DNA from: Fictibacillus arsenicus
GTDB taxonomy: Bacteria; Bacillota; Bacilli; Bacillales; Fictibacillaceae
Length of the DNA: 64,000 nucleotides
Reading direction: 5' to 3'
Assembly (NCBI RefSeq): GCF_001642935.1
Contig: NZ_CP016761.1
Coordinates: forward strand, 310,001 to 374,000
In this document: positions 1 through 64,000 of the stretch, piece by piece
Position numbering within the stretch: the first letter of the stretch is position 1
How the letters are laid out: each line of letters starts with the position of its first letter
Made by a program: the position numbers and the translations under genes
Notes under the pieces: generated by a model
Told to the model about the DNA's origin: nothing
Database searches by the model: none
Seen by the model: the letters and a program-made list of their open reading frames with translations, nothing else

Positions 1-2
1 CC

Positions 3-1367
3 GGGATGAACGACCACGAAAGAATGGAGCAACAGGAGCAATTTCTGCAAGATGAATCTTCTGTAATGGTTGCAACATCTGCGTTTGGTATGGGGATCGA
101 TAAGTCGAACATCCGATACGTCATTCATTTTCAGCTGCCGAAAAATATGGAAAGCTATTATCAGGAAGCAGGCCGTGCTGGCCGAGACGGATTACCGAGT
201 GAATGTATTCTTCTTTATTCGTCTCAGGACGTTCAAGTTCAGCGGTTCTTGATCGATCAGTCAAGTGAATCTGACCGCATTTCGCAGGAACTTGAAAAAC
301 TGCAGCTTATGGTGGATTACTGTCATACAGAAAGCTGTCTGCAAAAAATGATAGTGCGCTACTTCAGTGACGAAGAAATACCGCCATGCGGACGCTGCGG
401 CAATTGTACGGATTCACGGGAAAGCATTGAGGTAACAAGGGAAGCTCAAATCGTTCTTTCCTGTATCGTGCGAATGGGGCAGAAAAGATTCGGTAAAACA
501 ATCATCGCCCAGGTGCTGACAGGATCCAAAAATAAAAAAGTGCAGGAGCTGAAATTTCAGAAGCTGCCAACATACGGCATGATGAAAGAAAAAAGCATAA
601 AAGAAGTCACCGACTTTATTGAATTCTTTATCTCACAAGAACTGATTGCGGTAGAGCATGGCTCTTTTCCGACTCTTTACATAAAAGAAAAAGGAAAAGA
701 TGTTCTGTTAGGAAAAGAAACCGTGATGCGAAAAGAAGCAGTTCAGACAAAGCAGGTTTCAAACGACGATCCATTGTTCGAAGAACTTCGAATGGTCCGA
801 AAGGCCATCGCAGAAAAAGAAAACGTACCGCCGTTTGTTATTTTTGCTGATACGGCGCTGAAAGATATGTGCGTAAAGCTGCCTGAAACAAAAGAAGAGT
901 TTTTAACAGTCACAGGAGTTGGTCAAAATAAACTAGAGAAGTATGGTGAACAGTTTATCGAGGCAATTCTGGAGTTTTTAGTACAAAACCCCGAACGCAA
1001 GGAGAATGCAGTGAAGGGGTCTGTCCCGGGGACAGACCCCAATAAGAAAAAAGCGACACCAAATTCTCACCTTGAAACATACACGTTTTATAAAGAGGAA
1101 ATGTCTGTTGAAGAAATAGCAGAACATCGTGATCTGGCAGTGAGTACAGTGGAAAGCCACCTTATTCAATGCATGCAGGAAGGGATGGACGTTCATATGG
1201 AAGACCTCATTCCAGATGAATATATCGCTGAGATCGAAAACGCCATCCAGCAGGCTGGCGGAGAAAAGTTAAAGCCGATCAAAGAATTGCTTCCTGATGA
1301 AGTAAGCTATTTTATGATTAAAGTGTTTTTGCTTCAAAATGAGAATGGGAAACGGGTGACATTATGA
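3..1367 (+). CDS. recQ: ATP-dependent DNA helicase RecQ, 5'-truncated by window edge
   Basis: This is the C-terminal part of a RecQ superfamily-2 3'-5' DNA helicase used in recombination and replication-fork repair. The frame is open from the left edge, so the N-terminal Walker A/DEAH lobe lies outside the window. Visible parts are the end of helicase lobe 2 with motif VI (QEAGRAGRDG), the RQC zinc site with four cysteines (ESC, then CGRCGNC), an HRDC domain around residues 250-325, and a C-terminal helix-turn-helix (SVEEIAEHRDLAVSTVESHL). A GC-rich palindrome lies in frame in the linker after HRDC. The stop overlaps the start of the next gene by 4 nt, so the two are probably cotranscribed. 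Identity is confident; whether it is the RecQ or RecS paralogue is less so. Confidence 0.93.
   Translation, partial: GMNDHERMEQQEQFLQDESSVMVATSAFGMGIDKSNIRYVIHFQLPKNMESYYQEAGRAGRDGLPSECILLYSSQDVQVQRFLIDQSSESDRISQELEKLQLMVDYCHTESCLQKMIVRYFSDEEIPPCGRCGNCTDSRESIEVTREAQIVLSCIVRMGQKRFGKTIIAQVLTGSKNKKVQELKFQKLPTYGMMKEKSIKEVTDFIEFFISQELIAVEHGSFPTLYIKEKGKDVLLGKETVMRKEAVQTKQVSNDDPLFEELRMVRKAIAEKENVPPFVIFADTALKDMCVKLPETKEEFLTVTGVGQNKLEKYGEQFIEAILEFLVQNPERKENAVKGSVPGTDPNKKKATPNSHLETYTFYKEEMSVEEIAEHRDLAVSTVESHLIQCMQEGMDVHMEDLIPDEYIAEIENAIQQAGGEKLKPIKELLPDEVSYFMIKVFLLQNENGKRVTL
1016..1040. repeat. GC-rich perfect palindrome inside recQ
   Basis: The sequence GGGGTCTGTCCC-G-GGGACAGACCCC is a perfect 12-bp inverted repeat around one G. 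It lies in frame in the linker between the HRDC and HTH parts of RecQ and encodes a short Gly/Pro/Asp-rich stretch (KGSVPGTDP). A related GC hairpin occurs at 48968-48982. It resembles a small dispersed palindromic element tolerated in a linker. Confidence 0.7.
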
Positions 1368-2560
1368 AAAAGAACGTCCGGTTAAAAGTGAAATCTTCAT
1401 ATGTGAAGGGCTTAAAAGCAGGCTATCCTCTCATTACAGAGGATGCTGTTCAAAATATCAGCAATGTAAAAGAAGAAGGTACAATCATCGAGCTGTTTGA
1501 TGAGAAAAATGTGTTTCTTGGAAAAGGATACTATGGCAAGCAGAACAAAGGCCGGGGATGGGTCCTGACTCAAAATTCCCAAGAAGTTATCGATCAAAGT
1601 TTTTTTGAAAAGAAAATAAAGAAAGCAGTCGATCATCGAGAAGCACTTTACAACGATTATGAAACGACGGCATTCCGTGTTTTTAACGGCGAAGGAGACG
1701 GAATCGGCGGACTGACAATTGATCATTATAACGGCTATTACGTCCTTACTTGGTACAGTGAAGGAATCTATGCGTTTAAAGATGAAGTGATCGAGTCTCT
1801 TAAAAACATCGTTAAGGTAAAAGGGCTGTACGAGAAGAAGCGTTTTGCCGTAAAAGGAAAGTACATCGATGATGATGATTTTGTGGAAGGTGAACAAGCT
1901 CCAAGTCCTTTAATCGTTCGGGAAAATGGTATCCACTTTGCGGTTTATTTAAATGATGGCGCAATGGTCGGCATTTTCTTAGATCAGCGAGACGTTCGAA
2001 AAACAATTCTCGACCGTTATGCAAAAGGAAAAACAGTACTCAATACATTTTCATACACAGGGGCGTTTTCAGTAGCAGCCGCACTAGGCGGAGCAACAAA
2101 AACAACGAGTGTTGACTTGGCCAACAGAAGCCGAAGCAAAACACAGGAACAGTTTAGTGTGAACGGTCTGGATTATGAAGATCACGACATTATCGTAGAA
2201 GATGTGTTCAACTACTTTAAGTATGCGGTTCGAAAAGAGCTGTCGTTTGATCTCGTCATTCTCGATCCGCCTAGCTTTGCCCGCTCGAAAAAACATACAT
2301 TCAGCGCAGGGAAAGATTACCCTGAGCTATTGGCACAAGCGATTCAGATTACAGAAGAAAATGGTGTCATTGTAGCCTCTTCCAACTGCAGTACTTTCGG
2401 TATGAAAAAGTTTAAGGACTTTATTGCATCAGCTTTTAAACAAACGGGCGGAACATATGAGATTTTGGAAGAATTCAAGCTGCCTGCAGATTTCAAAACA
2501 CATAAAGAGTTTAAAGAAGGAAACTACCTGAAAGTTGTTTTCATACAAAAGTTAAGTTAA
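1364..2560 (+). CDS. class I SAM-dependent rRNA methyltransferase (RlmI/YwbD family)
   Basis: The 398-residue length fits the RlmI-type 23S rRNA cytosine-C5 methyltransferase family (COG1092; ywbD in B. subtilis). The N-terminal ~75 residues look like a PUA RNA-binding domain, followed by an EEHD-like region and a Rossmann methyltransferase domain. The SAM-binding segment (NTFSYTGAFSVAAALGG) and the catalytic-loop motif LDPPSFARSK are clear. The ATG overlaps the recQ stop (ATGA), implying translational coupling. The exact target base is not deducible from sequence. Confidence 0.88.
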   Translation: MKKNVRLKVKSSYVKGLKAGYPLITEDAVQNISNVKEEGTIIELFDEKNVFLGKGYYGKQNKGRGWVLTQNSQEVIDQSFFEKKIKKAVDHREALYNDYETTAFRVFNGEGDGIGGLTIDHYNGYYVLTWYSEGIYAFKDEVIESLKNIVKVKGLYEKKRFAVKGKYIDDDDFVEGEQAPSPLIVRENGIHFAVYLNDGAMVGIFLDQRDVRKTILDRYAKGKTVLNTFSYTGAFSVAAALGGATKTTSVDLANRSRSKTQEQFSVNGLDYEDHDIIVEDVFNYFKYAVRKELSFDLVILDPPSFARSKKHTFSAGKDYPELLAQAIQITEENGVIVASSNCSTFGMKKFKDFIASAFKQTGGTYEILEEFKLPADFKTHKEFKEGNYLKVVFIQKLS

Positions 2561-2578
2561 GGATGCGGAGGGAGTCCT

Positions 2579-3232
2579 ATGAATAATTTTGGACGCATTT
2601 TAATTATGACTTCAGTAGAAGCAGAACGAGACGCGATTTTAAGAGGAATAGAGTCTGACTCCCGGATCGACGTAAAGCTGGCAGGCGTCGGTCCGATTTC
2701 TGCTGGGATTCAAACGGCAAAAGCTTTGGCAGCAGACGAATATGAACTTGTTATTAACATGGGGATAGCCGGCGGATTTGCAGATAAGGCAGAGGTTGGT
2801 TCACTCGTAATCGCAAACGAAATGGTTTCTGCTGATTTAGGTGCCGAATCGCCTGAAGGATTTATTACATTGGACGAGCTCGGATTTGGAGCATCAACCC
2901 GTGTGGAAGCAGATGGTGATTTGGGTGAGATTTTATTGGAGGCCATTAAAGCAGCAGGCATATCTGTCCGAGTGGGAAACATTTTAACGTTATCAACAGT
3001 AACAGGGACTGTAGAAACAACCTCTAAACTGCAACATCGTGAACCTGGTGCATTGGCTGAAGCGATGGAAGGGTACGGAGTTGCGATGGCGGCGAAAGAG
3101 TTCGGTTTGCCAGTTTTAGAGATTCGTTCTATTTCTAACCCAATCGGTCCTCGGGATCGTTCTGCTTGGCGGATTAAAGATGCATTAGTTACACTGGAAT
3201 CAGCCAGTAAAGTTATCGCGGAGGTTTTGTAA
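2579..3232 (+). CDS. mqnB: futalosine hydrolase (menaquinone biosynthesis)
   Basis: This is a 217-residue phosphorylase/nucleosidase-fold protein of the futalosine hydrolase family. It cleaves futalosine to dehypoxanthine futalosine and hypoxanthine in the alternative menaquinone pathway. The N-terminal strand with TSVEAERDAI, the substrate-loop segment NMGIAGGFAD and the late EIRSISNPIG segment are typical of MTA/SAH-nucleosidase relatives. A strong GGAGGGAG precedes the ATG. The stop overlaps mqnD by one base, and that pairing supports MqnB over a general nucleosidase such as Pfs. Confidence 0.92.
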   Translation: MNNFGRILIMTSVEAERDAILRGIESDSRIDVKLAGVGPISAGIQTAKALAADEYELVINMGIAGGFADKAEVGSLVIANEMVSADLGAESPEGFITLDELGFGASTRVEADGDLGEILLEAIKAAGISVRVGNILTLSTVTGTVETTSKLQHREPGALAEAMEGYGVAMAAKEFGLPVLEIRSISNPIGPRDRSAWRIKDALVTLESASKVIAEVL

Positions 3233-4077
3233 TGAGTAAAATGAGTATTGCTTTTTCTCCTTGTCCGAATGATACGTTTGTTTTTCACGCGTTGGTTCAT
3301 GGCCTTGTGCCAGGAGCACCTGAATTTGATGTTACATATGCAGATATTGATATTACGAATGGATTAGCAGCTCGATCAGATGAACTTGATATTTTGAAGA
3401 TCTCTTATGCGGCTTTGCCATGGGTTCTTGACAAGTATGCACTTATTCCATGCGGAGGTGCATTAGGACGCGGCTGCGGTCCGCTCGTTCTCGTCAATCA
3501 GCCAGGTGATGTAAGTCCTGAAATGCTGTCTGGTAAGAAGGTCGCTGTTCCGAGCGAGCGTTCCACTGCTTATATGCTGTTCCGCTTGTGGGCAGCACAA
3601 AATGTTCCAGGCGGAGTAGGCGAGATAATCGTCATGCCGTTTAATGAGATAATGCCAGCAGTTAAGGATGGACGGATCGACGCAGGTCTCGTCATTCATG
3701 AAGCGCGATTCACGTACCAAGACTATGGACTGACGATGCTTGCGGATATGGGGAACTGGTGGGAAGAAGATACAGGACTTCCGATTCCGTTAGGCGCGAT
3801 CATCGCCCGCCGTTCACTAGATTTAGAATCTATTACGAAGTGGATTAAAGAATCAGTAGAATATGCGTGGCAGAATCCTGAAGCTTCAAAAGACTATGTG
3901 ATGCAGCATGCGAGCGAACTGTCTCCAGAAGTAGCACAGTCTCATATCAATCTATATGTGAATGATTTTACCGCAGCTCTTGGTGAAAAAGGCTTTGAAG
4001 CTATCACAATGCTGTTAAATCGTGCCGGGGAAGAGGGCATTGTACCAAAGAAGGATTATACGAGTCTATTAAAATAG
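3232..4077 (+). CDS. mqnD: 1,4-dihydroxy-6-naphthoate synthase
   Basis: This 281-residue periplasmic-binding-protein-fold enzyme matches MqnD, which makes 1,4-dihydroxy-6-naphthoate from cyclic dehypoxanthine futalosine. The N-terminus has the family signature FSPCPNDTFVFHA. Later features are GCGPLVLV, a SERSTAYMLFRLW stretch and the VIHEARFTY motif. It overlaps mqnB (TAATG), with GGAGG about 8 nt upstream inside the mqnB 3' end. The other futalosine genes (mqnA, mqnC, mqnE) are not in this window. No obvious terminator follows. Confidence 0.94.
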   Translation: MSKMSIAFSPCPNDTFVFHALVHGLVPGAPEFDVTYADIDITNGLAARSDELDILKISYAALPWVLDKYALIPCGGALGRGCGPLVLVNQPGDVSPEMLSGKKVAVPSERSTAYMLFRLWAAQNVPGGVGEIIVMPFNEIMPAVKDGRIDAGLVIHEARFTYQDYGLTMLADMGNWWEEDTGLPIPLGAIIARRSLDLESITKWIKESVEYAWQNPEASKDYVMQHASELSPEVAQSHINLYVNDFTAALGEKGFEAITMLLNRAGEEGIVPKKDYTSLLK

Positions 4078-4145
4078 AAAGTGGACAAATTATCTAGAAA
4101 ACTCGACAGATTATCTTGATTAACCACTTGCCCCAATCCTGCATA

Positions 4146-4177
4146 CCTTATAACAAGCAGAAAAATCTGTTATAAGG
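4146..4177 (+). promoter_or_regulatory. hairpin sequestering the Shine-Dalgarno of the downstream small gene
   Basis: CCTTATAACA at 4146-4155 pairs perfectly over 10 bp with TGTTATAAGG at 4168-4177. The 3' arm contains the first half of the AAGGAGG ribosome site of the gene at 4187. The hairpin could limit translation or melt with temperature; it could equally be a DNA operator. Regulation is inference. Confidence 0.5.
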
Positions 4178-4186
4178 AGGCGCAAT

Positions 4187-4378
4187 ATGTCTAATACAAA
4201 CGTGTTAACATTGATTGGTGCTTTACTAGCTGGTTACTTTCTACTTGGATTGCCATTAGGCGGAACGTTTTTAGCTGCATTCGGTCCAGCGATCAAGATT
4301 ATCGCTATCCTAACCGTTTTAGTGTTCGCAGCTGTATTGATCTACAAAGGTATATTGGACTTATTAGGTAAACAATAG
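4187..4378 (+). CDS. small two-pass membrane protein, unknown function
   Basis: This 63-residue protein is almost entirely hydrophobic and has two predicted membrane segments (about residues 7-27 and 31-56), separated by a short glycine/proline turn and ending in a short basic tail. An excellent AAGGAGG lies 9 nt before the ATG, so it is very probably translated. A bidirectional terminator follows at once. It could be transcribed with mqnBD or alone from the 110-nt gap. No family with a known role is recognised. Confidence 0.75.
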   Translation: MSNTNVLTLIGALLAGYFLLGLPLGGTFLAAFGPAIKIIAILTVLVFAAVLIYKGILDLLGKQ

Positions 4379-4388
4379 TCATAAAAAA

Positions 4389-4417
4389 GAACCCGCTGCC
4401 ACCAGCGGGTTCTTGTT
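4389..4417. terminator. bidirectional intrinsic terminator
   Basis: A 10-bp stem GAACCCGCTG/CAGCGGGTTC (4389-4398 with 4403-4412) has a CCAC loop and A-rich/T-rich flanks. It serves the small membrane gene on + and the NTF2-like gene on -, which end on either side. Confidence 0.85.
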
Positions 4418-4868
4418 ACTTACTTAGCAATTCTTTTAGCTCTTCCGTCATCTTTTCTAAAAGTTCTGGCCGGCCATGAAATTGTGCTGGTGTGTTTTGA
4501 AAAAGCTTAATAAGCCAGCTTTCACCTTCTTTTACCGCAACGACCGTATGATGCGTATTCAGTTCAGGAGAAAGTTCTGTTTTTCCGATAGGCACCATTC
4601 CTGCAATGGCGCGGAGGATTACAGCGTTATCGCTTAAAAAAGAAACACTTTTTACTTTCCCGAAATAAGGAGGAGTCGGAAAGTTTTCAAAGATGGGATT
4701 CAGATGTGAATAAATTTCATCACGGCCGATTGCCTGGCTTCCATCATATCCAATCATCTCGGCATCACCTGTAAAATGATCAGCCATGCTCCGTGCATCT
4801 CGTTCATTCCAGGCATTCAAAAAGCGATGATAAAGACCTTGAACCGATTTGCCTTCCACAGAATTCAT
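4416..4868 (-). CDS. SgcJ/EcaC-like NTF2-fold protein
   Basis: This is a small (150-residue) cone-fold protein of the SnoaL/NTF2 superfamily. It has the typical opening VQGLYHRFLNAWNERDA, then a central DAEMIGYDGSQAIGRDEI segment and a C-terminal strand WLIKLFQNTPAQFHGRP. The start chosen is the internal ATG at 4868, preceded by GGAGG 7 nt away; the longer frame to 4931 has no ribosome site. Members of this family are usually annotated as SgcJ/EcaC oxidoreductase-like, but the chemistry is unproven, so only the fold should be trusted. Confidence 0.75.
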   Translation of the reverse strand: MNSVEGKSVQGLYHRFLNAWNERDARSMADHFTGDAEMIGYDGSQAIGRDEIYSHLNPIFENFPTPPYFGKVKSVSFLSDNAVILRAIAGMVPIGKTELSPELNTHHTVVAVKEGESWLIKLFQNTPAQFHGRPELLEKMTEELKELLSK

Positions 4869-4952
4869 TGCCAGTCCTCCATATGTATGATTTGTTGTGT
4901 ATCCATCATAACAAAAAAAGTCACCATCCAAAAATGGTGACCTAAAAGAAAC

Positions 4953-6053
4953 TTATTTCTGTCTTGCAGCAGCCCTTTTTTCAATTTCCGCATTAAGCGA
5001 CTTTTGAATTTCATCAATCTTGTTAAAGTCCATGGCTCCCACATAATATTTCTCTAACTCATCATGCTTTCGTTTGGCTTCTGCTAGAAAGCTGATAGCT
5101 TCTTTCATTTTTTCTGAATATCGCCAGCTTATGACCTTTAACTCAGCAGTATATTTTTCATCTGTACCTGGTGTGATTGTTTTTGCGTACATATCTACAA
5201 TGGAGTCACCAGACCGTTCAGGAAAATATTCATGCGGTGCAGTACTGTCAAAGATCGCAAAACCCAGCTCTCTCACAATGACCATATCAAGGCTGTTCGG
5301 ATCGAAACCGCAGTGATAAATCTCCACATCATAACCAGATGCTTCAGCATTGGCTGCAAGTTTTTTTAACATAGTGGACTTACCAGAACCAGGACGTCCT
5401 TTAATAAAGTATCTTTCCTTTAAACCCTCAGTTAAATTTGGAACGAAGTCTTTAGCCCCTAGCGGAGTGGCTGCTCCTAAGAAACGGTGATAGACATCTC
5501 CTTGTGTGTTCTGTTTTTTCGAAAAGAATTTGTGCATCAGTTCATCTGTAAGTTCATTCGCCTTGTTATAGTCCATATTCTCGATATAAATCTTTTCCCA
5601 TTCGTCGTGAACAAGCAAGGCTTCATGGAAGATGGAATAAGCCGTTTGGAAATCAGCAGAAATTTCCTCGGATAGCTGAAGAATTTCTATCTTATGTTCA
5701 GCAAGCTGATTGGAATCCCACGCAACACCTAAGTTCACGTATTCCTCAATTGCACCTGGAGCTTTTGGTTCAATAACATGGGGAGAAGTTCCATCAACAA
5801 TTCCTACTTTCAAATCACGCAGTATGACACCATCGATTGAGCCATTATCAGAAGCACAATGGATATACTCAACATCATACCCCTCGTCGTTCCACTTTTT
5901 TCCGATGGCTTTCATTAATGTAGACTTGCCTGTTCCAGGTCCGCCCTTAAGTATAAAAAGACGTTCAAGGCCGTTAAGATTCGATTCAAATAAGTTATGA
6001 AAACCCCTTGCTGTATTGCCGCCAGCATAATAATTCAGAATTTTTCCAGTCAA
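4953..6053 (-). CDS. double P-loop ATPase (PRK06851-type protein)
   Basis: About 366 residues form two homologous halves. Each begins with a Walker A: GGPGTGKST near residue 40 and GRPGSGKST near residue 225. Each continues with a YDVE.. strand, an HC motif (YIHCASD and IYHCGFD), and an ATSPHV- or TAPHEY-type loop, and ends with a helical tail containing MDYNK or MDFNK. This is an internal duplication. The family is widespread in Firmicutes but has no assigned function that I know. The TTG at 6053 is chosen because AGGAG lies about 11 nt upstream and would overlap the alternative GTG at 6065. It is monocistronic; no partner is evident. Confidence 0.8.
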   Translation of the reverse strand: MTGKILNYYAGGNTARGFHNLFESNLNGLERLFILKGGPGTGKSTLMKAIGKKWNDEGYDVEYIHCASDNGSIDGVILRDLKVGIVDGTSPHVIEPKAPGAIEEYVNLGVAWDSNQLAEHKIEILQLSEEISADFQTAYSIFHEALLVHDEWEKIYIENMDYNKANELTDELMHKFFSKKQNTQGDVYHRFLGAATPLGAKDFVPNLTEGLKERYFIKGRPGSGKSTMLKKLAANAEASGYDVEIYHCGFDPNSLDMVIVRELGFAIFDSTAPHEYFPERSGDSIVDMYAKTITPGTDEKYTAELKVISWRYSEKMKEAISFLAEAKRKHDELEKYYVGAMDFNKIDEIQKSLNAEIEKRAAARQK

Positions 6054-6263
6054 TTTTAAAAACACTCCTCTTATAGTTAGTTGTGTTTCCTACATGTATA
6101 GTATGAGAAGGAGAACGAATAGGTGAAAGCCTAAGAAAAGAGTTTAATAATTAAATTGTTGAAATATGATGAAATAAAAAGAAATTTTACGAAAAAAGAA
6201 GTATGACTAACAAAAGTGGAATAAAAGAAGGCCAAACAACATAATATTGATTATTCTGAATAT

Positions 6264-6291
6264 TTGAAATAAATTAAAAATAGGTTAATAT
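6264..6291 (+). promoter_or_regulatory. sigma-A-type promoter for the structured RNA
   Basis: TTGAAA (6264-6269) and TAATAT (6286-6291) are separated by 16 bp in an AT-rich tract, with predicted initiation near 6298. It lies just upstream of the repeated RNA modules and points toward them. Confidence 0.6.
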
Positions 6292-6338
6292 GTAGTTAAC
6301 AAATGAAACACAACCTTTACAAGGAAGGCGTGATTCCA

Positions 6339-6365
6339 ATGACGCAAGTAAGCGAAGCATATTAA
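6339..6365 (+). other. micro-ORF 1 (8 codons) in RNA module 1
   Basis: The sequence encodes MTQVSEAY and stops with TAA. AAGGAAGG lies about 10 nt upstream of the ATG. The last codons and stop overlap the 5' arm of helix P1, so translation would compete with folding. It may be a real leader peptide or a by-product of a conserved RNA motif. Confidence 0.35.
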
Positions 6366-6463
6366 ATCACATCCAGGTAGAGATCAGCCCGTGAAAACTG
6401 ATTTCGAGATGTGTGGATATGCGGGAACGCGCAAATACACATTACGGAAAGAGGATGATTCCA

Positions 6464-6490
6464 ATGACGTATGTGAGCGAAGCATGCTAA
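6464..6490 (+). other. micro-ORF 2 (8 codons) in RNA module 2
   Basis: The sequence encodes MTYVSEAC and stops with TAA. GGAAAGAGG lies 9 nt upstream. Compared with micro-ORF 1, the V codon changes synonymously (GTA to GTG), while the last residue changes together with the P1 helix. Confidence 0.35.
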
Positions 6491-6680
6491 GATCATGTTG
6501 CAGACGGAAATAGCCGGTGAAAACTATTTTCGCAGCGTGTGGGCATGTGGGAAATTACCAGAGTGAAGGAAAAATATTGATCTAATGCAAGGCAATTGAT
6601 TGAACGGACAATTAATTGAAGTCTAGTTATGGGATGAATAACTAGCATTGTGTATTAGTAAGAAAGGAAAGAAAGTTTAA

Positions 6681-6704
6681 GTGAATATTGTGAGTGAAAG
6701 CTAA
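6681..6704 (+). other. micro-ORF 3 (7 codons) abutting the terminator
   Basis: GTG-initiated, it reads MNIVSES then TAA, sharing V-S-E with the other two. AAGGAAAG lies about 9 nt upstream. Its stop codon directly abuts the 5' arm of the terminator, the geometry expected if ribosome position influenced termination. Confidence 0.3.
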
Positions 6705-6748
6705 AGGCGCTGTTTATGTGATATATACATATTCAGCGTCTTTATTTT
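6705..6748 (+). terminator. intrinsic terminator of the structured RNA
   Basis: AGGCGCTG (6705-6712) pairs with CAGCGTCT (6734-6741), with an inner ATGT/ACAT pairing, followed by a T-rich run. It sits only 60-70 nt before the start of the SWIM gene. Confidence 0.75.
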
Positions 6749-6811
6749 GTTCAAGTTCAAACATAAGATACAATGGCTTTAAGAAGGTTTATACAGTTGG
6801 AGGAGATTGAT

Positions 6812-8437
6812 TTGCTGCTTTCTAGCATTGAAAAACACATAGATCATACAATACTGAATCGCGGCCTTCAATACTATGAAAGTGGTTACGTAGAAGAGCT
6901 TGACGAGATAGTTCCAGGTCGATATGAAGCAACTGTGACTGGAACAGAAGATTATTTTGTGGAAGTTACATTAAAAGAAAATACAATAATGGAGAGCTAC
7001 TGTAGCTGTCCATATAACTATAGCCATATATGTAAGCACCAGGTTGCTGTCTTTTTTTCTATAAGAGAAAAAACACCGATTGAACAGAAAGTGAAACAAA
7101 GTCTGCCCAAAATGCTTAAGGAATTAAAGAAGAATGAACTTATAGACATAATAGTGGATATAACAAATGAAAATACAGATGTAAAAAAGCAGTTATTATA
7201 TTCTTTAGCCAAGCCTTCTGACGAAATTGAAGAAGCTAAGAAGTTGATTAAAGAATATATTAAAAAAGCTAGAGTACATGGTTTTATTCATTATGAAAAA
7301 ACAGATTTAGCACTAACTGGCGCCCACCATGTACTAAATAAGGCAAATAATAAAATTAACAACCAAGAATACGAGCTTTCAATAAAGATGAGTATTCTTG
7401 TTTTATCAAATATAGTCGACATGATTTTATATTGTGATGATTCAGTAGGAACAGTTGGACAAGTCATACATGAAGCTATATTTACGGTTAAGGATGCTGT
7501 ACAAGAAGGTGCAGATTCACTATCTGAATCGGAACAAAAAACTATATTGGAATTGATATTAAAAGAAGCGCAAAACAAAAGATATCAAGAAGTGAATGAT
7601 GAATGGAGTTATGTTCTTATTCAAACGTGTATTCCATTAATCAGAAATGTTGAAAACAGAAAGTTAATAGAGAGTGTACTATTAAACTTGCTTAGACCCT
7701 TAACAAGAAATAGCTGGAATTATGAATACATTAAATCTATTCAATTAGAGATAATAGAACAGAATGATAGATATGAAGACGCAGAAAAATTCATTTTGGA
7801 TAACATCGAAATAAGTGAATTTCGTGAAAGAGCCATTAAGAATTACTTACACCAAGGTTATTACGAAAAAGTCGTAGAGCTCTGTTTAGAAGGAGAAAAG
7901 AATGATAAGCCTAGACCAGGGCTAATCATAAAATGGAAAAATCATAGGTATGAGGCATATGAAAAAATGGGAGAAACAATCAAACAAAGTGATCTGGCTA
8001 TAGAGCTTTTACTTCAAGGGATGCATAAGTATTTTGAAATTATAAAACGCTTAACACCTCCAGAACAGTGGGAAAAACTTTTTCAAGAAATTTTATCGGG
8101 ATTGAAAAACTCAAGGATATATGTGGACGTTTTGATAGATGAAAACCAAACAGGATTGTTGTTAGATTACTGTAAGCAAAATCCTTATGATGTTGTTAAT
8201 TTGTATCCCTATCTCATTAAAGAACATTTTAATGAAGTATCTTCTTTATTTAGAGAATACATTAACATAATGGCTGGCAATGTGTCTGATAGACGAGGGT
8301 ATAAGCGCGTTTGCAAAGAAATAAAGGTATATAAAAAAGCTTGCGGAATGGAAAATGTAGAAGAATTAAAAAATGCACTGAAGGTAAAATATAAACAGCG
8401 TCCGGCGTTTGTTGATGAACTGAATAAAATAAAATAA
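6812..8437 (+). CDS. SWIM zinc-finger domain protein
   Basis: This is a roughly 541-residue protein with an N-terminal SWIM zinc finger (CSCPYNYSHICKH, about residues 64-76 from the chosen start). The rest is a long, mostly helical region rich in acidic and lysine residues. SWIM fingers bind nucleic acids or proteins; no enzymatic domain is seen. The TTG at 6812 is preferred because GGAGGAG lies 6 nt upstream; an in-frame ATG at 6773 lacks a ribosome site. The gene is AT-rich and follows the terminator of the structured RNA, so it may be expressed by readthrough. Its role is unknown. Confidence 0.8.
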   Translation: MLLSSIEKHIDHTILNRGLQYYESGYVEELDEIVPGRYEATVTGTEDYFVEVTLKENTIMESYCSCPYNYSHICKHQVAVFFSIREKTPIEQKVKQSLPKMLKELKKNELIDIIVDITNENTDVKKQLLYSLAKPSDEIEEAKKLIKEYIKKARVHGFIHYEKTDLALTGAHHVLNKANNKINNQEYELSIKMSILVLSNIVDMILYCDDSVGTVGQVIHEAIFTVKDAVQEGADSLSESEQKTILELILKEAQNKRYQEVNDEWSYVLIQTCIPLIRNVENRKLIESVLLNLLRPLTRNSWNYEYIKSIQLEIIEQNDRYEDAEKFILDNIEISEFRERAIKNYLHQGYYEKVVELCLEGEKNDKPRPGLIIKWKNHRYEAYEKMGETIKQSDLAIELLLQGMHKYFEIIKRLTPPEQWEKLFQEILSGLKNSRIYVDVLIDENQTGLLLDYCKQNPYDVVNLYPYLIKEHFNEVSSLFREYINIMAGNVSDRRGYKRVCKEIKVYKKACGMENVEELKNALKVKYKQRPAFVDELNKIK

Positions 8438-8442
8438 ATGAA

Positions 8443-8477
8443 AACTCACCCCGTATTCACCGAGGTGAGTTTTTTTA
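8443..8477 (+). terminator. intrinsic terminator
   Basis: ACTCACC and GGTGAGT (ending at 8470) form the stem, extended by A/T pairs and followed by a run of T, just after the SWIM gene stop. Confidence 0.8.
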
Positions 8478-8593
8478 AAAAAAATACGCCTCAAGTCTTA
8501 GAACACATTACTTCCTGAAGCCATGGTTATTTTAGGAAGGTTTCGATAAGGTAATACTAGAAACATACTATATGTAAACTTTTTTAGGAAAAA

Positions 8594-8620
8594 CGAAACT
8601 CTGAAACTTGTACATTCGTA
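8594..8620 (+). promoter_or_regulatory. possible ECF (sigma-W-like) promoter of xpaC-yaaN
   Basis: CGAAAC (8594-8599) and CGTA (8617-8620) are 17 bp apart, close to the GAAAC-N16/17-CGTA pattern of sigma-W-type promoters, and lie 36 bp before xpaC. This is a motif match only. Confidence 0.35.
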
Positions 8621-8656
8621 TGATTAATAAAGAGTTCATGTCAGGAGTCGATTACA

Positions 8657-9322
8657 ATGAACGGATTTTTAGCTTTTTTTATCCGCATGTTTGTTGCTGT
8701 GCCATCCTCTGTAGGGGTGTGGCTGGCGAGTATTATTGCGTATGACCAGACGTATCTCATGTCATCTGGGATCGCCGTGGCGGGTGGAGCTGCCGCATAT
8801 ACAGCAACAGGGCTTCTGCAAAAGCAGCGATTTCTTAGCAGCCATCAACTATCAAGACGAGAATATAAATACATCAGAAAAAATTTAGACGAAGCAAAAC
8901 CGAAGATCAATCGCCTCCAAAAAGCACTGCTTTCTGTCAGAGACTTGCCAACTTTAAAGCAAAGAGCAGACTTGGTGCGGGTAGTGCGGAAGATTCATAG
9001 CTTAATTCAAAAAGAGCCAAAGCGTTTTTACCAGGCTGAGCAATTTTACTTTTCCCATTTGGATTCAGCTGTCGAACTTACGGAGAAATATATGTTTTTA
9101 ACAGCACAGCCAAGAAAAACGAAAGAACTCACAAAGTCTTTAGTGGAAACAAAACGAACACTTGATGAGCTAAAAGAATACATCGAAAAGGATTTATACC
9201 AAGTTTTGTCAAATGATATAGAAGACCTTCATTATGAGATCGATGTGGCGAAGTATTCGATCAAATCTTTGAAAGAATCACAATCTATTAAAAAGGCAGG
9301 AGATATACATGAAAGAAAATAA
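8657..9322 (+). CDS. xpaC: XpaC-like protein (5-bromo-4-chloroindolyl phosphate hydrolysis family)
   Basis: This 221-residue protein has two N-terminal membrane segments (about 3-28 and 33-52) and then a long, charged, helical cytoplasmic region. It matches the XpaC family, named for a BCIP-hydrolysis phenotype; the true activity is not established. It overlaps the TelA/YaaN gene by 14 nt, as the B. subtilis xpaC-yaaN pair does, which suggests a shared complex at the membrane. Upstream lies a possible envelope-stress promoter. Confidence 0.88.
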
Positions 9323-10484
9323 TGCACCCCTGTTTAACAATACAGATGAACCAGCAAATCTAATGGATGACTTGCTGGCTAATCCATTCGGTGAGGAGAA
9401 AGAATCCAATCTGCAGCCGGGGGAAAATAAACAGATTCGATTAATCGATGTGCTGCCAGAAGAAAACAAAGAAAAAGCTTATCAATTGGCTAAGCAGATC
9501 GATCCGACAAACCACCAGACGATGATCACGTACGGAGCACCCGCACAAGCGAAGCTTCATTCTTTTTCTAATACGATGCTTGAACATGTGAAAAAGAAGG
9601 ATACAGGTCAGATCGGCGAGATCATTGGCGACTTAATGAGAAAGCTCCAAGATGTGAATCCTGAAGAATTAAAGTCTAATAAGCCAACACTGATCGGCCG
9701 CATGTTTGGTAAAATCTCAGGTTCTGTTCAAGAAGTGCTTTCCAAGTATCAAAAGACGGGTGCGCAGATTGACCGCATCTCCGTAAAACTGGACGGGAGC
9801 AAAAATGTCCTCATGTCTGATATTGTGATGCTTGAGAAATTGTATGAGAACAATAAAGAATACTTCCAGGCGCTGAATGTGTATATTGCAGCAGGTGAGT
9901 TGAAGCTTGATGAGCTGAATCAGGTAACGATTCCTGAGATGAGAAAAGTGGCAGAACAAACAAATGATCAGATGAAATTCCAGGAAGTAAATGATATGGT
10001 TCAATTTGCGGACCGATTAGATAAACGTGTGCATGATCTGAAGTTGAGCCGTGAAATCACGATTCAAAGTGCGCCGCAAATTCGTCTTATTCAAAACACG
10101 AATCAGGCACTTGTTGAAAAAATTCAGTCGTCCATCATGACGGCTATTCCGCTTTGGAAAAACCAAGTGGCGATCGCGCTGACACTGATCAGACAGCGTA
10201 ATGCAGTAGAGGCTCAAAAGCAGGTTTTCAAAACGACGAATGAACTTTTATTAAAAAATGCAGAGATGCTTAAAACGAATACGATTGAAACAGCTAAAGA
10301 AAATGAGCGCGGTTTGATCGATATCGAGACACTGAAGAAAACACAGGAAAACTTACTGTCAACACTTGAAGAAACGCTTCGCATTCAAGAAGAAGGACGT
10401 ATGAAGCGGCGTCTCGCAGAAGAAGAACTTGCAACGATGGAGATCGGATTGAGACAGAAGCTGCTAGAAATTAAAGGGGAATAA
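9309..10484 (+). CDS. yaaN: toxic anion resistance protein, TelA/YaaN family
   Basis: This is a 391-residue soluble, largely coiled-coil protein of the TelA family (PF05816), linked by annotation to tellurite and other toxic-anion resistance. After a low-complexity N-terminus, the core contains the conserved helical segments [13 protein letters not shown], ...DRISVKLD and [20 protein letters not shown] long C-terminal helix ends in [19 protein letters not shown]. It is coupled to xpaC and followed by a strong terminator. The biochemical role is unproven. Confidence 0.9.
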
Positions 10485-10489
10485 TTAAA

Positions 10490-10533
10490 GAAGGTACTTG
10501 CGTTGTGATGAGACAGACGCAAGTACCTTTTTT
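10490..10533. terminator. intrinsic terminator
   Basis: A 12-bp stem AAGGTACTTGCG (10491-10502)/CGCAAGTACCTT (10518-10529) is followed by Ts. It ends yaaN and could also act on the minus strand after brnQ. Confidence 0.85.
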
Positions 10534-10560
10534 GTGTGCCAGGGGAAATCATGGTTCAAC

Positions 10561-11895
10561 TCACGAAGCTTTTGCTTCTAACGTATCTAGTTTTGAAGAT
10601 TTTTTACTGAAGTTGCTGATAACTATTCCAACACCTGTACCGACAAGGGCTGGAAGAATCCATTGTAATCCCATCGAGGATAGTGGAAGGATATCTTTAA
10701 TAACTTGAACCGGACCTAAACCAATACCAAAAGCAAGTAAACCATCCATCAGGGCAAATACACCTGTAAAAAGAATGGCACTGCCATACACTTTTTTTGG
10801 ATTTTTGAAGAAACGGTTAAAAAACGTAAGTGCAATTAATACGATTGTTAAAGGATATGCTGTGACTAGAAACGGAACCGACACTTTAAGGATCTGGTTC
10901 AGACCAAGATTAGAGAGAGTGAAGCTTACAAGTGTGACAAGCAAAACTACAGTTTTGTAGCTAACATTTGGAATTAGTTTTGAGAAGTATTGGCCACACG
11001 CTGCTGTTAGACCAACAACTGTAGTAAAGCAAGCTAATGTAAAAATAAAACCTAGTAAGGCTGTTCCACTTTCCCCTAATAATAGAGTGGAGGCTGCTGA
11101 AAGAATATCTGTTCCATTTTCAAAGGAACCGGCGGCTGCCATCTTTCCACCGATTAACCCCAAACTGACATAAACCAGCGCAAGTAATGTCCCGGCAATC
11201 AAACCGGCTTTTAATGTATAGGTTGTTAATTTCTTTCGCTCCCGAACGCCTCTTTGTTGGATTGCTGTAAGAATAACAATCCCAAAAGCCAGTGCAGCAA
11301 GTGCATCCATTGTGTTATATCCCTCGATGAACCCTGTCGAAAAAGCACCGGATTGATAGTTAGCAGTTGGTGACTGAAGTGGAGCATCTAATTTAACAAA
11401 TCCTACTGTACATAGTACAACCATCGCTAAGAGCAAGGTTGGCGTAATCCAGCGGCCCATATATTTCTCCATTTTTGATGGATTCAGGCTGATTGCATAA
11501 ACAAGTGCGAAAAAGATAGCCGTGAATAAAAAAAGAATAAGTGCTGCGTTAGAATTATTGCCCAAGAATGGTTTAAGACCCATTTCATAAGCAACGTTTG
11601 CGTTTCTTGGGATGGCCAGGAATGGTCCGATACTTAAATAGATCACCATCATGAAGATGGTGCTGAACAAAGGATGAACACGATTGCCAATGGTTTGAAC
11701 CCCTCCTTTTACAAGGGAAACGGCAAATAATACGGCAAAAGGAAGTCCAACACCTGTAACGATAAATCCTGCCATAGCAACCCAGTAAGATGATCCGGCT
11801 TCAGCTCCCAAAAATGGAGGGAAGATTAGGTTTCCTGCTCCAAAAAACATTGAAAATAACATAAGTCCAATAAAAACGGTGTCCATCTTTTTCAT
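10561..11895 (-). CDS. brnQ: branched-chain amino acid transport system II carrier protein BrnQ
   Basis: This is a 444-residue integral membrane protein of the LIVCS family, importing Leu/Ile/Val with Na+ or H+. The N-terminus has the signature FSMFFGAGNLIFPPFLG, and about twelve hydrophobic segments follow, including GFIEGYNTMDALAALAFG. The start ATG has GGAGAG about 9 nt upstream. A T-box leader lies directly upstream, so expression should rise when a cognate tRNA is uncharged. It is monocistronic and convergent with xpaC-yaaN. Confidence 0.95.
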   Translation of the reverse strand: MKKMDTVFIGLMLFSMFFGAGNLIFPPFLGAEAGSSYWVAMAGFIVTGVGLPFAVLFAVSLVKGGVQTIGNRVHPLFSTIFMMVIYLSIGPFLAIPRNANVAYEMGLKPFLGNNSNAALILFLFTAIFFALVYAISLNPSKMEKYMGRWITPTLLLAMVVLCTVGFVKLDAPLQSPTANYQSGAFSTGFIEGYNTMDALAALAFGIVILTAIQQRGVRERKKLTTYTLKAGLIAGTLLALVYVSLGLIGGKMAAAGSFENGTDILSAASTLLLGESGTALLGFIFTLACFTTVVGLTAACGQYFSKLIPNVSYKTVVLLVTLVSFTLSNLGLNQILKVSVPFLVTAYPLTIVLIALTFFNRFFKNPKKVYGSAILFTGVFALMDGLLAFGIGLGPVQVIKDILPLSSMGLQWILPALVGTGVGIVISNFSKKSSKLDTLEAKAS

Positions 11896-11929
11896 AAGTA
11901 ATCTCTCCTTTTATTGTTTTTGAACATAA

Positions 11930-12180
11930 AAAAACTCGCCCCTATAGCAGGGACGAGTTATTGCTCGCGTTACCACCCTAATTCCGCAGCTAAATAAAAA
12001 AGCTTGCGGCACTCAGTCAACGTACGATTATACGTGTTCCATTGTAACGGCGGACGACCCGTCAAAGCTTCCATTATCAGCTTTGCATCTCAGAGATGAT
12101 TTTCGGATAAGGCCTGAACATCAGCTTTCACCAAGCGCTGATTCTCTGGGGAACAGGGTCATATCTTACTCTTTCTCGTC
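11930..12180 (-). promoter_or_regulatory. T-box riboswitch leader of brnQ
   Basis: On the minus strand, the T-box core AGGGTGGTAACGCGAG lies just before a terminator (AACTCG..CGAGTT and a T run, 11930-11959). Upstream is a long stem I region with an AGTA-like 5' segment and a GAAAATCATC 3' segment. The specifier is most likely an Ile AUC codon in that segment, but the register is ambiguous. Uncharged tRNA binding would favour the antiterminator. A branched-chain amino acid specificity fits the brnQ target. Confidence 0.9.
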
Positions 12181-12202
12181 ATTGATTTTAATATTAATAG
12201 TA

Positions 12203-12231
12203 AATTTAGCATCATGAAATAAAGAAGTCAA
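12203..12231 (-). promoter_or_regulatory. promoter of the T-box/brnQ transcript
   Basis: On the minus strand TTGACT (12231-12226) and TAAATT (12208-12203) are separated by 17 bp, placing initiation near the 5' end of T-box stem I. Confidence 0.55.
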
Positions 12232-12273
12232 TAATAATTTCAGAATTGCTCGAAAAATATTTCAATAGAAAAG

Positions 12274-12807
12274 CTATAATAGTAGCCCCATAATAATGGT
12301 GTTACTAAAATTTCCACTTATAAAATTATCTTTTTTCAGCAAACCTTCCACTTCAAATCCCAACTTCTTATAAAGCTCGATAGCAACTGTATTAGTTTCA
12401 TTTGTAACAAGGCTTATCTTTTTGGTCACTCCGTTTTGTTTAGCCCATTCAATAAGATAATTCATTAAAATCTTTCCTAATCCTAAGCCAGTATATTTAT
12501 TAGAAATGACGATTCCAAGTGTGCCAACATGTTTTGTCCTTTCTTTTTGTGAGGAATTAATAGTTGCGATACTGATAATCTCTGAATCAATCAATGCCAA
12601 AAGCATGATGGAATTTTGCTCTTTAGAGGTTGCAGTGATGTATTCTTCGTATTCACGCAGATCACGCTTAAATTCGTTCGCTCCAAAGGAAAGAAAATCT
12701 GTTTCACCGCCAACCACATTGTAAAAGTCGATCATGTTTTGTGCATCTTCTTTAGTTACTTCTCTTATCGTCACTTCTATATCGTTTTTTAGGATAATGT
12801 TCAGCAT
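12274..12807 (-). CDS. GNAT family N-acetyltransferase
   Basis: This 177-residue GNAT-fold protein has a central acetyl-CoA-binding segment ISNKYTGLGLGKILMNYL (the Q/RxxGxG/A loop) and a C-terminal NTVAIELYKKLGFEVEG motif, as in RimI/PhnO-like acetyltransferases. The substrate cannot be read from sequence. It lies just upstream of the brnQ T-box promoter in the same direction, with a weak AAGAAG ribosome site. No operon partner is evident. Confidence 0.85.
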   Translation of the reverse strand: MLNIILKNDIEVTIREVTKEDAQNMIDFYNVVGGETDFLSFGANEFKRDLREYEEYITATSKEQNSIMLLALIDSEIISIATINSSQKERTKHVGTLGIVISNKYTGLGLGKILMNYLIEWAKQNGVTKKISLVTNETNTVAIELYKKLGFEVEGLLKKDNFISGNFSNTIIMGLLL

Positions 12808-12987
12808 CTATTTCATCTTCTTTCAATTCAGAATGGTTAAGTTAAATATAACCTACCAGTCTATTCATGGTACAACCCTAATATTCATGATTTTTTTATT
12901 AAAATTTTTACAAAAAGGTAATGCGCATCCTGTTCCTTCGCATAGAATATGAGGATTTTACATTTTAGAAGGAATAGGAGAGAAGGA

Positions 12988-13734
12988 ATGAAAACGAAAA
13001 AAATAGTCATCGGGTTACTCATGTTTTGTTTTATGTTCTTTTTTGTGCAGCCGGCAAAAGCATCAGCTTCTTCTTTTATCATAATAAATAAATCAACCAA
13101 TCAGCTGGCGTATTTCGAGAATAATAAATTATCGAAAGTGTTCAAAGTGGCAACGGGTAAGCTGCCGTCCTACACACCAGAAGGCAAATTTAAAATTGTA
13201 AACAAGATTACAAACAGGCCGTATTATACCGGTAATATACCAGGTGGAGATCCTCGGAATCCTCTAGGTAACAGATGGCTCGGTTTAAATGCAAGAGGAA
13301 CTTGGGGAACAACCTATGCGATTCATGGAAACAATAACGCAAATGCCATAGGAAAATACGTAAGTGCAGGCTGTATCCGTATGTACAATAACGATGTGCA
13401 ATGGCTGTATGCAAGAATTCCTGTGAACACACCTGTAGTAATCACCACTTCAAGCAAGACGTTTCCAGCATTAGCAGCAGCTAATGGTTATAAAATCACA
13501 AACGGCTCAACAGTACCAGTATTCTCAATCGTGAACCTGAAAAAAGGCAGCCGCGGTGCTGAAGTCATGGAGCTTCAGCGCAGACTGACTAACTTAGGGT
13601 ATAGCACAAAAGGAATCGATGGGATCTTCGGGAACAATACAGACGCAGCCGTACGGAAGTTCCAAAAAGCAAAGAAGCTAAAAGTAGATGGAATAGTAGG
13701 ACCAGCGACTAAAAAGGCGATGGGGATGTTTTAA
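12988..13734 (+). CDS. secreted L,D-transpeptidase with peptidoglycan-binding domain
   Basis: This 248-residue exported protein has a signal peptide (KTKK, then a hydrophobic core, cleavage likely after AKASA near residue 27). A YkuD L,D-transpeptidase domain follows (about 29-155), with catalytic HG at 113-114 and SAGCIRM with Cys129. A C-terminal PG_binding_1 repeat (about 182-246, LKKGSRGAEVMELQRRL) completes it. The enzyme makes or remodels 3-3 peptide crosslinks outside the cell. The ATG at 12988 has AGGAGAGAAGG upstream, whereas the longer frame from 12949 would bury the signal peptide. Confidence 0.93.
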   Translation: MKTKKIVIGLLMFCFMFFFVQPAKASASSFIIINKSTNQLAYFENNKLSKVFKVATGKLPSYTPEGKFKIVNKITNRPYYTGNIPGGDPRNPLGNRWLGLNARGTWGTTYAIHGNNNANAIGKYVSAGCIRMYNNDVQWLYARIPVNTPVVITTSSKTFPALAAANGYKITNGSTVPVFSIVNLKKGSRGAEVMELQRRLTNLGYSTKGIDGIFGNNTDAAVRKFQKAKKLKVDGIVGPATKKAMGMF

Positions 13735-13750
13735 TTAAACAACTGTTTAA

Positions 13751-13779
13751 AAAAGAGCTCATTTTGAGTTCTTTTTTAT
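13751..13779 (+). terminator. intrinsic terminator
   Basis: AGAGCTCA pairs with TGAGTTCT (one G-T pair) and is followed by six Ts, immediately after the transpeptidase gene. Confidence 0.75.
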
Positions 13780-13881
13780 GTAGAAATACATATTCACTAG
13801 CAAAATGATCTTTTTATTAATTAGTACTTATAGTAGTATTTCTAAGTAACGAAAAGAAAATTATGGTATTAGGGGCTAATT

Positions 13882-16689
13882 ATGGACTTTGAGAAGAAGT
13901 TAATCGTTAATTCAGATAAAGAAAATTTACTGGGAGAACTCGTTAGATCTATGAACGAGTGTATCTCGTTTTATTTTAGTGTGGCTTTTGTGAATTTTAG
14001 CGGACTTCAGCTTTTGCTTGATCCATTAAAAGAAGCACAAGAAAAGGGCGTAAAAGGAAAGATTATTACTTCAACTTATCTAAACTTTACAGATGCTAAG
14101 GCATTAGAAAAAATTAAAGAGTTTGACAACGTTGAATTAAAAGTTTTTGTCACAGATAAAGAAGTTGGATTTCATACTAAAGCCTATATCTTTGAATACC
14201 AAGACAGTTACAAAGTTATTATAGGTTCATCAAATATTACTCAAAGTGCACTTAAAAGTAATATTGAATGGAATGTTGAAGTTATTGCTAAAGAGGATGC
14301 TGATTTTATAAAAAAGGTATTAAAAGAATACAATTCGTTATGGGAGTTTAGTGCTGAAGCTAACGAGGATTTTATTCAAGATTATGAAGCATTCTTAAAG
14401 AGTATTAAGAAAACATCTTCACAACAGGTAATATATGAAAATAAAGGCTATATTGTACCTAATCGGATGCAGAAACGAGCAATAGAGAATTTAGAGAGAC
14501 TCCGACATTTTGATGAGAAAAAAGCTCTCGTCATTGCTGCTACAGGAACGGGTAAAACGTACATGTCAGCTTTTGATGTAAAACGTTATAAACCTAGTAA
14601 ATTACTATTCATCGTACATAGAGAAGAAATTCTTAAAAAAGCTAAAGAAACATTTGAAATACTTTTACCTAATGAAGGTCTTACTTTTGGTTTATTAACA
14701 GGTAATTACAAACAGAAAAATGTAGATTATGTTTTCGCTACAATACAAACCCTATCAAAATGCTACCAAGAATTTGATAGAAATGAATTTGAATATCTAA
14801 TTATTGATGAAGCTCACCACGCTACCAGTCCATCCTATCGAGAAGTCTTAAATTATTTTGATCCTAAATTCACCTTGGGAATGACTGCAACACCTGAGAG
14901 AAGTGATAGTGGTAATGTATTTGATCTTTTTGATAATAACGTAGCATTAGAAGTGAGGTTGCATGAGGCTTTAGAGGATGAACTTGTAATTCCTTTTCAT
15001 TACTTTGGAATCACTGATATTGAAAGCGTTGATCTTAGTGATGTTCATATTGATGACATAGCTGAAATCACTAAAAGATTAAAAGTAAACGAGCGTGTAG
15101 ATTTCATAATAGAAAAAATGGACTTTTATGGTCATGATGGCGATAAGAGAAAGTGTTTAGGATTTTGTGCAAGTGTAGAACATGCGCAATATATGGCGGC
15201 TGAGTTTAATAAAAGAGGATACAACTGTGTTTGTTTATTTGGGGATCATTCTCCTCATCAACGAGAAATGTATATTAATAGATTAGAAGATGACACAGAT
15301 GAATTAGAATTTATCTTCACCGTTGATATCTTTAATGAGGGTGTAGATATTCCCTCTGTTAACTCTGTTCTAATGTTAAGACCTACTAACTCTCCTATTG
15401 TTTTTATTCAACAATTAGGAAGGGGACTTAGAAAACATGCTAACAAAAGCTTTCTTACAGTGTTAGATTTCATAGGCAACCATAACAAAACTTTCTTAAT
15501 AGCTTTGGCTCTAAACGGAAGTCGTTATTACGATAAAGAGAGTTTAAAGATTGCTATAGTCACTGGTTTTGCTAATATTCCAGGCTGTACCCATATACAG
15601 ATGGATAAAATATCCCAAGAAAGAATACTAGAGCAAATCGACAAAGAAAATTTTAACTCTATGAAATATCTAAAAGAAGAATACTTCGAATTTAAGAAAT
15701 TAAATCAAGGACATATCCCTTATTTATTGGTCGATTACCTTAAATACGATGGAGCACCTAATCCTATCAAATTTATAAACAGAGAAAAATCCTATTTGCA
15801 ATTTGTAGCTAAAGTAGAGAAAGATGAAAAGCTAAAAAGACTTTTGTTAGATGATAATTTTGAGGCTACTTTAAAAGAGTTATCTAGCCACCTTCCACTT
15901 AAGAGAGTTTATGAGTTTGTCATTATAAATTATTTATTAGATCATGAGGAAATTAATGTTCAGAAGGCAAAGAATGAAATTTTAAAGTTGATTAAAAATG
16001 TAGATGAAGATAGTATTCTACATGCTTTTGAATGTCTAGATCAGAAATACTACGACAGTGGTCAAAAGAAAAGTAAGCCGCGATTATTTGTTTTAGAAGA
16101 AGGTAAACTGACTAAAACAGAACTTTTTAAGAGAGTTCTAGAAAATCTTGAATATAAAAAGTTTGTAGAAGATATCGTGACTTATGGAATCTTTAGATAT
16201 GAAAAAGAATACAAAGAAGAATACTATGGTGTTCCGCATTTTAAACTATATGAGCAATATCAGATGATGGATGCTGCTTTTCTTTCCAACTACAGAAAAA
16301 CTCATAGCTCCTTTAGAGGATCGGGCTTACTGGCAAATGGTAAAGAATACTTTTTGTTTATTGACTTACACAAAGAAGAAGATATTAAAGAGAGTATAAA
16401 TTATCAGGATAAGTTCTTGAGTGAAAAGTACTTCCAATGGCAATCTGTAAATAGCACTACGCAGCAATCTGAAAGAGGACAAAATATTATCCATAACAAG
16501 CAAAGAGGTGTTAATTTGCATCTGTTTGTGCGGAAGTTTGGAAAACTTGATGGAAAAACGGAGCCTTTTATTTATATTGGTAAAGGAAATTCAGTTGCTT
16601 TTGAAGGAGAAAAGCCCATAACCGTAAAAATTGAACTTGAGAACGAAGTGCCAGCTAGTTTATATAACGAATTTACAATAAAAGTGTAG
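13882..16689 (+). CDS. PLD-nuclease/SF2 helicase/DUF3427 fusion protein
   Basis: This is a 935-residue multidomain protein. Residues 1-165 form a phospholipase-D-like nuclease domain (H98-T-K100, GSSN at 115-118). Residues 190-525 are a superfamily-2 helicase with Walker A ATGTGKT (220-226), DEAH-box (309-312, DEAH), TATPER (335-340) and motif VI QQLGRGLRKH (510-519). The C-terminal ~330 residues resemble DUF3427. The combination is typical of nucleic-acid-processing or defence-type proteins. The gene is AT-rich compared with neighbours and stands alone, convergent with a NUDIX gene through one shared terminator. A defence role is inference. Confidence 0.85.
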   Translation: MDFEKKLIVNSDKENLLGELVRSMNECISFYFSVAFVNFSGLQLLLDPLKEAQEKGVKGKIITSTYLNFTDAKALEKIKEFDNVELKVFVTDKEVGFHTKAYIFEYQDSYKVIIGSSNITQSALKSNIEWNVEVIAKEDADFIKKVLKEYNSLWEFSAEANEDFIQDYEAFLKSIKKTSSQQVIYENKGYIVPNRMQKRAIENLERLRHFDEKKALVIAATGTGKTYMSAFDVKRYKPSKLLFIVHREEILKKAKETFEILLPNEGLTFGLLTGNYKQKNVDYVFATIQTLSKCYQEFDRNEFEYLIIDEAHHATSPSYREVLNYFDPKFTLGMTATPERSDSGNVFDLFDNNVALEVRLHEALEDELVIPFHYFGITDIESVDLSDVHIDDIAEITKRLKVNERVDFIIEKMDFYGHDGDKRKCLGFCASVEHAQYMAAEFNKRGYNCVCLFGDHSPHQREMYINRLEDDTDELEFIFTVDIFNEGVDIPSVNSVLMLRPTNSPIVFIQQLGRGLRKHANKSFLTVLDFIGNHNKTFLIALALNGSRYYDKESLKIAIVTGFANIPGCTHIQMDKISQERILEQIDKENFNSMKYLKEEYFEFKKLNQGHIPYLLVDYLKYDGAPNPIKFINREKSYLQFVAKVEKDEKLKRLLLDDNFEATLKELSSHLPLKRVYEFVIINYLLDHEEINVQKAKNEILKLIKNVDEDSILHAFECLDQKYYDSGQKKSKPRLFVLEEGKLTKTELFKRVLENLEYKKFVEDIVTYGIFRYEKEYKEEYYGVPHFKLYEQYQMMDAAFLSNYRKTHSSFRGSGLLANGKEYFLFIDLHKEEDIKESINYQDKFLSEKYFQWQSVNSTTQQSERGQNIIHNKQRGVNLHLFVRKFGKLDGKTEPFIYIGKGNSVAFEGEKPITVKIELENEVPASLYNEFTIKV

Positions 16690-16720
16690 ACTCCTCATTT
16701 TGAAGAGTCTACACTTTTTT
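16681..16720. terminator. strong bidirectional terminator
   Basis: AAAGTGTAGACTC (16681-16693) pairs perfectly over 13 bp with GAGTCTACACTTT (16705-16717). The stem overlaps the helicase stop codon and reaches almost to the NUDIX stop, ending both convergent transcripts. Confidence 0.85.
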
Positions 16721-17111
16721 ATTCGTTTATTAATTGCTCTACAGCAGGAATGTCTGCAGGAGCCCATTTTAATGCGGAAAGATTCTCTCTTTTTAACCAG
16801 ATTAATTTAGAATGTTCACTGGCTTCAGGAAAACCTTCAGTTATTTTGCACTTAATAGCGATCAAATTGATGATAAAGGTCTCATATTCATGAGTATGCT
16901 CATTAAAGAGCTCCATGGTTTCAATTGAACAACCTAACTCTTCTTTAATTTCTCTTTTGAGGGCAGTAAATAAATCTTCACCTTGCTCTACTTTTCCGCC
17001 TGGAAACTCCCACATATTTGGGATTAGCATGTCAGGAGATCTTAGAGCACATAATATTTCTTTGTTTTCATTTTCAATAATAGCAGCAACTACTTTAACA
17101 AGCTTCTTCAA
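16719..17111 (-). CDS. NUDIX hydrolase, MutT-like (d)NTP pyrophosphohydrolase
   Basis: This 130-residue NUDIX protein has a complete Nudix box (GGKVEQGEDLFTALKREIKEEL, about residues 38-59, with the REIKEELG core) and the upstream WEFPGGK. Its size and VAAIIENENKEILCALRS N-terminus fit the MutT/CTP pyrophosphohydrolase group, which cleans oxidised or non-canonical nucleotides. It faces the DUF3427 helicase and shares its terminator. A functional link between the two is possible but not shown. Confidence 0.88.
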   Translation of the reverse strand: MKKLVKVVAAIIENENKEILCALRSPDMLIPNMWEFPGGKVEQGEDLFTALKREIKEELGCSIETMELFNEHTHEYETFIINLIAIKCKITEGFPEASEHSKLIWLKRENLSALKWAPADIPAVEQLINE

Positions 17112-17207
17112 TTTAATCCTCCATTGTTTTAATTCTCTTGATCATCATATCATTTTTTTAGAAACCGCTAAATTCTGATTACATAAGAGAAATTTTTTAT
17201 TTATTTT

Positions 17208-17240
17208 GTAAAACTTTTTTCACATTCCAGGGTCTAATAT
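17208..17240 (+). promoter_or_regulatory. ECF-type autoregulatory promoter, module 1
   Basis: TGTAAAACTTTTTT followed about 14 bp later by TCTAATA lies 27 bp before the sigma gene. The same two blocks occur before the second ECF sigma gene (35166-35198). The AAC-type -35 and TCTAA-type -10 suggest recognition by the sigma factor itself. Confidence 0.55.
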
Positions 17241-17266
17241 ATAAGTAGAGGTTAGGAGGCGAGAAG

Positions 17267-17788
17267 TTGGATACAGAACAGTTAGTTAAAAAAGCGATTA
17301 AAGGGAACGATGATGCTTTTTTGCAGCTCATTCAAACATACAAAGTCGATTTATATAAAACCGCGCTCTCCTTTTTACGGAATGAGGAGGAAGCGCTTGA
17401 AGCGATACAGGAAGTAACCTATCGAGCTTATAAAGGAATTCGAAAATTAAAAGAGGTTTCTTATTTCAAAACTTGGCTCATTCGAATCATGATCAACTAC
17501 TGTAACGATCAGCTTAAAAAACAAAAGCGAGTCGTTATAAATGAAGAGGTACTGAAATCCATAGGGGTGTCAGAGAATCATTCTGAGTTGGAACTTAAAG
17601 ACGTGATGCTTGGCCTGGACGACCGTTCGCGTGAGATTCTCACGTTAAAATACTTTCATGATTTGAAAATAAAAGATATTGCCGAGACGATGCAGTGTCC
17701 AGAAGGTACGGTGAAGACTTGGCTGAACAAGGCGTTGAAAGCACTAAGGGAAAAACTTGAGGAGAAAGGAGGTAATCTGAATGTATAA
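17267..17788 (+). CDS. ECF RNA polymerase sigma factor (DUF4179-linked)
   Basis: This 173-residue ECF sigma factor has sigma-2 (about 20-85, with LRNEEEALEAIQEVTYRAYK) and sigma-4 (about 110-165, with LKYFHDLKIKDIAETMQ and PEGTVKTWLNKALKAL). It starts at TTG, 7 nt after AGGAGG. It overlaps the downstream DUF4179 gene by 8 nt, the typical sigma/anti-sigma arrangement. An ECF-like promoter upstream suggests autoregulation. The signal and regulon are unknown; a paralogue lies at 35217. Confidence 0.9.
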   Translation: MDTEQLVKKAIKGNDDAFLQLIQTYKVDLYKTALSFLRNEEEALEAIQEVTYRAYKGIRKLKEVSYFKTWLIRIMINYCNDQLKKQKRVVINEEVLKSIGVSENHSELELKDVMLGLDDRSREILTLKYFHDLKIKDIAETMQCPEGTVKTWLNKALKALREKLEEKGGNLNV

Positions 17789-19094
17789 AAGAGAAGAAGA
17801 ACAACTGAACGACTTTAAGAAGGAGTATGACAACATTCCTGTATCACTTGATAAATTAGATCACGCAATAATGGGAGGATTTAATAAAGCTAAATTAGAA
17901 GAACGGAACTCTTCTCGGAAAAAGAAAAGGATCTATAGTTTTATAGCAGCAGCTCTTTTACTCATCGGATTATTTTCATCGATTCGAATTTCTTCTGTGT
18001 TTGCTAGTTACATTTCAGAGATACCGGGTATGGAAAAGATCGTTGAACTCATCCGGGATGATAAAGGGAGATTAGCTGCATTAGAAAATAAATATTATCA
18101 AGAACAAGGTGTATCAGATAAAAATGGAGACTTAACCGTTACAATAGACGGAACGATCGCAGACGAAAAAGGGATTGTTATTTTCTATACAATTGAATCG
18201 GAAGAACAGTTAAAAGATATCATGTTCGACAACGTAAAGATTAGAGCTAAAGACGAAACCGTATTGGATGAAGCATTTATTTCGTTCGGTGATGCTCATT
18301 CTTCAGAAAAAGGAGAAGATACGTTTAGCGGCGAAATCGAATATTTCTTCGAAGTCCCTATTGAACCCAAAGAATATATAGTTGAACTTAAGATAAAAGA
18401 AAAATCATTTTCCATTCCATTCACTCTCAAAGAATTTAAAGAAAAAAAGGAATATGCTATTCATCAAACAATGGAACTCGAGGGTCAAAAGATTAATGTT
18501 GAGAAAGTAACCATATATCCGTTAAGAGCAGCGGTGGAATTAAAAATGGATTCTTCAAATAAAAAGCAAATTCTTCAGCTAGATGATCTCCGTCTTGTAG
18601 ATGAATATAACGAAGTATGGGGTAAGATTACAAATGGAGTTACTGCATCTGGTGATAAAGACTCAGATCAAGAAATCTATCTCCAAAGCAACTATTTTAA
18701 AGAACCGAAAGAATTATATTTGGTTTTAAATAGTGCTCAAGCCATCGACAAAGACAATGCAGTAGTTGTGGTAGATACAGAAAAGCTAGCCATACTAAAG
18801 CAACCTGCTGGAAATAAACTTAATAATGTAAGAAAAGAATATGGTCAGTTAGTTTTTGATCTTCATGTAAAGAAAAGTTCTAACTATTCAGGAATGGGTT
18901 TTGGTAAGATAACTGATGCACAAGGTAATGAGGTCAAATCGCATGCACAATCTATGAGTGCTGATGAAGAATCAAATATAAGAATGGTAGGAATTGAATT
19001 GCCTGAACTGAGGACAGAACAAAATCCAATCACCATTGAACTCGATTTTTACCCGTTGTGGATTAAAGGTAATGAGAAGATAAGAATTAAATGA
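17781..19094 (+). CDS. DUF4179 membrane protein, probable anti-sigma factor 1
   Basis: This 437-residue protein has a cytoplasmic N-terminus of about 50 residues, one membrane segment (about 51-72, IYSFIAAALLLIGLFSSIRI) and a large extracytoplasmic domain. It begins inside the sigma gene. This topology and coupling fit an anti-sigma factor holding the ECF sigma at the membrane until an external signal is sensed. The DUF4179 family is common next to ECF factors in Bacillales. Direct inhibition of the sigma is inferred. Confidence 0.8.
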   Translation: MYKREEEQLNDFKKEYDNIPVSLDKLDHAIMGGFNKAKLEERNSSRKKKRIYSFIAAALLLIGLFSSIRISSVFASYISEIPGMEKIVELIRDDKGRLAALENKYYQEQGVSDKNGDLTVTIDGTIADEKGIVIFYTIESEEQLKDIMFDNVKIRAKDETVLDEAFISFGDAHSSEKGEDTFSGEIEYFFEVPIEPKEYIVELKIKEKSFSIPFTLKEFKEKKEYAIHQTMELEGQKINVEKVTIYPLRAAVELKMDSSNKKQILQLDDLRLVDEYNEVWGKITNGVTASGDKDSDQEIYLQSNYFKEPKELYLVLNSAQAIDKDNAVVVVDTEKLAILKQPAGNKLNNVRKEYGQLVFDLHVKKSSNYSGMGFGKITDAQGNEVKSHAQSMSADEESNIRMVGIELPELRTEQNPITIELDFYPLWIKGNEKIRIK

Positions 19095-19178
19095 TTTATA
19101 TAGAAAAACAAATACCTGTTTTGCGAAAAGCCAGGTTTCAATCTATAATTCTACTCAACAAGAGAAGAGGTGACTGTA

Positions 19179-19592
19179 ATGCGGCTGGATCATACAGGCA
19201 TTGCCGTAAGAAGAATAGATGAGGCGATTGAATTTTATACAAACGTGCTAGGCGGAAAGCTTACTGAACGTTATACAAGTGAAAAGCCAGGTGTGGAAAC
19301 ACATATCGCTGTGATCGAAATGGAAAACCAGGTCATCGAGCTTCTGGAACCAACGAGCAGGACCTCGCCGATTGAGCGTTTTATCAGGCAGAACGGTAAA
19401 GGTGTTCATCATTTGGCGTACGAAGTAGATAACCTGCTTGAGACCATAAAAGATTTTGAAAGCAGAGGCTATACTTTTTTAAAAGACACATACCGGATCA
19501 ACCCTTTTGGACGCCGACTAATCTATATGAATCCTGTTCATTCGCAAGGGCAGATTATAGAACTGTGTGATTATGTATCATTAGATGAATAA
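19179..19592 (+). CDS. VOC family protein, methylmalonyl-CoA-epimerase-like
   Basis: This 137-residue protein has two beta-alpha-beta-beta-beta halves typical of the vicinal oxygen chelate fold. Motifs RLDHTGIAVRRIDEAIEFY and GVHHLAYEVDN supply probable metal-ligand histidines, with ELLEP and QIIELCDY glutamates. Length and motifs resemble methylmalonyl-CoA epimerases and glyoxalase-like proteins; no mutase or carboxylase gene is nearby to support that role. The ATG at 19179 is chosen for AGAAGAGG 8 nt upstream, over the GTG at 19170. Confidence 0.8.
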   Translation: MRLDHTGIAVRRIDEAIEFYTNVLGGKLTERYTSEKPGVETHIAVIEMENQVIELLEPTSRTSPIERFIRQNGKGVHHLAYEVDNLLETIKDFESRGYTFLKDTYRINPFGRRLIYMNPVHSQGQIIELCDYVSLDE

Positions 19593-19617
19593 ATGGTAAT
19601 TTTACTTAAAATAAGAA

Positions 19618-19653
19618 AAGGCCTAGGAAAAATATTCCTAGGCCTCTTTCTTT
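19618..19653. terminator. intrinsic terminator
   Basis: AGGCCTAGGA and TCCTAGGCCT form a 10-bp perfect stem with A- and T-rich flanks, between the VOC gene (+) and the 19683 gene (-); probably bidirectional. Confidence 0.85.
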
Positions 19654-19682
19654 GAAAAAATGCTGTTCTAATCAAATCAAAC

Positions 19683-20246
19683 CTATTTAAAAGTCCCTGT
19701 CGGAACATTAAAGGTCCATCTGGTTTTGTCTTCTGCCTCTAAAGTGAGATCGAATCCATCATAATCTATAACTCTAACTTCTCCATGTTTTGAAGGAGTC
19801 TTATATTCTTTTGAATCGACAAACTTTCTTTTTTCACCATCTGTTAGTACAACGACAATACCTTGAGCGGGATCTGACTTAAGAGCTCCAGTCTCAACGG
19901 TTACCCCGCGGGCATTCATTTCCTGATGGTTAACCGGACTGACCCAGCCATTCGTGAACCGAATACGTTGATCATTTACTTGGTCTTCTATTTTTTTGAT
20001 GATTTGAGGTGTTACGGTACGGTCTTTTTGGATAACAAGTGGACCATCATTCGTGTTATTTTTTGTAATACTGTCGTTTTTTGCTTTAATTTTATTTTTG
20101 TCTTTTCGTTCCTGGATCTCCTGTTTTTCTTTTGGCAAAGCGCCATATTCTGTATTAGAAGCAGAAACATGATAATAGCTAATTCCCGCACAAGATAGTA
20201 CTCCTACAGTTAGAAATGCGATCCAAATTTTATTCATTTCCTTCAC
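19683..20246 (-). CDS. exported or membrane-anchored protein of unknown function
   Basis: This 187-residue protein has one N-terminal hydrophobic segment (about 7-27, containing VLSCAGISYY). A lysine/asparagine-rich linker follows (about 35-70), then a compact C-terminal domain with VTPQIIKKIEDQV and LTDGEKRKFV. The Cys in VLSCAG is placed like a lipobox cysteine (LSC-A), so lipidation is possible. It lies 15 nt after the 20262-21245 gene on the same strand, so they are probably one operon. No family is recognised. Confidence 0.7.
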   Translation of the reverse strand: MKEMNKIWIAFLTVGVLSCAGISYYHVSASNTEYGALPKEKQEIQERKDKNKIKAKNDSITKNNTNDGPLVIQKDRTVTPQIIKKIEDQVNDQRIRFTNGWVSPVNHQEMNARGVTVETGALKSDPAQGIVVVLTDGEKRKFVDSKEYKTPSKHGEVRVIDYDGFDLTLEAEDKTRWTFNVPTGTFK

Positions 20247-20261
20247 TCCTTTACCTATATA

Positions 20262-21245
20262 TTAGTGCCACTGAATATCCGTTGATAGAATAGGAAATTT
20301 AGTTGATTCAGCTGTAATGGAATCACTGTTTAGCTCATTGATTAACTGTGTCCAGCCCTGGCTGGGTGTATTGTCAAGTTCCCAATGACAGCCAACATCT
20401 TGGCAGGCTCCGGCTTGGGTTAAGGAAGCTCCAAATTTCATCTGGTTGTTTTGTGAAACAGCGGAGTACTTGTTGATGTTTTGCCACTGTTCTGCCATAT
20501 CTCCGCTATTATCATAAATTTGTGGAAGTGGCCATGCTGGAGATGCTCCCCATGAAATGTAATAAATATCGTTATAGGTCCATCCGTTATTACAAGAATA
20601 ATTAGTTGTTCCGGTGTTCGTGTTTGTATGGTAGCATCCGTCAGCACTTCCATAATTGTAAAGAGAATAGCTATTAACTGCATCATAACCTTTTACCCAG
20701 TCTCTCGTGCTGACCGTATCATCATAGCCAGGCTCCATATCATTCCCGCCATCCACTTCTACTTGGTCAGAATAGGAGTTTGCTGTGTTATGGGCATTGA
20801 TGGCATCTATCATATTTGCAAAGTTTCGGCCGCCTTCATTTGTTACGGTATACGAATTATTCGTTCCAACGATCACTTGAACAGTCGAATAGTTATCAGA
20901 TCCCGTTCCTTTCCAATAACCTCGGGAATAGGCTTGTACCGCATTTTTTACTTGATCGAGAGTGGCATCAGGCATTCCTCTAAGTGAAACAGTAGTGGGT
21001 GAAGGCTGGCCACCAAAGTCAAGAATGACGATGCTTTGCTGTGTCCCAGCTTTACTAAAATCTGCACGTCCTTTTTGGTAGCCCATTTCATAAAGAGTGA
21101 CGGTATCAATCGTGTCCATGTAATAGCTTGAGCTTGAAGTCGGAGGCGAGGCGGCTTCAATGCTCTTAGCTGGAAAGAACAGTGATATCAATCCAAACCA
21201 TAAGAATATTTTCGGTGTGCAATGACGTAAACCAAATTTTTTCAT
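20262..21245 (-). CDS. secreted protein of unknown function
   Basis: This 327-residue protein has a clear signal peptide (basic start, hydrophobic core ending FFPAKSIEAA, cleavage near residue 32). The mature domain is rich in Ser, Thr, Tyr, Asn and Trp, as in extracellular carbohydrate-active or surface proteins. It contains IVILDFGGQP, VDGGNDMEPGYDD and paired cysteines (CYHTN...NYSC, GACQDVGCHWE), suggesting disulfides. Alternating strands and acidic motifs could form a glycosidase-like barrel, but no catalytic assignment is safe. It heads a two-gene operon with the gene at 19683. Confidence 0.75.
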   Translation of the reverse strand: MKKFGLRHCTPKIFLWFGLISLFFPAKSIEAASPPTSSSSYYMDTIDTVTLYEMGYQKGRADFSKAGTQQSIVILDFGGQPSPTTVSLRGMPDATLDQVKNAVQAYSRGYWKGTGSDNYSTVQVIVGTNNSYTVTNEGGRNFANMIDAINAHNTANSYSDQVEVDGGNDMEPGYDDTVSTRDWVKGYDAVNSYSLYNYGSADGCYHTNTNTGTTNYSCNNGWTYNDIYYISWGASPAWPLPQIYDNSGDMAEQWQNINKYSAVSQNNQMKFGASLTQAGACQDVGCHWELDNTPSQGWTQLINELNSDSITAESTKFPILSTDIQWH

Positions 21246-21494
21246 TTTTGTCTCCTTTTTATTTTATGATGACAGACAGTTTTTTCTAAAATTCAGAATT
21301 TAATAAAAGTGTTCGTAATAGAATATTTATTTCATGGGCATAAAATGTTTTATTAATCTTTTTTACAAGTAATTAATACTAACAACATAAATTATGTGGT
21401 GATAAATGAATTGCGTTTTTCATAATTTCCTAGTCTTTCATATCTAAAATCTATACAATTAAAGTTATAAGAATATTCTGTAAAGGGTGAAGAC

Positions 21495-22451
21495 ATGAAG
21501 TGGATTGATAATCTAGAGAGCTTTCCTTATCCATTTAAAGGTTCAACCTACCGCTACTCCAATAACTCTATACCTATGAAGACGCCACTTTGTGTTGAAG
21601 TCACCCCAGATTATAAAGAAGAGATGCAATTAAAGCGTACTCTTTTGAATCATCATGCTGAACGCTGCTATCAATCACTACCACACACCATTACTGGACA
21701 GTGGGAGATTGTTGAGCTGGTGATTGATCATCTTGCTGCTCAGTATCCAGATCAGTTTTCGGTAGAAAAAAATGGTTCAAAATGGACATTTAACAATAAA
21801 ATTTTAGAAGAAAAGCAGGAGTTCACGTTTGGCGGTGAATCAACATTGCCTGAGGAGCCTTTAGCTTTTATAAGCAGGCACGTGCAAGAGGATTTGATAC
21901 TTATGATGCAGCGGGACGGTGATCTGTATCTCGATGCAGGTCAGCTTTGTTTTCCTGCTAACTGGTCGCTTGCGTTTAACTTAGGCATGAAGTTTAAGAG
22001 CATTCACCACCCAATTCCCGGATTTAAAGAAGAAGGACTGGATGATCGAATTCTGCAATTCCTTATGAGGCTTGAAGTTGGCAACCCATGGGAGAGGAAA
22101 AACTGGTCGCTGATGGCTGGAGACAGGCTGGACACTTCTCTTGAGACATTTGATCAGTGGGGGAAACTTCGTAAACAGGTGACAAAAGAGAATGCAGGAG
22201 AGCTTGTTCATATTCGTGTAGAAGTGCAGAAGCTGTTCAGATTGCCTCGAACGAACAGTATTCTTTTTACGATTCACACTCATTTGCTTTCTCTTGAAAA
22301 TCTAGTTTCTAACCGGGAATGGTTGAAGCAGTTTCATGACATTCTATCAGAACTTCCACCGCATATAACCGATTACAAAGGGATTTCTCTTTATAAAAAT
22401 GAGGTTCTAAAATATTTAAGTGAACAGCTAGAAAGCGGGAAAGTTGTATGA
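21495..22451 (+). CDS. DUF3445 heme-dependent oxidative N-demethylase-type protein
   Basis: This 318-residue protein belongs to the DUF3445 family, whose members include the heme-binding catalytic subunit of dimethylamine monooxygenase. Recognisable segments are VQEDLILMMQRDGDLYLDA, LCFPANWSLAFNLGMKFKSI, the HHPIPG motif and LRVEVQKLFRLPRTN-like HIRVEVQKLFRLPRT. The gene starts a tight operon: its last 4 nt overlap the next gene and a flavin/iron-sulfur reductase follows. By analogy the complex oxidatively demethylates a secondary amine, with electrons from NAD(P)H; the substrate here is inferred. Confidence 0.85.
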   Translation: MKWIDNLESFPYPFKGSTYRYSNNSIPMKTPLCVEVTPDYKEEMQLKRTLLNHHAERCYQSLPHTITGQWEIVELVIDHLAAQYPDQFSVEKNGSKWTFNNKILEEKQEFTFGGESTLPEEPLAFISRHVQEDLILMMQRDGDLYLDAGQLCFPANWSLAFNLGMKFKSIHHPIPGFKEEGLDDRILQFLMRLEVGNPWERKNWSLMAGDRLDTSLETFDQWGKLRKQVTKENAGELVHIRVEVQKLFRLPRTNSILFTIHTHLLSLENLVSNREWLKQFHDILSELPPHITDYKGISLYKNEVLKYLSEQLESGKVV

Positions 22452-22903
22452 CCGAAGCAGTTTTTGTTCCTGGTAAAAGAAAGTATGTGTTCTGTAGCGA
22501 TCTAGAGGGCATGAAGCTTTTATTCAATGTAATAGAACAGGTAAAAGAAGAAGGACGACCTTATGAAATATTTAAAATTGAAGAAAACCAAGATTGTTTG
22601 GAGCTAGGCGAATTGTTAAAGAAGCAAAAAATGGGGACGCACCTCTATGTAGCATTACCTTATGCGGAACTGGAGAAAGTTAGAAAGACTGCTGAAGAAA
22701 TAGGTTTTACTGAGGAAGAAACGCAATACATCGGGTATGGGAAAAAAGTGAAGAGAATTTTTTGCTGCCGTTGTCATGGTATGAATGAAACGGCTGATGT
22801 TCAAGCTGATATTCTTTGTAGCCAATGCGGTTTAGAACTATCGATATCCGATCATTACTCAGTTTTTCATAATGCCTTCTTAGGATATGTGTCAAAACTT
22901 TAG
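22448..22903 (+). CDS. dimethylamine monooxygenase small-subunit-like zinc-ribbon protein
   Basis: This 151-residue protein resembles the small subunit that accompanies DUF3445 demethylases. Its C-terminus carries a metal-binding cysteine set (CCRCHGM, then CSQCGLE) followed by [16 protein letters not shown]. It overlaps the DUF3445 gene by 4 nt and is followed within 12 nt by the reductase gene, so translation is probably coupled and the three products likely form one complex. The subunit letter used for this component differs between sources, so none is given. Confidence 0.75.
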
Positions 22904-22914
22904 GAGTGGGTGTT

Positions 22915-23868
22915 TTGTATAAAGAGAAAACGATTCCGGTTTATGTTAAAGCGATTGAGCAGGAAACTGAATTTATAAGGAGGTTTACATTGGCTTCAGT
23001 TAATGAAGAATTGCTCCCTAAGTTTTCAGGCGGGGCTCATATTTCTACATATATTGAAGATGGAGAATTGCTTGTCAGACAATACTCTTTAACTAGTAAT
23101 CCCGATGATACTAAACATTATCAAATTGCTGTCAGGTTAAGTGATACTTCAAGAGGAGGTTCACGATATTGGCATGAAAAAATGAAAGTCGGCGATCAAC
23201 TCCAAATCAGCTATCCAAAGAATCATTTTCCACTTAGCTTTAAAGCGAAGCATCATGTTTTTTATGCAGCAGGAATTGGAATTACCCCATTTTTATCAAT
23301 GATGAATGAACTTCAATCCAGAGGTTCTTCATTCGAACTTCACTATGCTTCTAAAACGGAGGAAGCTTGTGCATTCTATGAATTTCTTCAGGAGCATTAT
23401 CCAAAACAATGCCGCTTTTATTTTTCTAATAAAAAGCAGCGGATAGATTCATCTTCCTTAGAAGAACACGCTATTGGAACTCACGTTTATTTTTGTGGTC
23501 CTGAGTCATTTATCGCTGACTTAACTGAATCAGCGTATCAATTAGGCTATCCGGCATCAGCTGTACATATGGAGCGGTTTACCCCGCCGCAGCCAAAAAA
23601 CATGGTACCTTTTAAGGTTCAACTAAAAGATGGAACTCTTGTAGAGGTTGCGAGGGATCAAACTTTGCTAGAAGCCCTCCTGAACAAAGGAATAAAAGCA
23701 CCTTATTCATGCAGAGTCGGCAGGTGCGGTACGTGTGAACTCCGGGTTTTAGAGGGAGAAATTGCACACTATGATTCTTTTTTGAGTGAAGAACAAAAAC
23801 AAAGCCAATCAAGGATTTTAACTTGTGTTTCACGTGCGAAGTCAGATATGTTGGTGTTGGATGTTTAG
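22915..23868 (+). CDS. PDR/VanB-type flavin and 2Fe-2S oxidoreductase
   Basis: About 317 residues: an FMN-binding domain (RQYSLTSNP at ~60-68), an NAD(P)H-binding domain ([14 protein letters not shown] at ~118-131, YFCGPESF) and a C-terminal plant-type 2Fe-2S ferredoxin domain (CRVGRCGTC and a later ILTCVS cysteine). This order is the phthalate-dioxygenase-reductase/VanB type. It would pass electrons to the DUF3445 heme subunit in this operon. TTG at 22915 is chosen because AGGAG overlaps the preceding stop 8 nt away; the GTG at 22906 has no ribosome site. Confidence 0.9.
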
Positions 23869-23889
23869 TTTTTAAAGGAGTGTCACTGT

Positions 23890-24012
23890 GTGATCTATAT
23901 CCAATGTACTAAAAAGTTATTATAAGAATTAAAAACTCCAGCAGAAAAAGTTGATGTTACAGATGTTGATCTCTTTATTGCTGACATGCGAATATATTCT
24001 ATAAAATGCTAA
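23890..24012 (+). pseudogene. decayed DUF6933-like gene fragment
   Basis: An AAAGGAG site precedes a GTG that opens a reading frame MIYIQCTKKLL, then an in-frame TAA at 23923, then ELKTPAEKVDVTDVDLF in the same frame to a stop at 24010. The pattern IQCTKKLL.ELK matches my memory of the start of DUF6933 proteins, which continue well beyond this. The premature stop, the divergence after LF and the loss of the rest suggest a remnant. Confidence 0.55.
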
Positions 24013-24067
24013 TCTTTTTTAAAAAGATTAATCAGGTGTATAATTTAAGAGTTCAAATGTTGGTGTG

Positions 24068-24101
24068 AGTCTGTCTGGAGCTATTTCAGCAGACTTTTTT
24101 A
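24068..24101 (+). terminator. terminator/attenuator hairpin upstream of the MFS gene
   Basis: AGTCTG-T-CTG pairs with CAG-CAGACT (stem 24068-24095, one bulge) followed by six Ts, only 25 nt before the MFS start and ribosome site. It may end the dmm-like operon transcript or act as an attenuator. Confidence 0.6.
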
Positions 24102-24126
24102 TTTCATACAGCAAGGAGTTTTCAGA

Positions 24127-25299
24127 TTGAAGCACCGAACTTTATTGGTTTATCTTGTCGCTTTTGCCGCTTTCCTTGGTCCCTTTTCACAGACGATTTA
24201 TGTTCCTCTCATTCCAGAGGTGACAAAAGAACTTCATACTACTTCTTTTTTAGTTAATTTTTCGATTTCCATTTATACAATTTTCTTAGCACTCATGCAG
24301 ATGGTTTATGGGCCGCTAACGGATTCTATAGGACGGCGGAAAGTAATGCTGGCTGGTATCTTAATCTATTTAATCGCAACTATTGGCTGTTTTCTTTCTG
24401 GGGCTATTGAGTCCTTGTTAGTTTTCCGTTCTTTGCAAGCAGTTGGTATTGCAGCGGGTTCTGTTGTTGCTGTAACGGTTATAGGTGATTTATTTGAAGG
24501 AAAAGACCGTATTCAGCCCATGGGAACCTTTCAGATGATGGTATCGCTTGGTCCGGTCCTCGGCCCAGTTGCTGGGGGGTTCTTAAGCGGTTCGTTTGAT
24601 TTTCATATGATCTTTATCGCTTTATTATGTGTTGGGTTGATCGTTTTTGCAGGTAACTTTGTTTATTTGAAAGAAACTAAACCAAAAGAAAATAAGAAAC
24701 AAAATTTTAAGTTCACAGATTTTATTAACATTCTTAAAAACCGGATAGGATTTTCAGTAATCGGGATCGGATTTATCCAATATTACGCGCTGTATAATTT
24801 TCTGGTGTTTTTACCGGGAATCATGAGTGAGCGTTATGGCTTATCTGCAGAGCAAAAAGGACTTGTATTTCTTCCATTATCACTGGGAATTGTTGTTGGA
24901 AGCTTCATCGGCGGAAAGCTGCGAAACTTTGACGAAAGAAAAGTAGTTGTAGGCACTGCTTTTCTTAATGTCCTTTCACTATTGTTTTTCATCTTGGTAT
25001 CAGATGTTTCACTAAGTATGTTAATTGTATCTATTAGTTTATTTGGATTGTTTTTGGGGATGTCTCTGCCTGTGCAGACAGCATTGCTTACACAGGAATT
25101 TCAAACGAACCGTGCGACTGCAATTGGCGCATATAATTTCTTTCGCTATATGGAGATGTCAGTCGGACCGCTATTAGGAAGCTTTCTATTCCACATAGGA
25201 AGTTATGATTTAGCATATGGATTTGTAGATGCTATCTTGTTATTGTTCGCCTTGATAATGAGCAATCAACTGTTAATGAAACAAAGATCATTTCAATAG
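24127..25299 (+). CDS. MFS transporter, drug-efflux type
   Basis: This 390-residue major facilitator has about 12 hydrophobic segments. It has the DHA1-type loop 2-3 motif (GPLTDSIGRRKVMLAG), an N-terminal FLGPFSQTIYVPLIPEV resembling the Bcr/CflA-like drug exporters, and motif C (LGPVLGPVAGGFLSG), diagnostic of antiporters. The substrate is unknown. It starts at TTG, 8 nt after AAGGAG. A terminator-like hairpin sits immediately upstream, so expression may depend on readthrough. Confidence 0.88.
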   Translation: MKHRTLLVYLVAFAAFLGPFSQTIYVPLIPEVTKELHTTSFLVNFSISIYTIFLALMQMVYGPLTDSIGRRKVMLAGILIYLIATIGCFLSGAIESLLVFRSLQAVGIAAGSVVAVTVIGDLFEGKDRIQPMGTFQMMVSLGPVLGPVAGGFLSGSFDFHMIFIALLCVGLIVFAGNFVYLKETKPKENKKQNFKFTDFINILKNRIGFSVIGIGFIQYYALYNFLVFLPGIMSERYGLSAEQKGLVFLPLSLGIVVGSFIGGKLRNFDERKVVVGTAFLNVLSLLFFILVSDVSLSMLIVSISLFGLFLGMSLPVQTALLTQEFQTNRATAIGAYNFFRYMEMSVGPLLGSFLFHIGSYDLAYGFVDAILLLFALIMSNQLLMKQRSFQ

Positions 25300-25392
25300 A
25301 TTCGGAATGGCTTTTTCTGGGTATTTTGAATGAGCTTGGTTCTTGCGGTAAGCTAAGGTTAAACAAATGTTAAACAAGGGAAGATAAAAATT

Positions 25393-25623
25393 ATGTACCT
25401 TACAATAAAAGAAACGGCAGAATATCTGTCTATGCCTGAAGAGGTTGTCGAAAGTTTAATTCAGCAAAAGAAAATCCGTACAATCTTTGACGGAACACAG
25501 CATCTGATTAACAAGGAGCAGTTCAACACACACTTTGAACAGCTTGAAAAATATAAGAAATTAGTAGAGGAATATTTAAGTGAACCGATTCCAGAAGACT
25601 GGGATGCAAAGGATGAAGATTAA
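25393..25623 (+). CDS. excisionase-family helix-turn-helix protein
   Basis: This 76-residue protein opens with a MerR/excisionase-like winged helix (YLTIKETAEYLSMPEEVVESLIQ), followed by KKIRTIFDG and a helical acidic tail. No phage integrase or att site is nearby, so it is more likely a small regulator than a phage excisionase. It is 27 nt upstream of the RsbR paralogue on the same strand, suggesting a two-gene unit. No good ribosome site stands out beyond AAGGGAAG before the ATG. Confidence 0.75.
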   Translation: MYLTIKETAEYLSMPEEVVESLIQQKKIRTIFDGTQHLINKEQFNTHFEQLEKYKKLVEEYLSEPIPEDWDAKDED

Positions 25624-25650
25624 AGAAACCTAAAAATTGTAAAGACTTCA

Positions 25651-26538
25651 ATGTCGATATATGATAGAGAAAAATGGCAGATTGGGGAGAGTGTAAAAGA
25701 AATGCATAGAGACAAGGAACTGCATTCTTTTTTAATAGATAAGACATGGCAAATGACTGAGGAATGGTATGCTTCTATCGATAAAAGCAAAGCTGCGGGA
25801 GTCTATGCTTCTACTAATCCCGAAACCATTGCTACACTAAAAAAGCAGAATCATGAATTTCACCTTCATTTTTGTGAAGTCTTTATTAAAGAGGAGACCG
25901 AATTTCTAAAGGACTTTGAACAATGGGTAGTCATGATTGCGAAGGATGATGAGCACTTAAATACACCTGTGACCGTAATCATGAAAGAATTCTATAAAGT
26001 CCAGAGACAGTATCTTGGATTCGTTAAAGAATTTGTGAATCTTCATGAAGGTAAATATTCTCAGAATGTTGTTGATTCTTGGAACGATGTGATTATTAAT
26101 ACCTTCAATAAAATTGTTACTTGGTTCGTTGAAGAAAACCAAAAGTACAGCGAAGAGAAATTGATTGCACAGCAAGAAATGATTAATGAATTGAGCTCTC
26201 CGGTAATTGCTCTCAATAATCATATGGGTCTGCTTCCGTTGATCGGTGTGATTGATACGGCAAGGGCAAAGCTTATTGTAGAAAATACATTAGAGCAATG
26301 TTCTGAAAAAGGAATCTCACATCTTTTAATAGACTTATCAGGTGTTCTCATAATTGATACGATGGTTGCCCAGCAGATTTTCTCTTTAATAGAAACGCTC
26401 GGATTAATCGGCGTAAAATCTACACTATCAGGAATCAGACCTGAAATTGCCTTAACTGCAACGCAGCTCGGACTCTCTTTCGACCAAGTTTCTGTTAAAT
26501 CAAATCTGGCACAAGCACTTGCTTCAAAAGAAAAATAA
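25651..26538 (+). CDS. RsbR-type STAS stressosome protein
   Basis: This 295-residue protein has an N-terminal non-heme globin-like sensory region (~1-165) and a C-terminal STAS domain (~180-290). It resembles RsbR co-antagonists, scaffold subunits of the stressosome controlling sigma-B. Threonines T203 (IGVIDTARA) and T237 (IIDTMVA) are spaced 34 residues apart, as the RsbT-phosphorylated pair in RsbRA is. RsbS, RsbT and sigB are not in the window, so this is an orphan paralogue. The ATG at 25651 lacks a strong ribosome site; M18 is an alternative start. Confidence 0.88.
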   Translation: MSIYDREKWQIGESVKEMHRDKELHSFLIDKTWQMTEEWYASIDKSKAAGVYASTNPETIATLKKQNHEFHLHFCEVFIKEETEFLKDFEQWVVMIAKDDEHLNTPVTVIMKEFYKVQRQYLGFVKEFVNLHEGKYSQNVVDSWNDVIINTFNKIVTWFVEENQKYSEEKLIAQQEMINELSSPVIALNNHMGLLPLIGVIDTARAKLIVENTLEQCSEKGISHLLIDLSGVLIIDTMVAQQIFSLIETLGLIGVKSTLSGIRPEIALTATQLGLSFDQVSVKSNLAQALASKEK

Positions 26539-26550
26539 TCTTTTTTACTA

Positions 26551-26576
26551 GACTGGGGTCAAACCTGGTCTTTTTT
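26551..26576 (+). terminator. intrinsic terminator
   Basis: GACTGGG pairs with CCTGGTC through two G-T pairs around a short loop, followed by six Ts, 12 nt after the RsbR-type gene. Confidence 0.65.
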
Positions 26577-26675
26577 CATGTCTTCTTTTCATAGATATAG
26601 AGTAGGGTGAAACATTTCCAGTACATATACGTTAAAATGAAAATAGAATGCTAGATTCTGGGGGGATTTGCTTCG

Positions 26676-27200
26676 GTGAAATGGATAATAAGAGTAGTAT
26701 TTGTGACCTTGTTAGGATTTTTAGTTTTTTTAATTATAGATGAGATGAGAAAAAAGAATGTGCCGATGCCAACTGAGATCCACCCGATCGTTGCTGAAAA
26801 AAGAGATCAGCTGATTCAGAGAGCTGCCCAAAAAGGCATTACGATTGTGATAACAGATGATTTCCGTTCAGCTGAAGAGCAGGATGAGCTTTATGAGCGC
26901 GGAAGAAGTACGGAAGGAACCGTTGTGACACATGTAGAAGGCGGGGAGTCGTATCATAATTACGGGCTGGCTATTGATTTTGCGCTTCAGTTGAAAGACG
27001 GAACTGTGGTATGGGACTTAGAGCGGGATGATAATAAGAATGAAAAGTCAGATTGGATGGAAGTTGTGAGTATTGGAAAAGAGTTAGGCTTTGAATGGGG
27101 CGGAGACTGGGTTGGTTTTAAAGATTATCCGCACCTAGAGATGGACTTTGGGTTGAGCATTCGGGAGCTGCAGTATGGTGAGAGACCTCCAGTAAGATAG
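26676..27200 (+). CDS. M15 peptidase, CwlK-like L-Ala-D-Glu endopeptidase or carboxypeptidase
   Basis: This 174-residue protein has an N-terminal membrane anchor or uncleaved signal (about 4-22) and an M15/VanY zinc-peptidase domain. Ligands are visible in TDDFRSAEEQDELYERGR, SYHNYGLAIDFAL (His and Asp) and DYPHLEM (His), with a catalytic region W...DLERDD. Length and motifs resemble CwlK (YcdD) of B. subtilis. It would trim cell-wall peptides outside the cell. The start is GTG after GGGGGG at a slightly long spacing. Confidence 0.88.
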   Translation: MKWIIRVVFVTLLGFLVFLIIDEMRKKNVPMPTEIHPIVAEKRDQLIQRAAQKGITIVITDDFRSAEEQDELYERGRSTEGTVVTHVEGGESYHNYGLAIDFALQLKDGTVVWDLERDDNKNEKSDWMEVVSIGKELGFEWGGDWVGFKDYPHLEMDFGLSIRELQYGERPPVR

Positions 27201-27209
27201 GACAGACAT

Positions 27210-27366
27210 TGTCGAAAAGCCTATAAATTCATTTGAAGGATCATAATTTTTTTTGAAGGACCATAAAAAATTTTAAAGGATCATAAAAAAATTTGTAGGA
27301 TCATAAAAAGTTTTGAAGGCTCATAAAAAAATTGAAGGCTCATAAGTTCAATTTTGCTCTCTATAA
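27210..27366. repeat. 20-bp-period array, copy A1
   Basis: After GTCGAAAAG, about seven units repeat with an almost exact 20-bp period (27221-27359). Each has a conserved core GGMTCATAAA and a variable AT-rich half. A second array with the same lead-in and period lies at 54293-54412. Both occupy the junction of convergent genes next to a bidirectional terminator. No ORF runs through it. Confidence 0.8.
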
Positions 27367-27374
27367 ATCAAATT

Positions 27375-27408
27375 AAAAAGCAGGTTCCCAGACGGAAACC
27401 TGCTTTTT
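27375..27408. terminator. bidirectional intrinsic terminator
   Basis: AAAGCAGGTT (27377-27386) pairs with AACCTGCTTT (27397-27406), with A and T tracts on the flanks; it lies just past the glnS stop on the minus strand. Confidence 0.85.
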
Positions 27409-27416
27409 ATATGTCA

Positions 27417-29078
27417 TTAAAGTTTAAACGAACTCTTCAATGAAACGATTTGGTTAAATACGATTTTGTCATCTGTTGTATGCTTTGGATCTACGTTGAA
27501 GTAGCCGTGGCGGAAGAACTGGAACTTGTCATGCGGTTGTGCGTCCTTCATGTTCGCCTCGATAAATCCTTGTTTTACGATAAGAGAATCTTTGTTCACG
27601 TAATCCAAGAATGTTTTACCTTCGCTGTCTTCTTCGTTTTCCATGTCTGCATCCAGAATTAATGGCTCATATAGACGGAACTCCGCAGGAACTGCTTGTG
27701 TAGCTTCAACCCAGTGAAGTGTTCCTTTTACTTTACGGCCAGTAAAACCAGTACCTGACTTCGTTTCAACATCATACGTACAATGAAGCTCAACCACGTT
27801 TCCGTCTTCATCTTTTATGAAATCTTCGCATTTAATGAAGTATGCATGCTTTAAGCGTACTTCGTTTCCAGGGAAGAGACGGAAGTACTTTTTCGGAGGG
27901 TTCTCCATAAAGTCTTCACGCTCAATATAAATTTCACGAGAGAACGGAATCTGGCGTGTTCCCATTTCTTCATTCTCAGGATTGATCTCAGCATCCAGCA
28001 TTTCAACTTGTCCTTCAGGATAATTCGTAATGACCACTTTAAGCGGATCAACGATACCCATCGTACGAGGTGCTTTTACTTTTAAGTCTTCACGGATGAA
28101 GTGTTCAAGCATTGCTGTATCAGCAGCACCAGAACCTTTCGATACACCAACCGCTTTTACAAATTCAACGATAGATTCAGGTGTATATCCTTTACGGCGC
28201 AAACCAGAGATCGTCGGCATGCGCGGATCATCCCATCCGTCCACATATCCTTCATCTACAAGCTGTTTTAGCTTACGCTTACTCATTACGGTATTGATCA
28301 GACCTAAACGGCCGAACTCGATTTGCTGAGGCTGGCTTTCCATCTCGCACTCTTCCACTACCCAGTTGTAAAGAGGACGCTGGTCTTCAAACTCAGTCGT
28401 ACAAAGCGAGTGAGTCACACCTTCAATCGCATCCTCGATCGGATGAGCGAACGCATACATCGGATAGATGCACCAAGTGTCACCAGTGTTGTGGTGAGTA
28501 GCATGAGATACGCGGTAAATAACCGGATCGCGCAAGTTAATGTTTGGCGAACTCATATCGATTTTGGCGCGAAGAACCTTCTGTCCGTTTTCGAACTCGC
28601 CTTTACGCATACGGTCAAAAAGATCTAAGTTCTCTTCAACAGAGCGGCTGCGGTAAGGACTTTCTTTACCAGGCTCAGTTAATGTCCCGCGATATTCGCG
28701 GATTTCATCAGCGTTAAGATCATCCACGTATGCTTTGCCTTTTTTAATTAGGAGTACAGCGCGCGTGTACATTTCTTCAAAGTAGTCGGAAGCAAAACGA
28801 AGGTTTTCCCATTCGAACCCTAGCCATTCAACATCTTTCTTGATAGCATCAACGTATTCTTGATCTTCCTTTAATGGGTTTGTATCATCAAAACGCAGGT
28901 TTGTTTCCCCGCCAAACTCATCAGCGAGTCCGAAGTTAATAACGATCGATTTTGCATGTCCAATATGAAGATATCCATTAGGTTCTGGAGGGAAGCGTGT
29001 AACTATTTTTTTGTGCTTTCCGGATTCCAGATCGTTTTGGATGATTGTTTTAATAAAATTAGAAGAACTATTCTCCAT
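27417..29078 (-). CDS. glnS: glutamine--tRNA ligase
   Basis: This 553-residue class I aminoacyl-tRNA synthetase charges tRNA-Gln directly. The Rossmann domain has [15 protein letters not shown] (HIGH at 38-41), and the KMSKS-type loop is VMSKRKL. GlnRS-specific features include [21 protein letters not shown] and the C-terminal anticodon beta-barrels. Length is normal for bacterial GlnRS without the YqeY extension. Most Bacillaceae make Gln-tRNA by the GatCAB amidation route, so an intact GlnRS is noteworthy and probably acquired horizontally. It is monocistronic with AAGGAAAGG before the ATG. Confidence 0.95.
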
Positions 29079-29108
29079 CCCATATCAAGCCTTTCCTTAT
29101 ATGTAAAC

Positions 29109-29129
29109 TAAAGTATACTTTACATTATA
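29109..29129 (-). promoter_or_regulatory. glnS -10 with a palindrome at the start site
   Basis: On the minus strand a TATAAT (29129-29124) is followed at once by the perfect 14-bp palindrome TAAAGTATACTTTA (29109-29122), about where transcription should begin. The -35 is weak. It looks like an operator for an unidentified repressor; this is inference. Confidence 0.4.
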
Positions 29130-29239
29130 ACAAAAATAATTTTCAACTAAACGTATTCTTTTATTAGATAGGGATTATATTTAACTGCTCTTATCCTTAT
29201 AATGATTAAAAAATTATCAAATGAACGGTGGGATTACAA

Positions 29240-30166
29240 ATGAATGTCATTGACTTACATTGTGATGCATTACTAAAACTCTGGGAAACAAAGGGGAGTT
29301 TGCGATATGTCGATGCACCTGAGCTTTCAACAAATAAAAATAGGCTTCAAAAAGGAAAAGTAAAGGTTCAGTTCTTTGCGGTCTTTGTAGAACCTTTCAT
29401 ACCATCAGATCAAAAGTTTCAGGCTGCTTTAGATCAGATTAATTATTTTTATAGTGATGTCCTCGGGAAAAATCCGGAGATGAAGCATGTGAAAGATTGG
29501 AGTGAACTCGCCGCTATAAAAGATGGTGAGATCGGTGCGGTGCTGACGCTTGAAGGTGTTGAAGCGATCGGTGATGACCTAACAAAGCTCAACATTCTTT
29601 ATCAGCTTGGCGTTCGGCTGATCGGACTGACTTGGAATCATGCAAATCTTGCGGCTGACGGGGCACAAGAACCTCGTGGCGCAGGACTGACCTTGTTCGG
29701 AAAAGAAATCGTGCAGTTTAATAACAAACATAAAATCCTAACCGACGTATCCCACCTATGTGACCGTGCATTCTGGGACGTAATGGAAATTGCAAAGTAT
29801 CCTTTAGCAAGCCATTCAAATTCACGTGCTTTGTGTGATCATCCACGCAACCTGACTGATGAGATGGCAAAAGAAATGTTCCAAAAAGGTGGAGTTGTTC
29901 ATGTTGTTTATAACCCGCCTTTTACAAAGAGTGAAGGTTCATCCAGCATCTCTGATTTAATTAAGCATATCGATCATTTCTGTGGGCTTGGCGGTGTGAA
30001 GCAGATCGGACTTGGATCAGATTTTGACGGAATTGCTTCACATATCGTGGATCTAGAGGACGCTTCTAAAACACAGAACTTAATTAATGAACTTTTAAAA
30101 CATTATTCAGAAGACGAAGTAAAAGGATTTGCACATCGGAACTTCTTAAACTATCTTCCAAAATAA
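29240..30166 (+). CDS. membrane-dipeptidase family (M19) dipeptidase
   Basis: This 308-residue TIM-barrel metallohydrolase is of peptidase family M19 (renal dipeptidase-like). Metal-binding motifs are VIDLHCDALL near the N-terminus, a VLTLEGVEAIG glutamate and the later LTDVSHLCD and SHSNSRAL histidines, plus GLGSDFDGI. It would hydrolyse dipeptides, including D-amino-acid-containing ones. The ATG at 29240 follows GGTGGG at 7 nt and is preferred over GTG 29228. A P1-family peptidase gene follows after 19 nt, so the two probably form a peptide-degradation operon. Confidence 0.92.
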   Translation: MNVIDLHCDALLKLWETKGSLRYVDAPELSTNKNRLQKGKVKVQFFAVFVEPFIPSDQKFQAALDQINYFYSDVLGKNPEMKHVKDWSELAAIKDGEIGAVLTLEGVEAIGDDLTKLNILYQLGVRLIGLTWNHANLAADGAQEPRGAGLTLFGKEIVQFNNKHKILTDVSHLCDRAFWDVMEIAKYPLASHSNSRALCDHPRNLTDEMAKEMFQKGGVVHVVYNPPFTKSEGSSSISDLIKHIDHFCGLGGVKQIGLGSDFDGIASHIVDLEDASKTQNLINELLKHYSEDEVKGFAHRNFLNYLPK

Positions 30167-30185
30167 ATACTAGAGGTGTAAGGTA

Positions 30186-31205
30186 ATGAAGGTTCGGGAC
30201 AGAGGAATATTGATAGGAACGCTTTCTCCAGGGAACAAAAACTGTATAACAGATGTAGATGGTGTAAAGGTCGGTCATGTCACGCTAGATTATCCGATTA
30301 ATGATACAGATTACGCGTGCACAGGTGTTACGGCAATCCTGCCGCACGAAGGCAGCCCCTTTCAAGAAAAAGTAACCGCGGCCAGCTATGTTATTAATGG
30401 TTTTGGTAAAACGACTGGGTTAGTTCAGCTGAATGAACTGGGAGTTTTGGAGTCTCCGATCATGCTGACCAACACGTTTGGCGTGCCGGCTGTTACGCAA
30501 GGAACGCTGGAGTACATGCTGAAACAAAACCCTGAGATTGGCGACACGACGGGAACGGTGAACGTCGTCGTAGGAGAATGCAATGACAGCTATCTGAATT
30601 CGATCCGCCATTTTCCTGTAAAACCGGAGCATGCGATCGAGGCTATTAGAAAGGCAACGGATGAAGCTGTGGTGGAAGGTGCAGTCGGTGCTGGAAAAGG
30701 AATGATCTGCTTTGGTCATAAAGGCGGAATTGGAACCTCTTCGCGCATCGTATCTGAGTACACGTTAGGCTGCCTCGTGCTTAGTAATTTTGGCAAGGAG
30801 GAAGAATTTAAATACTCTCATTTAAAAGATGATGAGACAGAGGGGTTATCGGAAACGAGTGATGGCTCCATTATGATCGTCCTCGCGACAGATGCTCCTT
30901 TAAGCGACAGACAGCTTTTACGAGTGGCTAAAAGATGCGGGATTGGACTTGGCCGAACAGGCAGCCACTTTGGAAATGGCAGCGGGGATATTGTGATTGC
31001 TTTTTCTACCGCACATAAAATCCCTCATTTTAATGAAAAAGAAACTGAAATCCGTACTCAGCTCAGAGAAGATCTTCCTGTGATGAACGAATTCTTCACG
31101 GCTGCTGCAGAAGCGGCGGAAGAAGCTATACTTAATTCGTTATCTTCAGCCGACACGACAAAAGGGCGAAATGGACATACTGTTAAAGCGTTTCCTTTTA
31201 AATAG
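30186..31205 (+). CDS. P1 family peptidase (DmpA-like aminopeptidase)
   Basis: This 339-residue member of the DmpA/S58 Ntn-hydrolase-fold family acts on L-amino-acid amides, beta-peptides or D-amino-acid esters. The start ITDVDGVKVGHVTL and the segment GVTAILP are characteristic. The autoprocessing/nucleophile region is expected late, around ETSDGSIMIVLATDAPL, where a Ser follows a Gly-Asp turn. It is cotranscribed with the dipeptidase and ends at a strong terminator. The specific substrate is unknown. Confidence 0.9.
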   Translation: MKVRDRGILIGTLSPGNKNCITDVDGVKVGHVTLDYPINDTDYACTGVTAILPHEGSPFQEKVTAASYVINGFGKTTGLVQLNELGVLESPIMLTNTFGVPAVTQGTLEYMLKQNPEIGDTTGTVNVVVGECNDSYLNSIRHFPVKPEHAIEAIRKATDEAVVEGAVGAGKGMICFGHKGGIGTSSRIVSEYTLGCLVLSNFGKEEEFKYSHLKDDETEGLSETSDGSIMIVLATDAPLSDRQLLRVAKRCGIGLGRTGSHFGNGSGDIVIAFSTAHKIPHFNEKETEIRTQLREDLPVMNEFFTAAAEAAEEAILNSLSSADTTKGRNGHTVKAFPFK

Positions 31206-31238
31206 CATTTGTCACTATTGTGGCAAATGCTTTTTTTC
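31204..31238 (+). terminator. intrinsic terminator
   Basis: AGCATTTGTCAC pairs with GTGGCAAATGCT around TATT, followed by seven Ts; the stem begins at the P1 peptidase stop. Confidence 0.85.
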
Positions 31239-31305
31239 TTTATCCTTCTTTTATCAACCGCCACCGCATAGTTTTTATGGAATAGAGTGTGAAAGGAGCT
31301 TTGCT

Positions 31306-31989
31306 ATGTATTACAGCTACCCGGGGTATCAAAATATGGGGTTTAGACAGCCGAATGACCAAGCAAAACTAAATCGATTAACCGTTACTGGCGAAGGTTC
31401 CGTTTCAGCAGTACCGGATCAGGCGATGATAACAATCGGGGTGATTACCGAGAACATGAACCTAAGTACGGCACAAAAAGAAAATGCTGCTAAAACATCA
31501 TCTGTTATTAATGCATTGATGTCATTAGGTATTTCTCAGCAAGATATTCAAACTTCTTCTTATCGAATCGAACCTCAGTATAACTATGAAAACGGCCAGC
31601 AGACATTTCGCGGATATCGTGTCGAACATCAGCTTCAAGTAACGGTAAAAGATATTAGCAAAACCGGACAGGTAATCGACCAAGCTGTCGCGAGCGGTGC
31701 TAATTCTGTTTCGTCTATTCAGTTCACTGTTTCGAATCCAGATGCTTTTTACAATCAAGCGTTAACTGCAGCTATTCAAAACGCACAGCAAAAGGCAGTG
31801 TCTATGGCGAGGGCACTCCAAGTCACACTCCAGCCTGTTCCGATTGTCGTTCAGGAGCTGTCGCAGCCTCTGCCGCCAACTCCAGTACCATTTCAAGCAG
31901 CAACGCTGGCCCAAGGTGCTGGAACGCCGATTCAGCCTGGAGAAAATAAGATTACAGCTACTGTGAAAATAGAATACACCTATAGCTAG
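31306..31989 (+). CDS. SIMPL (DUF541) domain protein
   Basis: This 227-residue protein has a short Tyr/Pro-rich N-terminus (YYSYPGYQN) and then a SIMPL/DUF541 domain (LTVTGEGSVSAVPDQAMITIGV, repeated beta-alpha units, QVTVKDISKTGQVIDQAV). No signal peptide is apparent, unlike Gram-negative homologues. The function of Bacillus members is not established. GAAAGGAG lies 7 nt before the chosen ATG; the frame extends upstream to 31171 but over a terminator and without a ribosome site. Confidence 0.85.
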   Translation: MYYSYPGYQNMGFRQPNDQAKLNRLTVTGEGSVSAVPDQAMITIGVITENMNLSTAQKENAAKTSSVINALMSLGISQQDIQTSSYRIEPQYNYENGQQTFRGYRVEHQLQVTVKDISKTGQVIDQAVASGANSVSSIQFTVSNPDAFYNQALTAAIQNAQQKAVSMARALQVTLQPVPIVVQELSQPLPPTPVPFQAATLAQGAGTPIQPGENKITATVKIEYTYS

Positions 31990-32001
31990 TACAGGAATAA
32001 A

Positions 32002-32046
32002 TTGACAACCTCTATTGTCGCGCTCTATACTTAACCAAATGGTTAA
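32002..32046 (+). promoter_or_regulatory. arsR-type promoter and overlapping dyad operator
   Basis: TTGACA (32002-32007), an 18-bp spacer and TATACT (32026-32031) place initiation at about 32038-32039, the A of the gene's ATG. The dyad TTAACCA-AA-TGGTTAA (32031-32046) spans the start codon and fits autorepression by the encoded regulator. Confidence 0.65.
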
Positions 32047-32371
32047 ATATAATGCTGATAATTTGAATGATGTGTTTTCTGTTTTATCAGATCCAACAAG
32101 AAGGAGTATTATCGAGCAGCTTTCAAAGGGAGAAAGGAGTGTCCAGGAGTTAGCAGAGCCTTTTGATATGTCGCTGCCTGCGATCTCAAAGCATTTAAAA
32201 GTTTTAGAGAATGCGGGTCTTGTAGCGCAAAGGAAAGAGGGGCGTTACCGGTACTACTCTATAAAACCAGATTCGATGGATGGCGCATGCGAGTGGATGG
32301 ATGCTTTAAAACAGATATGGTCAAGATTTGAAGGTATGTTTGGCTGCAGTAAAAACAAAAGCAGTGATTAA
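32039..32371 (+). CDS. ArsR/SmtB-type transcriptional regulator, probably leaderless
   Basis: This 110-residue winged-helix regulator has DNA-recognition helix region FDMSLPAISKHLKVLENAGL and wing RKEGRYRYYSI. It lacks the CxC metal site of ArsR/CzrA, resembling the SdpR-like group. A predicted promoter places transcription initiation on the ATG, so the mRNA would be leaderless, and a dyad overlaps the start. It lies 17 nt before an ABC exporter operon and probably represses both itself and that operon. The alternative TTG at 32015 would overlap the promoter spacer. Confidence 0.85.
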   Translation: MVKYNADNLNDVFSVLSDPTRRSIIEQLSKGERSVQELAEPFDMSLPAISKHLKVLENAGLVAQRKEGRYRYYSIKPDSMDGACEWMDALKQIWSRFEGMFGCSKNKSSD

Positions 32372-32388
32372 TGTTTGGAGTGTGAAAA

Positions 32389-33315
32389 ATGGGGTCTCAG
32401 CAAGAAATTATTAAAGTGCAGGGATTGGTTAAACGATATGGAGACTTCACTGCAGTGGATGGCAGTGAGTTTTCCGTACATAAAGGTGAAGTGTTCGGTC
32501 TTCTTGGTCCGAATGGTGCTGGAAAAACAACGACACTTGAGATGTTGGTCGGGCTTCGTAAACCAGATGAGGGAACAGCAATTGTTGGCGGGTTTGATAT
32601 TACCCGTGAGCTCGATAAAGTGAAAGAAGTTATTGGGGTACAGCTTCAATCTACAACACTTTTTGAACTCTTGACGGTTGAAGAAATTCTCCATCTATAC
32701 GGCAGTTTTTATCGTGAGCACATATCGATTCCAGATCTGATTGAAGACATGCTATTAACAGAGAAGAAGAAAAGCAGGATTAAGGGCATGTCAGGAGGCC
32801 AGAAGCAACGTCTTGCAATTGCGCTGGCACTCGTTCATGATCCGCAGATTATCTTTTTGGATGAGCCGACGACAGGTTTAGATCCGCAAGCCCGACGGAC
32901 GCTGTGGGATATTATTCTGCGCTTGAAAGACCGTGGAAAAACGGTTGTGCTGACGACTCACTATATGGATGAAGCGCATGTCCTGTGTGACCGAATCGCG
33001 ATTATGGACCAAGGAAAGCTAATTGCGCTCGATACGCCTGGTGAGCTCGTGAAGAATTTGCAATCCGACAGTGCCGTTGAGTTCCGTTTTGATGAAGAAG
33101 CGGATGTGGTGCTAGAAGAGATTGAAGCCGTTAAACAGGTAGGAAGCCAGAAGGATGTACATATCCTGTACACGGATGACCTGCAAAAAACGCTAACTAG
33201 TTTAATAGCAACAGCTTCTGAAAAAGAACTGAAGCTGGTAGATCTGCAAACAAGAACGGCAACACTTGAAGATGTATTTATTCACATGACAGGAAGAAGG
33301 TTACGAGAAGGATGA
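32389..33315 (+). CDS. ABC-2 transporter ATP-binding protein
   Basis: This 308-residue ABC ATPase carries Walker A (GPNGAGKTTT, ~41-50), signature MSGGQKQRLAIA, Walker B IFLDEPTTGLD and switch TTHYMDEA. A C-terminal extension of ~80 residues (VEFRFDEEADV..., LQTRTATLEDVFIHMTGR) is typical of drug/antibiotic-export ATPases of the DrrA/CcmA type. It overlaps its permease by 4 nt and is preceded by the ArsR-type regulator. Export substrate is unknown. Confidence 0.93.
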   Translation: MGSQQEIIKVQGLVKRYGDFTAVDGSEFSVHKGEVFGLLGPNGAGKTTTLEMLVGLRKPDEGTAIVGGFDITRELDKVKEVIGVQLQSTTLFELLTVEEILHLYGSFYREHISIPDLIEDMLLTEKKKSRIKGMSGGQKQRLAIALALVHDPQIIFLDEPTTGLDPQARRTLWDIILRLKDRGKTVVLTTHYMDEAHVLCDRIAIMDQGKLIALDTPGELVKNLQSDSAVEFRFDEEADVVLEEIEAVKQVGSQKDVHILYTDDLQKTLTSLIATASEKELKLVDLQTRTATLEDVFIHMTGRRLREG

Positions 33316-34409
33316 GAGCATATTACCAACTGACTTTAGCCCAGCTCCGGATTTTCCTTCGAAACCGGCAAGTATTATTTTGGACGCTCGCTTTTCCGAT
33401 TTTTTTAATGATCATGCTCGGATCGTTCTTAGGGAACGGCAACGGCATCTCTTTGACTGTAGCTGTAGTTGATCAAGACAAAAGTGAGCAGTCGAAGGTT
33501 TTAGTGGAGGAACTTAAAAAAAACAAAGCGATTTCAATTGAGAAAAGTTCGAATGAAAAAGAAATGTTACAACAGCTGAAAGACGGAGATCTGCAGCTTG
33601 TCGTTACCATTCCTGAAAGCTATGGCAAGAGTGTAGATGCAGGCGGGAATTCCGAGCCGTTCAAACTGCCAGTCTATTATAACGAGACGAATCTAACCGT
33701 TTCACAGGTAGGACTGCAGCTCGTGAATAATGCGGTAGATACAATCAGTAAAAAACAAGTAGATTACAAGCCTGCTGTTGTGACAGATTCTAAAGGTGTA
33801 GAGGCATTAAACCTCCGTTACATAGACTTCCTTGTACCTGGAATTGTTGCGATGATGATTATGAGCAACAACATGAACGGTGTGGCCGGTCAGATTTCCT
33901 CGTGGCGTGAGCGCGGTATTTTGAGGAGGATGCAAGGGACTACATTGAAGGCATCAACATTTATTGCAGCTCAAATAACCGCTCGATTTATGCTGAACGG
34001 TTTGCAGGCAATGATCGTGCTTGGCGTAGCCTGGGCGGCATTCGGGATTGAAGTGCGGGGGTCATGGCTGACAGTCGTTGCGTTCGTAACCCTTGGTACT
34101 TTAGCATTCATGGCGATTGGTTTTATTATTGCAGGGATTGCTAAGACTCCTGAGAGTGCGGGACCAATCGCTGGATTTCTTTCGTTCCCGATGCTGTTCT
34201 TAGGCGGTGTGTTTTTCCCAATAAAAGATATGCCAGAATTTTTGCAGCCAATCGTTCAGATTCTGCCGATTGCTCATCTCAGTCATGCACTGCGTGAAAC
34301 GATGAACGTCGGGGCGTCATTCATGGATCTTGGAATGGAAGCGATCATTCTAGGCTGCTGGCTCGTTGGAGCATTTATTGCCGCAAGTTTTACGTTTAAG
34401 TGGGAGTAA
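33312..34409 (+). CDS. ABC-2 type permease
   Basis: This 365-residue permease has one N-terminal membrane helix (~20-42), a large extracytoplasmic domain (~45-170) and five C-terminal helices, the usual ABC-2 membrane topology. The GIVAMMIMSNNMNGVAGQISSWRERG segment and the PMLFLGGVFFPIKDMPEFLQ motif match drug-exporter permeases of the YhaP/DrrB type. It is translationally coupled to the ATPase and followed by a DUF6526 gene. Confidence 0.92.
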   Translation: MRAYYQLTLAQLRIFLRNRQVLFWTLAFPIFLMIMLGSFLGNGNGISLTVAVVDQDKSEQSKVLVEELKKNKAISIEKSSNEKEMLQQLKDGDLQLVVTIPESYGKSVDAGGNSEPFKLPVYYNETNLTVSQVGLQLVNNAVDTISKKQVDYKPAVVTDSKGVEALNLRYIDFLVPGIVAMMIMSNNMNGVAGQISSWRERGILRRMQGTTLKASTFIAAQITARFMLNGLQAMIVLGVAWAAFGIEVRGSWLTVVAFVTLGTLAFMAIGFIIAGIAKTPESAGPIAGFLSFPMLFLGGVFFPIKDMPEFLQPIVQILPIAHLSHALRETMNVGASFMDLGMEAIILGCWLVGAFIAASFTFKWE

Positions 34410-34433
34410 TTTCATAGAGAAAGAGGAGAAAAG

Positions 34434-34856
34434 ATGGAGACACAAAACTTTAAAAATCATGCACGCATGCACCCGATTTATCATTATGTGTTGAGTTTGC
34501 TGGTAGTTGGGGGACTGATTGCAAGTATCGTTTATCTGTTTAAAGCGGAGGATACTTTTTTAGGTGTTGTTCTTGTAGTAATGTCACTGAGCTTGGCGGT
34601 TACATTTGCTCTGCTGCGTTTATATCCATTGAAAGCGCAAGACCGTGCCATTCGTGCTGAAGAGAACCTGCGTTATTACGTGTTAACAGGGAAATTGTTA
34701 GACGCGAAACTTACACCCGGACAGATCGTGGCATTGCGTTTTGCACCAGACAACGAGTTTCCTGGATTAGCAGAAAAAGCTGCTGCCGAAAACATGAAAC
34801 CCAAAGAAATTAAACAAGCGATTAACAACTGGAAAGCGGATCAATACAGAATCTAA
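34434..34856 (+). CDS. DUF6526 family membrane protein
   Basis: This 140-residue protein has two membrane segments (~17-37 and 44-62), then a soluble tail containing AQDRAIRAEENLRYY and LTPGQIVALRFAPDNEF. The family (now DUF6526) has no known function. It is 24 nt after the ABC permease with its own AAAGAGGAG ribosome site, so it is probably the last gene of the regulator/exporter operon, ahead of a strong terminator. Confidence 0.8.
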   Translation: METQNFKNHARMHPIYHYVLSLLVVGGLIASIVYLFKAEDTFLGVVLVVMSLSLAVTFALLRLYPLKAQDRAIRAEENLRYYVLTGKLLDAKLTPGQIVALRFAPDNEFPGLAEKAAAENMKPKEIKQAINNWKADQYRI

Positions 34857-34887
34857 GGAAAAAAGCAGGATATAAGATAAAAAACGC

Positions 34888-34925
34888 GGCTCAACAGGTT
34901 GAATGTTACCTGTTGAGCCTTTTTA
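34888..34925 (+). terminator. intrinsic terminator
   Basis: GGCTCAACAGGT (34888-34899) pairs with ACCTGTTGAGCC (34908-34919) in a perfect 12-bp stem followed by five Ts. Confidence 0.88.
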
Positions 34926-34954
34926 TCGTGTTGATAAATATGAAAATCTGACAC

Positions 34955-35112
34955 CTTGAGCGAAAATCAGTAGGTTAACGGCGGTTCGACAAGCATCTTG
35001 AGCGAAAACCAGCATGTTAAGGGCGGTTCGACAAGTGTTTGGAGCGAAACCCAGGCCTTTTTGAGCGAACGTGAAATAAATAAAAGAACACGTACCGTAA
35101 AATTGCCATTTA
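34955..35112. repeat. 42-bp-period repeat, copy B1 (left of sigma module 2)
   Basis: GAGCG cores recur at 34958, 35000, 35042 and 35063, that is at 42, 42 and 21 bp. Units read GAGCGAAAAnCAGnnnGTTAA then GGnGGTTCGACAAG. A tail ATAAATAAAAGAACACGTACC follows closely. Copy B2 at 37276 has the same spacing and tail, so the two flank the ECF/DUF4179 genes as direct repeats. Confidence 0.85.
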
Positions 35113-35165
35113 CAACATGCAGGATAAACCGATTCTTATAAGGAATAACCGCTTTAGAATAAATT

Positions 35166-35198
35166 TGAAACTTTTCCCGTGAACAGTTCCTCTAATAG
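35166..35198 (+). promoter_or_regulatory. ECF-type autoregulatory promoter, module 2
   Basis: TGAAACTTTT followed 15 bp later by TCTAATA matches the module 1 promoter at 17208-17240 in both blocks, with spacing differing by one base. The sigma gene starts 19 bp downstream. Confidence 0.6.
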
Positions 35199-35216
35199 GT
35201 GAAAGGAGGCACGGAC

Positions 35217-35756
35217 TTGCTAAATATAAATACGGTAATAAAAGCGATAAATGGAAACGAAGATGCATTTGAACAGCTGATTAAACAGGAAAGCGAAAAG
35301 TTATACAGAACGGCATATCTTTATGTCCGAAACAAAGAAGATGCGCTCGATGTGCTTCAGGAAACAGTCTGTAAAGCTTTTGTAGGAATTCATAAATTAA
35401 AAGAACCAAAATTCTTCAGTACGTGGCTTGTGAAAATATTAATTCGCACAGCTTATGAGGTGCTTCAAAAGAAAAGTAAAACGGTCTTAACTGGTGAGGC
35501 GTTTATACATAGCCTGACTGAAAATACGAGTCACAGCCCTGAAGAGGATCTGGACCTGACTAATGCCATTTCAACCTTGGATCAAAACTATCAAACGGTG
35601 ATTATCTTATTCTATTTTCATGATCTTTCAATAAAAACGATTGCCGAAAAGATGCAGAAACCAGAAGGGACTATAAAAACTTACCTTCATAGAGCGAAGG
35701 CGGAACTAAAAGGTTCACTGGAAGGAGCGGGATCATATGGACAAAGAATGGTTTGA
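35217..35756 (+). CDS. ECF RNA polymerase sigma factor (DUF4179-linked), paralogue
   Basis: This is a roughly 179-residue ECF sigma factor with sigma-2 (VRNKEDALDVLQETVCKAF) and sigma-4 (LFYFHDLSIKTIAEKMQ, PEGTIKTYLHRAKAEL). It is paralogous to the factor at 17267 in sequence, promoter and gene order. TTG at 35217 is chosen for AGGAGG 7 nt upstream; the GTG at 35199 would lie on the promoter side of that site. It overlaps the DUF4179 gene by 20 nt. Direct repeats flank the pair, suggesting a mobile or duplicated module. Confidence 0.9.
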   Translation: MLNINTVIKAINGNEDAFEQLIKQESEKLYRTAYLYVRNKEDALDVLQETVCKAFVGIHKLKEPKFFSTWLVKILIRTAYEVLQKKSKTVLTGEAFIHSLTENTSHSPEEDLDLTNAISTLDQNYQTVIILFYFHDLSIKTIAEKMQKPEGTIKTYLHRAKAELKGSLEGAGSYGQRMV

Positions 35757-37146
35757 TAGAAAACATAATGAAGAATTGCCGAGAGATGAAATCATGAATG
35801 CCATTCAAAATGGTATGAATGCAGGCAGAAAGATGAAACGCAGAAACAAAGTGAAATCCGGGGTAAAACTGTCCGCATGGGTCTCAGGAACAGCAGCATC
35901 TGTTGTGCTAGCTTCGGGTTTTGTTTTTTCCCCGGTCAATACAGTGTTAGCCGATGTTCCATTGATCGGAAAGCTCTATGAACAGCTGAATCTTGAAATC
36001 GGGAAAGAGTTGGCTGCAAGTAACCTAGTAACAGAAATTAACGAAAAAGCTACAAGTAACGGGGTCGATGTTACGGTAACGAGTGCTTTTTATGATGGAA
36101 ATATTATCGGAGTGACGATTAAAGCTGAGGGTGAAGACCTTTCTTTAGAGGCAATGGATAAAGAACGCAGCCCTGAAACGGGTTATTCGTTAGCCGGAAG
36201 TGATCAAGAACAGCTTCCAGGCACAAGAACCGTACTTGAAAAAGTGAAAGACGGAAGTTATGTTGCTGCGCTGGAATTTGAATTGTCAGGTAAAGAATTG
36301 CCGAAGAATTATACGTTGCCATTAACGTTTAATCTTATGGCCAACAAAAAAGGTACATGGAAATTTGATATTCCAGTAACACAGCTTCCTATGAAAAAAA
36401 TAGAATTAAATGCATCAGGAGCTTCAAAAGACGGTGCACACAAAATGGAATTAACCTCGCTATCGATCGGGAAGGCAACGGCGACGCTAGATTTCATGGT
36501 TTCCCATCCTGTAGACGGAGTGGAGGAAAGCGTAAATATAAAAGTATTAGACGATAAAGGCAGAAGAGTGGAGGTTCGGGGTGCTGGACGAGCCACAATT
36601 GATCAAAATGAATTATTAATAAAAAAACAGAGAGAAACTCAGTTAGGAAAGATAGAAGATGATGCTGAATATTTAATGGTTTATCCTGAGGTGGTAAGAG
36701 ACGAAATGCCTATAATAGAACCATTAAATCAATCATTTCCTTATGAAGTCAGTAGCCTGAACGGTGTTTTTAAGGCAGTTGTCCGAAATATTGAAAAGAA
36801 GGGGAACGAGCTGGTTATTGATTACGAGATTGTGAGTAGTAATAATGAGAAAATAAAAGAAGATTGGTACAAACAGTTTGCTGATGGCATCAATTTAATT
36901 CAAACTTCTAAAGTTATCAAAACAGATGATCTTCAGCCACAATATAATCTTTTATCAGATAGTCCTGATTCATTTTTAGTTATTAATAAAAGCAAAGAGC
37001 TAGAAAAAGATCACTTCCGAACAACGTTTAACCTAGATAGAGTAAAGAATTTTAATATTGATGAGTATTCCTTAATGCTGCCATTTGGTAATCTGAGTAA
37101 AGATGAAAGAATTAAGCTCGAACCGATAAAAGTACAAATAAATTAA
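35737..37146 (+). CDS. DUF4179 membrane protein, probable anti-sigma factor 2
   Basis: This 469-residue protein has an N-terminal cytoplasmic part (~1-45), one membrane segment (~48-68, SAWVSGTAASVVLASGFVF) and a large extracytoplasmic region with DUF4179 and beta-rich repeats. It overlaps the sigma gene by 20 nt. The role as membrane anti-sigma is inferred from topology and coupling. It is the counterpart of the protein at 17781, with clear divergence in the outer domain that could reflect a different signal. Confidence 0.82.
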   Translation: MDKEWFDRKHNEELPRDEIMNAIQNGMNAGRKMKRRNKVKSGVKLSAWVSGTAASVVLASGFVFSPVNTVLADVPLIGKLYEQLNLEIGKELAASNLVTEINEKATSNGVDVTVTSAFYDGNIIGVTIKAEGEDLSLEAMDKERSPETGYSLAGSDQEQLPGTRTVLEKVKDGSYVAALEFELSGKELPKNYTLPLTFNLMANKKGTWKFDIPVTQLPMKKIELNASGASKDGAHKMELTSLSIGKATATLDFMVSHPVDGVEESVNIKVLDDKGRRVEVRGAGRATIDQNELLIKKQRETQLGKIEDDAEYLMVYPEVVRDEMPIIEPLNQSFPYEVSSLNGVFKAVVRNIEKKGNELVIDYEIVSSNNEKIKEDWYKQFADGINLIQTSKVIKTDDLQPQYNLLSDSPDSFLVINKSKELEKDHFRTTFNLDRVKNFNIDEYSLMLPFGNLSKDERIKLEPIKVQIN

Positions 37147-37150
37147 TAAA

Positions 37151-37197
37151 AAGAGTGACCCAAGAGTATTTTTTTGTACTTTGGGTCTCTTTTTTTA
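37151..37197 (+). terminator. intrinsic terminator
   Basis: GACCCAAGAGTA pairs with TACTTTGGGTC across a T-rich loop, followed by seven Ts, right after the DUF4179 gene. Confidence 0.8.
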
Positions 37198-37275
37198 ATC
37201 AGCGCCTTTCATTATAGTGCTTTAAACATGTTTGGGAAGTGAATTTGGCAGACTGGAGGGTCTCGGAGCAAGCAG

Positions 37276-37432
37276 TTTGAGCGAAAAACTGCACTTTAAG
37301 GGTGGTTCGACAAGCATCTTGAGCGAAAATCAGCATGTTAGGGGTGGTTCGACAAGCGTTTGGAGCGAAACACGACAATGTTTGAGCGAACGTGAATAAA
37401 TAAAAGAACACGTACCGTAAACTAGCCATTAA
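37276..37432. repeat. 42-bp-period repeat, copy B2 (right of sigma module 2)
   Basis: GAGCG cores at 37279, 37321, 37363 and 37384 repeat the 42/42/21 spacing of copy B1, with GGTGGTTCGACAAG halves and the same AATAAATAAAAGAACACG tail. A reverse-frame ORF through it yields FAQDACRTT repeats simply because 42 is a multiple of three; it is not a gene. Confidence 0.85.
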
Positions 37433-37437
37433 ACTCA

Positions 37438-37471
37438 TAAAAAAGAACTAACTCAACTAATTTGAGTTAGC
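37438..37471 (-). terminator. terminator of the lacI-type gene
   Basis: CTAACTCAA (37448-37456) pairs with TTGAGTTAG (37462-37470). On the minus strand the stem is followed by TTCTTTTTT, just after the regulator's stop. Confidence 0.75.
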
Positions 37472-37478
37472 TCTCCTC

Positions 37479-38441
37479 TTAAACAGTCTCTCGCTCAATC
37501 AACTCAACAGCGATTTCTTCATGTGAAACGGTCTCTCCATCCATGGCTTGAAAAAATAGCTTCCTTCCAACTTCAACAAGCGGTATCTCCAGTGTCGTAA
37601 TATGCATGACTTTCGAGATAGGCTGGTTATCGAACCCCATGATCGCTAAATCTTCAGGGATAAAGATACCATGTTCCTTGCAGCACGTTAGAATTCCTGC
37701 GGCAACCTGATCACTCGTAACGAGGAGAGCGGTGGGACGATCTTTCATCTGCACCAAATCGGTTACAACCTTTTCTCCGTCTTCAAAATTAAAACACCCT
37801 GAAAATATGAAATCGGGATTGTAGGTTAATGAGTTTTTCTTTAAAAAGTCTTTGTAGGCTGCATCTCTTTGCTCGCTGTTCGTTCCAGACTGCCTTCCAA
37901 TACAATACCCAATCCGTGAATGTCCTTTTTGATGAAGATAATTTAGAGCTGCAGAAAAACTCTTATAATGATCAACAAAAGTAGAGGAAATATTTTTTTC
38001 TCGCGCATCCTCACAAAGGACAATCGGTCCGTATTCAATAAACTCCTCGATTACCCTCCAGTCACAGATCCTCGAACAGATAATAAGCGCATCGATTTGC
38101 TTATCCTTTAACATGGTCAAAGCTTCGATCTCTTTTACTTCCTCATAATTCGTTTGGATCAAAACTAGTTTGTAGTTATTATTTAAAGCTGCATTCGCTA
38201 TTCCTTCAATAAGCAATCCGAAATAGGGATGGTTTGAGAAGGGAACGACAACTCCGACCAAAAAGGTTTTTCCTTTACTTAAATGGACCGCATTAATGTT
38301 CCGCTGATAATTGCACTTTTTCATAGCTTGTCTCACTGCTTCGGCTTTTTCAGCACTCACATATGGATAGTTGTTAATGACTCGTGAAACGGTTGTTACC
38401 GATACTCCAGCCATTTTTGCGATATCTTTTATATTTGCCAT
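37479..38441 (-). CDS. LacI family transcriptional regulator
   Basis: This 320-residue LacI/GalR repressor has an N-terminal HTH with hinge (IKDIAKMAGVSVTTVSRVIN, ~4-23) and a periplasmic-binding-type effector domain (VGVVVPFSNHPYFGLLIEG; TSDQVAAGIL; MGFDNQPIS). No sugar-metabolism operon adjoins it. The perfect palindrome TGAAACGCGTTTCA lies 38 bp upstream between it and a divergent small membrane gene, so it probably regulates both. Effector and targets are unknown. Confidence 0.92.
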   Translation of the reverse strand: MANIKDIAKMAGVSVTTVSRVINNYPYVSAEKAEAVRQAMKKCNYQRNINAVHLSKGKTFLVGVVVPFSNHPYFGLLIEGIANAALNNNYKLVLIQTNYEEVKEIEALTMLKDKQIDALIICSRICDWRVIEEFIEYGPIVLCEDAREKNISSTFVDHYKSFSAALNYLHQKGHSRIGYCIGRQSGTNSEQRDAAYKDFLKKNSLTYNPDFIFSGCFNFEDGEKVVTDLVQMKDRPTALLVTSDQVAAGILTCCKEHGIFIPEDLAIMGFDNQPISKVMHITTLEIPLVEVGRKLFFQAMDGETVSHEEIAVELIERETV

Positions 38442-38478
38442 ACTCAGACCTTCTTTTATAAAAAAGTTTTTCTTGCTT

Positions 38479-38492
38479 TGAAACGCGTTTCA
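38479..38492. promoter_or_regulatory. LacI-type operator palindrome
   Basis: TGAAACGCGTTTCA is a perfect 14-bp palindrome with the central CG of LacI/GalR operators. It lies in the divergent gap between the regulator and the gene at 38534. It does not match the CcpA cre consensus well. Confidence 0.65.
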
Positions 38493-38533
38493 TAAATTAT
38501 GCTCGGCTTATATAGAAAAAGGAGGAATAAAAC

Positions 38534-38704
38534 ATGGTGATTTTAGCAGGTATCATGTGTTTGATTTTCTTGTGCGGATCTATCGTTATTTTGTCATTGT
38601 TTCCGATTTCTCTGCATGAAAAAAGTGGTTTTATAAATAAGAAATCAGAAAGAGAAGATGCTTTCAGCTATTTGTTTGATGTTTATGGCAAATCACACTT
38701 CTAA
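38534..38704 (+). CDS. small single-pass membrane protein, unknown
   Basis: This 56-residue ORF begins MVILAGIMCLIFLCGSIVIL, a single hydrophobic segment, and ends in a charged tail (KKSEREDAFSYLFDVYG). AAGGAGG lies 8 nt before the ATG. It sits divergently from the LacI-type regulator, downstream of its palindromic operator, so it may be the regulator's main target. It is too small for most gene callers and has no recognised family. Confidence 0.65.
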   Translation: MVILAGIMCLIFLCGSIVILSLFPISLHEKSGFINKKSEREDAFSYLFDVYGKSHF

Positions 38705-38837
38705 ATTTATTCTAGTAACATTTGCAAACTTGTTCAACTCCATTGCCCTCTAAACTCCAATCAGTTAAACTGTAAAAATATTAAATGTTCGATTTTGGGC
38801 AGAATGAATGTAAGTACGAAATTGGAGAGTATGCTTA

Positions 38838-39599
38838 ATGGAGATGGAAAGACAAGAAACATACGACATAATGGCGGTTTGTTTGTTGGCGGGAAAAATT
38901 ATGCTGCAAAGCGGAGCGGAAACGTATCGGGTCGAGGATACGATGATGCGCATTGCAGCTTCTTTTGGTGCACATCAATCACACCCTTATGTAACACCGA
39001 CGGGTATACTTTTTTCAGTTGAAGGAACCGAACCTACTAAAACAAAGCTGATTCGGATTATTGAGCGTACAACCGACTTAGAAAAAGTAGCGAGTGTCAA
39101 CGGAATCTCTCGTAAAATAAGTGCTGGCGAGTTCACGATCGAGGAAGCTTATAAAGAGTTAAAGAAAATCAGTGAGTCAGGTTCTCCCTATTCCCTCTGG
39201 GTTCATGTTCTTGCAGCTGCGATTTCATCTGGCTGTTTTTTAATCATGTTCCGAGGGAGCTGGGGGGACTTTTTTCCGGCATTCGTAACTGGCGGTCTAG
39301 GATTCCTTTCACTTCTTTATTTTCATCAGCTCGTACCGATTAAGTTTTTCTCGGAGTTTTCTGCTTCACTGCTAATAGGCTTGCAGGCTCTCTTTTTTGT
39401 TTCAACGGGTATAGGCGGAGAGCTGGATAAGATCATAATAGGATCGGTGATGCCGCTCGTTCCTGGATTATTGATTACAAATGCAGTTCGTGACTTAATG
39501 GCGGGACACCTGATCTCGGGGCTCGCAAAAGGTGCAGACGCCTTCCTTACTGCATTTGCCATTGGAGCCGGGATTGCTGTTACATTTTCATTCCTTTAG
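38838..39599 (+). CDS. threonine/serine exporter ThrE-type, large subunit
   Basis: This 253-residue protein of the ThrE/DUF1212 family has a soluble N-terminal ~110-residue part (KIMLQSGAETYRVEDTMMRIA, HPYVTPTGI) and then about five membrane helices. The SGLAKGADAFLTAFAIGAGIA segment closes it. Together with the small subunit 15 nt downstream it forms a split ThrE, the two-component arrangement of Firmicutes and of YjjP/YjjB. It probably exports Thr, Ser or another small acid; substrate unproven. Confidence 0.88.
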   Translation: MEMERQETYDIMAVCLLAGKIMLQSGAETYRVEDTMMRIAASFGAHQSHPYVTPTGILFSVEGTEPTKTKLIRIIERTTDLEKVASVNGISRKISAGEFTIEEAYKELKKISESGSPYSLWVHVLAAAISSGCFLIMFRGSWGDFFPAFVTGGLGFLSLLYFHQLVPIKFFSEFSASLLIGLQALFFVSTGIGGELDKIIIGSVMPLVPGLLITNAVRDLMAGHLISGLAKGADAFLTAFAIGAGIAVTFSFL

Positions 39600-39614
39600 A
39601 AAGGAGCGTTCACG

Positions 39615-40070
39615 ATGACGATTATTGAACAGCTTATAACAAGTTTTATCGCGTCGGCGGCTTTTGTTATTATTTTTAATGGGCCGAAACGCTCATTATT
39701 TCATTGCGGTCTTGTCGGAATGGTCGGCTGGATTTTTTATTTTCTCTTAGAGGCTAATGGAATGGATATGGTTCTGGCGACTGTGATCGCTTCATTTTCG
39801 ATCGCAATAGCATCTCAATATTTTGCTAAAAAGTATAAAACACCTGTCATCATATACAGTGTTGCAGGTATCATTCCGCTTGTTCCAGGCGGTATTGCCT
39901 ACAATGCGATGCGAAACTTCGTTCAGAATGATTACAATCTCGCAATTAATTTAGCAGCAAAAGCTTTTATGATATCAGGGTCGATTGCGATAGGACTTGT
40001 ATTTTCTGAGGTAATTAATCAGATTATCAGAAAATCAAAGTTAAAGTCGATCGTAAATAAGTCGCAGTAG
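39615..40070 (+). CDS. threonine/serine exporter ThrE-type, small subunit
   Basis: This 151-residue membrane protein has about five helices and the conserved motif AGIIPLVPGGIAYNAMRNFV (the family's PLVPG), matching ThrE_2/DUF3815. GAAAGGAG lies before the ATG. It directly follows the large subunit, and a terminator follows, so it is a two-gene operon. The pair mirrors the two halves of single-chain ThrE. Confidence 0.88.
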   Translation: MTIIEQLITSFIASAAFVIIFNGPKRSLFHCGLVGMVGWIFYFLLEANGMDMVLATVIASFSIAIASQYFAKKYKTPVIIYSVAGIIPLVPGGIAYNAMRNFVQNDYNLAINLAAKAFMISGSIAIGLVFSEVINQIIRKSKLKSIVNKSQ

Positions 40071-40090
40071 AAAATAATGTCAATAAGATT

Positions 40091-40121
40091 AAAACCAGCT
40101 GAATAGGACAGCTGGTTTTTT
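40091..40121 (+). terminator. intrinsic terminator
   Basis: AAAACCAGCTG (40091-40101) pairs with CAGCTGGTTTT (40109-40119), followed by more Ts, after the ThrE-type operon. Confidence 0.85.
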
Positions 40122-40297
40122 GTATGTGTACAATTTCAATTACATTCTACTATGAAAATGGCTGTTATTGGGATTCAACTAGTAACTTGTACGCTACTAA
40201 AGATACAAATGTACATACTGGAAAGAATTTTATCTTGTATTCTCAGTTATCCTCATCTCATAATAGAAAATACCTAAGTGATGCATCCTGTCACAAT

Positions 40298-40354
40298 TTG
40301 TAATCATTTACGATTTATCTTATAATTACAAATAGCGTTAATTTTCAGTCAAAT
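40298..40354 (+). promoter_or_regulatory. AGCS symporter promoter with CodY-like box
   Basis: TTGTAA (40298-40303) and TATAAT (40321-40326) are separated by 17 bp. Just downstream, AATTTTCAGTCAAAT (40340-40354) matches the CodY box AATTTTCWGAAAATT at 12 of 15 positions, placed to block transcription. The rest of the 300-nt gap (40122-40297) shows nothing clear. Confidence 0.45.
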
Positions 40355-40371
40355 ACAAGGGGGTAAAGTTT

Positions 40372-41850
40372 TTGAGCAACTTTGAAACGTTTGTAGGAGA
40401 TGTAGTGGCGATTCTTTGGAGTCAGCCGATGATTTATTTCTGTTTAGGCGTAGGGCTATTATTTTCTATTTTAACGAGATTTTTGCAAGTAAGGCACTTC
40501 AAAGAAATGATTAAGTTGATGATGGAAGGCAAGAGCTCTAAAGCAGGAGTATCCTCTTTCCAAGCATTAGCTATCGCGCTGTCAGGTCGTGTCGGTACTG
40601 GTAATATCGCCGGTACAGCAACAGCGATCGGTTTCGGTGGACCAGGTGCAGTATTTTGGATGTGGATGATCGCGTTTATCGGTGCATCCAGTGCTTTTAT
40701 TGAATCTGCGCTTGCTCAAGTTTATAAAGTAAAGCAGGACGGCGAGTATCGCGGTGGTCCTGCGTATTATATTGAAAAAGGGATTGGCTGGAAGTGGTAT
40801 GGAATTATTTTTGCCGTTTCTGCATTAGCAGCTATGGCGCTACTAATGCCTGGGATTCAGTCAAACTCCATTGCTGCTGGACTTGAAAATGCATTTAATG
40901 TTAGTCCTACAGTTACTGGGATTTTCTTAGTAATCATTTTAGCTGCCATTATTTTTGGCGGTGTAAAACGGATCGCAAACGTAGCACAATATGTGGTTCC
41001 GTTCATGGCGATTGGGTACGTATTAGTTTCACTTATTATTGTATCTTTCCATATTCCACAGATACCTGAAGTACTTTCCCTTATTTTCAGAAGTGCATTT
41101 TCTTTTGATTCTGCATTTGGCGGAATTGTAGGTTCTGCAATAATGTGGGGCGTTAAGCGCGGGATCTATTCAAATGAAGCTGGGCAAGGTACTGGACCTC
41201 ATCCAGCTGCTGCTGCAGAAGTATCGCATCCAGCTAAGCAAGGTTTAGTACAAGCATTCTCAGTTTACATCGATACTTGGCTTGTATGTACAGCAACTGC
41301 ATTTATGATTCTTTTTACAGGTATGTATAACGTTCAAAACGAAGCAGACAATTCGTTTATTGTTGAAAACCTGCCTAACGTAGAAGCAGGGACTGCCTTT
41401 ACACAAGAAGCGATTGAATCTGTTCTTCCTGGTTTCGGTTCTGGTTTTGTCGCTGTTTCCCTATTCTTCTTTGCTTTTACTACAATCATGGCTTATTACT
41501 ATATTGCAGAGACGAATATTGCTTACCTTATGCGGGGGCGTAATAATAGAATTCCGATGTTCTTGCTAAAAATTGTATTGCTTGGAACTACGTATTACGG
41601 AGCTATAAAAACAGCTGATCTTGCTTGGGCACTTGGAGATCTAGGTCTTGGTGTCATGGTTTGGCTGAACTTAATTGCAATCTTAATTTTGGCTAAGCCA
41701 GCTCTGGCAGTGCTGAAAGATTATGAAGAGCAAAAGAAAGCTGGACTTGATCCGGTATTCGATTCCACCAAGCTGGGCATCAAGAATGCTGAGTATTGGG
41801 AAGGCGGATATAAGGAATCAAAAGGAGATAAAGTAGAAAAAGTTTCATAA
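40372..41850 (+). CDS. alanine/glycine:cation symporter (AGCS family)
   Basis: This 492-residue polytopic membrane protein matches the AGCS family (AlsT/DagA-like), importing Ala or Gly with Na+ or H+. The family signature region is clear: LSGRVGTGNIAGTATAIGFGGPGAVFWMW is spread over ~67-95 and the EAGQGTGPHPAAAAEVSHP region follows later. The gene starts at TTG after AGGGGG and is monocistronic, with a promoter and possible CodY box upstream and a terminator downstream. Confidence 0.95.
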   Translation: MSNFETFVGDVVAILWSQPMIYFCLGVGLLFSILTRFLQVRHFKEMIKLMMEGKSSKAGVSSFQALAIALSGRVGTGNIAGTATAIGFGGPGAVFWMWMIAFIGASSAFIESALAQVYKVKQDGEYRGGPAYYIEKGIGWKWYGIIFAVSALAAMALLMPGIQSNSIAAGLENAFNVSPTVTGIFLVIILAAIIFGGVKRIANVAQYVVPFMAIGYVLVSLIIVSFHIPQIPEVLSLIFRSAFSFDSAFGGIVGSAIMWGVKRGIYSNEAGQGTGPHPAAAAEVSHPAKQGLVQAFSVYIDTWLVCTATAFMILFTGMYNVQNEADNSFIVENLPNVEAGTAFTQEAIESVLPGFGSGFVAVSLFFFAFTTIMAYYYIAETNIAYLMRGRNNRIPMFLLKIVLLGTTYYGAIKTADLAWALGDLGLGVMVWLNLIAILILAKPALAVLKDYEEQKKAGLDPVFDSTKLGIKNAEYWEGGYKESKGDKVEKVS

Positions 41851-41864
41851 TCTTTGCATCTAAG

Positions 41865-41893
41865 ACGGGTCGTTTTTTACGGCCCGTTTTTTA
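41865..41893 (+). terminator. intrinsic terminator
   Basis: ACGGGTCG (41865-41872) pairs with CGGCCCGT (41880-41887) across a T-rich loop, followed by six Ts. Confidence 0.8.
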
Positions 41894-41962
41894 TTGGGTT
41901 TAAATTATGCACTTTTCAGGAATTCTTATAAAAAGACATATAACAGGAGTGGAGGCAGACCT

Positions 41963-42961
41963 TTGATTAATCTACTTAAAAAAGGAAACAAATCGTCCGG
42001 AATCGCTGCATTAGGAAACACTGTACTCGCTATAGCTAAAGGTATTGCAGCCGCAGTCAGTGGAAGTGGTGCAATGTTTGCGACAACACTTCACTCGGCA
42101 GCTGATGCTTTGAATCAGGGCTTTGTTTTTTTCGGGAGTGCCCTTTCGGAAAAAGAGCCTACTAAAAAGTTCCCAGCGGGCTTTGGGCGTGTTGTGAATT
42201 TATTTGTTTTAGTTGCGGTCATCGTAGTTTCAATTATGGCCTACGAAACCATTTTAAAAGGATGGAAGCTAATTCAAGATCCGCATCCATCAACGAATTT
42301 AATGCTGAATATCGGAATTATGATTTTAGCCATTTTAGTCGATGGTTTTATTTTGATTAAGGCGATGAAAGAGATCGTTCATGAGACTAGAAGCGATGCT
42401 GTAGGTTTTGGTATCGTGAAAGAGTCGTTTAAGAATGTAAGTTTAGCAGCGCCGCCAACTCGTCTCGTTTTTTATGAAGATCTAATTGCAACTTCAGGTG
42501 CTTTTTTAGCACTTATTTCAATTGTCCTTGCCGATCTGACGGGTGCTTATATTCTGGATGGAATCGGAACATTACTGATTGGTATCCTTCTTGTGGTTGT
42601 TGCGTTTAAACTCGGTATTGAAAACACAAGAGGGCTGATAGGTGTTGCCGCACCTAAGGTTGTAGAGGACAGAATTGCTGAAACCATCCTATCTGATAAG
42701 GATGTAGTAGATATAAAAGAACTTAGAATTCTTCAAGAAGGAAGACGATATCATGTTGAAAGCTATATTGAACTAAAAGAAGGGTTCACATTGGCAGATG
42801 CAGATGATATCAAATTCCGTGTTAGGGATACCCTCATGGAAGATCCTGATATTGGAGACGTCACGATGGGCATCCTGGAAACCGACCATGTCAAAACTTG
42901 GCCTAAAGAAGCGGAAATTGAAGTGAACGGACATGAAGATGATACTGAAAAAACTCGCTAA
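41963..42961 (+). CDS. cation diffusion facilitator transporter
   Basis: This 332-residue CDF protein has an N-terminal membrane domain of about five to six helices with the metal-site motif TLHSAADALNQ (HxxxD) and a second acidic pair in the helix containing LVDGF. A C-terminal cytoplasmic ferredoxin-like domain (~250-330, VVDIKELRILQEGRRYHVE) completes it. It likely exports Zn2+, Mn2+ or Fe2+ against protons. TTG at 41963 is chosen because GGAGG lies 7 nt upstream; the longer frame to 41894 crosses the preceding terminator. Confidence 0.9.
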   Translation: MINLLKKGNKSSGIAALGNTVLAIAKGIAAAVSGSGAMFATTLHSAADALNQGFVFFGSALSEKEPTKKFPAGFGRVVNLFVLVAVIVVSIMAYETILKGWKLIQDPHPSTNLMLNIGIMILAILVDGFILIKAMKEIVHETRSDAVGFGIVKESFKNVSLAAPPTRLVFYEDLIATSGAFLALISIVLADLTGAYILDGIGTLLIGILLVVVAFKLGIENTRGLIGVAAPKVVEDRIAETILSDKDVVDIKELRILQEGRRYHVESYIELKEGFTLADADDIKFRVRDTLMEDPDIGDVTMGILETDHVKTWPKEAEIEVNGHEDDTEKTR

Positions 42962-42983
42962 GCTTTATTAGCGGGTTTTCTTT
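42950..42983 (+). terminator. intrinsic terminator overlapping the CDF stop
   Basis: AACTCGCTAA (including the stop codon) pairs with TTAGCGGGTT around GCTTTA, followed by TTCTTT. Confidence 0.7.
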
Positions 42984-43096
42984 CGCAAAAAAATAGGATA
43001 AGAAGTCGAAATAGTTAAATATTTTCAAGAAAAAGGATAGAATAATAGTAGATTGTTAAGTTCGTTAAACATCTAGGGAGTACGGGGGATATATCT

Positions 43097-44854
43097 ATGT
43101 GGAAAGTATTTTCTTATTTAAAGACTTACCGGGTGGCTATAGCGGCTGCTCTATTCCTGACGCTTTCTGAACTGGCAGTGGAGCTGATGCAGCCGTTAAT
43201 CATGGCTAAGATCATTGATGATGGAATTTTAAAAGGCGATTTAGAAGTGGTTAAGTTCTGGGGTGCGGTCATGTTTGGTCTCGCTCTGGCTGCTTTTGCT
43301 GCAGGGATCGCCAATTCCTTTTTCTCCGCGCATGTCAGTCAGAGCTACGGGTTCGATATTAGGCGGCGTGTATTTGAAAAGGTCCAGGCTTTTTCGTTCG
43401 TTAATTTTAATAAATTTCCGACTTCATCCTTGATTACGAGAATGACTCATGATGTTACACAGCTTCAAAATACAGTTTTTATGAGCTTAAGGATTATGTT
43501 AAGAGCGCCATTGCTTTTGGCAGGCGGGGTAATTATGTCGCTCATCGTCAATTGGAAACTTGCGATGGTATTGGTAGTAGCACTTCCTTTTCTTCTGTTC
43601 TTCTTAAGGTGGGTGCTTCAGACCGCAGGGACGATGTTTCGGGATGTCCAAGATAGACTTGATGGTGTGAACCGAGTAATGCGGGAAAATCTGATGGGGA
43701 TGAGGCTGATCAAAGCATTTTTACGAAGAGATTATGAATCTTCACGATTTGAAAAAGCAAGTGATGATCTGAAAGTCCAGACGGTATCATCACTTCGTCT
43801 TATTGAAGTTTCCATTCCTGTGTTGCTTTTGGTTATGAATATCGGAATTCTAGCCATTCTTTGGTTCGGGAGCAGGCAGGTGAATCTTGGTGCGATCGAA
43901 GTGGGTGAAGTGGTGGCGATTGTAAACTATTCATTTCGCATCTCATCCGTTTTAACGATTATCTCATTTATTATTATGGCATTTTCACGTGCGAAAGCGT
44001 CTGCTCAGCGCATAGGAGAGGTGCTGGATACAGAGATTGATCTCATTGAATCAGAAGATACGGATCAATCGGTAACCCTACAAAAAGGTCATGTTGAATT
44101 TAAGAACGTTTCTTTTAAGTATCCTGAGAGCGATGCATTCGTATTGCAGAATCTTTCTTTTTCAGTGAAAGCGGGTGAAACGTTAGCCATCCTTGGCTCG
44201 ACAGGGTCAGGTAAAACTTCACTGTTTCAGCTTGTTCCGCGTTTATATGATGTAACAGACGGGGAGGTCCTTGTCGATGGCAAAAACGTAAAGGCGTATC
44301 CTATTGACACACTTCGAAAAGGAATAGGTGTTGTTCCCCAGGAAGCTGTTCTTTTTACTGGTTCAGTACTTGAGAATATAGGCTGGGGGAAAGAAGGGGC
44401 GACGGAAGAGGAGATTATTCAGGCTGCAAAAGATGCACAAATACATGAGACGGTCGAGAAATTGCCGGATCAATATGAAACACGTGTTGGACAGAGGGGC
44501 GTGAACCTTTCTGGAGGTCAAAAACAGCGTTTGTCCATAGCGCGCGCGTTAGTTAGAAAACCGAAAATATTAATGCTAGATGACAGTACGAGTGCACTGG
44601 ATCTGAAAACGGAAGCAAAGCTTTTAGCTGCTTTAAGAAGGTATTCCTGCACAACGTTTATCATTACGCAAAAAATCAGTACAGCGATGGAAGCCGACCA
44701 CATTTTGCTTTTAGATGATGGCCGTGTAGAAGCTTGGGGTACGCACGCCGAGCTGCTTGAAACGTCGCCGCTGTATGTGAAGATCGTACAATCACAGTTT
44801 GGGGAGGAGGATTTCCAGTATGTCAAAGGGTTCAAACAGACCTCATCCACATAA
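43097..44854 (+). CDS. ABC exporter half, degenerate-NBD subunit
   Basis: This 585-residue multidrug-type half-transporter has six membrane helices (~1-310) and a C-terminal NBD with Walker A GSTGSGKTS, signature LSGGQKQR and Walker B ILMLDDSTSALD. The catalytic glutamate after Walker B is Asp (LDDS), and the switch histidine is replaced by Gln (ITQKIST). This is the degenerate half of a heterodimeric exporter of the YfiB/BmrC type. The second half begins inside its 3' end. Substrate is unknown, probably lipophilic drugs or lipids. Confidence 0.92.
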   Translation: MWKVFSYLKTYRVAIAAALFLTLSELAVELMQPLIMAKIIDDGILKGDLEVVKFWGAVMFGLALAAFAAGIANSFFSAHVSQSYGFDIRRRVFEKVQAFSFVNFNKFPTSSLITRMTHDVTQLQNTVFMSLRIMLRAPLLLAGGVIMSLIVNWKLAMVLVVALPFLLFFLRWVLQTAGTMFRDVQDRLDGVNRVMRENLMGMRLIKAFLRRDYESSRFEKASDDLKVQTVSSLRLIEVSIPVLLLVMNIGILAILWFGSRQVNLGAIEVGEVVAIVNYSFRISSVLTIISFIIMAFSRAKASAQRIGEVLDTEIDLIESEDTDQSVTLQKGHVEFKNVSFKYPESDAFVLQNLSFSVKAGETLAILGSTGSGKTSLFQLVPRLYDVTDGEVLVDGKNVKAYPIDTLRKGIGVVPQEAVLFTGSVLENIGWGKEGATEEEIIQAAKDAQIHETVEKLPDQYETRVGQRGVNLSGGQKQRLSIARALVRKPKILMLDDSTSALDLKTEAKLLAALRRYSCTTFIITQKISTAMEADHILLLDDGRVEAWGTHAELLETSPLYVKIVQSQFGEEDFQYVKGFKQTSST

Positions 44855-46619
44855 TCATTTGTTCGGAGAAAAAATGAAACCGAAAAATTGGGCAAGTACG
44901 GTAAAACGTATTGGAGGCTACTTTTCTAATCAAAAAGTGCTATTAAGCTTGGTATTGCTCATGGTGGTCATCAGCTCAGCGTTAAGTTTGCTAGGACCCT
45001 TTTTAATCGGTGTAGCGATCGATTCATACATCGTTAAAGAAAACGCAGAAGGTTTGACGAAGCTGTTAATCGGTCTGATCTTTGTCTTTATCGGACAGTC
45101 CTTATCTATTTGGCTCCAGAACTATTGGATGATCGGAATTGCTCAGCAGACGGTTTATCGCATGCGCAATGATTTGTTTAAGCAGTTTCACAGACTCTCG
45201 ATTTCCTTCTTTGATAAAAGGCAGCATGGAGAGCTGATGAGCCGTGTGACCAATGATATTGAGAATGTCAGTTCCACGCTGAATAGTTCTTTTATCCAGG
45301 TGTTTTCAAGTATTTTGACCCTTATTGGGACGATCGCTGTCATGATTTATTTAAGTCCGCTGCTTACTATTATTTCTCTTTCCATCGTTCCGCTTATGGT
45401 GTTTGGATTGAAATGGATTACGAAAAGGACAGGTGCCAGGTTTAAAGAACAGCAAAGAAATCTTGGGGAAATCAACGGATATATAGAAGAGATTACTTCA
45501 GGTCAGCGTATAGTTAAATCCTTTTCGCAGGAAAAGAGAGTTATGGAAGAATTCATGGTGAAAAATGAGCGTTTGAAGGAATCTGGCTATTGGGCTCAGA
45601 CTTTCTCTGGGTTTATCCCAAAACTCATGAACGTACTCAATAACGGAAGTTTTGCATTGATAGCAGGTGTGGGTGGTGTGCTGGCTCTGAACGGAAAAGT
45701 TTCAATTGGGGTAATCGTAATATTTGTTGAGTATTCCAGACAATTTACGAGACCATTAAATGACTTAGCCAATCAGTTTAATACACTTCTTTCTGCTGTT
45801 GCCGGTGCAGAGAGAGTTTTTGAGATTTTAGATGAGTCTAGAGAAGAACGAGATGAAGATAATGCTATCGAGCTTTCATCAGTAAAAGGGAAAGTGGAAT
45901 TTCGTAACGTTTCTTTTTCTTATGAAGGTGACGGTAAAACGGTATCTGGTCTTAGTTTTTCTGTAAAAGAAGGTGAAACGGTAGCTCTGGTGGGACCTAC
46001 TGGAGCCGGAAAGACAACAGTTGTTAACTTGCTTTCTCGCTTTTATGATGCAGATAATGGACAGATTTTAATCGATGGACATGACAGTAAGAACGTAAAA
46101 AGAAGCAGTCTAAGAAGACATATGGCTTTTGTGCTGCAAGACTCTTTTTTATTTGAAGGTTCAATCTTTGAAAATATCCGTTATGGAAGGCTGGGTGCTT
46201 CCGATGAAGAAGTCATTAAGGCGGCGAAACTAGCAAATGCTCACTCGTTTATTCAAAAGCTTCCAAAAGGTTATCATACGATATTAAATCAAGAAGGAAG
46301 CGGTATAAGCCAAGGGCAGAAACAGCTTTTATCTATAGCGCGGGCCATTCTGGCAGACCCATCATTGTTGATATTAGATGAGGCAACAAGCAGTATCGAC
46401 ACGATAACGGAGATGAAGATTCAAGAGGCTTTGCAGAGATTGATGACTGGCAGAACAAGCTTTGTAATCGCACATCGATTAAACACGATTCAGCAGGCAG
46501 ATCAGATTCTAGTCCTTCATGATGGCGGTATCTTGGAAAAAGGAACTCATGAGGAACTTTTAAATCATAAAGGATTTTACCATTCTTTATATAACAGTCA
46601 GTTGAAACAAGAAGCTTAG
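44820..46619 (+). CDS. ABC exporter half, catalytic-NBD subunit
   Basis: This roughly 599-residue partner has six membrane helices and an NBD with Walker A GPTGAGKTT, Walker B LLILDEATSSID (canonical Glu) and switch IAHRLNT. Its signature is altered to GISQGQKQLL (SQGQ instead of SGGQ). So one ATP site combines degenerate Walker B and switch with a nonconsensus signature, while the other is intact, as in YfiC/BmrD and TM287/288. ATG at 44820 follows GGAGGAGG at 9 nt and overlaps the first gene by 35 nt. Confidence 0.92.
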   Translation: MSKGSNRPHPHNHLFGEKMKPKNWASTVKRIGGYFSNQKVLLSLVLLMVVISSALSLLGPFLIGVAIDSYIVKENAEGLTKLLIGLIFVFIGQSLSIWLQNYWMIGIAQQTVYRMRNDLFKQFHRLSISFFDKRQHGELMSRVTNDIENVSSTLNSSFIQVFSSILTLIGTIAVMIYLSPLLTIISLSIVPLMVFGLKWITKRTGARFKEQQRNLGEINGYIEEITSGQRIVKSFSQEKRVMEEFMVKNERLKESGYWAQTFSGFIPKLMNVLNNGSFALIAGVGGVLALNGKVSIGVIVIFVEYSRQFTRPLNDLANQFNTLLSAVAGAERVFEILDESREERDEDNAIELSSVKGKVEFRNVSFSYEGDGKTVSGLSFSVKEGETVALVGPTGAGKTTVVNLLSRFYDADNGQILIDGHDSKNVKRSSLRRHMAFVLQDSFLFEGSIFENIRYGRLGASDEEVIKAAKLANAHSFIQKLPKGYHTILNQEGSGISQGQKQLLSIARAILADPSLLILDEATSSIDTITEMKIQEALQRLMTGRTSFVIAHRLNTIQQADQILVLHDGGILEKGTHEELLNHKGFYHSLYNSQLKQEA

Positions 46620-46674
46620 TATAATAAAAATTACAACTTTAGTCGTATTAGAACGATGCTTTTGTCATATTATC

Positions 46675-46707
46675 AGGGCGATTCTTGCAGGAATCTCCCT
46701 TTTTTTG
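46675..46707 (+). terminator. intrinsic terminator
   Basis: AGGG-C-GATTC pairs with GAATC-T-CCCT (46675-46700) followed by seven Ts, after the ABC operon. Confidence 0.8.
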
Positions 46708-46750
46708 TCGTAATTATAGTACACAAGCCATTTTACCCAGGGAGTAGAAA

Positions 46751-48019
46751 ATGATCATTGAAAAGCTGCTTTTGCATGTATTGATTGTTATTGCACCAGT
46801 ACTGAGCTATAGCTTTTTGTTCGAAAGCAGAAAGATAGGAAAATCCCCTTATTTTTTAGGCATTCTTTATGGTGTATCTGCTTCACTTTGCATGTATTTT
46901 GCCTATTTTAATTCAGGATTGTATTGGGATTTGCGGTATGTTCCTTTAGTGCTTTCTATTTTTTACGGCGGACCTATCTCAGGGATTATTACGCTCACTG
47001 CTCTTTTAGCAACCAGAACGGTAATGGGCGGAGAAACGCTTTACTTAGGATACATAAGTGCATCAGTAGCCTGTATTGTTCCTTTTATTCTTTATAAGTA
47101 TTTTTGGAGATTTCCTCCGCGAAAAAGAATTTACATGTCTATCATAGCCGGACTATGGCCTGCTATTGTCCAGTTGCTAATTCTTCTAAGCTACCTTTAC
47201 ATAAATAGTGAAGTTTTGCAGGTAGACCAAGATATTTATTTATACATAGCTGTTTTCGGTATTATTCAAATTTTAGCCGTCGTTTTTGGCTCTATCTTAA
47301 ATGAAGCTGTCATAGAAAGAAACTTAATGAAAGATGAGATCCGGCGTTCTGAGAAACAGCACACGCTTGGGGAACTGGCGGCTTCTATTGCTCATGAAGT
47401 CCGGAATCCATTGACTGTAGTAAAAGGTTTTCTTCAGCTTATGGAAGGTGAAGATGAACGGCATAAGCATTACTATCCGTTAATTTTAAGTGAATTAAGC
47501 AGAGCAGAAAGTATTATAAGTGATTACTTGAACTTTGCTAAACCGGAGTTTAAAAAGATCGAGACTTTTTCAATAGCTGAATTAGTAACGGAACTAAGTA
47601 TTTTATTAAATCCGTACGCATTAAAAGATGGTATTTCGCTTACGCATCTGATTGAATCGGATGTAAAGATTACTACAGACCGAAATCAGCTAAAACAGGC
47701 GCTGATCAATATCTTAAAGAATGCTGTTGAGGCAACCCCGAAAGAAGGACGTGTATCCATTAAGCTTATTCCTGAAGGGGAACAGGTTAAGATTATCGTT
47801 AGGGATACAGGAAAAGGGATGACTAAAGAACAGCTGTCCCGCATCGGCTCTTTGTTTTTTTCAACTAAACAGCAAGGAACTGGATTAGGAACGATGGTAT
47901 CCATTCGTATCATAGAATCAATGGGCGGCAAGGTGGAGTATACGAGCAAGATTGGAAAAGGTACGAAGGTTAGCGTCGCGCTTCCTTTAATCAGCTCATT
48001 TGAAGAAGATTCGGTTTAA
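46751..48019 (+). CDS. KinB-like sensor histidine kinase
   Basis: This 422-residue membrane kinase has six N-terminal hydrophobic segments (~1-185) of the 5TM-LYT/KinB type with LRYVPLVLSIFYGGPISG. A short linker leads to HisKA with phosphorylated His215 (ASIAHEVRNPLT) and an HATPase_c domain (NILKNAVEATP; GTGLGTMVSIRI). Size and layout match KinB-type sporulation kinases feeding the phosphorelay. No response regulator gene adjoins it, as is usual for these orphan kinases. The assignment to sporulation is inference. Confidence 0.85.
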   Translation: MIIEKLLLHVLIVIAPVLSYSFLFESRKIGKSPYFLGILYGVSASLCMYFAYFNSGLYWDLRYVPLVLSIFYGGPISGIITLTALLATRTVMGGETLYLGYISASVACIVPFILYKYFWRFPPRKRIYMSIIAGLWPAIVQLLILLSYLYINSEVLQVDQDIYLYIAVFGIIQILAVVFGSILNEAVIERNLMKDEIRRSEKQHTLGELAASIAHEVRNPLTVVKGFLQLMEGEDERHKHYYPLILSELSRAESIISDYLNFAKPEFKKIETFSIAELVTELSILLNPYALKDGISLTHLIESDVKITTDRNQLKQALINILKNAVEATPKEGRVSIKLIPEGEQVKIIVRDTGKGMTKEQLSRIGSLFFSTKQQGTGLGTMVSIRIIESMGGKVEYTSKIGKGTKVSVALPLISSFEEDSV

Positions 48020-48062
48020 AAAACGCTATAAAGGGGAAAATGCTGAAAAGAGGTGAAGCAGC

Positions 48063-48242
48063 ATGGATAACTTTATGGCAGATATTTTTCGTTTTTTAGG
48101 CGGCTTCTTAAACGTCAGCTTATTGTTAGTAATCATTATTGTTATACTAATCGTGCGTCAGACAAAAAAGAAAAAGCCGAAAAATCAAGAAGAAGACTAT
48201 CTCGAACATAATAATGATCATTCAAAAGATAATAATAAGTAA
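48063..48242 (+). CDS. small membrane protein, unknown
   Basis: This 59-residue protein has one membrane helix (~16-36, VSLLLVIIIVILIV) and a charged, Asn-rich tail (KKKKPKNQEEDYLEHNNDH). AGAGGTGA lies 7 nt before the ATG, and it follows the sensor kinase by 43 nt and precedes a terminator, so it may be cotranscribed with the kinase. No function is assignable. Confidence 0.7.
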   Translation: MDNFMADIFRFLGGFLNVSLLLVIIIVILIVRQTKKKKPKNQEEDYLEHNNDHSKDNNK

Positions 48243-48275
48243 AGAAAGCCTGCATATCGATTGCAGGCTTTTTTG
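48243..48275. terminator. intrinsic terminator, probably bidirectional
   Basis: AAAGCCTGCA and TGCAGGCTTT form a 10-bp stem flanked by A and T tracts between convergent genes. Confidence 0.85.
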
Positions 48276-48287
48276 GTGCGTTTAAGA

Positions 48288-48794
48288 TTATTTAAGAAAG
48301 AGAACCATTAGTTCTTCATCATAATATGTCTCATCTACTCTTAGTGCTTTTTCTTCTTTTCCATATGTCGTGAAACCTAGTGAACTGTAAAGTCCTTTTG
48401 CTTTTTCATTGCTGGAAACCACTGTTAGATTTAGCTTCAAAATGTCGGGAATCCCTTTAGCATGGTTGATCGCTGCTGTTACAAGGGCTTTACCGGCTCC
48501 TGAGCGGCGGTTTTCGGGCTTTACATACATAGCAAAAATGTTCGCGCGGTGCTTCATTTTTTCGATTTTGTCTTGGACTAATGTAACGGTACCAATCAGG
48601 GCATCTTCCTGAAATGCTCCGAAAGTAAAATCACCATCACCTTTAAGCCTGTTGGCCACTTGTTCAATTGGATTTTTACGCTCTAGAGCTTCTTCGTAAC
48701 TTGTTGCAAAAGCTTCAGGATGATTTTTTAGGGCCTCAAGACGCATCTCCCAATACGCTTCGGCATCATCTGGTGTGAGCAAGCGGATCTCCAT
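48288..48794 (-). CDS. GNAT family N-acetyltransferase
   Basis: This 168-residue GNAT enzyme has IRLLTPDDAEAYWEMRLEAL at the start, the acetyl-CoA loop VKPENRRSGAGKALVTAAI and the closing NEKAKGLYSSLGFTTYG. This is the common Rim-like/YkkB-type fold with unknown substrate. The internal ATG at 48794 is chosen because GGGGG lies 9 nt upstream, which drops the 14 extra residues of the longest frame. Confidence 0.85.
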   Translation of the reverse strand: MEIRLLTPDDAEAYWEMRLEALKNHPEAFATSYEEALERKNPIEQVANRLKGDGDFTFGAFQEDALIGTVTLVQDKIEKMKHRANIFAMYVKPENRRSGAGKALVTAAINHAKGIPDILKLNLTVVSSNEKAKGLYSSLGFTTYGKEEKALRVDETYYDEELMVLFLK

Positions 48795-48967
48795 GCAAAT
48801 AACCCCCAATAATTGTTTTATTTGGTAGTTTAACACAAATGGTACAGAGGGTGCTATTTGAAATTTAGTTTTTTGAAGGCTGAAAATGAAATGGGTATCA
48901 ATGAAAGCGTGAAATGGAGTATTTCTATAGGGTGTTTGCTCGGTTTTGGAGCGGGAAATAAATTGTT

Positions 48968-48982
48968 GGGGGTCAGTCCCCC
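48968..48982. repeat. GC hairpin in the fni leader
   Basis: GGGGG-TCAGT-CCCCC forms a short GC-rich hairpin and resembles the palindrome in recQ (1016-1040). The surrounding gap 48795-49069 holds no convincing gene. Confidence 0.5.
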
Positions 48983-49069
48983 TAGCGTGAGCTGTTTAGA
49001 AGATGTAAAGTGTAATGGTATGGTTTTTGCGGGAAGATAGGAATAACAGCAAGAAGGGAGGAAATGAAC

Positions 49070-50110
49070 TTGGATCATCCTAAAGATCTCACTGAGAAAC
49101 GGAAAACGGAGCATATTAGGATCAGTCTTCATGAAGATGTTGAGGGGAAGAACATTACAACTGGGTTAGAGAACTATCGATTTATACCGAATGCTTTGCC
49201 CGAGATATCTTTTGAGGATGTGTCTCTTTCTGCTTCTTTTTTAGGAAAATTGATGAAGACTCCCTTTTTGATCAGTTCGATGACTGGCGGTACGGAAACT
49301 GCGCTTAAGATAAATCAGAACTTGGCTATTGCGGCACAGGAAAGAGGCTGGGCGATTGGCCTTGGATCAATGAGAGCGGCGGTGGAGAAAGAGGAACTTG
49401 CTTACACTTTTCAAATTAGAAAATGGGCTCCTGACATCCCTGTTATTGCAAACATCGGTGCTGTCCAGCTCAATTACGGTTATGGGCTGGAGGAGTGTAA
49501 GCGAGCGGTCGAGCTTGCTGAAGCTGATGCTCTCGTTCTTCACTTAAATACCCTGCAGGAAGTATTTCAGCCAGAAGGTGATACGAATTTTTCTCATTTA
49601 TTAAGTAAAATTGAAAAGCTTATTTCGGGATTGCCTGTTCCAGTTGGTATTAAAGAAGTAGGCATGGGAATTGATAAAGAAACTGCTGAGAGGCTGATAT
49701 CAGCAGGTGCTCAGTTTATTGATGTTGCAGGGGCTGGCGGAACATCTTGGGTTCAGGTAGAGAGTTATCGTTCAGAAGATGCTGCAAGGAAAAAAGCTGC
49801 AGAAGCCTTCCTGGACTGGGGTCTTCCGACTTCAGAAAGCGTAGCTGCAGTCAGGGAAGTATCAAAAAAAATACCCGTTATCGCGAGCGGAGGGCTGAAG
49901 CATGGTGTTGATGCTGCGAAATCACTTGCGTTAGGTGCCGACCTTGCTGGATTTGGCCGCAGTCTGCTACAGTCAGCTGTTGAAAATGATGCTGAAGCTT
50001 TGATTTTACAAATGGACCGGATTGAATTTGAACTGAGAGCTGCAATGTTTGGGATTGGTGCCGCGAACATTGGCGAACTAAAAGCTACGAGACGATTGCT
50101 GAAAAAGTGA
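49070..50110 (+). CDS. fni: type 2 isopentenyl-diphosphate delta-isomerase
   Basis: This is a roughly 346-residue FMN-dependent, TIM-barrel IDI-2. It interconverts isopentenyl and dimethylallyl diphosphate for isoprenoid synthesis. Visible motifs are RKTEHIRI near the start, ISSMTGGTE, GLGSMRAA, VIANIGAVQL, GIKEVGMGI, and FIDVAGAGGTSW with later ASGGLKHG for FMN phosphate. The TTG at 49070 is chosen since GGGAGG lies 8 nt upstream, while for the ATG at 49064 it would be only 2 nt. Menaquinone side chains need its product. Confidence 0.93.
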   Translation: MDHPKDLTEKRKTEHIRISLHEDVEGKNITTGLENYRFIPNALPEISFEDVSLSASFLGKLMKTPFLISSMTGGTETALKINQNLAIAAQERGWAIGLGSMRAAVEKEELAYTFQIRKWAPDIPVIANIGAVQLNYGYGLEECKRAVELAEADALVLHLNTLQEVFQPEGDTNFSHLLSKIEKLISGLPVPVGIKEVGMGIDKETAERLISAGAQFIDVAGAGGTSWVQVESYRSEDAARKKAAEAFLDWGLPTSESVAAVREVSKKIPVIASGGLKHGVDAAKSLALGADLAGFGRSLLQSAVENDAEALILQMDRIEFELRAAMFGIGAANIGELKATRRLLKK

Positions 50111-50132
50111 TTAAAAAACCCATAAGAAAAAA

Positions 50133-50165
50133 CGCTCCTGAAAAACAGGAACGCTTTTTTATTTT
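50133..50165 (+). terminator. weak intrinsic terminator
   Basis: An imperfect stem CGCTCCTG...CAGGAACG around AAAAA is followed by six Ts after fni. Confidence 0.6.
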
Positions 50166-50209
50166 GGCTCTTCTCTAAAAGATTGTTCTTTTTCTTCTCT
50201 TCAATGAAA

Positions 50210-50346
50210 AGTTGATTGGAGCGCAAGGTGCGAGACTCCAGCGGGAATCAGCATGACAGGTGAGACACCTAATGGCACAAAGCGCCAAGGTGGCGCACCG
50301 CATGCCCCGCGGAAAGCGAGCATCCTGGAGCGGAAATCAACCACTT
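50210..50346. repeat. Bacillaceae-type dispersed GC-rich intergenic repeat
   Basis: A ~135-bp GC-rich block begins GTTGATTGGAGCGCAAGG and ends CTGGAGCGGAAATCAAC, with GTTGATT/AATCAAC inverted ends. Internal landmarks are GCGAGACTCC, AGGTGAGACACC and GCCCCGCGGAAAGCGAGC. From memory, very similar blocks are dispersed in Bacillus-group genomes. It lies between convergent fni and putP and encodes nothing evident. Confidence 0.75.
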
Positions 50347-50389
50347 TCAAAAACAACAATTTTTGCGAAAACAGCCTTTATTTTTACTA

Positions 50390-51868
50390 TTAAGTTGTTT
50401 TGTTTTCAAGTGTTTCTTCCATGTCTTCGAATTGGTTTTGCACTTTATTCGATGGATCTTTCGTTACTAAGCTGACAAGAATGACAGCTAATAAGCTTAA
50501 GAAGAAACCAGGAATCATTTCGTACACTTCAGCTTTCAGGTCTGGGAACTGTACCCATATTAAAACGGTAATGGCACCAACGATGATACCTGCTAATGCG
50601 CCCCATTTTGTCATGCGTTTCCAGAAAAGACTTAACAAAATTAGTGGACCAAATGCTGAACCGAAACCTGCCCAAGCATAACCTACAAGGCTTAGGATCG
50701 TATCGTTCGGATTTAATGATAACAATACCGCGATTACAGCAACCGTTAATACAGCGAGTCTGCCGATTAATACAAGTTCTTTATCAGAAGCATTCTTCTT
50801 TAAGAACTGTTTGTAAAAGTCTTCGGTTACAGCTGATGACGTAACGAGCAGCTGTGACGAGATTGTACTCATGATGGCTGCTAGGATAGCTGCTAATAAG
50901 AACCCAGTAATGAACGGATGGAATAATAAGTTCGCGAATTGAATAAAAACTGTTTCTGGATCTGCAAGGTTGCGATTTTGCTGTTCGAACCAAGCGATAC
51001 CAATAAATCCTGTAAGCAATGCACCAATTATAGAGATAATCATCCATCCCATACCGATTCGGCGTGCTGCTTTAATTTCTTTTACAGATGTGATGGCCAT
51101 AAAACGGACAATAATGTGGGGCTGTCCGAAATAACCTAACCCCCAAGCTAACATTGACAATAGACCAACAAAAGAAAGTCCTTTTGTAACATTGAGCAGC
51201 TGCGGATCTACTCCACGTACTGTATCAACCAGTGTTTGAGTGTCGCCGACTTCAGTAAAGGCAACAATGGGTACCAATACAAGTGCGATAAACATGATAC
51301 ATCCTTGTACAAAGTCAGTCCAGCTTACTGCTAGGAATCCTCCAAACAATGTGTAAGCTACAACAACTCCGACAGTCAACAGCATTCCAGTCATATAATC
51401 AAGACCGAATGCACTCTCAAACAGCTTACCTCCAGATACTAAACCTGCAGAAGCGTAAAGAGTAAAGAAGATGATAATAACAATACCTGATACAATACGT
51501 AAAATTTTCTGAGTGTCGTTAAAACGGTTTTCAAGATAATCCGGAATTGTGATCGAATCATCTGCTACTTCTGTGTACGTACGCAAACGAGGTGCGACAA
51601 GAATATAGTTCAGATAAGCACCGATCGTTAAACCGACTGCAATCCAAATACTGCTTAACCCATCTGCGAACATAGCACCAGGCAGTCCCATGAGCATCCA
51701 TCCGCTCATATCGGATGCACCAGCAGATAATGCTGTTACTCCAGGACCGAGTCCGCGTCCGCCAAGCATGTAGTCAGATAGATCGGATGTTTTTTTGTAT
51801 GCCCAGTAACCAATGTACAGCATACCAATCATGTAAATAATTAAAGAAATAATTACTTCAATTTGCAT
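50390..51868 (-). CDS. putP: sodium/proline symporter
   Basis: This 492-residue sodium:solute symporter (SSS family) has about 13 hydrophobic segments. The N-terminus (GYWAYKKTSDLSDYMLGGRG) and ASDMSGWMLMGLPGA are typical of PutP, and AAILAAIMSTISSQLLV is the Na+-site helix. It likely imports proline as nutrient or osmoprotectant. The start chosen is ATG 51868, with AAGGAGAG about 9 nt upstream; the frame extends to 52054 without support. No adjacent proline-catabolic gene is seen. Confidence 0.93.
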   Translation of the reverse strand: MQIEVIISLIIYMIGMLYIGYWAYKKTSDLSDYMLGGRGLGPGVTALSAGASDMSGWMLMGLPGAMFADGLSSIWIAVGLTIGAYLNYILVAPRLRTYTEVADDSITIPDYLENRFNDTQKILRIVSGIVIIIFFTLYASAGLVSGGKLFESAFGLDYMTGMLLTVGVVVAYTLFGGFLAVSWTDFVQGCIMFIALVLVPIVAFTEVGDTQTLVDTVRGVDPQLLNVTKGLSFVGLLSMLAWGLGYFGQPHIIVRFMAITSVKEIKAARRIGMGWMIISIIGALLTGFIGIAWFEQQNRNLADPETVFIQFANLLFHPFITGFLLAAILAAIMSTISSQLLVTSSAVTEDFYKQFLKKNASDKELVLIGRLAVLTVAVIAVLLSLNPNDTILSLVGYAWAGFGSAFGPLILLSLFWKRMTKWGALAGIIVGAITVLIWVQFPDLKAEVYEMIPGFFLSLLAVILVSLVTKDPSNKVQNQFEDMEETLENKTT

Positions 51869-51956
51869 GTAAAAAAATCTCTCCTTTTCTTTTTTCATGA
51901 AATGGGTCACGTTAGTTTGCTCAACGGATAACAAGTTTATGAAAAAATTGACAGGT

Positions 51957-51985
51957 TGTATAAAACTAGAGCTTTTTGTTTGCAA
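51957..51985 (-). promoter_or_regulatory. putP promoter
   Basis: On the minus strand TTGCAA (51985-51980) and TATACA (51962-51957) have a 17-bp spacer, about 90 bp before the start codon. The rest of the 51869-52284 gap shows nothing else convincing. Confidence 0.5.
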
Positions 51986-52284
51986 AAAGAGTTTGCGAGG
52001 AGTGACAAAAAAACTTGAAGTCAAAAGCGCGGTAGAAAAACGCATAACAAACATTGCCGGAAAAAATGTTACCCGGCATCAACAACAAGATAAAAGCCAA
52101 GCCGAAAAAAATCGAAAATAGCGGCATCCGTTTTGAGCAAAAAACGTGCCCACTCCTTTTCAGAACATGTTTATCACTATAACAAAGATTGAGAAAAAAC
52201 CCAAATGATAACCGAAAGATGCTATTCTAGCGCCTTTAAGCTACAATAGAAATTAAGAATTTTAGCTTAAGGAATGATTTCATT

Positions 52285-54201
52285 TTGAGTATTTTACTAG
52301 TAGAAAATTTATATAAAACATATGGAGAGAAAACTCTCTTTGATAAAATTTCTTTTTCAATAAGCGAAAAACAAAGAATCGGGTTGATCGGTCCAAACGG
52401 CACGGGAAAGTCTTCTTTGTTAAAAGCTCTGTCAGGATTGGACCCCGCTGAACAGGGCAGCATCACTCACGCAAACCAGTTTCAGATTGAATACGTAGCC
52501 CAAGAGCCTGAGCTGGACGAAGAACTTTCTGTTTTGGAGCAGATCTATTATGGCGATTCAGCTATCATGCGTACGATGCGTGACTATGAGCAAGCTCTGC
52601 TGGATCTTGAAGCAGATCCTGCAAATGAGAAAAAGCTGCAGCGCTTAATGAATTGTCAGCAAAAAATGGACGAGCAAGAAGCATGGGAAGCGAACACCGT
52701 TGCGAAAACGGTTCTAACAAGACTTGGACTGCGCGATTTTTCAAGACAAGTGAAATTCTTGAGCGGCGGCCAGAAAAAGCGTGTAGCCATTGCTAAAGCT
52801 TTAATTCAGCCAGCTGACCTTCTAATACTGGATGAGCCGACAAACCATCTTGATAATGAAACAGTTGAATGGCTGGAAACATTTCTCGCTGGGTACAAAG
52901 GCTCGCTTTTAATGGTTACCCATGATCGTTATTTCCTAAACCGCGTGACGAATCATATTTTTGAACTAGATAACGGAAAACTCTATGTTTACGAAGGCAA
53001 TTACGAAACGTATTTAGAGAAAAAGGCAGAGCGTGAAGAGCTCGCACTGCAGAATGAAGATAAGCGTCAAAACACGCTAAGACGCGAATTAGCTTGGCTG
53101 CGCCGCGGAGCAAAAGCACGTACGACTAAGCAAAAAGCCCGTATTCAGAGGGTGGAGAGTCTGCAGGAGGAAACAGGTCCTGCTGCAAAAGGTTCTGTTG
53201 AATTTGCAATCGGATCACAGCGTCTTGGCAAAAAAGTAATTGAGGTAGAAAGTCTGTCTAAAAGTCTTGATGGCAAGAAGTTGGTTGACGGTTTGGATTA
53301 CTTGATTGTACCAGGTGAGCGTCTCGGAATCATCGGACCAAACGGCAGCGGAAAAACAACTTTGTTGAACATGCTTGCCGGTAGAATGAAGCCTGATTCT
53401 GGTTCAGTTGAAGTCGGTGAAACCGTGAAGATCGGCTATTACACTCAGGATCATGATGAACTCGATGGCAACCTTCGTGTGATCGATTATGTAAAAGAGA
53501 CGGCACAAGTAATCAGTACAGTTGATGGCCAGACGATTACAGCTGAACAGATGCTGGAACGATTCCTCTTCCCGCGCTATATGCAATATACGTATATTCG
53601 CAAACTTTCGGGCGGAGAAAAGCGCAGACTATATATGCTGAAGGTGCTGATGGAAGAACCGAACGTTCTGTTTTTGGATGAGCCGACGAATGACTTGGAT
53701 ATTCAGACTCTCGGTATTTTAGAAGAGTATCTGGAAAACTTCCCTGGTGTCGTTTTAACCGTTTCGCATGATCGTTATTTCTTAGATCGTGTAGTGGATC
53801 ATCTGCTGGCATTTGAAGGTGAAGGCAGGGTCGTCAGATTCCAGGGCAGCTACTCCGATTATATGGAGGAGAAAAAAGAGCGTGATGAGCGTGCAGCCTC
53901 TCTGAAAAAAGAAGCTGAGGCTGTCGCAGCTGAGGCGGCTGATGGCGGGAGCCAGCCGCGAAAAGAAAAGCGGAAAAAGCTATCTTATAAAGAGCAACAG
54001 GAATGGGACACGATTGAAGACCGCATTATGGCGCTTGAAGAGAAGAAAGAGCAGATCGAAGCTGAAATCGTTGCAGCGGGCAGTGACTTCGGACGAATCA
54101 GTGAACTGTATGCGGAACAGAAAAAAGTAGAGACAGAGCTCGAAACAACGATGGAACGATGGGAAGAGCTATCGCTGCTTGTGGAGGAACTGGAGAACTA
54201 A
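52285..54201 (+). CDS. ABC-F protein, Uup/YfmR type
   Basis: This 638-residue soluble protein has two ABC domains (Walker A GPNGTGKSS ~36-44 and GPNGSGKTT ~350-358; signatures LSGGQKKR and LSGGEKRR; Walker B LILDEPTNHLD and LFLDEPTNDLD). They are joined by the ABC-F interdomain linker (~240-300, rich in Arg/Lys). A C-terminal coiled-coil (~560-638) marks the Uup/YfmR branch. These proteins bind the ribosome E-site and help translation of difficult sequences. It starts at TTG after AAGGA. Confidence 0.92.
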   Translation: MSILLVENLYKTYGEKTLFDKISFSISEKQRIGLIGPNGTGKSSLLKALSGLDPAEQGSITHANQFQIEYVAQEPELDEELSVLEQIYYGDSAIMRTMRDYEQALLDLEADPANEKKLQRLMNCQQKMDEQEAWEANTVAKTVLTRLGLRDFSRQVKFLSGGQKKRVAIAKALIQPADLLILDEPTNHLDNETVEWLETFLAGYKGSLLMVTHDRYFLNRVTNHIFELDNGKLYVYEGNYETYLEKKAEREELALQNEDKRQNTLRRELAWLRRGAKARTTKQKARIQRVESLQEETGPAAKGSVEFAIGSQRLGKKVIEVESLSKSLDGKKLVDGLDYLIVPGERLGIIGPNGSGKTTLLNMLAGRMKPDSGSVEVGETVKIGYYTQDHDELDGNLRVIDYVKETAQVISTVDGQTITAEQMLERFLFPRYMQYTYIRKLSGGEKRRLYMLKVLMEEPNVLFLDEPTNDLDIQTLGILEEYLENFPGVVLTVSHDRYFLDRVVDHLLAFEGEGRVVRFQGSYSDYMEEKKERDERAASLKKEAEAVAAEAADGGSQPRKEKRKKLSYKEQQEWDTIEDRIMALEEKKEQIEAEIVAAGSDFGRISELYAEQKKVETELETTMERWEELSLLVEELEN

Positions 54202-54207
54202 TTTGAA

Positions 54208-54242
54208 AACACCTCTTGCGGCTGGCAAGAGGTGTTTTTTCT
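54208..54242 (+). terminator. intrinsic terminator
   Basis: AACACCTCTTGC (54208-54219) pairs with GCAAGAGGTGTT (54225-54236), loop GGCTG, followed by seven Ts. Confidence 0.88.
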
Positions 54243-54292
54243 TTAATAAGGAACTCGGCATTGGCCGAGGAACAATTTCATACATCCATATT

Positions 54293-54412
54293 CGTCGAAA
54301 AGCCTATAAACAAAACTGTTGGCCCATAAAAATTTTTGGAGGCTTATAAAATTTTTTGTGGGCTCATAAATAAATTTGAAGGCTCATAGATCTCTTTTTA
54401 GGCTCATAAATG
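54293..54412. repeat. 20-bp-period array, copy A2
   Basis: After GTCGAAAAG, units repeat at exactly 20 bp (54303, 54323, 54343, 54363, 54383, 54403), each beginning CnTATAAA or CTCATAAA and ending GG, with an AT-rich variable half. It has the same lead-in and core as array A1 at 27210, and lies at a convergent gene junction beside a bidirectional terminator. Confidence 0.8.
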
Positions 54413-54429
54413 TAAAATCACCAAAATAA

Positions 54430-54457
54430 AAGCCCTCACTTTTAAAAGTGAGGGCTT
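54430..54457. terminator. bidirectional intrinsic terminator
   Basis: AAGCCCTCACTTTT and AAAAGTGAGGGCTT form a perfect 14-bp palindrome just beyond the stop of the ykpA-like gene. Confidence 0.8.
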
Positions 54458-54467
54458 AAAAATTCGA

Positions 54468-56024
54468 TTAAAACACCTTCGTCGTCCAGCTTTCGCAGTT
54501 CCAGACTTCGTTTGCTACTTCTATATAGAATTCTGGTTCATGGGAGATCAAGAGGACGCTTCCTTTAAAGGCTTTCAACGCACGCATTAACTCGTCTTTT
54601 GCTTCAACATCCAAGTGGTTTGTCGGCTCATCGAGTACCAATACGTTATTTTCATGGTTGATCAGTTTGCATAAGCGTACTTTTGCTTTTTCGCCCCCGC
54701 TAAGAACTTCCACTTTACTCTCGATATGTTTTGTTGTTAATCCGCATTTCGCAAGAGCTGCGCGAACTTCATGATGAGAGAAACCAGGGAACTCGTTCCA
54801 GATCTCTTCGATACATGTGTTGTAGTTCGCAGATTTTACTTCTTGTTCGAAATAGCCGATCTCCAGGTTTTCACCGCGTTCAACTGAACCAGAAACAGGC
54901 TTGATTTCACCTAAAATACTGCGGAGCAAAGTTGTTTTACCTATACCATTCGCACCGACTAAAGCTATTTTTTGTCCGCGTTCCATGCGCAGGTTCAGAG
55001 GTCTCGACAATGGCTCATCATATCCGATCACGAGATCCTTCGTTTCAAAGATCAGCTTACTCGGTGTGCGGGATTCTTTAAAGTTGAACTCTGGCTTTGG
55101 CTTTTCTTTCGCCAGCTCAATTACATCCATTTTATCGAGCTTTTTCTGACGGGACATCGCCATGTTACGCGTTGAAACACGCGCTTTGTTCCGTGCTACG
55201 AAGTCTTTTAATCCGGCAATCTCTTGCTGCTGGCGCTTGAATGCCGCCTCCAGCTGGGATTTTTTCATCTCATGAACCGATTTAAAGTGATCGTAGTCGC
55301 CAACATAGCGGTTCAGCTCTTGATTTTCCATATGATAGATCAAGTTGATAACGCTGTTCAGGAACGGGATGTCATGCGAAATCAGGATAAACGCGTTTTC
55401 GTACTCCTGCAAGTAGCGCTTTAGCCATTCGATATGCTGTTCGTCCAGATAGTTTGTCGGCTCATCCAGCAATAGAATTTCAGGCTTTTCTAATAAAAGT
55501 TTTGCAAGCAATACCTTTGTACGCTGTCCGCCGCTCAAGTCGTGAACATCACGGTCAAGACCGATATCATCAAGTCCAAGACCTCGTGCGATTTCTTCAA
55601 CTTTTGCATCTATTACATAAAAGTCGTTATTCGTTAGTGTATCCTGGATTACACCAACATCTTCAAGCAGCTTCTCAAGCTCTTCAGGAGTAGCTTCACC
55701 CATCTTTTCGTACATGCTGTTCATTTCTGTTTCCATGTCGAGCAGATATTGAAACGCACTCTTCAGCACGTCGCGAATCGTCATTCCTTTTTGAAGAACG
55801 GTGTGCTGATCCAGATAGCCGACGCGTACTTTTTTTGCCCATTCAACTTTTCCTTCATCTGGCTTCAATTTGCCAGTGATAATATTCATAAAGGTAGACT
55901 TACCTTCACCATTTGCACCGATTAAACCGATGTGCTCTCCTTTTAGTAGACGGAAAGAAACATCGTTAAAAATAGCACGGTCACCAAAACCATGGCTCAA
56001 TCCTTGTACTGTTAAAATACTCAT
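54468..56024 (-). CDS. ykpA: ABC-F protein, YkpA/YbiT type
   Basis: This 518-residue protein has two ABC domains (Walker A GANGEGKST and GANGIGKTT; LSGGQRTK and LSGGEKAK; LLDEPTNYLD and LDEPTNHLD). The linker ~240-300 contains QQQEIAGLKDFVARNKA. It lacks membrane segments, as ABC-F proteins do, and length and motifs match YkpA (YbiT). It probably acts on ribosomes in translation or resistance. It is the second ABC-F gene here, convergent with the YfmR-like gene across array A2. Confidence 0.9.
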   Translation of the reverse strand: MSILTVQGLSHGFGDRAIFNDVSFRLLKGEHIGLIGANGEGKSTFMNIITGKLKPDEGKVEWAKKVRVGYLDQHTVLQKGMTIRDVLKSAFQYLLDMETEMNSMYEKMGEATPEELEKLLEDVGVIQDTLTNNDFYVIDAKVEEIARGLGLDDIGLDRDVHDLSGGQRTKVLLAKLLLEKPEILLLDEPTNYLDEQHIEWLKRYLQEYENAFILISHDIPFLNSVINLIYHMENQELNRYVGDYDHFKSVHEMKKSQLEAAFKRQQQEIAGLKDFVARNKARVSTRNMAMSRQKKLDKMDVIELAKEKPKPEFNFKESRTPSKLIFETKDLVIGYDEPLSRPLNLRMERGQKIALVGANGIGKTTLLRSILGEIKPVSGSVERGENLEIGYFEQEVKSANYNTCIEEIWNEFPGFSHHEVRAALAKCGLTTKHIESKVEVLSGGEKAKVRLCKLINHENNVLVLDEPTNHLDVEAKDELMRALKAFKGSVLLISHEPEFYIEVANEVWNCESWTTKVF

Positions 56025-56114
56025 CTATATAACACCTTTTCTGTCAGTAATTTGTACCCTCTTGATTATAGTATTGAATGGGGAAGGAACTCAATAGGTG
56101 TATGACGAATCGTG

Positions 56115-56146
56115 ACAATGAAAAAGCACCCAAGGAGAAAAATTCC
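56115..56146 (-). terminator. weak terminator of the small basic gene
   Basis: On the minus strand GCACTC..GGGTGC forms a short stem followed by TTTTTC, after the gene at 56164. Confidence 0.45.
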
Positions 56147-56163
56147 ATGAGTGCCTTCGTGTA

Positions 56164-56325
56164 TTATTCTTGTTCTCCAGTACGATTTTTAAAAGCTTCT
56201 TTTGTAGCCAGGTTTGTTGAATCAGTCTCATCGCTTTTTTGAACGAGTCTGTTTTGCAGAGTGTTATCTGGAAAACGGCCAGGGTGGCCTTTTTTCTTAT
56301 GTTCAAATTCTTTTCCGCGTGCCAT
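56164..56325 (-). CDS. small hydrophilic basic protein, unknown
   Basis: This 53-residue protein begins MARGKEFEHKKKGHPGRFP and has a highly charged, probably disordered sequence ending in TGEQE. AGGAG lies about 9 nt before the ATG at 56325; the longer frame to 56388 lacks a site. It resembles the many small conserved hydrophilic proteins of spore formers, but I do not recognise a specific family. Confidence 0.65.
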   Translation of the reverse strand: MARGKEFEHKKKGHPGRFPDNTLQNRLVQKSDETDSTNLATKEAFKNRTGEQE

Positions 56326-56388
56326 GTGTTTTTCACTCCTCGTCTCTTTACACCATATTGTGTCCAAAGAGAGGGGATTTATGAACAA

Positions 56389-56841
56389 CTAAAAAGGTTT
56401 TACGACCATTAAAACGATTAGTACAACAGCTAAACCGTGTAAAAGATAAACATAAGGGTCAAGCTGTTTATCAACGGTCCGATAAGAATCGGGCAGTTCG
56501 TCGCCTTCATGTGAGGCGAGAATCTCGCTCATTTGTTTTTGTTTCTTAGGAATGATACCAATAACAAGAATCTGTGCCAAAACATAAATAACCAGAGATG
56601 AGATGTACCAAACTTCACTAAAAAGTGCAGAATTTAAATAACCTAATAAAAGTCCAGTTGCAAGAAGTGTTAAGCTTCCAATCTTCGGCAAAGTTTCTAT
56701 CTTTGCATTCACTTCAAGTGCATATCGCGCCTGTGCGGCTGTTTTTGCGAATTTCGTAACGACTGGCATTGCAAAGCTTGCGCCTAGACCGACAATCGCT
56801 GCAATAATGTGTATCAAGACAATTGTTCCATATAGTGTCAT
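56389..56841 (-). CDS. DUF2269 family membrane protein
   Basis: This 150-residue protein has four hydrophobic segments, opening TIVLIHIIAAIVGLGASFAMP (a histidine in the first helix) and ending LDPYVYLLHGLAVVLIVLMVV. This matches DUF2269, a family of small integral membrane proteins of unknown function. ATG at 56841 follows GGGGGA at about 8 nt. It lies 63 nt upstream of the small basic gene and could be cotranscribed with it. Confidence 0.75.
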   Translation of the reverse strand: MTLYGTIVLIHIIAAIVGLGASFAMPVVTKFAKTAAQARYALEVNAKIETLPKIGSLTLLATGLLLGYLNSALFSEVWYISSLVIYVLAQILVIGIIPKKQKQMSEILASHEGDELPDSYRTVDKQLDPYVYLLHGLAVVLIVLMVVKPF

Positions 56842-56963
56842 ATAAATAATCCCCCATTTCAAAAAAATTTCTTTCCCCCACTCAATTTATTTCACTAAAC
56901 AGGATAATAGTCCTTCTTTTTATTAATGACTTTTATCCTAAGAGAACAAAAGGAGATGCAATA

Positions 56964-57668
56964 ATGAACCAAAAGGATGAAGTTTGGAACAAGCTGACCG
57001 AAGAAAAGCTCGGCAGATTTCCGTTTCCTTTAACAAATCGAATCCCAAATTTTAAAGGAGCAGAGGCTGCTGCAAAATACATAACCGATATGAAGGAGTA
57101 CAAAGAGGCTAAAGTAATCAAAGTTAATCCTGATTCGCCTCAGCTGCCGCTTAGAACTCAAATTTTAAAGGATGGAAAAATGCTGCTCGTGCCGACGCCA
57201 AGGCTTAAGGATGGTTTCATTCAAGTGAAGCCAGAGTGGGTTCCGAAGGGGGAAGAAAGAAAAGCGGCAAGCCTTTCAAGCATTATGAACTATGGGAAAG
57301 TGCTCCCTTTATCACTGATGCCTTCAATCCACTTGATTGTAGTGGGATCGGTTGCCATTCACCGTGACGGCAGAAGACTTGGAAAAGGCGAAGGGTATGC
57401 GGACAGGGAATATGCGATTATCCGCGAACTTGGGAATAAAGAAGTACCCGTGATCACTTCCATTCAAAGTGCTCAGCTGGTTAATGATAATATTCCTGTA
57501 CATGTGTTTGACTTAACCGTGGATTGGATTGCGACTGAAAAAGGATTGATCGAAACAAAATCACCTTATCCAAAACCGACAGGGATTGTCTGGGCAGAGG
57601 TAAGTGAAGAGGACATGGAAACCATGCCCGTTTTAAAAGAAATTAAAGAGTTGATCTCTAACAAATAA
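56964..57668 (+). CDS. 5-formyltetrahydrofolate cyclo-ligase family protein
   Basis: This 234-residue protein has a C-terminal GKGEGYADREYAIIREL motif related to the GxGxGYYDR of 5-formyl-THF cyclo-ligase (COG0212), and PTPRLKDGF upstream. The N-terminal ~60 residues (VWNKLTEEKLGRFPFPLTNRIPNF) and the greater length resemble the divergent MTHFSD-like branch, so folate turnover is plausible but not certain. AAAGGAG lies before the ATG. Its stop abuts the stop of the convergent DJ-1 gene. Confidence 0.78.
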   Translation: MNQKDEVWNKLTEEKLGRFPFPLTNRIPNFKGAEAAAKYITDMKEYKEAKVIKVNPDSPQLPLRTQILKDGKMLLVPTPRLKDGFIQVKPEWVPKGEERKAASLSSIMNYGKVLPLSLMPSIHLIVVGSVAIHRDGRRLGKGEGYADREYAIIRELGNKEVPVITSIQSAQLVNDNIPVHVFDLTVDWIATEKGLIETKSPYPKPTGIVWAEVSEEDMETMPVLKEIKELISNK

Positions 57669-58238
57669 TTATGACATAGAAGGTTCCTTAAAGTATTGCA
57701 AAGGACTTTTTTCATCTGCAGGTAGAATTTTTAGCTGACGCAATACTTCTTCAGCAAAGATAATATAGTTGGAGCCTGTAGCAGTGAGTACATTTTGATC
57801 TGTAACAAGATGTTCTTCTTTTTTGTTATTCCAGTTCATAACGGGCAGATACTGTGTGTCATTCTGAGTGAGGGAAGCGGTATATTTTACGTGGTTCAGA
57901 ACTCCGGCAGCTCCCAGCAATGCAGGCCCTCCGCATATCGCTCCAATCAGTTTGTTGCTATCGAAAAAGGAACGAATCATGTTTGTCACACCAGCGTCTT
58001 CAAGCAAGTGATAAGGATTTCCGCCTGGAATGATAAGGGCTGAGTAATCATCTGAATTAACATCATTAACCGTTGTATCAGGCATGATTTTTAATTTGCC
58101 GGCTGATGTGATCGTTTTGCTGATTGAATAGGGTGAGCATGTTACAAGTTCATAATTTGAACCATTTAAACAAGTGATTAAGATTGAAATTTCAAATTCG
58201 GCAAAAGAATCATAAACAAACAGTAATACTTTTTTCAT
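57669..58238 (-). CDS. DJ-1/PfpI family protein
   Basis: This 189-residue class-I-glutamine-amidotransferase-like fold protein has the nucleophile elbow GAICGGPALLG (Cys in AICGG) and IIPGGNPYHLL. It starts KKVLLFVYDSFAEFEI. Family members include peptidases, chaperones and glyoxalase-III-type enzymes; which applies is unknown. ATG at 58238 follows GGGGG at about 8 nt, dropping 23 residues of the longest frame. Its stop directly adjoins that of the folate gene, with no terminator between. Confidence 0.85.
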   Translation of the reverse strand: MKKVLLFVYDSFAEFEISILITCLNGSNYELVTCSPYSISKTITSAGKLKIMPDTTVNDVNSDDYSALIIPGGNPYHLLEDAGVTNMIRSFFDSNKLIGAICGGPALLGAAGVLNHVKYTASLTQNDTQYLPVMNWNNKKEEHLVTDQNVLTATGSNYIIFAEEVLRQLKILPADEKSPLQYFKEPSMS

Positions 58239-58383
58239 ATAATGGCCCCCTTTGGTATATCCAAATTTTAGCACCAGCTCATATGAATTTGCTACAAAAA
58301 CGAGCATAATTTATTTCTTGAAAGAATATATCTGAAACACAACTAAATAAACTCACAAAATAACGAAGACACAATCACACTAT

Positions 58384-58420
58384 GGCTCGATCTTTCATTT
58401 TTGGAAAGGCTGGGCTTTTT
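58384..58420 (+). terminator. orphan intrinsic terminator
   Basis: GGCTCGATCTTTC pairs with GAAAGGCTGGGC (one mismatch, G-T pairs) and is followed by five Ts, but no + strand gene precedes it (the upstream gene is on -). It implies a short unannotated RNA or a tcyP leader. Confidence 0.45.
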
Positions 58421-58472
58421 ATTGTGCAATAGAGGAGGTGGCTGCTAAAAGGATTCCCTCAGTAATTCCTAC

Positions 58473-58501
58473 TTGACAGATAGGTTTTATTGTATTAATT
58501 T
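58473..58501 (+). promoter_or_regulatory. tcyP promoter
   Basis: TTGACA (58473-58478), 17 bp, TAATTT (58496-58501), 30 bp before the GTG start. It has an AT-rich region downstream suited to a repressor such as CymR, but no clear box is claimed. Confidence 0.6.
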
Positions 58502-58531
58502 ATTTTAGTTAACTAAAGGGGGGACTTGTAG

Positions 58532-59920
58532 GTGACTACTTACTTAGTTTTATCAAATATTGCTATTATGCTTATACTTTTAGGTGTTTTGTTTTATATG
58601 CAAAAGAAACACGTCTCGTTTTCTAAACGTGTATTCACAGGCCTTGGATTAGGGATTCTCTTCGGTCTTGTTCTTCAGTACGGCTATGGTGCTGATTCTG
58701 AAGTTGCAGCAAAATCTACTGATTGGTTCAATCTAGTAGGCGGCGGATATGTAACGTTCTTAAAAATGATCGTTATGCCGCTTGTGTTCATTTCTATCCT
58801 TTCAGCGTTTACGCGCTTAAATCTTAAAGGAAATATCGGAAAATTAAGCGGATTAATTATCGGAATCTTAGTAGGAACAACTGCAATAGCAGCGGTTGTT
58901 GGGATTGGAACGTCTGTTGCTTTCGATCTTGAAGCTGTTCAAATCGAACAGGGTGACGCAGAAACTGCGCGCGGTGAGCAGATGGAAGGTACTTTTGCAG
59001 AAGTGAAAGACTTAACATTGCCGCAGCAGATTCTATCATTGCTGCCAGCTAATCCGTTTTTAGATTTTACAGGTGCTAGACCAACTTCAACGATTGCAGT
59101 TGTTATTTTTGCAGCATTCCTTGGGATTGCTTATCTGGGTGTGAAGCGCAAGCAAGAAGAACATGCTGAGCTTTTTGCGAAGATTGTGGATGCTTTTTAC
59201 TCGGTTATCATGCGTGTTGTTACATTAATTCTTCGTTTAACACCATACGGAGTACTTGCTTTAATGACAAAGACTGTCGCACTTAGTGATATGGGTGCAA
59301 TCGCGAAGCTCGGTAAGTTCGTCATTGCTTCTTATGTAGCACTTTTGATCATGTTTGGAATTCACTTGTTGCTGCTGACGTTTGCTGGGTTAAACCCAAT
59401 CACATATATGAAAAAATCATTCCCGGTACTATCTTTTGCCTTTACATCTCGTACAAGTGCAGGGGCGCTTCCTTTAAACATCCGTACACAAAAGAGCATG
59501 GGTGTACCTGATGGAATTGCGAACTTTTCAGGTTCTTTCGGACTTTCGATCGGCCAGAATGGATGTGCCGGAATCTATCCAGCGATGCTTGCTGTAATGA
59601 TCGCTCCAACTGTCGGAATTGATCCGCTGTCACCATCGTTCTTGTTGACGCTCGTGGTAGTTGTAGCGCTTAGCTCTTTTGGTGTAGCAGGTGTAGGTGG
59701 CGGAGCGACATTTGCAGCGATTCTCGTATTATCTGCGATGGATCTTCCGATTGCTCTTGCAGGTCTATTAATTTCTGTTGAACCATTGATCGACATGGGC
59801 CGTACAGCGGTGAATGTCAGCGGCGCGATGACATCGGGACTATTAACAAGTAAAGTTCAGAAACAATTAGATACGGATGCTTACAATGACAGTGAAAATC
59901 AAGTTGAAGTAAGTGCATAA
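58532..59920 (+). CDS. tcyP: L-cystine:cation symporter TcyP
   Basis: This 462-residue dicarboxylate/amino acid:cation symporter (DAACS) has eight helices plus re-entrant loops. Motifs TSRTSAGALPLNI (HP1 serine-rich loop), GQNGCAGIYPAML and the late AVNVSGAMTSG tip match TcyP (YhcL), a cystine importer of Bacillus. It starts at GTG with GGGGGGAC upstream. The Cys in the NGCAG segment is typical of the cystine branch. It is monocistronic with a tetraloop terminator after it. Confidence 0.92.
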   Translation: MTTYLVLSNIAIMLILLGVLFYMQKKHVSFSKRVFTGLGLGILFGLVLQYGYGADSEVAAKSTDWFNLVGGGYVTFLKMIVMPLVFISILSAFTRLNLKGNIGKLSGLIIGILVGTTAIAAVVGIGTSVAFDLEAVQIEQGDAETARGEQMEGTFAEVKDLTLPQQILSLLPANPFLDFTGARPTSTIAVVIFAAFLGIAYLGVKRKQEEHAELFAKIVDAFYSVIMRVVTLILRLTPYGVLALMTKTVALSDMGAIAKLGKFVIASYVALLIMFGIHLLLLTFAGLNPITYMKKSFPVLSFAFTSRTSAGALPLNIRTQKSMGVPDGIANFSGSFGLSIGQNGCAGIYPAMLAVMIAPTVGIDPLSPSFLLTLVVVVALSSFGVAGVGGGATFAAILVLSAMDLPIALAGLLISVEPLIDMGRTAVNVSGAMTSGLLTSKVQKQLDTDAYNDSENQVEVSA

Positions 59921-59933
59921 GGAATTAAGTGAG

Positions 59934-59966
59934 ACGACCTTGCCTTCGGGCAGGGTCGTTTTTTAA
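59934..59966 (+). terminator. intrinsic terminator with TTCG tetraloop
   Basis: ACGACCTTGCC (59934-59944) pairs with GGCAGGGTCGT (59949-59959) around TTCG, followed by six Ts. Confidence 0.9.
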
Positions 59967-60005
59967 TGGATTACAGAATAATAATAGAACGGAATAAATA
60001 ATACG

Positions 60006-60032
60006 CGCAGGATAATAGGATCCTGCGTTTAT
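60006..60032. terminator. second hairpin downstream of tcyP
   Basis: CGCAGGAT and ATCCTGCG form an 8-bp stem (60006-60027) followed by TTTATTTAT. It may be a back-up terminator. The remaining gap up to 60300 shows no gene. Confidence 0.45.
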
Positions 60033-60301
60033 TTATGTTTGTAAAAATTCGCTAAAAAGGTGTGAAGCCTTTCCAATTAGGGTAAAAATTAAAAACTGAA
60101 CTTTCTAAAAGAGGGGCATCCCATTACCAGCAGATGAAGGCTCTTCCAAATTCGTGAACATTGTATGTCAAAACTGTGATAAACTTGTGAGCTTTATTTG
60201 AAGTTCTCGTGACATTTCGTTACGGATAAGCCACATTTCAAGGGATTCTGATACTATGAGGGCAAAGGTTTTTTGTCATTTTGTTTTGCCTTTGATATCC
60301 A

Positions 60302-60330
60302 TTGTGATTTTTTTCACAATGTACTATAAT
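60302..60330 (+). promoter_or_regulatory. qox promoter with overlapping Rex-like operator
   Basis: TTGTGA (60302-60307) and TATAAT (60325-60330) with 17-bp spacing form a good promoter. TTGTGATTTTTTTCACAA (60302-60319) matches the Rex consensus TTGTGAANNNNTTCACAA at all but one defined position and covers the -35. Binding of Rex would block the promoter. Confidence 0.65.
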
Positions 60331-60399
60331 CACTTGTGGTTCGATGTATAAAAGGCAAAATGAATGCTTTTAAATAGAGAAAGGAAGGTGGACCTGGTG

Positions 60400-61374
60400 A
60401 TGCAACGGTTAAAGCCGTTTTTAACATTCGGGTTATTGATAGCCGTGTTTATGCTAAGCGGCTGCAGCGATATGGTGGTTTTAGATCCTAAAGGACCTGT
60501 TGGTGAACAGCAGAAGGATCTTATTATGTATTCGATCTGGTTTATGTTATTTATCCTGCTGGTTGTATATGCACTTACAGCTTTTATTGTTTATAAATAT
60601 CGTGACCGCAAAAATCATAAGGGATATGATCCTGATAATGAAGGAAGTCATTTGCTTGAGACGATTTGGTGGATCATTCCTATTATTATTACCATTGCAT
60701 TGGCTGTTCCAACGGTTAAAACGATCTACTCTCTAGAAGGACCTCCTGAAGAGACGAAAGATCAAAAACCATTGGTTATTCATGCAACATCTGTGGATTG
60801 GAAATGGGTTTTCACATACCCTGAGCAAGACATTGAAACAGTAAACTATCTTCATATCCCTGAAGATCGACCTGTTCTATTTAAATTGACTTCAGCCGAT
60901 TCTATGGCATCATTTTGGGTTCCTCAACTAGGCGGCCAAAAGTATGCGATGGCTGGTATGGAGACAAAGCTTTACTTGCAAGCTGATGAGCAAGGAACGT
61001 ATGAGGGACGAAACTCCAATTTTACAGGAGAAGGTTTTACAGATCATACGTTTGATGTGATGGCTATGTCTGATGAAGAGTTTGAAAAGTGGGCGAGTGA
61101 AACGAAAGCTGATGCTCCTGAACTGACGAAGGAGCAGTACGATAAGCTGATGCTTCCTGGCCACGTGAAAGAAATGACGTTCTCTTCTACTCACTTAGGT
61201 TTTGTTAACCATGCTGATGAAGCTGATTATGCGATTAAAGCTCGTGAGCGATTAGGCTATGAGCCGTTAATTCCTCACTCCAAAGCAGCAAAAGAAAAGC
61301 GTGAAGAAGAAAAGGAAAAGAAACAACAAGAACAAGAAGAATCAGAGTCTCATGGGGATTCACATGCCCATTAA
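60400..61374 (+). CDS. qoxA: cytochrome aa3 quinol oxidase subunit II
   Basis: This 324-residue lipoprotein-type subunit II has a signal with lipobox (FMLSGC, lipidated Cys), two membrane helices (~45-67, ~88-108) and a cupredoxin-fold extracytoplasmic domain. The domain lacks the CuA Cys ligands and has NFTGEGFTDHTFDVMAMS, as in menaquinol (not cytochrome c) oxidases. A charged C-terminal tail ends in HGDSHAH. ATG 60400 is chosen for GGTGG at 8 nt; the frame to 60364 is longer. First gene of qoxABCD. Confidence 0.93.
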   Translation: MQRLKPFLTFGLLIAVFMLSGCSDMVVLDPKGPVGEQQKDLIMYSIWFMLFILLVVYALTAFIVYKYRDRKNHKGYDPDNEGSHLLETIWWIIPIIITIALAVPTVKTIYSLEGPPEETKDQKPLVIHATSVDWKWVFTYPEQDIETVNYLHIPEDRPVLFKLTSADSMASFWVPQLGGQKYAMAGMETKLYLQADEQGTYEGRNSNFTGEGFTDHTFDVMAMSDEEFEKWASETKADAPELTKEQYDKLMLPGHVKEMTFSSTHLGFVNHADEADYAIKARERLGYEPLIPHSKAAKEKREEEKEKKQQEQEESESHGDSHAH

Positions 61375-61392
61375 CAGAGGAGGCAACTTAAT

Positions 61393-63333
61393 ATGAAATG
61401 GGATGAATTTTTCGTAACAGGCGACCCGCTCATCTATGGCGCTGACGTTTCCATTGTCTTAACAATGGCGGGAATCCTGTTTTACATGACTAGATATAAA
61501 AAGTGGAAATGGCTTTGGACTGAATGGCTTACAACTGTTGACCATAAAAAACTTGGTATCATGTATATCGTTTCTGCAGTTCTTATGCTTTTCCGCGGTG
61601 GTGTCGATGCGCTCTTAATGCGTACACAGCTCGCGGTTCCTGAGGCGAAGTTCCTCGATTCGCAGCACTATAACGAGATTTTTACAACTCACGGTACGAT
61701 CATGATCATCTTCATGGCAATGCCGTTCTTAATAGGTATTATAAACGTAGTTGTACCATTGCAGATTGGAGCTCGTGATGTAGCTTATCCATATTTAAAC
61801 GCCGTAAGTTTCTGGACGTTCTTTATCGGTGCTATGCTGTTTAACATTTCATTTGTTATCGGTGGATCACCATCAGCAGGCTGGACGAGTTACATGCCGC
61901 TTGCAAGTAACGAACTTAGTCCGGGACCAGGGCAGAACTACTACTTATGGGGTCTGCAGATTGCGGGTATCGGTACATTATTAACCGGTATTAACTTCCT
62001 TGTTACGATTCTTAAGATGCGTGCACCGGGAATGACATTATTCCGTATGCCGATGTTCACTTGGTCATCGCTTGTAACAATGGTTATTATCATTTTTGCT
62101 TTCCCAATTTTAACAGTAGCACTAGCACTTATGTCATTTGACCGTTTATTCGGAAGTCATTTCTTTACTCTTCAAGGGGAAGGGATGGATATGCTTTGGG
62201 CAAACCTCTTCTGGTTATGGGGTCACCCAGAGGTATATATCGTAATCTTGCCGGCATTCGGTATTTTCTCAGAAATTATTTCTACGTTCTCTAAAAAAAC
62301 GTTGTTTGGTTATAAGGCCATGATCTGGTCTATGCTTCTTATCGCTGGATACAGTTTCTTGGTATGGGTCCACCACTTCTTTACGATGGGCTCAGGAGCA
62401 GCCGTTAACTCTGTATTCTCCATTACAACAATGGCGATCGGTATTCCGACGGGGGTTAAGATCTTTAACTGGCTGTTCACGATGTACAGAGGTAAGATTC
62501 AGTTTACAACACCGATGCTCTGGTCACTAGGCTTTATTGTGAACTTCGTAGTCGGCGGGGTTACAGGTGTCATGCTTGCAATGGCAGCTGCTGACTATCA
62601 GTACCACAACACATACTTCCTGGTATCTCACTTCCACTATGTGCTGATCGCAGGTACAGTGTTTGGCTGTTTTGCAGGTCTTATCTACTGGTACCCTAAG
62701 ATGTTTGGCTACAAGCTGAACGAACGTATCGGTAAATGGGTATTCTGGCTGTTCACAATCGGATTTAACGTATGTTTCATGCCTCAATACTTCCTAGGTC
62801 TTGATGGTATGCCTAGACGTGTGTACACGTACAGCGAAGAGTCTGGCTGGGGTCCATTGAACATGGTTTCTACACTCGGCGGATTCATGATGGGTATCGC
62901 GTTCTTAGTTCTTGTTTACAACATGTACTACAGCTTCCGTTTCGCGAAGCGTGAAACAACTGGTGACGCATGGGATGGCCGTACGCTTGAATGGTCTACT
63001 CCATCAGCAATGCCGCCATTTTATAACTTTGCTAAAATTCCAGAGGTTACTGGTCTTGACCATTTCTGGAGACAGAAGCAAGCAGGCAAGGTAGAGAAGT
63101 TAACTGCTAAAGATATTAAAAAGATTCATATGCCTAGCAACTCTGGTGTACCGTTCATTATGGGATCGTTCTTCTTCGTTCTCGGATTCGGTTTTGTATT
63201 TGACTGGATGTGGATGGCGATTCTCGGTGGAATTGGTGTTATCGGAACATTGATTTACCGTTCATTTGAATATGATGACGGGTATTATGTAAGTGTTGAA
63301 GAAGTACTCGAAACAGAAAAGATTTCTAAATAA
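61393..63333 (+). CDS. qoxB: cytochrome aa3 quinol oxidase subunit I
   Basis: This 646-residue heme-copper oxidase catalytic subunit has about 14-15 helices. The low-spin heme His is in [12 protein letters not shown], the CuB and active-site ligands are in [15 protein letters not shown] (His-Tyr pair) and VHHFFTMG, and the C-terminal heme His pair is in VSHFHYVLI. It reduces O2 and pumps protons, oxidising menaquinol. AGAGGAGG lies before the ATG. It follows qoxA by 18 nt and precedes qoxC. Confidence 0.97.
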
Positions 63334-63347
63334 GGAGGCGTGAAAAA

Positions 63348-63968
63348 ATGGCACATGCAGAAACACACGACCCCAACACGCCTTTAGAGTATCGTTCGGA
63401 GGTCGGGCGTTTAAATATTCTCGGTTTCTGGATCTTCCTAGGGGCAGAGGTTGCGTTATTCGCAACGCTATTTGCAACGTATATGGTTTTAACGCATCGA
63501 ATTGCAGACGGTCCGGCTCTTGGTGAACTGTTTGAAGTAAAGAGTTTGTTGATTCAAACCTTCTTGCTTCTAACAAGTAGTTTCACTTGCGGACTCGCTG
63601 TTCACGAAATGCGCCGTCATAATGTAAAAGGCTTGATGCTTTGGATGATTATAACTCTTGGGTTAGGTCTCGGATTCCTTTACTTCGAGATTCAGGAGTT
63701 CTTGCACTTCATTCATGAGGGTGCAAACATTGGTACAAGTGCAGCATGGTCAGGATTCTTCGTTCTTGTAGGTACGCACGGTGCCCACGTAACGTTCGGT
63801 ATCTTCTGGGTAACGATGGTCTTGATCCAAGTGGCTAAGCGCGGTTTGACGCCAGCCACTTCTGCAAAAGTTTTCATCACTAGTCTATACTGGCACTTCT
63901 TAGACGTTGTGTGGATTTTCATCTTCACTGCCGTTTATCTGATGGGGATGGTGATGCATCATGGCTAA
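63348..63968 (+). CDS. qoxC: cytochrome aa3 quinol oxidase subunit III
   Basis: This 206-residue subunit III has about five helices and typical motifs LGFWIFLGAEVALFATLFATY (near residues 24-44) and YWHFLDVVWIFIFTAVYL. AAGGAGG precedes the ATG by 8 nt. Its last 8 nt overlap the start of the next gene (qoxD), so the operon order is the Bacillus qoxABCD. Confidence 0.95.
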   Translation: MAHAETHDPNTPLEYRSEVGRLNILGFWIFLGAEVALFATLFATYMVLTHRIADGPALGELFEVKSLLIQTFLLLTSSFTCGLAVHEMRRHNVKGLMLWMIITLGLGLGFLYFEIQEFLHFIHEGANIGTSAAWSGFFVLVGTHGAHVTFGIFWVTMVLIQVAKRGLTPATSAKVFITSLYWHFLDVVWIFIFTAVYLMGMVMHHG

Positions 63969-64000
63969 TAAAACTGCAGCTAATGGACATGGCGGATTCC
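63961..64000 (+). CDS. qoxD: quinol oxidase subunit IV, truncated by window edge
   Basis: An ATG at 63961 opens a frame MANKTAANGHGGF that is still open at the window end, with GGGGATGG upstream. Position after qoxC is that of qoxD (subunit IV). Only 13 codons are visible, so identity rests on gene order. Confidence 0.7.
   Translation, partial: MANKTAANGHGGF

Follow-up and report, generated by a model that had tools for sequence, protein, structure and literature searches.

The window, a stretch of 64,000 nucleotides of Fictibacillus arsenicus (class Bacilli according to NCBI; its genome consists of a single contig of 4,055,461 bases), contains two tandem hairpin modules in a gene-free region, and each of them is, as read from its letters, a Shine-Dalgarno region followed by a start codon and a nearby in-frame stop codon, which the earlier note had not noticed. 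The explanation considered best, with a probability of about 0.4, is that they belong to a tandem structured minigene array that would engage ribosomes and brake translation under nutrient limitation. The anatomy of such arrays, comprising modules, hairpins, starts, stops, Shine-Dalgarno regions, their serial arrangement and the lack of a conserved downstream gene, is well supported by sequence comparison, and from it we infer that the RNA is transcribed and translated and that the selected output is ribosome engagement rather than a peptide. If the RNA is translated as predicted, initiation and termination would themselves be the product, constituting a new mode of translation regulation in Bacilli, and it would become clear why gene finders, for which the ORFs are too short, as well as RNA catalogues could overlook a transcript this widely conserved. 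Function aside, the arrangement would be categorically new.

Both modules are flanked on one side by the divergent ORF 4953-6065 on the minus strand, with ATPase-like P-loops by eye, and on the other side by ORF 6773-8437 on the plus strand, SWIM-like by eye, which adjoins the RNA. At four homologous loci (L005, L009, L011 and L016), the next ORF downstream encodes instead 221 amino acids, the same length as the window ORF 8657-9322. The whole RNA feature spans approximately positions 6250-6748 and hence is wider than the coordinates 6298-6548 given at first. It looks like a separate transcript of about 450 nt, with a putative sigma-A-type promoter at 6264-6291 on the plus strand (TTGAAA, 16 nt, TAATAT), recognised by its match to the consensus, and a strong predicted intrinsic terminator at 6703-6748 on the same strand (AAAGGCGCTG...CAGCGTCTTTATTTT). 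Promoter-type sites as such are in no real excess, with four in the region as compared to a mean of 3.3 in shuffles. A simple terminator scan of the region, restricted to loops of 3-8 nt, gave none, and missed the terminator at 6703-6748 because its hairpin has an internal loop. In the 3' domain, folding predicts a further hairpin at 6623-6645 on the plus strand (CTAGTTAT/ATAACTAG).

The tandem modules are real and fold as claimed, with about 108 nt each instead of the approximately 110 nt first estimated, and can be recognised as two direct repeats, one of 35 nt with 86% identity and one of 42 nt with 76%, at a spacing of 125-126 nt. On the basis of a covariance model of the long module (R1) and covariation, module 1 extends from 6325 to 6431 and module 2 from 6450 to 6557, both on the plus strand. 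All the claimed landmarks, the three helices per copy and the paired base changes are found in the sequence, with P1, P2 and P3 located at 6357-6362/6417-6422, 6368-6373/6408-6413 and 6380-6387/6398-6405 in module 1, and at 6482-6487/6543-6548, 6494-6501/6532-6539 and 6506-6513/6524-6531 in module 2 (all plus strand). The fold of the module 1 region beats 200 out of 200 dinucleotide shuffles (z -3.06). The module 2 region by itself is unremarkable (z -1.26, with 22 of 200 shuffles equally good) and therefore two copies are insufficient as proof without homologues. Using 28 homologous units of the long form, covariation is found to hold in the larger alignment: 95.3% of cells are paired and 14 of 26 pairs are changed on both sides, as measured on MAFFT alignments that are not structure-fitted, and none of the slid controls matches this covariation. 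A short form of about 60-75 nt, which is a module without P2 and P3, exhibits 100% paired cells in P1 with all six of its six pairs changed on both sides among 13 units. A conserved outer helix P0 (UUCC with GGGA) is not claimed, since it pairs in 100% of the long-form alignment without both-side changes; in the short-form alignment 84.6% of its cells are paired.

Homologous copies occur in the order and in other families of the class. A nucleotide search revealed the RNA in 36 of 198 genomes, counting the own one and including at least one weak case (G146) judged false by eye, and the R1 model found it in 43 of 397 order genomes at E<=0.001. A second model, R2, built from the short form that was recognised among weak R1 matches, gave 52 of 397 order genomes and 14 of 299 class genomes at E<=1e-5, both counted by hand, nine of the latter lying outside the order, and four of 299 phylum genomes at the same threshold, all within the class. 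At the looser E<=0.01, R2 matches 143 of the 397 order genomes, many of them by chance. The exact module pattern is confined in a pattern search to 11 stretches, all from Fictibacillus. In the own genome, allowing up to three mismatches, the pattern gave eight matches, exact only at the two modules and with no convincing extra copy, as compared to 13 matches with the reversed pattern used as a control. A mobile element was considered and rejected, since the window RNA had no match in plasmids or phages; the lone pattern match on a viral contig lies within an ORF of 1181 residues and was taken as chance. From the model searches 56 loci were taken, of which 37 were curated as true, and 108 unique modules were obtained from 55 loci with hand-set ranges, representing 32 of these 37 and 23 of 30 nucleotide-search loci, with the remaining loci adding none. 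Loci that appeared coding or weak by eye (L089, L146-L150 and L162-L171) were left out. Three true loci missed by the anchor pattern (L158, L159 and L174) mostly agree with the others, with one L159 copy lacking a start.

In the window, the Shine-Dalgarno regions at 6321-6334 and 6448-6459 precede mini-ORF 1 (6339-6365, ATG...TAA, MTQVSEAY) and mini-ORF 2 (6464-6490, ATG...TAA, MTYVSEAC), respectively, all on the plus strand, and the peptide M[TK]xVSEA[CY] recurs among module ORFs. A start triplet in register is present in 104 of the 108 unique modules (ATG 88, GTG 12, TTG 4), where the search required TG after CC, AC or TC and only the first start base was free to vary; the four modules without a start are three near-identical copies of L081 and one degenerate copy of L076. 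As raw counts uncorrected for shared ancestry, the first in-frame stop follows after two sense codons in 48 of 104 modules and after eight in 33, with the others at one or 3-18 and never more than 18 sense codons. Stops at codon 3 comprise TAA (25), TAG (18) and TGA (5). In tests on 102 modules, defined by a different uniqueness rule (98 from the curated list and four further real ones), the two stop positions appear nearly mutually exclusive, with codon 9 being a stop in 32 of 56 modules with a sense codon at position 3 as compared to four of 46 with a stop there (Fisher p 2.5e-7). Neither stop is found in 24 of the 102 modules, whose ORFs extend to 18 codons at most. Frame +1 closes immediately in 92 modules, because the A that opens codon 2 follows TG; closure of frame +2 is spread over 1 to 51 codons (27 at 3).

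Codon 2 specifies Thr or Lys in 88 of the 102 unique modules as compared to 17 of 54 window ORFs. It is AAR in 40 cases and never AAY, and 11 of 48 ACN codons end in T (p 8e-4), a pattern not expected from a plain RNA motif. The covarying hairpin begins 18-21 nt past the first start base, at 18 in 63 of 102 modules, as determined by a search confined to the vicinity of the anchor. This anchor, used for finding the modules, is a looser form of the AGCGAAG motif, whose AG/AGG-CGAA/G form is present in 39 of 46 modules with a stop at codon 3 and in 51 of 56 others, and hence is also kept behind stops. The strength of the Shine-Dalgarno pairing depends on the length of the anti-Shine-Dalgarno used: with 12 nt, modules and window genes are alike (medians of -10.0 and -9.6 kcal/mol), cutting it to the CACCUCC core leaves the modules with the weaker pairing (median -5.4 as compared to -6.8, p 3e-4), and with 17 nt theirs is the stronger (-15.9 as compared to -10.8). 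It is UGAUUCC that gives the 17-nt advantage, and this sequence may be conserved for some other purpose. A Shine-Dalgarno stronger than that of genes was thus discarded as a feature of the modules, being true with 17 nt only, gone with 12 nt and reversed with CACCUCC.

Another short reading frame ends at the terminator. In the window, a Shine-Dalgarno region at 6660-6675 precedes a GTG...TAA mini-ORF at 6681-6704 of seven sense codons (VNIVSES), whose stop is located on the terminator stem, both on the plus strand. All 44 unique loci tested have a 3' mini-ORF of 6-9 sense codons with a clear Shine-Dalgarno, and in each of them its stop ends -4 to +7 nt from the start of the terminator stem; 4.6% of mononucleotide-shuffled regions satisfy the same rule. 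This count is based on 47 hand-copied stem positions, 44 of them unique, as automatic terminator picks were partly missed or wrong, and omitted L020, L026, L027, L030, L082, L085, L152 and L154. With the stem located by a supplied motif, the 3' mini-ORF is also present in seven of seven further omitted loci and in L158 and L159, and by eye only in L085. Its length is held and its peptide varies widely (VNIVSES, LNKIYLS, VQRKFQE); some families have a recurring M-x-E-E-I-V or similar peptide ending in E-I-V or alike, with the final V codon varying between GTA, GTG, GTT and GTC.

Upstream, an A+T-rich palindrome at 6250-6264 on the plus strand (ATTATTCTGAATATT) abuts the -35 element and resembles a CodY box, with three mismatches to the consensus AATTTTCWGAAAATT as given in PMC6256015, according to which CodY sites tolerate up to four mismatches. 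Within 400 nt upstream, the best CodY-like match has three or fewer mismatches in 41 of 55 loci as compared to 6.8% of mononucleotide-shuffled regions, statistics that are only suggestive because many loci are close relatives. By eye, 34 of these 41 loci have the match where the promoter appears to be, whereas in L018, L026, L027, L074, L075, L087 and L153 it lies elsewhere; the remaining 14 of 55 loci have matches only with 4-6 mismatches. These 4-6-mismatch matches are also the best ones in members of family f50 (L138, L139 and L142-L144), in which the upstream region differs and ATCACC could, by eye, pair with a later GGTGAT. The RNA is possibly under the control of a CodY-like operator. 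In Staphylococcus aureus, the ribosome-hibernation gene hpf is under CodY control, according to PMC6256015.

Downstream, among ORFs of 70 codons or more, the nearest one shares the strand of the RNA at 29 of the 55 loci and runs on the opposite strand at 25, with one locus yielding none; its products differ between genera by eye, and no conserved downstream gene was found across these loci. Of the earlier suggestion of a new small RNA or leader, the RNA part therefore stands, and a conserved, covarying RNA of about 450 nt is supported with the putative promoter and predicted terminator as its ends; the leader part is not supported, since the terminator precedes any gene and the downstream ORF is on the opposite strand in 25 of 54 cases. 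The claim of no known family likewise holds, as no Rfam 15 model matches the RNA. At gathering thresholds across the whole window, only an unrelated T-box was obtained; at E<=10 in the region 6080-6800, four sub-threshold matches appeared, the one on module 2 having 13.3 bits as compared to a gathering cutoff of 38, and eight homologous loci gave none. The T-box leader itself (RF00230, 129.7 bits) is located at 11946-12191 on the minus strand upstream of ORF 10561-11895 on the same strand, which by eye resembles a branched-chain amino acid permease. Among the matches listed for openly licensed PMC papers, none presents an array of this kind in its title or the opening of its abstract, which does not imply its absence from print.

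According to the proposed mechanism, a ribosome would load at each module through a gene-like Shine-Dalgarno and an ATG, GTG or TTG start, and would usually add a single residue, in most cases Thr or Lys, or else seven before reaching a stop codon that lies before or within the covarying hairpin. As reckoned from ribosome footprints, a stop at codon 3 would bring the ribosome just to the hairpin base, and ribosomes on 8-codon ORFs would enter the hairpin. The last mini-ORF terminates on the transcription terminator. Phage lambda bar minigenes shed short peptidyl-tRNAs and hold initiating ribosomes, and the modules share with them a Shine-Dalgarno, a start, very few sense codons and a stop; by analogy, initiating ribosomes may be held and short peptidyl-tRNAs shed here as well, the net effect being a translation brake when nutrients are limiting. 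Since the peptides drift, dipeptides are improbable as a product and the signals and hairpins persist, ribosome engagement appears to be the most plausible output under selection. Somewhat doubtful is the wider proposal of a nutrient-controlled Bacilli RNA whose sole output would be occupied ribosomes and short peptidyl-tRNAs, tuning global translation without a protein, with CodY as the link to amino-acid and GTP status.

Similar elements are known: lambda bar and synthetic two-codon minigenes likewise consist of a Shine-Dalgarno, a start, one more sense codon and a stop, and, according to PMC8708949, two-codon minigenes that combine a strong Shine-Dalgarno with a last codon called 'toxic', for instance ACT, inhibit translation. 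Thr as the last codon, described there as toxic in two-codon minigenes, is frequent at codon 2 in the present modules. However, the lambda bar and synthetic minigenes are single elements and not a conserved chromosomal, structured tandem array, and unlike them the array has its own putative transcript and a second class of ORFs with eight codons. The natural two-codon minigene of axe-txe also has a Shine-Dalgarno and a Thr codon in the last position, but its action is exerted in cis and concerns txe, the toxin gene, whereas the array lacks a target gene and carries a covarying hairpin in every module; the cis action of the axe-txe minigene and its lack of toxicity in trans (PMC8708949) count against the proposed explanation of the array. 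Among structured uORF candidates, the fthC motif and uORFC-6-1, as presented in PMC11109978 and PMC8632094, have conserved start and stop codons and a Shine-Dalgarno among stems, but they precede one consistent gene, which the present tandem RNA does not.

Sponge RNAs of the CsrB/RsmZ type carry repeated modules imitating ribosome-binding sites, and those of the CsrB type titrate CsrA. The modules could similarly mimic a ribosome-binding site with a hairpin and titrate an RNA-binding protein, with the stops merely clearing ribosomes, and such a role, judged rather unlikely, would account for the tandem copies and the standalone nature of the RNA. The unpaired AGCGAAG retained after stops is, by its conservation where untranslated, an RNA-level site beyond ribosome capture alone, and therefore keeps this alternative alive. 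Nevertheless, start and stop codons are kept here in addition to the mimicry shared with CsrB/RsmZ, the restriction at codon 2 and the near-exclusive stop placement suggest that translation matters, and the pattern search of the own genome gave no convincing further copy. GGA, a hallmark of CsrA sites in loops, is found by eye in the Shine-Dalgarno and tail regions and is absent from the P3 loops of the window. Translation of the mini-ORFs could also act in cis, stabilising or remodelling the RNA or modulating the terminator, with another part of the RNA as the effector through base pairing or a protein; the position of the last stop on the terminator stem agrees with this, and two-codon minigenes have been proposed to protect mRNA in cis (PMC8708949), but no conserved downstream gene exists for readthrough to serve, and such an action likewise appears rather improbable.

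That the mini-ORFs encode functional micropeptides is very unlikely, despite the recurrence of M[TK]xVSEA[CY] and the E-I-V-type 3' ending maintained in some families across synonymous codons, since two sense codons are all that 48 of the 104 module ORFs contain, the same nucleotides persist downstream of stops and the 3' peptides diverge as widely as the examples above. Covarying stems with conserved loops would also fit an aptamer for a metabolite, such as a riboswitch, or a leader serving the gene that follows, but the absent Rfam match, the terminator preceding any gene and downstream ORFs whose strand and, judged by eye, product vary between genera make this highly improbable. Returning to the minigene array as the preferred reading, array sizes reach eight and 11 modules in the wider family. 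An array of eight similar modules is located at 2658-3339 of L081, three of which have AAG for the start codon with the remainder intact. The 11 modules at 2745-3565 of L154 alternate from the second onward between M-K-stop and 8-codon ORFs (MENRKAKA or MGNGKAKA), and genome G403 harbors the RNA at four separate places (L155, L156, L157 and L174).
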